A stretch of DNA of 20,541 nt from a virus. Below, piece by piece: positions 1 through 20,541 of the stretch. The notes beneath the pieces are model-generated. The model was not told the DNA's origin. It saw nothing but the letters and a program-made list of their open reading frames with translations, and ran no database searches. How positions within the stretch are numbered: the first letter of the stretch is position 1; each line of letters opens with the position of its first letter. The DNA is taken from positions 1 through 20,541 of the IMG/VR virus record IMGVR_UViG_3300029787_000228. One strand, given 5' to 3'. Made by a program: the position numbers and the translations under genes.

Positions 1-504
1 TTTCAAGTTATAAACAAAAATGCAACTACTGGTGCTCTTACTACAGTATCTAGTATGGCTTCAACTGGCATTTTGACAAATAAATTTGTCAAACATGTTG
101 GTTTTGCTACTGGCGTGACAGTAAATACTACTGCTGGAGACAGTCCTTCAATAGGCGAATTTACACAACCTGCGAATACCATTATTACAGACATAAAAAT
201 ATTTTGTGATACCTCTCCCGTTATTGGAACTGGTGATATTGGTTATGAGGTAGGAACATCAAGCTCTGGTGCTCAAATAGTCGCCGCAGTTACTGATGAA
301 ATTTTAGATGGTGGTACAACTGTAGTAGAACATAATGTAACAACTACAACACTAGTGACACAAACTCAAAGCGGAACTACTGCTCCAGCTTCTGTTCAAT
401 ACACTTCTGCTGAAAGAACTATTTTTTGTAACATCACAAATACTGTAGATGCGACAACTGCTGGATCTTTTACATTCATTATTGAGTATGTACAGATCGC
501 TTAA
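1..504 (+). CDS. Virion-type beta protein, 5' truncated by window
   Basis: The reading frame is open to the first base of the window, so the gene starts upstream. The Met codon at 55 has no Shine-Dalgarno sequence and is preceded by 18 in-frame sense codons, so it is probably internal. The visible 167 residues are rich in Thr, Ser, Val and Gly with few charges, ending in a beta-type stretch (FTFIIEYVQIA). This is typical of a phage head decoration or other surface virion protein. The downstream gene has its own strong ribosome site. I do not recognise a named family. The place ahead of the neck genes fits a capsid-associated role, but that is inference; no catalytic motif is visible. Confidence 0.8.
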   Translation, partial: FQVINKNATTGALTTVSSMASTGILTNKFVKHVGFATGVTVNTTAGDSPSIGEFTQPANTIITDIKIFCDTSPVIGTGDIGYEVGTSSSGAQIVAAVTDEILDGGTTVVEHNVTTTTLVTQTQSGTTAPASVQYTSAERTIFCNITNTVDATTAGSFTFIIEYVQIA

Positions 505-512
505 TTTAAAAT

Positions 513-518
513 AGGAGG
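513..518 (+). promoter_or_regulatory. Strong Shine-Dalgarno AGGAGG for the gene at 524
   Basis: A perfect AGGAGG lies five bases before the ATG at 524. It is among the best ribosome sites in the window and sits in one of the few real intergenic gaps. It suggests a highly translated virion component and fixes the start. Confidence 0.8.
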
Positions 519-523
519 ATAAT

Positions 524-928
524 ATGGCAGATGCCGTTGCTACACAAACCATAATTGATGGTAGTAAAACAGCAGTCTTAAAGTTCACCAACATATCAGA
601 TGGTAGTGGTGAAAGTGATGTTGTTAAAGTAGATGTTAGTGCATTAGCTAATAACTCTCTTGGACAAGCATGTACTGGAGCCACCATTGAGAAAATATGG
701 TGGCAGTGTATAGGTATGAAAGTACAAGTTTTATTTGACGCAACCAGTAATCTTTTTTGTATTGAATTAGGTGAAAACCAAAGTGGTCATCACGACTACA
801 CTAGTTTTGGTGGTTTACCTAATAATGCAGGATCTGGTAAAACTGGTGATATTGTATTTACAACAGTTGGACACACTAGTGCAGATAGCTATACTATTAT
901 TATGCAAGTTAAAAAAGAGTTTAGTTAA
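524..928 (+). CDS. Conserved marine-phage virion-type protein of unknown function
   Basis: A 134-residue protein beginning MADAVATQTIIDG. The N-terminal half alternates short beta-like segments (AVLKFTNISDG, DVVKVDVSAL) with a central IEKIWWQCIGMKVQVLF strand pair. The C-terminal half ends DSYTIIMQVKKEFS. I recognise this type from marine tailed-phage genomes, where it lies in the structural region without an assigned function. It has no signal peptide, membrane span or enzyme motif. The strong AGGAGG before its start and its position after another beta-rich protein suggest an abundant virion protein, perhaps capsid decoration. Its stop overlaps the next start by one base (TAATG), so the downstream basic protein is probably translated by coupling. 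Confidence 0.85.
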   Translation: MADAVATQTIIDGSKTAVLKFTNISDGSGESDVVKVDVSALANNSLGQACTGATIEKIWWQCIGMKVQVLFDATSNLFCIELGENQSGHHDYTSFGGLPNNAGSGKTGDIVFTTVGHTSADSYTIIMQVKKEFS

Positions 929-1212
929 TGGCTACTACAAAGGATGTTAAAAGAACCCCCTCTGGTAAAATTACTTACCGAGGGGAGACTTTTCCTGGAT
1001 TTAATAAACCTAAAAAAACTCCAGGAGGTCCTAAAAAGTCAGCAGTGTTGGCTAAAAAAGGAAGTAATATAAAATTAGTTAGGTTTGGTGATCCTAATAT
1101 GTCTATAAAAAAAGATCAACCAGCACGGAGAAAATCTTTTCGTGCTCGTCATAAATGCGATACTGCAAAAGATAAATTTAGTGCCAGATATTGGTCATGC
1201 AAGGCGTGGTAA
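928..1212 (+). CDS. Small basic conserved phage protein (Arg/Lys-rich C-terminus)
   Basis: 94 residues, strongly basic throughout. A Lys/Pro/Gly-rich N-terminus is followed by a more conserved-looking C-terminal block: KLVRFGDPNM, then ARRKSFRARH, then ARYWSCKAW at the end. This block recurs in small proteins of T4-like cyanophages and other marine phages; it resembles what I recall as DUF6321, but that name is from memory. Its two Cys residues lie inside the conserved tail. The start overlaps the previous stop (TAATG). Function is unknown. The charge would suit DNA or RNA contact or a packaging role. First of five small basic proteins encoded between here and 2862. Confidence 0.85.
   Translation: MATTKDVKRTPSGKITYRGETFPGFNKPKKTPGGPKKSAVLAKKGSNIKLVRFGDPNMSIKKDQPARRKSFRARHKCDTAKDKFSARYWSCKAW
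1201..1204 (+). promoter_or_regulatory. Shine-Dalgarno AAGG choosing the ATG at 1212
   Basis: AAGG lies seven bases before the ATG at 1212, which itself overlaps the previous stop as TAATG. Longer starts in the same frame (TTG 1191, ATG 1197) lack such a site, so 1212 is preferred. Confidence 0.5.
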
Positions 1213-1379
1213 TGAAAGCAGATGAAGTTTTAAAATTGTTAGAAAAGCACGAGTCCGAGTGTGCTGATAGATATAAACGTATTGAACAACAACTTGATAG
1301 GTTTGATACTAAACTATGGGGACTAGGAGTATTAATAATAGCCTCTGCATTTATACCAGAGGTGTTTAAATGGCTATGA
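1212..1379 (+). CDS. Small single-span membrane protein, holin-like
   Basis: Starting at 1212 the product is 55 residues. Residues 1-32 form a charged amphipathic helix (KADEVLKLLEKHESECADRYKRI); residues 34-52 form one hydrophobic segment (LWGLGVLIIASAFIPEVF), and the protein ends KWL. A charged coiled-coil-like head with one C-terminal span is the plan of XhlA/hemolysin-type lysis accessory proteins and of small holins. The family assignment is inferred from architecture only. The gene is tightly coupled on both sides and lies about 18.7 kb from the lysozyme, so it could instead be a membrane-anchored virion or assembly factor. Confidence 0.7.
   Translation: MKADEVLKLLEKHESECADRYKRIEQQLDRFDTKLWGLGVLIIASAFIPEVFKWL
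1358..1362 (+). promoter_or_regulatory. Shine-Dalgarno AGAGG for the ATG at 1370
   Basis: AGAGG ends seven bases before ATG 1370. It is thirteen bases before the alternative in-frame ATG at 1376, which overlaps the upstream stop as ATGA. The spacing favours 1370, the overlap pattern favours 1376. The difference is two residues. Confidence 0.45.
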
Positions 1380-1645
1380 CCAGAGGACAAATGTCAAAAC
1401 AAATTAGTAAGCCTCCTGCCAAAAAGAAAACAAAACGTAAAATACCCCCAAAATATTTAAAAGGATTATCTCCTGCCGAGAAGGCAAAACGTCGTAAAGA
1501 GATACAACGTAATGCACCTAAAGCAGATAATGACCCATCAGCATATAAGTTTAGTACTGACTTTAAAAAAGGTAAACGTATCAAAACTAAAGAATCAGTA
1601 TATACAAAAAAGTTTAGAAAAATGTATGGAGGAAAGAAGAAATGA
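1370..1645 (+). CDS. Small Lys/Arg-rich basic protein, unknown function
   Basis: 91 residues (89 if started at 1376), beginning MAMTRGQMSKQISKPP. The first half is a run of Lys/Arg/Pro. Around residues 30-50 a helical charged stretch (GLSPAEKAKRRKEIQRNA) follows, and the end is again basic (FRKMYGGKKK). There are no acidic patches to balance the charge and no membrane segment. Similar RGQMxKQI... proteins are, as I recall, common in marine phage structural regions and remain unnamed. It is translationally coupled to both neighbours (ATGA at both ends). A nucleic-acid-binding or scaffold-like role is plausible; nothing in the sequence decides it. Confidence 0.8.
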   Translation: MAMTRGQMSKQISKPPAKKKTKRKIPPKYLKGLSPAEKAKRRKEIQRNAPKADNDPSAYKFSTDFKKGKRIKTKESVYTKKFRKMYGGKKK

Positions 1646-1776
1646 CCAAAAAACTTACACCTAAACAAAAGAAACTTGCCTCGCTATCCCCCCCATATAA
1701 TAAAATAACTCGTGGTGATATTATTAAAGGTGCAACTATGAAAAAGGGGAAAAAGAATGTCCGCAAACGTAAGTAA
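1642..1776 (+). CDS. 44-residue basic peptide, easily missed small gene
   Basis: An ATG overlapping the previous stop as ATGA opens a 44-residue frame: MTKKLTPKQKKLASLSPPYN, then KITRGDIIKGATMKKG and a KNVRKRK end. It is strongly basic. Without it a hole of 111 bases would be left in an otherwise gapless operon. Its sense reading, coupling overlap and amino-acid style match its neighbours. The LTPKQKKLASLxPP type of peptide is familiar to me from other marine phages, with no known function. It overlaps the next gene by 20 bases, which is longer than the usual overlap here and might indicate that the next gene uses a later start. Confidence 0.7.
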   Translation: MTKKLTPKQKKLASLSPPYNKITRGDIIKGATMKKGKKNVRKRK

Positions 1777-2029
1777 ATCACTAGCTGAAAAAGCTAAAAA
1801 AGCTAGAGCTAAAGGTAAAAAAGTTACAGCAGGACAGTTACGTCAAGTCTACAATAAAGGTCTCGCGGCTTATAAAACTGGACATCGTCCCGGAACTACA
1901 CCAAACCAATGGGCTATGGCTCGTGTAAACTCTGTTTTGACTGGGGGTAAAGCGGCGAAAGTTGATGCTCATATTTTTGGTAAAGGTAAAAAACCAAAGC
2001 CAAAAAAGAAAGCTACTAAGAAAGCGTAG
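1757..2029 (+). CDS. Small basic protein, possibly DUF5824-type
   Basis: 90 residues. Residues 1-30 are Lys/Ala-rich helix. The central block from about 28 to 62 (VYNKGLAAYKTGHRPGTTPN, then QWAMARVNSVLTGG) is the recognisable part: KGLAAYxTGHRPGTTPxQWAMARVNS recurs in phage and other viral proteins. I associate it with DUF5824, from memory and unchecked. The C-terminus is a Lys/Pro tail (KGKKPKPKKKATKKA). The gene follows GGGGAAAAAG and starts inside the end of the upstream peptide gene. The function of the family is unknown. The defined central domain between basic tails suggests a structural or nucleic-acid-contacting virion protein rather than an enzyme. Confidence 0.8.
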   Translation: MSANVSKSLAEKAKKARAKGKKVTAGQLRQVYNKGLAAYKTGHRPGTTPNQWAMARVNSVLTGGKAAKVDAHIFGKGKKPKPKKKATKKA

Positions 2030-2707
2030 ATGTCTTATTTAATTAGTAATATACCTTTCTTTAAATGTTGGGTACGCAAAGAATTTACACATAATCATGA
2101 ACAATATAGAGGTGAGTTTATACATGCTCATGCTTTTGCAGTCACTACAATGCCCGATAGAACATTAGGGTTTCAAGTTGTTTTTACTGGATGCGAAGTT
2201 GATGGAACAGATGACCCTAATATACACGGTGGTGCTATGTGGGCTAGAATGCCTTTAACAGCATTAGTTGCTGATATACCCTTAGATACTATGCCAGATA
2301 TCATGCACCCACGCTTTGCACAACCTTGGGATTGTAGTTCTCACCACCATAGTGTAGTCAAATTAGATTATGTAAGTGTTAGTCCGTGGTTATGTAAAAT
2401 AGATAATAGGTTGCATATTGGTAAATATTTATTTACTATAGATTACAGCGAGTCAGATTTAGCAGATGATCCAGCTCAACATAAACAGAGTCATGTCATA
2501 CAACTGTTAAAAGCTGATAACTGGACTGGTAACATTGTTGCGTTACCAAATAACAGAGTGAGGGTTACCTCACCTGCTTTATGGGAGACTGGTGAAGGTG
2601 CTCCCGATTTTAAACCGAGTCAGTGGACTCATAATGCAGAGGAACATGAACAGTATATGGATCCCGATGTAACTTTTAATAATCTATATAAGGAGACGAA
2701 AGAATGA
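2030..2707 (+). CDS. Conserved marine-phage protein, 225 aa, unknown function
   Basis: The start immediately follows the previous stop (TAG-ATG). N-terminal motif SYLISNIPFFKCWVRKEF, then a His-rich region (HNHEQYRGEFIHAHAF), a GGAMWARMPLTALV segment near residue 70, and QPWDCSSHHHSVVKLDYV near 100-115. A HIGKYLFTIDY strand lies around 130-140 and QLLKADNWTGNIVALPNNRV around 158-177. I recognise this protein type as recurrent in marine phage structural regions, and it is not assigned a function there. It is acidic and globular-looking among basic mini-proteins, so it could be a partner of them. The His clusters could bind metal, but their spacing does not match a motif I know. Confidence 0.85.
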   Translation: MSYLISNIPFFKCWVRKEFTHNHEQYRGEFIHAHAFAVTTMPDRTLGFQVVFTGCEVDGTDDPNIHGGAMWARMPLTALVADIPLDTMPDIMHPRFAQPWDCSSHHHSVVKLDYVSVSPWLCKIDNRLHIGKYLFTIDYSESDLADDPAQHKQSHVIQLLKADNWTGNIVALPNNRVRVTSPALWETGEGAPDFKPSQWTHNAEEHEQYMDPDVTFNNLYKETKE

Positions 2708-2862
2708 TGAAGAAAAAAAGCTATGCTGTGGGCGGTGCTCCCAAGAAAGAAGCAATGATGGGCGGTGGTGCTATGAAGAAAAAAAGTTATGCTGTTGGTG
2801 GCATGACAGATAAAAAGAAAATGATGGGTGGTGGCAAAGTTGTAAAAGGTCCATATAGTTAA
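2704..2862 (+). CDS. 52-residue Lys/Gly/Met-rich protein made of two 22-aa repeats
   Basis: ATG at 2704 overlaps the previous stop (ATGA), and its own stop overlaps the next start (TAATG), so it fills the gap exactly. The product is two copies of a 22-residue unit: MKKKSYAVGG at residues 2-11 and 24-33, and MMGGG at 18-22 and 40-44, ending KVVKGPYS. It is basic, glycine-rich and probably disordered. Marine phages often carry such MKKKxYAxGG peptides next to neck genes; no role is established that I know of. Being only 52 residues and low-complexity, it is easily dropped by gene callers. A DNA-contacting or glue-like virion peptide is a reasonable guess. Confidence 0.75.
   Translation: MMKKKSYAVGGAPKKEAMMGGGAMKKKSYAVGGMTDKKKMMGGGKVVKGPYS
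2707..2802 (+). repeat. Tandem 66-nt coding repeat
   Basis: Bases from 2707 (ATGAAGAAAAAAAG, then TATGCTGTGGGCGG with one variant base between) recur from 2773 with a few third-position changes. The offset is exactly 66 bases, giving the 22-residue protein repeat. The synonymous differences show that the duplication is not very recent and that the protein sequence is being kept. Confidence 0.8.
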
Positions 2863-3530
2863 TGACAACTTCATCCTCTACTAATTTTGAATTAGACGTA
2901 GCCGAATATATTGAGGAAGCCTTTGAGCGATGTGGCTTAGAGGTTAGAACTGGATATGATCTACAGACAGCAAAAAGGTCTATGAATATACTTCTTGCTG
3001 ATTGGGCTAATAGAGGATTGAATCAGTGGACTATTGAACAAAGGACACAAACTTTAACATCTGGAACTTCAGAATATGATTTAGGCACAGATGTAATTGA
3101 TGTGTTGAATGCAGTAATACGAAGAAGTACTACAGATTTTAGCATTAGTAGAATAGGCAGAGATCAGTTTTTAAACATACCTACTAAATCTACAACTGGA
3201 AGACCAAGCCAATATTTTTTAGATAGGCAAATTACACCTAAATTAAAATTATGGGCGACACCAGAAAACAGCACAGATATTTTTGTGTATGATGCTCTAA
3301 CTCGTATTCAAGATGCTGACACTGCAAAAAATACAGTTGAAGTGCCTTTTAGGTTTTATCCTTGTTTAACTGCAGGATTAGCTTACTATTTAGCAATGAA
3401 AAAAGCACCTGATAGAATACAACTCTTAAAAGCTATGTATGAAGAAGAGTTTGAAAGAGCCTCTGCAGAAGATAGAGATAGATCTAATTTATCATTAACC
3501 CCAAGTAGTACATATTATGGTTTTGTATGA
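2862..3530 (+). CDS. Neck/adaptor protein, P22 gp4 or tail-tubular-A-like candidate
   Basis: 222 residues. Helical N-terminus (FELDVAEYIEEAFERCGLEV), then RTGYDLQTAKRSMNILLADW and NRGLNQWTIEQ, a beta middle (YDLGTDVIDVLNAVIRR; GRPSQYFLDRQITPKLKLW), and a C-terminal helix (YPCLTAGLAYYLAMKKAPDR). The order of helix pair, beta segment with a Pro-tyr-trp style DRQ...LKLWATPE strand, then AGLAYYLA helix matches phage proteins that form the ring beneath the portal, compared with P22 gp4 or T7 gp11. Recognition is by pattern, not by alignment. It directly precedes a second adaptor-type gene. It would join the portal to the nozzle and is needed to keep DNA in the head. Confidence 0.75.
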   Translation: MTTSSSTNFELDVAEYIEEAFERCGLEVRTGYDLQTAKRSMNILLADWANRGLNQWTIEQRTQTLTSGTSEYDLGTDVIDVLNAVIRRSTTDFSISRIGRDQFLNIPTKSTTGRPSQYFLDRQITPKLKLWATPENSTDIFVYDALTRIQDADTAKNTVEVPFRFYPCLTAGLAYYLAMKKAPDRIQLLKAMYEEEFERASAEDRDRSNLSLTPSSTYYGFV

Positions 3531-3844
3531 GTAGATTCGCTATTGGAAAAAAGTCTAAGTTTATATCTGATCGGTCGGGCTTTGCCTTTCCGTATAGAGA
3601 ACGTGTTATGGAGTGGAATGGTAATGTGGTTCATAGGTCAGAATACGAAGCCAAACACCCACAATTAACACCTAGAAAACCACCTTTTGAGCCTCAAGGT
3701 TTATATCAAGCACGACCACAAGAAATAGACGACAATAAAAAGTTTATTATATATACAAATGTTGGTTTAGGATTATTAGGTGCTGAATTAACTAGTTTTA
3801 GTGCTACTGCATCTGTTGGAACAGTGGAGGTAAGCACATCATGA
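3527..3844 (+). CDS. Conserved 105-aa neck-region protein with SVG-type C-terminal tail
   Basis: The N-terminal 60 residues (SKFISDRSGFAFPYRERVME, then WNGNVVHRSEYEAKHPQLTP) form a recognisable block of marine phage proteins that sit between adaptor genes. DRSGF and EWNG..V...Y..KHPQ are the constant features; they recall a small zinc-less beta fold, function unknown. Residues 93-105 end ATASVGTVEVSTS, a motif that also ends the 99-aa gene at 11628 and recurs inside the protein at 5949. Coupled by ATGA to genes on both sides. Probably a minor virion or neck component; the tail motif may be a beta-strand used for assembly. Confidence 0.75.
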   Translation: MSRFAIGKKSKFISDRSGFAFPYRERVMEWNGNVVHRSEYEAKHPQLTPRKPPFEPQGLYQARPQEIDDNKKFIIYTNVGLGLLGAELTSFSATASVGTVEVSTS

Positions 3845-4485
3845 GTTTTACATACACAACACTTACACAATCTATAAAAGACTGGACTGAAAATGATGAG
3901 TCCACTTTTGTTGACGAAATACCCTTTTTTGTTACAAACGCAGAAGAAAGAATATTTAAAACAGTTGACCTTGATTATTTTAGAAAAAATGTAGAAGGAA
4001 CAGCAACCTCTGGTAATAAATTTTTACAGAAGCCTTCTGATTATATGGCTACTTTTTCTTTGTCTTTACAAAGTAGTGGAAGTAGCATTTTTCTTTTACA
4101 AAAAGATGTTAACTTTGTACAAGAGTTTCACCCAGATCCAACTGTAACTGGAACACCAAAATATTATGCACAATTTGATGTTAACAATTTTTTAGTTGCC
4201 CCTACTCCAAATGCAGACTTTACAGTAGAATTACATTATTATTATCGTCCAGCTTCTCTTACTACGGATAATAGTGGAACAACTTGGATTAGTACAAACG
4301 CACCAGACGCTTTATTATATGGTACTTTAGTTGAGGCATATACTTTTATGAAGGGCGAAAAAGATATATTAGATTTATATAATGGTAGGTTTTTAGAGGC
4401 TCTTTCAAGATTAAAGAATTATGCAGAAGGTAGAAATTATTCTGATTCTTTTAGAGAAGGTTTGGTTAGACAAAGACAAACATGA
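3841..4485 (+). CDS. Phage adaptor protein (SU10/P22 gp4-like)
   Basis: 214 residues. Begins SFTYTTLTQSIKDWTEND, followed by FVDEIPFFVTNAEERIFKTV (helices), FRKNVEGTATSGNKFLQKPS, then YMATFSLSL and a beta domain with TGTPKYYAQFDVNNFLVAPT and VELHYYYRPASL. The C-terminal helix contains APDALLYGTLVEAYTFMKGE. This full series is the marine podovirus adaptor type that I know from annotations as phage adaptor protein, related to phage SU10. The adaptor ring binds below the portal and carries the nozzle and fibres. It is the best-recognised neck protein in the window and anchors the interpretation of the neighbouring genes as head-closure and tail components. Confidence 0.88.
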   Translation: MSFTYTTLTQSIKDWTENDESTFVDEIPFFVTNAEERIFKTVDLDYFRKNVEGTATSGNKFLQKPSDYMATFSLSLQSSGSSIFLLQKDVNFVQEFHPDPTVTGTPKYYAQFDVNNFLVAPTPNADFTVELHYYYRPASLTTDNSGTTWISTNAPDALLYGTLVEAYTFMKGEKDILDLYNGRFLEALSRLKNYAEGRNYSDSFREGLVRQRQT

Positions 4486-5195
4486 GTAAACTTAAAAGCG
4501 TTGCTATTGTCGCTCTTGGAAATAGTTGTTCCGAGTACTTAATGGCAAAAATTAGAAGTGAATCTTTTAATGAAGTGTGGGCTATAAACTCAATAGCCTC
4601 TGCTATTTTTCATGATAAAGTTTTTATGATGGATCCCCCTTCACGATTTTTAGACGGTAAATTTGCTGGAAAACAAACTAATTCTATGAAAGAAAGATTA
4701 CTTACTAAATTAGAAGTGCCTATTTTTTCCTGCACTTTAGATGATCGATGTCCAGATGTAATTGAATATCCTTTACAAGATGTACTACAAAAAACAAAAT
4801 ATGCTTATTTAAATAATACTGTCGCTTATGCCATAGCTTATGCCGTAGCGTACGAAGCTACAGAGCTACACTTGTATGGTATTGACTTTAGTCATAAAAA
4901 CGTACATTTTGCAGAATCAGGGAGAGCATGTTGTGAGTTTTGGTTGGCTATAGCAATTTCAAAAGGAATAAAAATAAACATAGCTTCTAGTTCTTCTTTA
5001 CTAGATACAAATGTACCAGATGATGAAAAGTTATATGGCTATCATAGGTTAGATGATCCAATAGTTTCTACGACTACACAAGGTAGTATGTTGATTACAA
5101 AAAAATCTAAGCTAGAGCCTCCAGAACCGTTAGATTTAGAATCTAACATTATTGGCAGAAAAGATATCAAAGGTTTAAGCTATGAGGAGAAATAA
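4482..5195 (+). CDS. Rossmann-like protein, possible MptE/DUF115 relative
   Basis: 237 residues. Residues 6-20 (SVAIVALGNSCSEYL) look like a first beta strand with a glycine turn. FNEVWAINSIASAIFHDKVF and the MDPP that follows look like the second and third strands, and ATELHLYGIDFSHKNVHFAE in the second half resembles the strand-G-x-D-h loop of DUF115/MptE-like proteins. Related domains occur in pyrophosphokinases and in glycosylation-linked proteins. Here only the fold-level pattern is visible, and I cannot see complete catalytic residues. The last 35 residues are charged and probably flexible. An enzyme-like gene coupled by ATGA to the adaptor gene is out of keeping with its neighbours, so it may modify virion sugars or act as a structural derivative. 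Confidence 0.75.
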   Translation: MSKLKSVAIVALGNSCSEYLMAKIRSESFNEVWAINSIASAIFHDKVFMMDPPSRFLDGKFAGKQTNSMKERLLTKLEVPIFSCTLDDRCPDVIEYPLQDVLQKTKYAYLNNTVAYAIAYAVAYEATELHLYGIDFSHKNVHFAESGRACCEFWLAIAISKGIKINIASSSSLLDTNVPDDEKLYGYHRLDDPIVSTTTQGSMLITKKSKLEPPEPLDLESNIIGRKDIKGLSYEEK

Positions 5196-5483
5196 ATGTT
5201 TGAATTAGGTTCATCAATAGTTGGAAGTGTTAATGTTATGACATCTGAAAAAGGTGGATTAACAAATGAACAAGTAGCAGATTTATGTGTTGACAAGATT
5301 GTTAGTGTGTCTGATCAAGCTCCAGAACATATAAGACAACAAGCAAATCAATACAAAGAGCATCTTAAAAAATTGTTGTATCATTATTTACTCTTGGCAA
5401 GGAAAGAAGAAAGAGCTAGTATAGTTCACATATTAAGATCAAATGGTCAAAAAGAAATGGCTGAATATATAAGGAGACTCTAA
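5196..5483 (+). CDS. Small helical conserved phage protein
   Basis: 95 residues, starting directly after the previous stop with GAGGAGA upstream. N-terminal MFELGSSIVGSVNVMTSEKG, then GLTNEQVADLCVDKIVSVSD. The middle and C-terminal parts are helical (HIRQQANQYKEHLKKLLYHY, then ARKEERASIVHILRSNGQKE and EYIRRL). It has no membrane span or enzyme motif. Proteins of this shape, with GxTxExxAdxxvdKIvsVsd and AEyIRRL ends, recur in marine phage structural clusters without a function. The all-helical form suggests an oligomeric adaptor, chaperone or minor tail protein. A good ribosome site for the next gene, AAGGAGA, overlaps the last codons. Confidence 0.82.
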   Translation: MFELGSSIVGSVNVMTSEKGGLTNEQVADLCVDKIVSVSDQAPEHIRQQANQYKEHLKKLLYHYLLLARKEERASIVHILRSNGQKEMAEYIRRL

Positions 5484-5484
5484 T

Positions 5485-5937
5485 ATGGCTATAACACAAG
5501 CAATGTGTACTTCCTTCAAAACAGAGTTACTGACAGGTACACACAATTTTGCAACAAACGGAAACGCTTTTAAATTAGCACTTTATGCAGAAGGCGGTGG
5601 TGGTAAATCATCTACAACTGCCACATTAGGAGCTACGACTACAGCTTTTACTACAACTGGTGAAGTAGCAAATAGTGGTACATACGCATCTGGTGGTGGT
5701 ACTTTAACAAAGGTCGCACCAACTTCTTCTGGTACTACTGCGTTTACGGATTTTGCGGATTTAAGTTTTACTACAGCAACTATAACTGCTATGGGTGCGT
5801 TGATTTATAATGACACAAACAGTGATAAAGCTGTATGTGTTTTAGATTTCACTACGAATAAAACATCTACATCTGGAACTTTTACTATACAATTTCCTAC
5901 CGCTGACGCTTCAAACGCTATAATCCGTATAGCATAA
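5485..5937 (+). CDS. Thr/Ser/Gly-rich virion beta protein
   Basis: 150 residues beginning AITQAMCTSFKTELLTGTHN. FKLALYAE near residue 30 is followed by TLGATTTAFTTTGEVANSGT, YASGGGTLTKVAPTSSGTTA, and a C-terminal FTIQFPTADASNAIIRIA. This is a well-spread marine phage protein type. The C-terminal QFPTADAxNAIIRI and the N-terminal CTSFKTELL are its signatures as I remember them. The function is not established. The low charge and beta repeats fit a tail-fibre-base or decoration protein. It precedes two tail/receptor-type genes, supporting a tail location. No catalytic residues are visible. Confidence 0.85.
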   Translation: MAITQAMCTSFKTELLTGTHNFATNGNAFKLALYAEGGGGKSSTTATLGATTTAFTTTGEVANSGTYASGGGTLTKVAPTSSGTTAFTDFADLSFTTATITAMGALIYNDTNSDKAVCVLDFTTNKTSTSGTFTIQFPTADASNAIIRIA

Positions 5938-5950
5938 GGTAGCTCCTTAT
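5934..5950 (+). promoter_or_regulatory. Inverted repeat spanning stop, ribosome site and start codon
   Basis: ATAAGG (5934-5939) and CCTTAT (5945-5950) are perfect complements around a five-base loop TAGCT. The left arm holds the upstream stop and the AAGG ribosome site; the right arm ends in the first two bases of the ATG at 5949. A hairpin would hide the start, but the stem is only six pairs. Confidence 0.35.
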
Positions 5951-6761
5951 GGCTAACATTGGTTGGGGTCAAGGGGGCTATGGACAAAATAGATGGGGTG
6001 GAAAACTTGATGTTTCCGCTTCTCCTAGTGGTGTAGAAGCTACTGGAGCTGTCGGCTCTGTAACTGCTTTTGCCAGTTTTATAATTTCAGTTACTGGATC
6101 GTCTGCAACGGGATCTGTAGGCACTGCCGTTGCATCAATACCAATATCATTTAGTGTAACTGGTGTTTCTGCCACAATCGGTTTTATGACTGGTTGGGGT
6201 AATGATGGTTGGGGTGCTGGAGTATGGGGTGGTGGTGTCGCCGCTATTCCTGGACAAACTTTAGCCGTCACTCTTTCAGCTCTTACTGGATCTGTAGGTT
6301 CATTAACTGTGACTGGAACGGGTATATTTTCTGTAACTGGTAATGCAGGAACTACTGCTTTAGGTGATGCACTTGCAGGAGCTGGAGCAAGAGTTGTTGA
6401 AACGGGACTTACTGGAACAGTAAATATTGGTAGTGAATCTGTTGTAGGTACTGCTTTAATATCATTGACAGGTAATGCAGGAACAACATCAGTTGGAACA
6501 CCTACTTTAATAACATCTACTGGAGCTCCTACTACAAATGTTGTTGGGACAATGTCTCTTGGTGCTGAAACAGTAACAGCAGGATCAAATACGGCAGTTA
6601 CTTTAGGTGGAATGAGTATTTCATTAGGAACACTTGCAATGTCTGGGAGTTCTGTGTTATCTTTAACTGGAATTAGTGCAACTGGTTCTACTGGAGCAGA
6701 ACAAGTTTATAGCTTAATAGAGCCAGACCAACTGGCTAACTGGATTGAAAGGGTGGCGTAA
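5949..6761 (+). CDS. Gly/Trp-rich repeat tail protein
   Basis: 270 residues of low charge. Two Trp/Gly blocks, residues 5-18 (GWGQGGYGQNRWGG) and 82-96 (GWGNDGWGAGVWGGG), are separated and followed by many repeats of the form TGSVGSLTVTG, SVTGNAGTTALG or SLTGNAGTTSVG. The C-terminal 15 residues (EQVYSLIEPDQLANWIERVA) are different, amphipathic and possibly an attachment helix. The repeats look like short beta strands of an elongated fibre or a beta-helix. The W/G block is repeated in the gp10-like protein at 9763. The location before the collar fibre gene supports a tail spike or fibre component. The long run of near-repeats makes exact family assignment impossible by eye. Confidence 0.8.
   Translation: MANIGWGQGGYGQNRWGGKLDVSASPSGVEATGAVGSVTAFASFIISVTGSSATGSVGTAVASIPISFSVTGVSATIGFMTGWGNDGWGAGVWGGGVAAIPGQTLAVTLSALTGSVGSLTVTGTGIFSVTGNAGTTALGDALAGAGARVVETGLTGTVNIGSESVVGTALISLTGNAGTTSVGTPTLITSTGAPTTNVVGTMSLGAETVTAGSNTAVTLGGMSISLGTLAMSGSSVLSLTGISATGSTGAEQVYSLIEPDQLANWIERVA
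6207..6222 (+). repeat. 16-base match to the gp10-like gene (10351-10366)
   Basis: GGTTGGGGTGCTGGAG is identical here and at 10351-10366, in the same reading frame (GWGAG). It marks a W/G-rich motif shared by two different tail proteins. Confidence 0.7.
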
Positions 6762-7855
6762 TGGCAACATATGTTAACAATCTTAGATTAAAAGAAATTA
6801 CGACTGGTGATGAATCTGGTTCATGGGGTACATCTACAAACACCAATCTTGAACTTATTGGTGAAGCACTAGGGTTTGGAACTGAAGCCATAACTACTAA
6901 TGCAGATACACATGCAACCACAGTCGCTGACGGTAGTGCTGATGAAGGAAGAGCTATGTATATTAAATATACTGGCACATTAGATTCAACATGTACTATA
7001 ACAATAGGTCCTAATACATTAAAAAGAGTGCATGTTATTGAAAATGCAACTTCTGGTTCGCAATCAATAATAATATCACAAGGTAGTGGTGCGAATGTAA
7101 CAATACTGACTGGCGAAACTAAAGCTGTTTATTTAGATGGAGCGGGAAGTGGAGCCGCTGTTGTTGATGCTTTTGATAATTTATCAATAGATGGAGCAAA
7201 TCTTACTGGTACACCAACTTCACCAACTGCTAATGCAGGGACTAACACGACACAAGTCGCTACAACTGCTTTTGTAAAAACTGCTGTGGACGCGGCAGAA
7301 CCTTTTCCATCAGGCACGTCTATGTTGTTTCAACAAACAAACGCACCAACTGGTTGGACAAAACAAACAACTCATAATGATAAGGCATTGAGACTACAAA
7401 CGGGAACAGTCGGAACTGGTGGTAGTGTGGCATTTAGTACAGCTTTGGCAACTCCTGCAATAAGTGTAGGAAGTATAAGTGGTAATCCAGGGACAAATCA
7501 AACTGTCGCCGCAGGAAACTTAGCAGTAAGTATGAGCGGTAATATAGCTGACCATACACTTTCAGTAAATGAAATACCAAGCCATAGTCATACTATACCA
7601 ATTGAAGCACCCTCAAATACAGTTACTCAAGGTATTGGTGGGGCTAATTTGGGTAACTTCCAAGTACAGAATAATCGTTCAACATCAAATACTGGTGGTG
7701 GCGGTGGTCACGGTCACAATCACAATCTTAGTGGTTCTATGAGTGGTGCTCCAAGTATAAGTGGTAATGTGACAGCAGGAAACTTAGCAGTAGGAAGTTC
7801 AACTGCTACAATCAATGTATCGTATGTGGATTTTATTATAGCTAATAAGGATTAA
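6761..7855 (+). CDS. Tail fibre with phage collar domain and His-rich loops
   Basis: 364 residues. The N-terminus (1-45) contains LKEITTGDESGSWGTSTNTN, which looks like an attachment domain common in marine fibres. Residues 150-172 (GTPTSPTANAGTNTTQVATT, then AFV) match the short phage fibre repeat. Residues 181-200 (PFPSGTSMLFQQTNAPTGWT) match the tail collar domain. EIPSHSHT at 271-278 and HGHNHN at 317-322 are the His-x-His loops that bind metal in T4 gp12-like fibre tips, and YVDFII ends the domain. It therefore probably recognises the host surface at the tail tip. Upstream AAAGGG and a TAATG overlap couple it to the repeat protein. The next three genes may modify or fold it. Confidence 0.88.
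   Translation: MATYVNNLRLKEITTGDESGSWGTSTNTNLELIGEALGFGTEAITTNADTHATTVADGSADEGRAMYIKYTGTLDSTCTITIGPNTLKRVHVIENATSGSQSIIISQGSGANVTILTGETKAVYLDGAGSGAAVVDAFDNLSIDGANLTGTPTSPTANAGTNTTQVATTAFVKTAVDAAEPFPSGTSMLFQQTNAPTGWTKQTTHNDKALRLQTGTVGTGGSVAFSTALATPAISVGSISGNPGTNQTVAAGNLAVSMSGNIADHTLSVNEIPSHSHTIPIEAPSNTVTQGIGGANLGNFQVQNNRSTSNTGGGGGHGHNHNLSGSMSGAPSISGNVTAGNLAVGSSTATINVSYVDFIIANKD
7471..7792 (+). repeat. Duplicated coding segments around the His-rich tip
   Basis: AAGTATAAGTGGTAAT occurs at 7471-7486 and 7753-7768, and an identical 18-base GCAGGAAACTTAGCAGTA at 7511-7528 and 7775-7792. In protein they give SISGN and AGNLAV pairs on both sides of the HxH loops, so the tip contains an internal duplication. 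Confidence 0.75.
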
Positions 7856-7856
7856 T

Positions 7857-8165
7857 ATGCAGTTAAAGGTTGAAGATAATTGCCCTTTAAATAATTTCAA
7901 AAAATGTAAACAATTTAAATGTGCATGGTTTGTCCAAATGAAAGGAACTAACCCTAATGATGGTAAAGAAGTAGATGAATATGCTTGTTCTATGGCTTGG
8001 TTGCCAATGTTGTTGGTTGAAAATGCAATGCAATCAAGACAATCAGGAGCGGCGATTGAATCATTTAGAAATGAAATGGTAAAAGCAAATCAGTCAAATC
8101 AAAACTTATTAGAGCTATCTAAATTTATGGAATTAAGAAATAAAAATAATAAGGCATTAAGATGA
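7857..8165 (+). CDS. Cys-rich small protein, conserved in marine phages, unknown function
   Basis: 102 residues. The four Cys are at positions 9, 17, 22 and 44, all in the first half, with the surrounding text NCPLNNFKKCKQFKCAWFVQ and EVDEYACSMAWLPMLLVENA. The second half is helical (SGAAIESFRNEMVKANQSNQ). I recognise this protein type from marine phages, where CP.NN...C...xC.WF and AC..AWLPxLxxEN are constant. The four Cys could form a zinc or iron site, but spacing C-x7-C-x4-C-x21-C matches no site that I can name. It lies between the fibre gene and two Fe(II) oxygenases and overlaps the first oxygenase by ATGA, so a link with that pair is possible. Confidence 0.82.
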   Translation: MQLKVEDNCPLNNFKKCKQFKCAWFVQMKGTNPNDGKEVDEYACSMAWLPMLLVENAMQSRQSGAAIESFRNEMVKANQSNQNLLELSKFMELRNKNNKALR

Positions 8166-8181
8166 ATGATATGACAAAAAT
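8162..8181 (+). repeat. 20-base direct repeat at start of first oxygenase
   Basis: ATGAATGATATGACAAAAAT is identical to 8764-8783. It contains the start codon and the ATGA overlap with the upstream stop in both copies. It encodes the same first six residues (MNDMTK) of two otherwise different proteins. Confidence 0.9.
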
Positions 8182-8767
8182 GCTTTTGTTACCGCCAACA
8201 AGCAATCATCTTATTAATACCTTATATGTAAGTCATAAATTTTTTAATGATGACCATGTAAAAGAAATATTAAAAGAAGTAAAAAATGATGCGTGGGTTG
8301 ATTCAGATACTGTTAATCCTGATACTGGTCAAAGCAGAAAGACTAAACAAAGAATTTGTCAGGGACAAAATATACCAAATAATTTTCCTATAGAAAATCT
8401 TTTAGATGTTGTAAATCAATTAAATTCACAATATTGGAAATTTAATCTCCATGGTATTGATGTGGCTAAAGATTATCCTTTTTTGTATAAATACAATGTA
8501 GGAGGACATTTTGATTGGCATATAGATATGTCAGCAGTTATATCTACTCGTAAATTGGCATTTAGTATTCAACTAAGTAATCCTGAAGATTACGAAGGTG
8601 GGGATTTACAATTTTATGATGGCAATAATCCTACATCAGATTTACAATTAAGAGAAAAAGGTTCTTTAATAATTTTTCCATCTTTTGTTTGGCATAGAGT
8701 AACACCTATAACTAAAGGAACAAGATATGCTATTGTTGGGTGGATACATGGGGAAACTTTTAAATGA
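8162..8767 (+). CDS. 2-oxoglutarate/Fe(II) oxygenase, PKHD (prolyl hydroxylase-like) type
   Basis: 201 residues. Domain from about 103: Y111 to G115 and F117 lead to H120-x-D122 (GGHFDWHID), the first two iron ligands. STRKLAFSIQLSN and YEGGDLQFYDG form the jelly-roll core. H178 (FVWHRVTP) is the third ligand and R188 (GTRYAIVGW), ten residues on, should bind the 2-oxoglutarate carboxylate. All expected catalytic residues are present, so the enzyme should be active. Members hydroxylate prolines, lysines or other substrates, using O2 and 2-oxoglutarate and releasing succinate and CO2. The actual substrate is unknown. Neighbouring fibre and nozzle genes suggest virion protein hydroxylation, but that is inference. 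Residues 1-60 carry a charged, possibly substrate-specific N-terminal part. Confidence 0.92.
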   Translation: MNDMTKMLLLPPTSNHLINTLYVSHKFFNDDHVKEILKEVKNDAWVDSDTVNPDTGQSRKTKQRICQGQNIPNNFPIENLLDVVNQLNSQYWKFNLHGIDVAKDYPFLYKYNVGGHFDWHIDMSAVISTRKLAFSIQLSNPEDYEGGDLQFYDGNNPTSDLQLREKGSLIIFPSFVWHRVTPITKGTRYAIVGWIHGETFK

Positions 8768-8783
8768 ATGATATGACAAAAAT
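8764..8783 (+). repeat. 20-base direct repeat at start of second oxygenase
   Basis: Second copy of the 20 bases at 8162-8181, again starting with the ATG and overlapping the stop of the gene before. Immediately after the 20 bases the two coding sequences diverge. Confidence 0.9.
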
Positions 8784-9345
8784 AAAAAATTTAACTTTTA
8801 TTAGTGCTTACGAAAACCTAGCACCTGATAATTATTGTGATAGAATGATAAAAGCTTTTGATAAATTAGAAAAAACTTGTTCAGCTAGTTTTGGTTCTGA
8901 TACAAATGGTAAAGGAGTGAGAAAAGATTTTTCTTTTTATTTTGATGAGGAAAGAAATAACACAATACCTTTAGCACAAGAAACTAATAAAATATTAGAT
9001 GAAGGTTTAGCTAAATATACAAATGAATATCCATCATTAGCACCACTTCAATATTACAGCAAAGTTATAAAGGTACAAAGGACACCACCAAAAGGTGGAT
9101 TTCATGCTTGGCATAGAGAGCATGGAGTGGGCGAGATATCACATAGAATTTTAGTATGGACAATTTATCTTAATGATATTCCTCAAGGCGAAGGTGAAAC
9201 AGAGTTTTTAGAATATGGTATGAAAGTACAACCCAAAAAAGGAACAGTTTGTTTTTTCCCTGCGGGATTTACACATACTCACAGAGGAAATGCAGTCTAC
9301 ACACACGATAAATATATAGCTACTGGTTGGTACTATTTACTATAA
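8764..9345 (+). CDS. Second 2-oxoglutarate/Fe(II) oxygenase, HxE variant
   Basis: 193 residues. The jelly-roll region begins near residue 95: GGFHAWHREHG gives H117-x-E119, with Glu in place of the more usual Asp. ISHRILVWTIYLNDIPQGEG and ETEFLEYGMKVQPKKGTVCF follow, then FPAGFTHTHRG (H171 or H173 as third ligand) and HDKYIATGWYYL with K183, a lysine where the first oxygenase has Arg for 2-oxoglutarate. The FHxWHxE and FPAxxTHxHRG set is known to me from phage and bacterial oxygenases, so the HxE may be normal for this branch. Beyond the jelly-roll core it does not resemble the adjacent oxygenase; they are not recent duplicates. It would hydroxylate an unidentified substrate in the infected cell. 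Confidence 0.9.
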   Translation: MNDMTKIKNLTFISAYENLAPDNYCDRMIKAFDKLEKTCSASFGSDTNGKGVRKDFSFYFDEERNNTIPLAQETNKILDEGLAKYTNEYPSLAPLQYYSKVIKVQRTPPKGGFHAWHREHGVGEISHRILVWTIYLNDIPQGEGETEFLEYGMKVQPKKGTVCFFPAGFTHTHRGNAVYTHDKYIATGWYYLL

Positions 9346-9350
9346 GGAGA
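9344..9350 (+). promoter_or_regulatory. Shine-Dalgarno AAGGAGA choosing the ATG at 9357
   Basis: AAGGAGA overlaps the stop of the second oxygenase and ends six bases before ATG 9357. The frame is open further upstream to a TTG at 9327 inside the oxygenase gene, but that start has no ribosome site. Confidence 0.7.
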
Positions 9351-9356
9351 AATAAA

Positions 9357-9746
9357 ATGGCTAACATAACGTATATAAAAGATGGCGAAAACTCAAAATC
9401 ACAATTAATTATAGATGGAGTGCAAGTAGATTCATCTGATTATGGTGTTGCCTCAAACATTCATGCTATACAATGGAATGGTTCTAAAGGTGAAATAGAA
9501 TACAATGATGGTAAAGGTAATGAAGAAATTACAGATATATCATCTTATGATTTTGAAACAAAACATAGTACAGAGAAAAAAGCTCAAGAAGATGCTGAAG
9601 CAAAAGCTATAGCTGATCGTACTTATGCTGAAAAAAGACAAGCAGAATACCCAAGTATTCCAGATCAATTAGATGATATTTATCACAATGGTATTGATGC
9701 TTGGAAAACTACAATCAAAGCAGTTAAAGATAAATACCCTAAATAA
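9357..9746 (+). CDS. Fibre-associated/assembly-type protein, unknown function
   Basis: 129 residues from the ATG at 9357. N-terminal 65 residues are beta-type and polar (ITYIKDGENSKSQLIIDGVQ; SNIHAIQWNGSKGEIEYNDG). Then a charged helix (STEKKAQEDAEAKAIADRTY) and a C-terminal YPSIPDQLDDIYHNGIDAWK with IKAVKDKYPK at the end. The C-terminal YPSIxDQLDxI...W...I..VKxKYPK motif is widespread in phages next to fibre genes and has a chaperone- or XkdW-like style; the name is tentative. A beta head plus helical tail suits a fibre base or folding protein. It sits between the oxygenases and the nozzle gene and starts from a strong ribosome site. Confidence 0.82.
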   Translation: MANITYIKDGENSKSQLIIDGVQVDSSDYGVASNIHAIQWNGSKGEIEYNDGKGNEEITDISSYDFETKHSTEKKAQEDAEAKAIADRTYAEKRQAEYPSIPDQLDDIYHNGIDAWKTTIKAVKDKYPK

Positions 9747-9762
9747 TTAGAGTTGAAGTTTT

Positions 9763-11628
9763 ATGCCTCTAACAAGTTTAAAATTCAAACCTGGAATCAA
9801 CAGAGAGATTACATCATACTCAAATGAAGGTGGTTTTTTTGACTGTGAAAAAATTAGGTTTTATACTGCGTTCCCTGAAAAAATTGGTGGTTGGATTAAG
9901 TATAGTTCAAATACTTACCTCGGTAGTGCAAGGGCTTTAAAAAACTGGATTGCACTAGATGGTTCAAACTATATGGGTGTTGGGACACATTTAAAATATT
10001 ATATAGAAGAGGGTGGCTCATACAACGATGTAACCCCAGTTAGGAAAACATCTACTAATTCTATTACTTTTTCAGCGAGTAATGGCTCTAGTGAAATTAC
10101 GGTAACAGATTCTTCTCATGGTGCTGTAGCTAATGATTTTGTTACTATCTCAAGTGCAGTAAGTTTAGGTGGTAATATAACGGCAAGTATTCTTAATGCA
10201 GAACATCAAATTACTTCTGTAGTAAACGCTAACTCTTACAAAATAACAGTCAGTGTAAACGCTAGTGCCTCGGACAGTGGAAATGGTGGTTCTGGTGTAG
10301 ACGGTATATACCAAATAAACGTAGGGTTAGATACTACGGTTGGAGGAACTGGTTGGGGTGCTGGAGGGTTTGGTGGTGTAAACCTCGACTTAACAACTTT
10401 TGGTTGGGGAGAAGCCGCGAGTTTAGGTACAACACAAGAAATAAGGCTCTGGACACATGATAACTTTGGCGAAGATTTATTAATCAATCCAAGAGATGGT
10501 TCTATATTTTATTGGGATAAATCAAATGGGACTGGAACAAGAGCTGTTTTGCTTTCTAGTTTAAGTGGGGCAAGTGATGTACCGACTATTGCAAAACAAG
10601 TTTTGGTTTCTGACATTGATAGACATATTGTTGTATTTGGTGCAAATACTATAGGAACTACCACACAAGACCCTTTACTTATTCGTTTTGGTTCACAAGA
10701 ATCATTGACTAATTTTACTCCTGATACTACAAATACAGCAGGATCTTTGCGTTTAAGTAGTGGTTCTACTTTCGTACAAGCTGTAGAAACCAAACAACAA
10801 ATATTAATCTTTACAGATACAAGCTTGTTTTCTATGCGTTTTATTGGTCCACCTTTTACTTTTGGATTACAAGAACTTTCAAAAAACATTACTATAATGA
10901 GTCCTAATTCTGCTGTAGCAGTAGATGATATTGTGTTTTGGATGGGTAAAGAAAATTTTTATATTTATACTGGTCGTACGCAACAAATAGCTTGTACTGT
11001 TAGAGATAAAATATTTCTTGATTTTAATACCTCACAAGGGGATAAGGTAGTGGCAGGAGTTAATTCACAATGGAGTGAAATATGGTGGTTTTATCCTTCA
11101 GCTAGTAGTGCAGAAAACGATAAATATGTTATATATAACTATGCCAATCAAACATGGTATTATGGAACACTTTCCAGAACAGCTTGGCACGATAGAGGTA
11201 TAAGACAATACCCAATAGGTGCAGGAGCACAGTATTTATTTGACCATGAAAATGGTAATGATGATGATGGTTCAGCTATGACTGCATCAATAGAGTCAAG
11301 TCAAGTAGACATAGGTGATGGTTATCAGTTTAGTTTTTTAAAACAACTTGTACCTGATATTACCTTTGAGGGTTCAACTTCAACAACTGGTAATCCTTCC
11401 GCTACCTTTACAGTACAAGCAAGGTCAGGTCCTGGAAGCACATATTCTACTAATTCAAGTGGTGCTTCTACAAGAACAGCTACTACTCCCATAGAACAAT
11501 TTACAGATTTAATTAATGTAAGGTTAAGAGGACGTTCATTTAACATGAAGTTAGAGTCTACAGAACAAGGTGTGGCATGGAAGTTAGGAACACCAAGAGT
11601 AGACATCCGTCCTGATGGTAGAAGATAA
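9763..11628 (+). CDS. Tail nozzle/DNA stabilisation protein, P22 gp10-like
   Basis: 621 residues. Begins MPLTSLKFKPGINREITSYS with EGGFFDCEKIRFYTAFPEKI, then GGW. This N-terminus is typical of marine podovirus proteins related to P22 gp10, which closes the head below the adaptors and holds packaged DNA. Residues 90-190 look like an inserted beta or Ig-like section (FSASNGSSEITVTDSSHGAV). The W/G block at 198-217 (WGAGGFGG, FGWGEA) and LWTHDNFGEDLLINPRDGSI (229-248) are further signatures. The central part has beta-propeller-like repeats. The C-terminal 200 residues are beta and Thr/Ser-rich. A weak ribosome site (GAAG) precedes the start. Family recognition is from pattern, not from alignment. 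Confidence 0.82.
   Translation: MPLTSLKFKPGINREITSYSNEGGFFDCEKIRFYTAFPEKIGGWIKYSSNTYLGSARALKNWIALDGSNYMGVGTHLKYYIEEGGSYNDVTPVRKTSTNSITFSASNGSSEITVTDSSHGAVANDFVTISSAVSLGGNITASILNAEHQITSVVNANSYKITVSVNASASDSGNGGSGVDGIYQINVGLDTTVGGTGWGAGGFGGVNLDLTTFGWGEAASLGTTQEIRLWTHDNFGEDLLINPRDGSIFYWDKSNGTGTRAVLLSSLSGASDVPTIAKQVLVSDIDRHIVVFGANTIGTTTQDPLLIRFGSQESLTNFTPDTTNTAGSLRLSSGSTFVQAVETKQQILIFTDTSLFSMRFIGPPFTFGLQELSKNITIMSPNSAVAVDDIVFWMGKENFYIYTGRTQQIACTVRDKIFLDFNTSQGDKVVAGVNSQWSEIWWFYPSASSAENDKYVIYNYANQTWYYGTLSRTAWHDRGIRQYPIGAGAQYLFDHENGNDDDGSAMTASIESSQVDIGDGYQFSFLKQLVPDITFEGSTSTTGNPSATFTVQARSGPGSTYSTNSSGASTRTATTPIEQFTDLINVRLRGRSFNMKLESTEQGVAWKLGTPRVDIRPDGRR
10351..10366 (+). repeat. 16-base match to the Gly/Trp repeat gene (6207-6222)
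   Basis: GGTTGGGGTGCTGGAG is the second copy of the W/G coding segment. In the protein it gives GWGAG at residues 197-201, inside the loop that precedes LRLW-type sequence. Confidence 0.7.
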
Positions 11629-11927
11629 TGTCAAGTCGTAATATCACTCCACCTAGATTGCCTCAACCTAATGGTGAGCTTACTTTAGACTATATGTACG
11701 ATTTAGTTGCTTCACTTGATTTTTTTATTCAACAAGAACAAAATCCTGGAGAGGGTAGAAATACAAAATTAGTTTTTACAGCATTGCCAACTAGTGATGT
11801 TGGTTTAGAACAAGGAACCTTGTACAGAATTGGAAATGATGTTAAGGTATCTTTGTTGAATATCGCAGGAGTAAACGGTAATAGTAGTACTTCATCCGTT
11901 GGTTCTGTAACAGTTTCGGTTTCTTAA
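11628..11927 (+). CDS. 99-aa nozzle-associated protein with SVG-type C-terminus
   Basis: TAATG overlap couples it to the nozzle gene. Residues 1-45 (SSRNITPPRLPQPNGELTLD, then YMYDLVASLDFFIQQEQNPG) contain a helix. LVFTALPTSDVGLEQGTLYR and DVKVSLLNIAGVNG follow as strands, and residues 89-99 (SSVGSVTVSVS) give the motif shared with the proteins at 3527 and 5949. I know this arrangement (PPRLPxPNxELxLxYLxDLV, LPTSDVGLExGTxY) as a recurring small phage protein of unknown function. It is likely a minor tail or neck component. It has no cysteine or membrane segment and follows its partner without a gap. Confidence 0.85.
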   Translation: MSSRNITPPRLPQPNGELTLDYMYDLVASLDFFIQQEQNPGEGRNTKLVFTALPTSDVGLEQGTLYRIGNDVKVSLLNIAGVNGNSSTSSVGSVTVSVS

Positions 11928-11939
11928 CTGACTGCACAC

Positions 11940-11968
11940 TTGTATAAAAGTTTTTAATCTGCTACGAT
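11940..11968 (+). promoter_or_regulatory. Possible extended -10 promoter before the ejection-protein genes
   Basis: TTGTAT (11940-11945), a 17-base spacer, and TACGAT (11963-11968) preceded by TG at 11960-11961 resemble a sigma-70 promoter with an extended -10. Each hexamer matches four of six consensus bases. The expected start would fall at about 11974-11976, on the ATG at 11975. This 47-base stretch (11928-11974) is the longest gap in the window and holds no terminator. Confidence 0.3.
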
Positions 11969-11974
11969 GGTGAT

Positions 11975-13288
11975 ATGAGTATTGCAAGTCTTTCATATGA
12001 TGTTCAAAGTCAACCTCCAATAGGTTTGGCAACTTTAGAACATGCTTCTAAAATATTGTCAGACTTTGGTCGTAATGGCGATACATATGTAGTTCACGCT
12101 AAAGAGGGTGAAACTGTTATACCTATGGAAGTATTGGACAATAATCCTAAATTAAAGGATATGTTGTTTAAACAAATGCGTGAATTAGATTTAGACCCTT
12201 ACCGTTATATTGTTGGTAATGAATTAAATTCAATAAACCCTGATACTGGACAACCAGAGTTTTTTCTTAAAAAATTATTTAAAGGTTTAAAAAAGGTAGT
12301 CAAAAAGGTAGCACCAATAGTGTTGCCAATCGCCGCTCCGTTTTTACTACCAGCGATGCCTTTGTTTTTATCTACTGGTATAGGCACATTAGCAGGAGGA
12401 TTAATTGGTGGACAAAAGCCAAAAGATGCTTTGCGTAACGCTGTTATATCAGGTGGATTAGCTGGATTAGGTAATATGGCTATGGGTAGTGGAGGTTTTG
12501 GTGGTTCGGCTATAGATGCTGGAATAACTAAAGGTGATTATGATATAACTAAAATGTTTGGTGGCGAATCTGCCCCTCCAGTAAAAACATCAGCCAACCA
12601 ATTTATACCTGATGAATCAGTAGTGTATAGAAAACCTGAGGATGGAGGTATATTATCTACTCTTAAAAAAGGTGCGTCTGACATAGGCGACTCTGTTACT
12701 AATGTTTATGATACTTACTTAAAACCAAGCCGTGAAAGTATAATGCCTTCAAATGACGCTATTATGAAATCAGCTAAAGAAACAGCACAAGGGCAGTACA
12801 AAACTTTTGAAGATTTAGGTGTGAAATTATCAGCAGACAAAAAGCAAGATATATTGATAGATGCTTTAAAAACAGCTAAAAAAGACTTAGCCCCAAGTGC
12901 CTTTTCAAAGTATGCTCCATTAGGTGGATTAACTGCATTAGGCTTATATGGATTAGATAAAGCAGGATTGCCAATATTCACAGTACCAGAAGAAGAGATG
13001 GGTGCTCCTCCTCCTACTGGTTTAGATTTATTAAACATGGATCCTGATCGATTTAAATTTACTAATTTTTATGGCAAAAACCCATATTATCAAAACAGAG
13101 TATCAGCCGCCGATGGTGGTGAAATAGTTGGTCCTGGAACATCAACCTCAGATTCTATTCCTGCCATGTTAAGTGATGGTGAGTTTGTTATGAATGCACG
13201 AGCCGTACAAGGTGCTGGAGGTGGTGACAGAAAAGCAGGAGCAAAACGTATGTACCAAATGATGAAAAAGTTTGAGAAGGTAGCGTAA
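11975..13288 (+). CDS. Internal/ejection-type protein with hydrophobic core
   Basis: 437 residues. N-terminal domain (1-97) with DTYVVHAKEGETVIPMEVLD and a LDPYRYIVGNELNSINPDTG block known from other marine phage virion proteins. Residues 97-111 (FLKKLFKGLKKVVKK) are a basic amphipathic helix. Residues 112-180 are hydrophobic and glycine-rich (VLPIAAPFLLPAMPLFLSTG, then AGGLIGGQ and ISGGLAGLGNMAMGSGG), suited to crossing a membrane. The C-terminus (about 380-437; GPGTSTSDSIPAMLSDGEFV then MNARAVQGAGGG and RMYQMMKKFEKVA) is a repeated phage tail motif. No strong ribosome site precedes the ATG. Probably an injected virion protein, comparable in role to P22 gp7/gp20 or T7 gp14, by inference from architecture and position. 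Confidence 0.8.
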   Translation: MSIASLSYDVQSQPPIGLATLEHASKILSDFGRNGDTYVVHAKEGETVIPMEVLDNNPKLKDMLFKQMRELDLDPYRYIVGNELNSINPDTGQPEFFLKKLFKGLKKVVKKVAPIVLPIAAPFLLPAMPLFLSTGIGTLAGGLIGGQKPKDALRNAVISGGLAGLGNMAMGSGGFGGSAIDAGITKGDYDITKMFGGESAPPVKTSANQFIPDESVVYRKPEDGGILSTLKKGASDIGDSVTNVYDTYLKPSRESIMPSNDAIMKSAKETAQGQYKTFEDLGVKLSADKKQDILIDALKTAKKDLAPSAFSKYAPLGGLTALGLYGLDKAGLPIFTVPEEEMGAPPPTGLDLLNMDPDRFKFTNFYGKNPYYQNRVSAADGGEIVGPGTSTSDSIPAMLSDGEFVMNARAVQGAGGGDRKAGAKRMYQMMKKFEKVA

Positions 13289-14298
13289 TGGCAGAATCAC
13301 AAACCGTAATACAAAGAGAAGCCCCTGAAATAGAAGCCTATAAACTGGGGTTAATGGAACAAGCTAAAGCTTTAGCAGGGACTGCACCAACACCAGAAAT
13401 GTTGAAAAAGTTAAGTCCTGAACAATTAGGTTTATCAGCATTACAACAACAAGCTATTGATACGGCTACTGCTGATTTGACTGGTGGTATAGGCGATTAT
13501 CAACAATATTTAACAGATGCTGGAACAACTCTAGATACAGCAGGAACAACGCTGAGTGATTCTTTAGGCACAATAGATAGGGCAGAAACTGCTGGAGGGC
13601 TATCTACTGGTATTTTTGATCCAATTATGGTTCAACAGTTTATGAACCCATATCAAAAAGCCGTTACTGAATCAGCATTACAACAATTAAATAAACAATT
13701 TGCAGAACAACAAGCTGGACGCTCGGCAGGAGCAATAGGTGCTGGAGCGTTTGGTGGCTCACGTCAAGGTGTTCTAGAGGGTATAGCTCAACGTGAGTTA
13801 GGTGATGTAGCAAGTAGAAGAATATTTGAGGATTTAGCAAGAAACTTTGGTCAGGCACAACAAGGAGCAATGACATCGTTTGAAAACCAACAAAGAAGAC
13901 AAGCGAACCAAGCCTCTCTAATAGGTCAATTAGCACAACAAGAAGCACAAGTTGGTGGACAACAAGCAAGTCAAGCTATGCAACAAGCAGGATTAGGTGA
14001 ACTTGCACAAAACCAAGCACTAAAAGATCTTAACTTAATATCACAATTAGGTGGACAGCAACAAGCACAAAGACAAGCTGATGAACAAGCTAGGTTAATG
14101 GGTGAAAGATTTGCCTTTAATGAGCCACAACAAAGACTTAGTTTTTATAGTGACATACTAAGAGGTGTACCAAGTACACAGATACAAACTCTTGTAGGTG
14201 GTGGACAACAACAAGTACCGATGTTTCAACAAGCATTAGGAGCAGGAATAACTGGTTTAGGCTTGTATGGAGCAGGGAATAAATTGGGAATTTTTTAA
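13288..14298 (+). CDS. Gln-rich coiled-coil internal virion protein
   Basis: 336 residues. Very high Gln and Ala. The N-terminus (ESQTVIQREAPEIEAYKLGL) is followed by a helix, a spacer (60-105), and a conserved-looking core at 108-190: FDPIMVQQFMNPYQKAVTES, then QLNKQFAEQQAGRSAGAIGA, GAFGGSRQGVLEGIAQRELG and ASRRIFEDLARNFGQAQQGA. The rest is a Gln/Ala coiled coil with little else. The C-terminus (FQQALGAGITGLGLYGAGNK) is glycine-rich and weakly hydrophobic. TAATG overlaps join it to the genes on both sides. The family occurs in marine podoviruses; P22/T7-like ejection proteins are the likely comparison. No lytic domain is visible, so the role would be structural or channel forming. Confidence 0.8.
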   Translation: MAESQTVIQREAPEIEAYKLGLMEQAKALAGTAPTPEMLKKLSPEQLGLSALQQQAIDTATADLTGGIGDYQQYLTDAGTTLDTAGTTLSDSLGTIDRAETAGGLSTGIFDPIMVQQFMNPYQKAVTESALQQLNKQFAEQQAGRSAGAIGAGAFGGSRQGVLEGIAQRELGDVASRRIFEDLARNFGQAQQGAMTSFENQQRRQANQASLIGQLAQQEAQVGGQQASQAMQQAGLGELAQNQALKDLNLISQLGGQQQAQRQADEQARLMGERFAFNEPQQRLSFYSDILRGVPSTQIQTLVGGGQQQVPMFQQALGAGITGLGLYGAGNKLGIF

Positions 14299-16970
14299 TG
14301 AATGTATTACAAAGACAAATGTTTAAAATGCCTCAAACAAATGAACCGATGGGTGGTATTACGTCTGGGCTTGATGAAGCTGAGGCTGTGGAATCAACTG
14401 AGGCTCTCGGTAACATCACGTCTGGCATTGAATCACTTTTTCAAAATATTGATAATGCGGAAAATCCAAAAGAAATTATGGATGCTATCAGGGGTGATGA
14501 AGCGTCAGTGGAGGATCGTAGAACTGAGTTGGGTCAGTTGGTCGGTAAAGCAGATGCTGATAAAACTCCGGAATCGGTTTTAACTATAGTACAACCTATT
14601 ATGACAGTAATAGAATCAACTGGTGGTATAGCTAGTTTAGATACAGAGGAAACACCAGTTGCACCGAATATTGGTGAAGCAAACCAAGCAGAAGCTATGG
14701 CTAGAATGATGCAAAACGAACCTACAGCTATGTTAGCAATAGGCACTGGTGGAGATGGCAACCCAACAAGTATGACTAGTGGTTTTGATGCTATAAATCA
14801 ATCATATGGTACACCTTTAGGTGTTTTACAGTTAGCAAAAAGATTAGCACCAAAAACTCCATCATTAGCAAGTTTCCAAAAACAATACGAAGATAAACCT
14901 AGTTCTTATGAACAATATGCAAGTGTACTTCCTTTTACACAATTAGCTAAGTTTGGTCAAATACTAGGTCGTAGCCCAACTGTTTTTAGTGCTGTTACTG
15001 ATCCTGAAACAGCTAAGTTAGCTGACCCTTTAATGCAACTATCCTTATTAAAAGCTAAAGAAGACCAAGAACGTCAAACAAAAGCAACCGATAAATATAT
15101 AGAAGCTAAAAAGTCAGCTGATGCTCAACAAGGTAAATTATATAGTTCTATTTTACCCAAGCTCCTCGATCAAAAGTTCACGTATAGAGATTTACCAGAT
15201 GGTACAGTGCTACAATTAGATCCACAAGGTAAACCTACCGTTTTTCAAGAAGGTGATGCACCAACTATAACATTAGGCGATACATTGTTAAAACTTAACA
15301 GAAAAACAGATAAATATGAAGTAGCTTACTCAAAGCCTGGAGCTAATATCAAAATGTATAGTACGGACAAAGGTCAGTTCGCTATTGATTTTAGTAAAAA
15401 AGTAAACGGTGGTTATGCAACAGTTCCACTTGCAGGAGGTATGACGGAAGGTGAAATAGATTCAAAGTACTTTAAATATATAGATACTGGTGATGGTGGT
15501 GGTTTCGCTGTTGATACTAGAAAACCTCTAATAGAAAACGATAGTGGACAAATGGTTCCCAATTATTTATTTACAAAACAAGGTAAAGATAAAACGAGTA
15601 CCCAGATGACACAAGCTGGAATTGTTGTAGTAAATGAAACTAACCCTGACAAATCATTCTTAGTACCAGATACAGCTAAAAAAGAGTTTATAAAAGTAGG
15701 CACTAAAGAAACTGGTTTTAGAATGATAAATAAATTTTCTGGTGAAGGTTTTAATATTCCAGGACTTAAAGAGTTTCAGCCTGAGTTTGAAAAGAAGTTA
15801 AATCTTTTCACGAAGGCTTCTAAAATTATAAATAACCCAGATAATTATTCTCCAGGAAGAGTTGCAGAGGCTAAATTACAATTCAGTGCTTTATCAAATG
15901 AGTTACTCCCAGAAAGTACAGAGTTTGAAAAACTAAGAGATGATAATGCAAAATTATTTAGAGAAGAATTAATTAAAAACGCTGGAACTGATATAAATGA
16001 AAAAGATATTGATAATCAAGTAGACCAGTTTATATTTAACCTAAACAATGATAGAATTACAAAGCTTACTACAAATGCAAGTAGCTACGATACGCAAAAG
16101 AGTTTAAAAGATACTTATGCAAAAATGTTAGGTAAATTACAAGTAGACACAAGGGACAGAGTCACAAAGTCAGAGTCACTAGCGAAATTAGGTAAACTAC
16201 AAAAATTAATAAGTCAAAACACTAGAACTGGTGCTACTGCTCCGTTTAGATTAGCTATGGGTAAACTGCTTGAAGACTTTGGTATTAAGGAAACAGTAAT
16301 AGATAAACTAGGGATTGATTCAAAAACTTATGAACAGTTTATAGGTGGTACATTATCAAGTCTTGAACTATCAAGTAAAATAGGAAGCCAGTTTGCAGTT
16401 GAGTTTGCATCTAGTTTTCCAGGAAACTTAAACCAATCTGAAGTAGAGTTAATCCAAAACGCTGGAATTAACCTCACTACTACAAAAGATGGTATAGCTG
16501 TTATGGAATCGATATTTAGAGCATCGGCGAAACGAGATACAAGTGAAGAAAAATTAATTAATGACTATATGTCAAATGATGCTAATAGTTCTAAAACACC
16601 TATGAAACAATATGCTGAGATACAAGCAAAACTAATTAAAAACAGAAAAGATAACCCACTAATAACTCCTGAAATAAAAGAAAAAATTCAAGGTTTTACT
16701 GAGGAAAAAGAGATGATGTTTCAAGTAGATGGTGGTGATTCTAGTCAATCATTTATAGTTACCCCAAGTAGACAATCACGATATAACTTTGTTAAAGGTT
16801 CTGGTGCTCAAAGTGTTCAACAATTTATAGAAAGGTCTGGACCCATACAAGAGTATGCACGAAAAGAATTTGGTGACAAGGCAAAGTTCAGTAACAAAGA
16901 ATTAGAAATAATATTTAATATGTACCACCCTCTTACATTAGTAAAAAACCCAGCTTTTAAGGCAAACTAA
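14298..16970 (+). CDS. Large internal virion protein, 890 aa
   Basis: 890 residues. The first 100 (GGITSGLDEAEAVESTEALG..., then IMDAIRGDEASVEDRRTELG and DKTPESVLTIVQPIM) form a conserved module that I recognise in other marine phages. A middle region (300-470) has beta segments with LPDGTVLQLDPQGKPTVFQE. The C-terminal half is helical (residues 500-890), for example FRLAMGKLLEDFGIKETVID and RASAKRDTSEEKLINDYMSN. It has no membrane span or clear enzyme motif. It lies between two ejection-type genes, starts at TAATG, and the next gene abuts its stop. It is probably part of the ejectosome or the head core. The opening 240 bases are higher in G+C than the rest. Confidence 0.8.
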   Translation: MNVLQRQMFKMPQTNEPMGGITSGLDEAEAVESTEALGNITSGIESLFQNIDNAENPKEIMDAIRGDEASVEDRRTELGQLVGKADADKTPESVLTIVQPIMTVIESTGGIASLDTEETPVAPNIGEANQAEAMARMMQNEPTAMLAIGTGGDGNPTSMTSGFDAINQSYGTPLGVLQLAKRLAPKTPSLASFQKQYEDKPSSYEQYASVLPFTQLAKFGQILGRSPTVFSAVTDPETAKLADPLMQLSLLKAKEDQERQTKATDKYIEAKKSADAQQGKLYSSILPKLLDQKFTYRDLPDGTVLQLDPQGKPTVFQEGDAPTITLGDTLLKLNRKTDKYEVAYSKPGANIKMYSTDKGQFAIDFSKKVNGGYATVPLAGGMTEGEIDSKYFKYIDTGDGGGFAVDTRKPLIENDSGQMVPNYLFTKQGKDKTSTQMTQAGIVVVNETNPDKSFLVPDTAKKEFIKVGTKETGFRMINKFSGEGFNIPGLKEFQPEFEKKLNLFTKASKIINNPDNYSPGRVAEAKLQFSALSNELLPESTEFEKLRDDNAKLFREELIKNAGTDINEKDIDNQVDQFIFNLNNDRITKLTTNASSYDTQKSLKDTYAKMLGKLQVDTRDRVTKSESLAKLGKLQKLISQNTRTGATAPFRLAMGKLLEDFGIKETVIDKLGIDSKTYEQFIGGTLSSLELSSKIGSQFAVEFASSFPGNLNQSEVELIQNAGINLTTTKDGIAVMESIFRASAKRDTSEEKLINDYMSNDANSSKTPMKQYAEIQAKLIKNRKDNPLITPEIKEKIQGFTEEKEMMFQVDGGDSSQSFIVTPSRQSRYNFVKGSGAQSVQQFIERSGPIQEYARKEFGDKAKFSNKELEIIFNMYHPLTLVKNPAFKAN

Positions 16971-19940
16971 ATGGCAGATTATTTCGCAAATGACCCAATT
17001 CCAGGAGGAGCAACAGAGGGCTCCGATTATTTCGCAAATGACCCAACTCCAGGAGATGGATTAGTAGAGGTAAAACCAACACTAACCACTGACAAAGGCA
17101 CTTCCTTAATACCTATAGAGGGAGGTGAAGGTTCTGATTTATTTTCAGATGCAATATCAAGATTCGGTTATACACAACTACCCCTATTATCACAAGCTAA
17201 GAGTCTTGAAAAAGAGGGTGAAGATAGTCTTGCTAGTCAAGCGGATAGTATATTTAACAAAACTTTAGATTTATATAGACAAGAAAACCTTCGTATAGAT
17301 AATGTATTAAAAGATAAATTTGGTGGTCGTTATGCAGGAGAAGACAGTGTAGGTGAGATATCTACTAATGTTCGTGATGGGTTAGCCAGACGTGTTAGGT
17401 TTGTTGACCGTATGGCTTATTTTAAAAGAATGTATCCTGATGGTAAATATTATAGAACGAATGTAGGTGGTAGTAAAACTGAAGAGTTATACTCATTAGA
17501 AAAAGATGGTGATGTTTTTAGAGTAGATCCTAACGGTGGGTTTAGTGATTTTGCAGGAGACTTTGGTGACTTTTTAGGTACAGTTGGTACGTTTTCTACT
17601 GCTGGAGCTATAGCAGGATCTTTCTTTACTCCTATTTTAGGTACAGCAACGGGCTCATTAGTAGGTCAGATGTTAGATGATTATTTTACTGGTGAAAATG
17701 TTAATTATGAAAACGGTAGAGAATTTTGGGGCGATATTTTGAGTGGTGATAAAGTTCTTATGGCTGGAGTAGAAGGTATTCTTAATAGGGCGATTCCTGG
17801 AATGGGAAGATATCTTATAAGTAAAATAAAAGGTGAAGAAACTGGTGTTCCCCTCAGCTTTGCTACTAAGAAAACAGCTAAAGAAGCGTTAGATGCACAA
17901 AAGTTTGCACAAAAAGCTGGACTACCTTTACTCAGTATTGCACAACTTACTGACAGCACTATTATTAAAAAGTTAGCTAATCAACTCACAGGAACCTCTG
18001 ACCTTATAACAAAAAAGATGACTAAACAAAACCTTGCTCTCTTTAATAAGTTAAAAACCGAAGTAACTAAAGATTATGAAACTGTAGGTCAAGCTAGTCT
18101 TGTTAATTATTTAAACTTATATAAGAAAAAATTAATAGATGATACAGTAGACGCTGTAAAAACTGCTGATCCAGACAGTTTAGTTGGTAAAGTTAGTTTT
18201 GAGGATTTAGTAGTAGATGTTAATAAATTTAAAGAAGGGTATGATGCACTCATAAACAAAACTTTTACTTTGGCAATGCAAACTGCCAAAAAAGATAAAG
18301 TTGTTTTTAATTTAGCTAATATAAAAGAAACAGCAGAAAACGTATTGTCTAATGTCCAGATTAAAATGGCTGAGAAAAGTGCAAAAGGTAATAATGTGTA
18401 TCAACGTATTGGTGGTTCACTGCAAGGTGATATTGGTGCTTTATTACAACAGCTTAGAAAAGCAGATCCTAACGTAGGTACTATACAAGTAGAAACATTT
18501 GGCACTAAAAGAACATTTGATTCTCTTCAACAAATGCTTTCAATTAGAAATAAATTATCAGAGATAGCTGGAGAAGCAGGAGACAAAAACGCAATAGAAA
18601 TGATAAAAGCTATTGATGCTACTTTAGAAAAACCTTTGTCTGGTGGCACTAGGTTTTTAAAACATTTGACTGATGCAAGAAAACTTACAAAAGATAAAAG
18701 CGATATTGTAAATTTTACAAGCCTAGCTTCTTTGTTTGATAGAAGGGCTGGGCTTAATGTTGAAAAAACTATGGATTCAATATTTAATGGTAAAACAAAT
18801 GCGACAGATATTAATTTATTAGCCAAGTTTATGCAAGTGGCTGATGGTGTGACTGACAAGTCAGGTAAACAAATTATACAAAAAAGTCAAGGTAAGGTCA
18901 TGAAAGACTTACAAGATGGATTTGTACAATACATACTTGAGAGTGGTGAAAATGCTGGAAAAGTATTATTTGATTTAAAAACTAATAAAAGTAAATTGTA
19001 TGAAAAGCTTGTTCCTCATGCACCAACAAGAGAAGCATTAGAAAAACTATCGTTAAAGTCTGCACAGTTACAAAACAGCGGAGCTCAAAAAGCATTAGCC
19101 CAAGAAATGAATAATGCAGAAGCTTCTTTTAGTTTACTTGCACAATCTACTGGTAAAGAAGTAGAAAATATGATCGCGGCAAAAGGTGGTAAAAACGGTA
19201 AGTTTGCAAATGATTTAAGAAGAGCAATACTTAATAAAATCATGACCTCGAGTAATATAATAGAACAAGCAGAAGGTTCAGGCAGGATTGTTCTTAATTC
19301 ACCAATGTTTTCAGCAGAGTTAAGTCGTTTAAATTCAGGTGTTGGGGACTTTGCACAATTTAAATCTTTATTCCCTAAACAGTATATTAAAGCATTAGAG
19401 GACAGACGTTTATACAGCTTCTTTATAACTGGTGGAACAAACGACCCAGGAGCCTCTATCGCCACTGGTGCTGTTGTTGGAAAACTAAGACAAGGACAAC
19501 CTATTGAGTTTGCCAAAACGATGTTGGTAAGTAATCTATTAGCAGGATTTTTAGCTAAACCCCCTAGTGTTGTTCAGCTCCAAAAAATACATGACACACA
19601 ACCTTTATTTGGTCGTCGTGATAAAGTATTTGGTGCAATGACAGCTATACTTACAAGTATTGAAAGAGAGTTAGATATTCCAGGAATACCTAGTCCAGCG
19701 ACTGGTGCTGAAGAAACATTAGAAGAGGAAGTTGATAGAACTAAGATAACACCAGAGATGGGTGATAAAATATCTTCAAACACAATTACACCGAATACAT
19801 TAAACTTGAATCTTCCTGCAGTGTCGGGTGGGGGTTCGTCTAGTAGTCCTCCAACAACCACGAACTATGCCTCATTATTTCCATTTGACACTACGGGAGG
19901 AGCTATAGCGAGCAAAGCTGGGATAGGCGGATTAGTATGA
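16971..19940 (+). CDS. Large ejection-type protein, 989 aa, with N-terminal DYFANDP repeat
   Basis: 989 residues, the longest gene in the window. Residues 3-12 and 19-28 repeat DYFANDPxPG with a 16-residue period. Residues 55-190 are a helical domain ending YYRTNVGGSKTEELYSLEKD. Residues 193-235 (FAGDFGDFLGTVGTFSTAGA, then IAGSFFTPILGTATGSLVGQ) form a glycine-rich hydrophobic segment. The remaining 750 residues are mainly alpha-helical and charged, ending in a Ser/Thr/Pro-rich tail. The size, hydrophobic region and last place before lysozyme resemble the largest ejection proteins of short-tailed phages (T7 gp16, P22 gp16). No transglycosylase motif is evident to me. The stop overlaps the lysozyme start (ATGA). 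Confidence 0.82.
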   Translation: MADYFANDPIPGGATEGSDYFANDPTPGDGLVEVKPTLTTDKGTSLIPIEGGEGSDLFSDAISRFGYTQLPLLSQAKSLEKEGEDSLASQADSIFNKTLDLYRQENLRIDNVLKDKFGGRYAGEDSVGEISTNVRDGLARRVRFVDRMAYFKRMYPDGKYYRTNVGGSKTEELYSLEKDGDVFRVDPNGGFSDFAGDFGDFLGTVGTFSTAGAIAGSFFTPILGTATGSLVGQMLDDYFTGENVNYENGREFWGDILSGDKVLMAGVEGILNRAIPGMGRYLISKIKGEETGVPLSFATKKTAKEALDAQKFAQKAGLPLLSIAQLTDSTIIKKLANQLTGTSDLITKKMTKQNLALFNKLKTEVTKDYETVGQASLVNYLNLYKKKLIDDTVDAVKTADPDSLVGKVSFEDLVVDVNKFKEGYDALINKTFTLAMQTAKKDKVVFNLANIKETAENVLSNVQIKMAEKSAKGNNVYQRIGGSLQGDIGALLQQLRKADPNVGTIQVETFGTKRTFDSLQQMLSIRNKLSEIAGEAGDKNAIEMIKAIDATLEKPLSGGTRFLKHLTDARKLTKDKSDIVNFTSLASLFDRRAGLNVEKTMDSIFNGKTNATDINLLAKFMQVADGVTDKSGKQIIQKSQGKVMKDLQDGFVQYILESGENAGKVLFDLKTNKSKLYEKLVPHAPTREALEKLSLKSAQLQNSGAQKALAQEMNNAEASFSLLAQSTGKEVENMIAAKGGKNGKFANDLRRAILNKIMTSSNIIEQAEGSGRIVLNSPMFSAELSRLNSGVGDFAQFKSLFPKQYIKALEDRRLYSFFITGGTNDPGASIATGAVVGKLRQGQPIEFAKTMLVSNLLAGFLAKPPSVVQLQKIHDTQPLFGRRDKVFGAMTAILTSIERELDIPGIPSPATGAEETLEEEVDRTKITPEMGDKISSNTITPNTLNLNLPAVSGGGSSSSPPTTTNYASLFPFDTTGGAIASKAGIGGLV
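16977..17055 (+). repeat. 48-base-period direct repeat encoding DYFANDP twice
   Basis: Bases 16977-17007 and 17025-17055 match at 30 of 31 positions. The first 22 bases are identical. Between them lies a short variable stretch, so the period is 48 bases or 16 codons. Confidence 0.85.
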
Positions 19941-20395
19941 ACATAGAACAATTACAAAAAGAATTAACTGAAGATGAAGGTTGTAAGTATGAAGTTTACA
20001 ATGATCATTTAGGGTTGCCGACTTTTGGTATTGGTCATTTAGTTACTGAGTGGGATGATGAGTTTGGTAAACCAGTTGGTACAGAAGTATCTGAAGAACG
20101 TGTCAATGATTGTTTTGCAAAAGATATAGAAACAACAATAGCCGATTGTAAGATACTATATTCTAATTTTGATAAATTACCAGAAGAAGCACAACTCATA
20201 CTTTGTAATATGATGTTTAATATGGGTAGACCTCGTTTGACTAAATTTAGAAAAATGAATTTAGCTATAGCAAATGAAGATTGGATAGAGGCTTCTATAC
20301 AAATGGAAGACTCAAAGTGGTATCGTCAAGTACCTAATAGAGCAGAACGTCTCGTGAACAGAATGGCTAATTTACAACAATTTCCCATAGGATAA
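19937..20395 (+). CDS. T4-type lysozyme (GH24 endolysin)
   Basis: 152 residues. The motif E14-G15, D23 and T29 with GIGH at 31-34 (EDEGCKYEVYNDHLGLPTFG, then IGHLVT) is the catalytic Glu/Asp/Thr triad of T4 lysozyme (E11, D20, T26 there), shifted by three residues. CNMMFNMGRPRLTKFRKMNL and WYRQVPNRAERLVNRM are the usual C-terminal helices of the family. The enzyme cleaves the bond between N-acetylmuramic acid and N-acetylglucosamine in peptidoglycan. It lacks a signal peptide, so it needs a holin to reach the wall, or it is packaged in the virion. It starts by ATGA overlap with the last ejection-type gene. Cys16 next to the active-site loop is unremarkable. Confidence 0.95.
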   Translation: MNIEQLQKELTEDEGCKYEVYNDHLGLPTFGIGHLVTEWDDEFGKPVGTEVSEERVNDCFAKDIETTIADCKILYSNFDKLPEEAQLILCNMMFNMGRPRLTKFRKMNLAIANEDWIEASIQMEDSKWYRQVPNRAERLVNRMANLQQFPIG

Positions 20396-20398
20396 TAT

Positions 20399-20541
20399 AT
20401 GGTAGTCGCAGAGATACTCACTGGGATAGCCTTAGTACAAAAGTCTGTAGAGTTCATTAAGAGCAACATTAATACAGTAAATGACATATCAGGAATAGCT
20501 AAACAGATTGATGGATTCTTTGAGGGTGAAGCTCAAATGAA
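20399..20541 (+). CDS. Start of small conserved phage protein, 3' truncated by window
   Basis: An ATG at 20399 follows AGGA (20389-20392) and the lysozyme stop. The frame stays open to the window end: MVVAEILTGIALVQKSVEFI, then KSNINTVNDISGIAKQIDGF, then FEGEAQM. I recognise this opening (hydrophobic helix followed by VxFIKSNINTxxDI) from small genes in marine phages, always without a known function. Only 47 residues are visible. The location just after lysozyme suggests a lysis or membrane-linked role, such as a spanin-like or holin-like part, but the first helix is short and the frame is incomplete. Confidence 0.8.
   Translation, partial: MVVAEILTGIALVQKSVEFIKSNINTVNDISGIAKQIDGFFEGEAQM

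Follow-up and report, generated by a model that had tools for sequence, protein, structure and literature searches.

The window is a stretch of 20,541 nucleotides, a portion of a 29.6-kb virus record (IMGVR_UViG_3300029787_000228). An SU10-type adaptor protein (PF24175), encoded at positions 2862-3530, marks it as a tail and neck assembly region. Ahead of the fibre gene discussed below is a gene (5949-6761) for a 270-residue, repetitive protein rich in Gly, Ala, Thr and Ser, which is kept upstream in close relatives. The locus comprises the following features.

6761-7855, + strand: tail fibre protein, 364 residues, with PHROG tail-fibre matches; the C-terminal part is common with relatives
7298-7852, + strand: C-terminal tip domain of the fibre, residues 180-364, the conserved core of the module, common to fibres of about 150-990 residues
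7583-7591, + strand: first HxH motif, His275 and His277, 99% conserved in 159 tips
7709-7726, + strand: second motif, HxHxHN (His317, His319, His321 and Asn322), its HxH 100% conserved in 159 tips
7857-8165, + strand: four-Cys fibre-partner protein, 102 residues, conserved tetrad Cys9, Cys17, Cys22 and Cys44; AlphaFold2 model with pLDDT 87
8161-8181, + strand: junction repeat, copy 1, at the start of oxA, 21 nucleotides with one mismatch to copy 2
8162-8767, + strand: oxA, predicted 2OG-Fe(II) oxygenase with HxD/H/R ligands, an accessory insertion (PF13640, E 9e-17)
8763-8783, + strand: junction repeat, copy 2, at the start of oxB, 21 nucleotides, near-identical to copy 1
8764-9345, + strand: oxB, predicted 2OG-Fe(II) oxygenase with HxE/H/K ligands, the common oxygenase of the module (PF13640, E 4e-10)
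9357-9746, + strand: 129-residue protein resembling tail-assembly chaperones, third partner in the module, with PF16778 in relatives

The genes are tightly packed. A single nucleotide separates the fibre stop codon (7855) from the ATG of the four-Cys gene (7857), ATGA overlaps join the four-Cys gene to oxA (8162-8165) and oxA to oxB (8764-8767), and 11 nucleotides lie between oxB and the next ORF. A previous, sequence-only reading of the locus had described these positions and overlaps, and the ORF coordinates bear it out. Its list of members, fibre, four-Cys protein and two oxygenases, was right as far as it went and overlooked the 129-residue ORF.

On sequence grounds oxA and oxB are members of the PF13640 superfamily and predicted oxygenases, scoring 62.3 and 40.9 bits, respectively, against a cut-off of 27. 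The iron triad and the basic residue that binds 2OG are complete in both (oxA H120-x-D122...H178...R188; oxB H117-x-E119...H173...K183), confirming the distinction drawn earlier between an HxD enzyme with Arg and an HxE enzyme with Lys. The H/E/H/K set is present in 69 of 87 aligned module-type oxygenases, which is almost all of those of the oxB type, whilst most HxD-type enzymes use Arg as the basic residue. The only solved proteins matched by oxB are 3itq, 5hv0 and 5iax, with E values of 6.5e-6 to about 7e-6 over the C-terminal part only. With the bacterial prolyl 4-hydroxylases among them (3itq, 5hv0) oxB shares the 2OG-Fe(II) fold family and a lysine that binds 2OG, but it carries HxE where they have HxD and so departs from the collagen-type iron motif. 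On reading the neighbouring fibre sequence no collagen-like Gly-X-Y tract was found.

The 2OG-Fe(II) oxygenases of cyanophages (PHROG 61 and 81, 'piuC'), present in hundreds of marine phages, belong to the same superfamily. The window enzymes are less than 60% identical to every annotated record and, unlike the cyanophage enzymes, are tied to a specific fibre-tip module. Phages P-SSM2 and S-SCSM1 display a similar arrangement, uncommented in their records. Among isolates with the module, S-SCSM1 has several oxygenases there and Roseobacter phage CRP-361 none that is annotated. Several families that match these oxygenases (PHROG 2297, 274 and 3531, and P-SSM2 gp031 at L006:6877-7470) are named DNA endonuclease, DNA endonuclease V or ferrochelatase; these names look like misannotations.

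The two enzymes differ in their standing. Nearly all relatives lack oxA at this position, and oxB is the usual enzyme where one occurs; oxA was rejected as a core gene of the module. The 21-nucleotide repeat found at both oxygenase starts, for which the number expected by chance is none, suggests recombination at a conserved junction as the route by which oxA arrived. Of 170 collected oxygenases, 86 start with MNDMTK or MNDMTR.

Relatives with fibres of about 150 to 990 residues have in common only the C-terminal 185 or so residues, and many are without the N-terminal part of the window fibre. In the PDB the profile of the tip finds two chains of tail fibres, 9qgo_A (E 1.8e-7) and 9nxk_A (E 6.8e-7), and Gp10_C is detected in 14 of 28 members of the tip family. 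The tip is related by profile to solved tail fibres, and the HxH sites are candidate metal sites. One paper describes iron in the T4 gp37 tip as held by HxH motifs (PMC11705849), and iron binding has been proposed there for marine fibres with such motifs. The window tip likewise has HxH motifs and a detectable profile similarity to 9qgo, 9nxk and Gp10_C. It differs from tips of the gp37 type in its four-Cys partner and in the 2OG oxygenases that often accompany the two.

The four cysteines are present in all of the first 65 relatives of the four-Cys protein. In an alignment of 108 sequences, 35-88% identical to the window protein, the four columns hold Cys in 108, 107, 108 and 108 cases, one member having its second Cys shifted. 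An AlphaFold2 model from 26 sequences (pLDDT 62) was discarded; that from the 108 sequences (pLDDT 87) predicts a Cys-rich N-terminal part, a hairpin (residues 25-44) and a long C-terminal helix (45-101). Searches of Pfam, PHROGs and NCBIfam gave no family match and the PDB no sequence match, nor did the model find anything significant among PDB folds or resemble a known chaperone there; across these databases neither sequence nor fold matched a known metal-binding chaperone or an Fe-S tail-tip protein. A viral fold library returned only two uncharacterised phage proteins, apparently of the same family.

Fibres may have dedicated assembly factors, as in the gp37-gp38 pair of T4 and the Stf-Tfa pair of lambda. 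Like those partners the four-Cys protein is small, encoded just behind the fibre tip and co-inherited with it. It differs in resembling no known chaperone in sequence or in fold, and the Tfa/APC-like member of the window module is the 129-residue protein, not the four-Cys protein. Judged on sequence, the family is a previously undescribed, taxonomically wide partner of a metal-motif fibre tip. The predicted fold, and the fact that its gene is always found close to that of the tip, suggest that it may be a factor stabilised by metal that assembles, loads or caps the tip.

The comparison of neighbourhoods covered several hundred loci, one scan extending to 600 candidates. In 50,697 annotated phage records the tip occurs in 8 and the four-Cys protein in 12, the 8 all falling within the 12; in P-SSM2, among the remaining four-Cys records, the Cys gene again follows a fibre gene. 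Among the IMG/VR loci the four-Cys gene is present on 60 of the 61 contigs that bear the tip and have room for it, and the tip lies no more than 1.8 kb upstream of 141 of 145 distinct four-Cys genes; these figures are somewhat favourable, given that the latter pool includes loci seeded with the tip and that the HMMs were derived from the same ORFs. Of the 30 four-Cys copies recognised in bacterial genomes, 29 sit behind such a fibre; these prophage-like loci are on contigs attributed to Mesorhizobium, Phyllobacterium, Desulfovibrio, Nitratidesulfovibrio, Oceanisphaera, Undibacterium, Nitrosospira and others. An oxygenase close to the Cys gene is seen in just two of them, L275 and L278, both in aquatic MAGs. 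Marine podophages, T4-like cyanophages and prophage-like loci all have the pair, mostly with no oxygenase, from which we take the four-Cys protein to be the partner of the fibre tip and the oxygenase to be an addition.

The four-Cys gene is placed directly behind the tip domain or one to two genes behind it. Gene orders observed are fibre, Cys, oxygenase, 129-residue ORF; fibre, oxygenase, 129-residue ORF, Cys; and fibre, Cys, 129-residue ORF. The occurrence of both of the first two indicates that linkage survives rearrangement. Covariation, expressed as Mantel rank correlation, is 0.83 for oxB with the Cys protein, 0.66 for tip with Cys protein, 0.64 for tip with oxB and 0.20 for oxB with the nozzle-like protein. 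The conserved neighbourhood that the sequence-only reading had proposed as a check is therefore present and strong, and is centred on the C-terminal tip of the fibre. That reading placed the enzymes with fibre or nozzle; the fibre half holds, for the tip, and the nozzle half does not. Its co-location argument is supported in outline, sharpened towards the tip.

The product of the 621-codon gene at 9763 matches virion-structural PHROG 3287 and is compatible with a nozzle or stabilisation protein. As an oxygenase substrate it was rejected, in view of the low covariation and its being absent or unrelated in many modules. The window 129-residue protein has no match in Pfam, PF16778 included, and a weak one (E 0.05) to PHROG 4912 (tail fibre assembly), whilst its relatives at the same position in four other modules (L103, L119, L137 and L216) contain PF16778, a tail-assembly-chaperone domain. 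The tip, the four-Cys protein and this chaperone-like protein are linked across phage types despite changing order and flanks, a conclusion drawn from comparison of sequences, and the oxygenases are optional.

An oxygenase was detected in at least 67 of 141 modules, a lower bound since some oxygenase types escaped the HMMs (L126, L216). With about half of the modules having none detected, modification would not be essential. Where they occur the enzymes are concentrated: in the same loci their density is 0.60 per kb inside the module and 0.016 per kb outside. The independent Pfam model PF13640, applied to 39 whole records (1.21 Mb), placed 21 of 22 matches beside the Cys gene or tip, positions being matched by hand to contig ranges; as the records are related to each other, any formal probability is illustrative only. 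Subfamilies in the module include the HxE/Lys oxB type, the HxD/Arg oxA type, PF13759 types and others, and in relatives the module is, from these counts, an apparent oxygenase hotspot. Two to four different 2OG oxygenases, PF13759 included, flank the 129-residue ORF on both sides at L010:3955-5073, L008:4970-6856 and L069:4237-5367.

The tip sequence itself offers a lead to the substrate. The extended HxHxHN motif is present in 58 of 66 oxygenase-positive modules and in 1 of 65 oxygenase-negative ones, and with oxB-type enzymes the consensus is HxHxHN(L/M/F)(S/A)G or a close variant. On the tree of the Cys protein the association rests on about seven oxygenase changes; the independent pairs (4-7) agree and are too few for a sign test, and we rejected the association as decisive statistical proof. 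A single tip with the motif (L103) lacks an oxygenase beside it. His321 and Asn322 are the best candidates for a hydroxylation site and the first residues to examine. Our literature search found no experiment on tail hydroxylation in bacterial viruses; one paper calls the viral use of prolyl 4-hydroxylase "cryptic" and points to hydroxyproline reported for a Chlorella virus.

On balance we favour, with a little more than even confidence, the view that the locus is a modular cassette for the receptor-binding tip, with oxygenases that hydroxylate this tip. Hydroxylation of the fibre by the module enzymes is plausible and the best reading of the comparisons. The tip would form a trimeric, metal-bearing structure like that of the T4 fibre tip. 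The cysteine tetrad may bind a metal or an Fe-S cluster, and the four-Cys protein, with its long helix, could assist in folding the tip, loading it with metal or capping it; the 129-residue protein would serve as assembly chaperone. Inside the infected cell oxB, together with oxA in this phage, would act on the freshly synthesised tip and hydroxylate residues in it, most probably close to the second HxH (His321/Asn322), so altering tip stability or receptor binding.

Should the enzymes not act on the tip, they may be auxiliary metabolic or host-takeover enzymes, concerned with 2OG and nitrogen signalling or nucleic acid repair, that pile up at a variable site, prone to recombination, just after the fibre gene. 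Roles of this kind have been put forward for the 2OG oxygenases of cyanophages (PMC3037559), PHROG 61 is filed under auxiliary or takeover genes, and the junction repeat suggests easy insertion; one large phage (the record of L123) also keeps several oxygenases elsewhere, far from the module. We nevertheless regard this as rather unlikely: almost all PF13640 matches in the smaller phage records lie inside the module, oxB covaries with the tip and the four-Cys protein, and linkage is kept while gene order is shuffled.

Tip hydroxylation can also be elaborated into an exchangeable modification system, in which a four-Cys metalloprotein loads the HxH tip and the HxE/Lys hydroxylase modifies the Asn or His of HxHxHN beside the metal, thereby tuning host recognition in oxygenated, iron-poor water. 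We hold this fuller scheme to be unlikely as it stands.

The suggestion that the small Cys protein is itself the substrate of the oxygenases, or delivers Fe(II) to them, draws on the adjacency of the genes and on a covariation that no other pair exceeds. It appears improbable, and the earlier proposal of a substrate or metal carrier is disfavoured, because the protein accompanies the tip in many modules and prophage-like loci that have no oxygenase, including those of the sulfate reducers Desulfovibrio and Nitratidesulfovibrio, and its Cys tetrad is independent of oxygenase presence. Least probable is modification of the host surface (lipid A, polysaccharide or receptor) to leave progeny fibres untrapped or block superinfection: 2OG enzymes are known to hydroxylate cell-surface lipids, and fibre linkage, read as matched specificity, and modular exchange would fit equally, but the closest relatives with solved structures act on proteins, as prolyl hydroxylases.

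Hundreds of 2OG-Fe(II) oxygenases in marine phages have no known substrate, and the link to the fibre tip provides a concrete, testable candidate substrate and residue. In aquatic phages the pair of tip and four-Cys protein often carries oxygen-using enzymes that may modify the tip chemically. The new element is an undescribed, taxonomically wide family that partners a metal-motif receptor-binding tip, which bears on phage host range and on the proposed binding of oceanic iron by phage tails.

Two observations concern the flanks. The 621-residue nozzle-like protein has its nearest counterparts in phage DSL-LC04, Roseobacter phages CRP-901 and CRP-902, and Pelagibacter phages such as HTVC023P. 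In S-SCSM2R (L005:8063-12240) the Cys gene and oxygenase are followed by glycosyltransferases, an aminotransferase-like gene and a radical SAM maturase, possibly further genes for modification of the fibre or surface.
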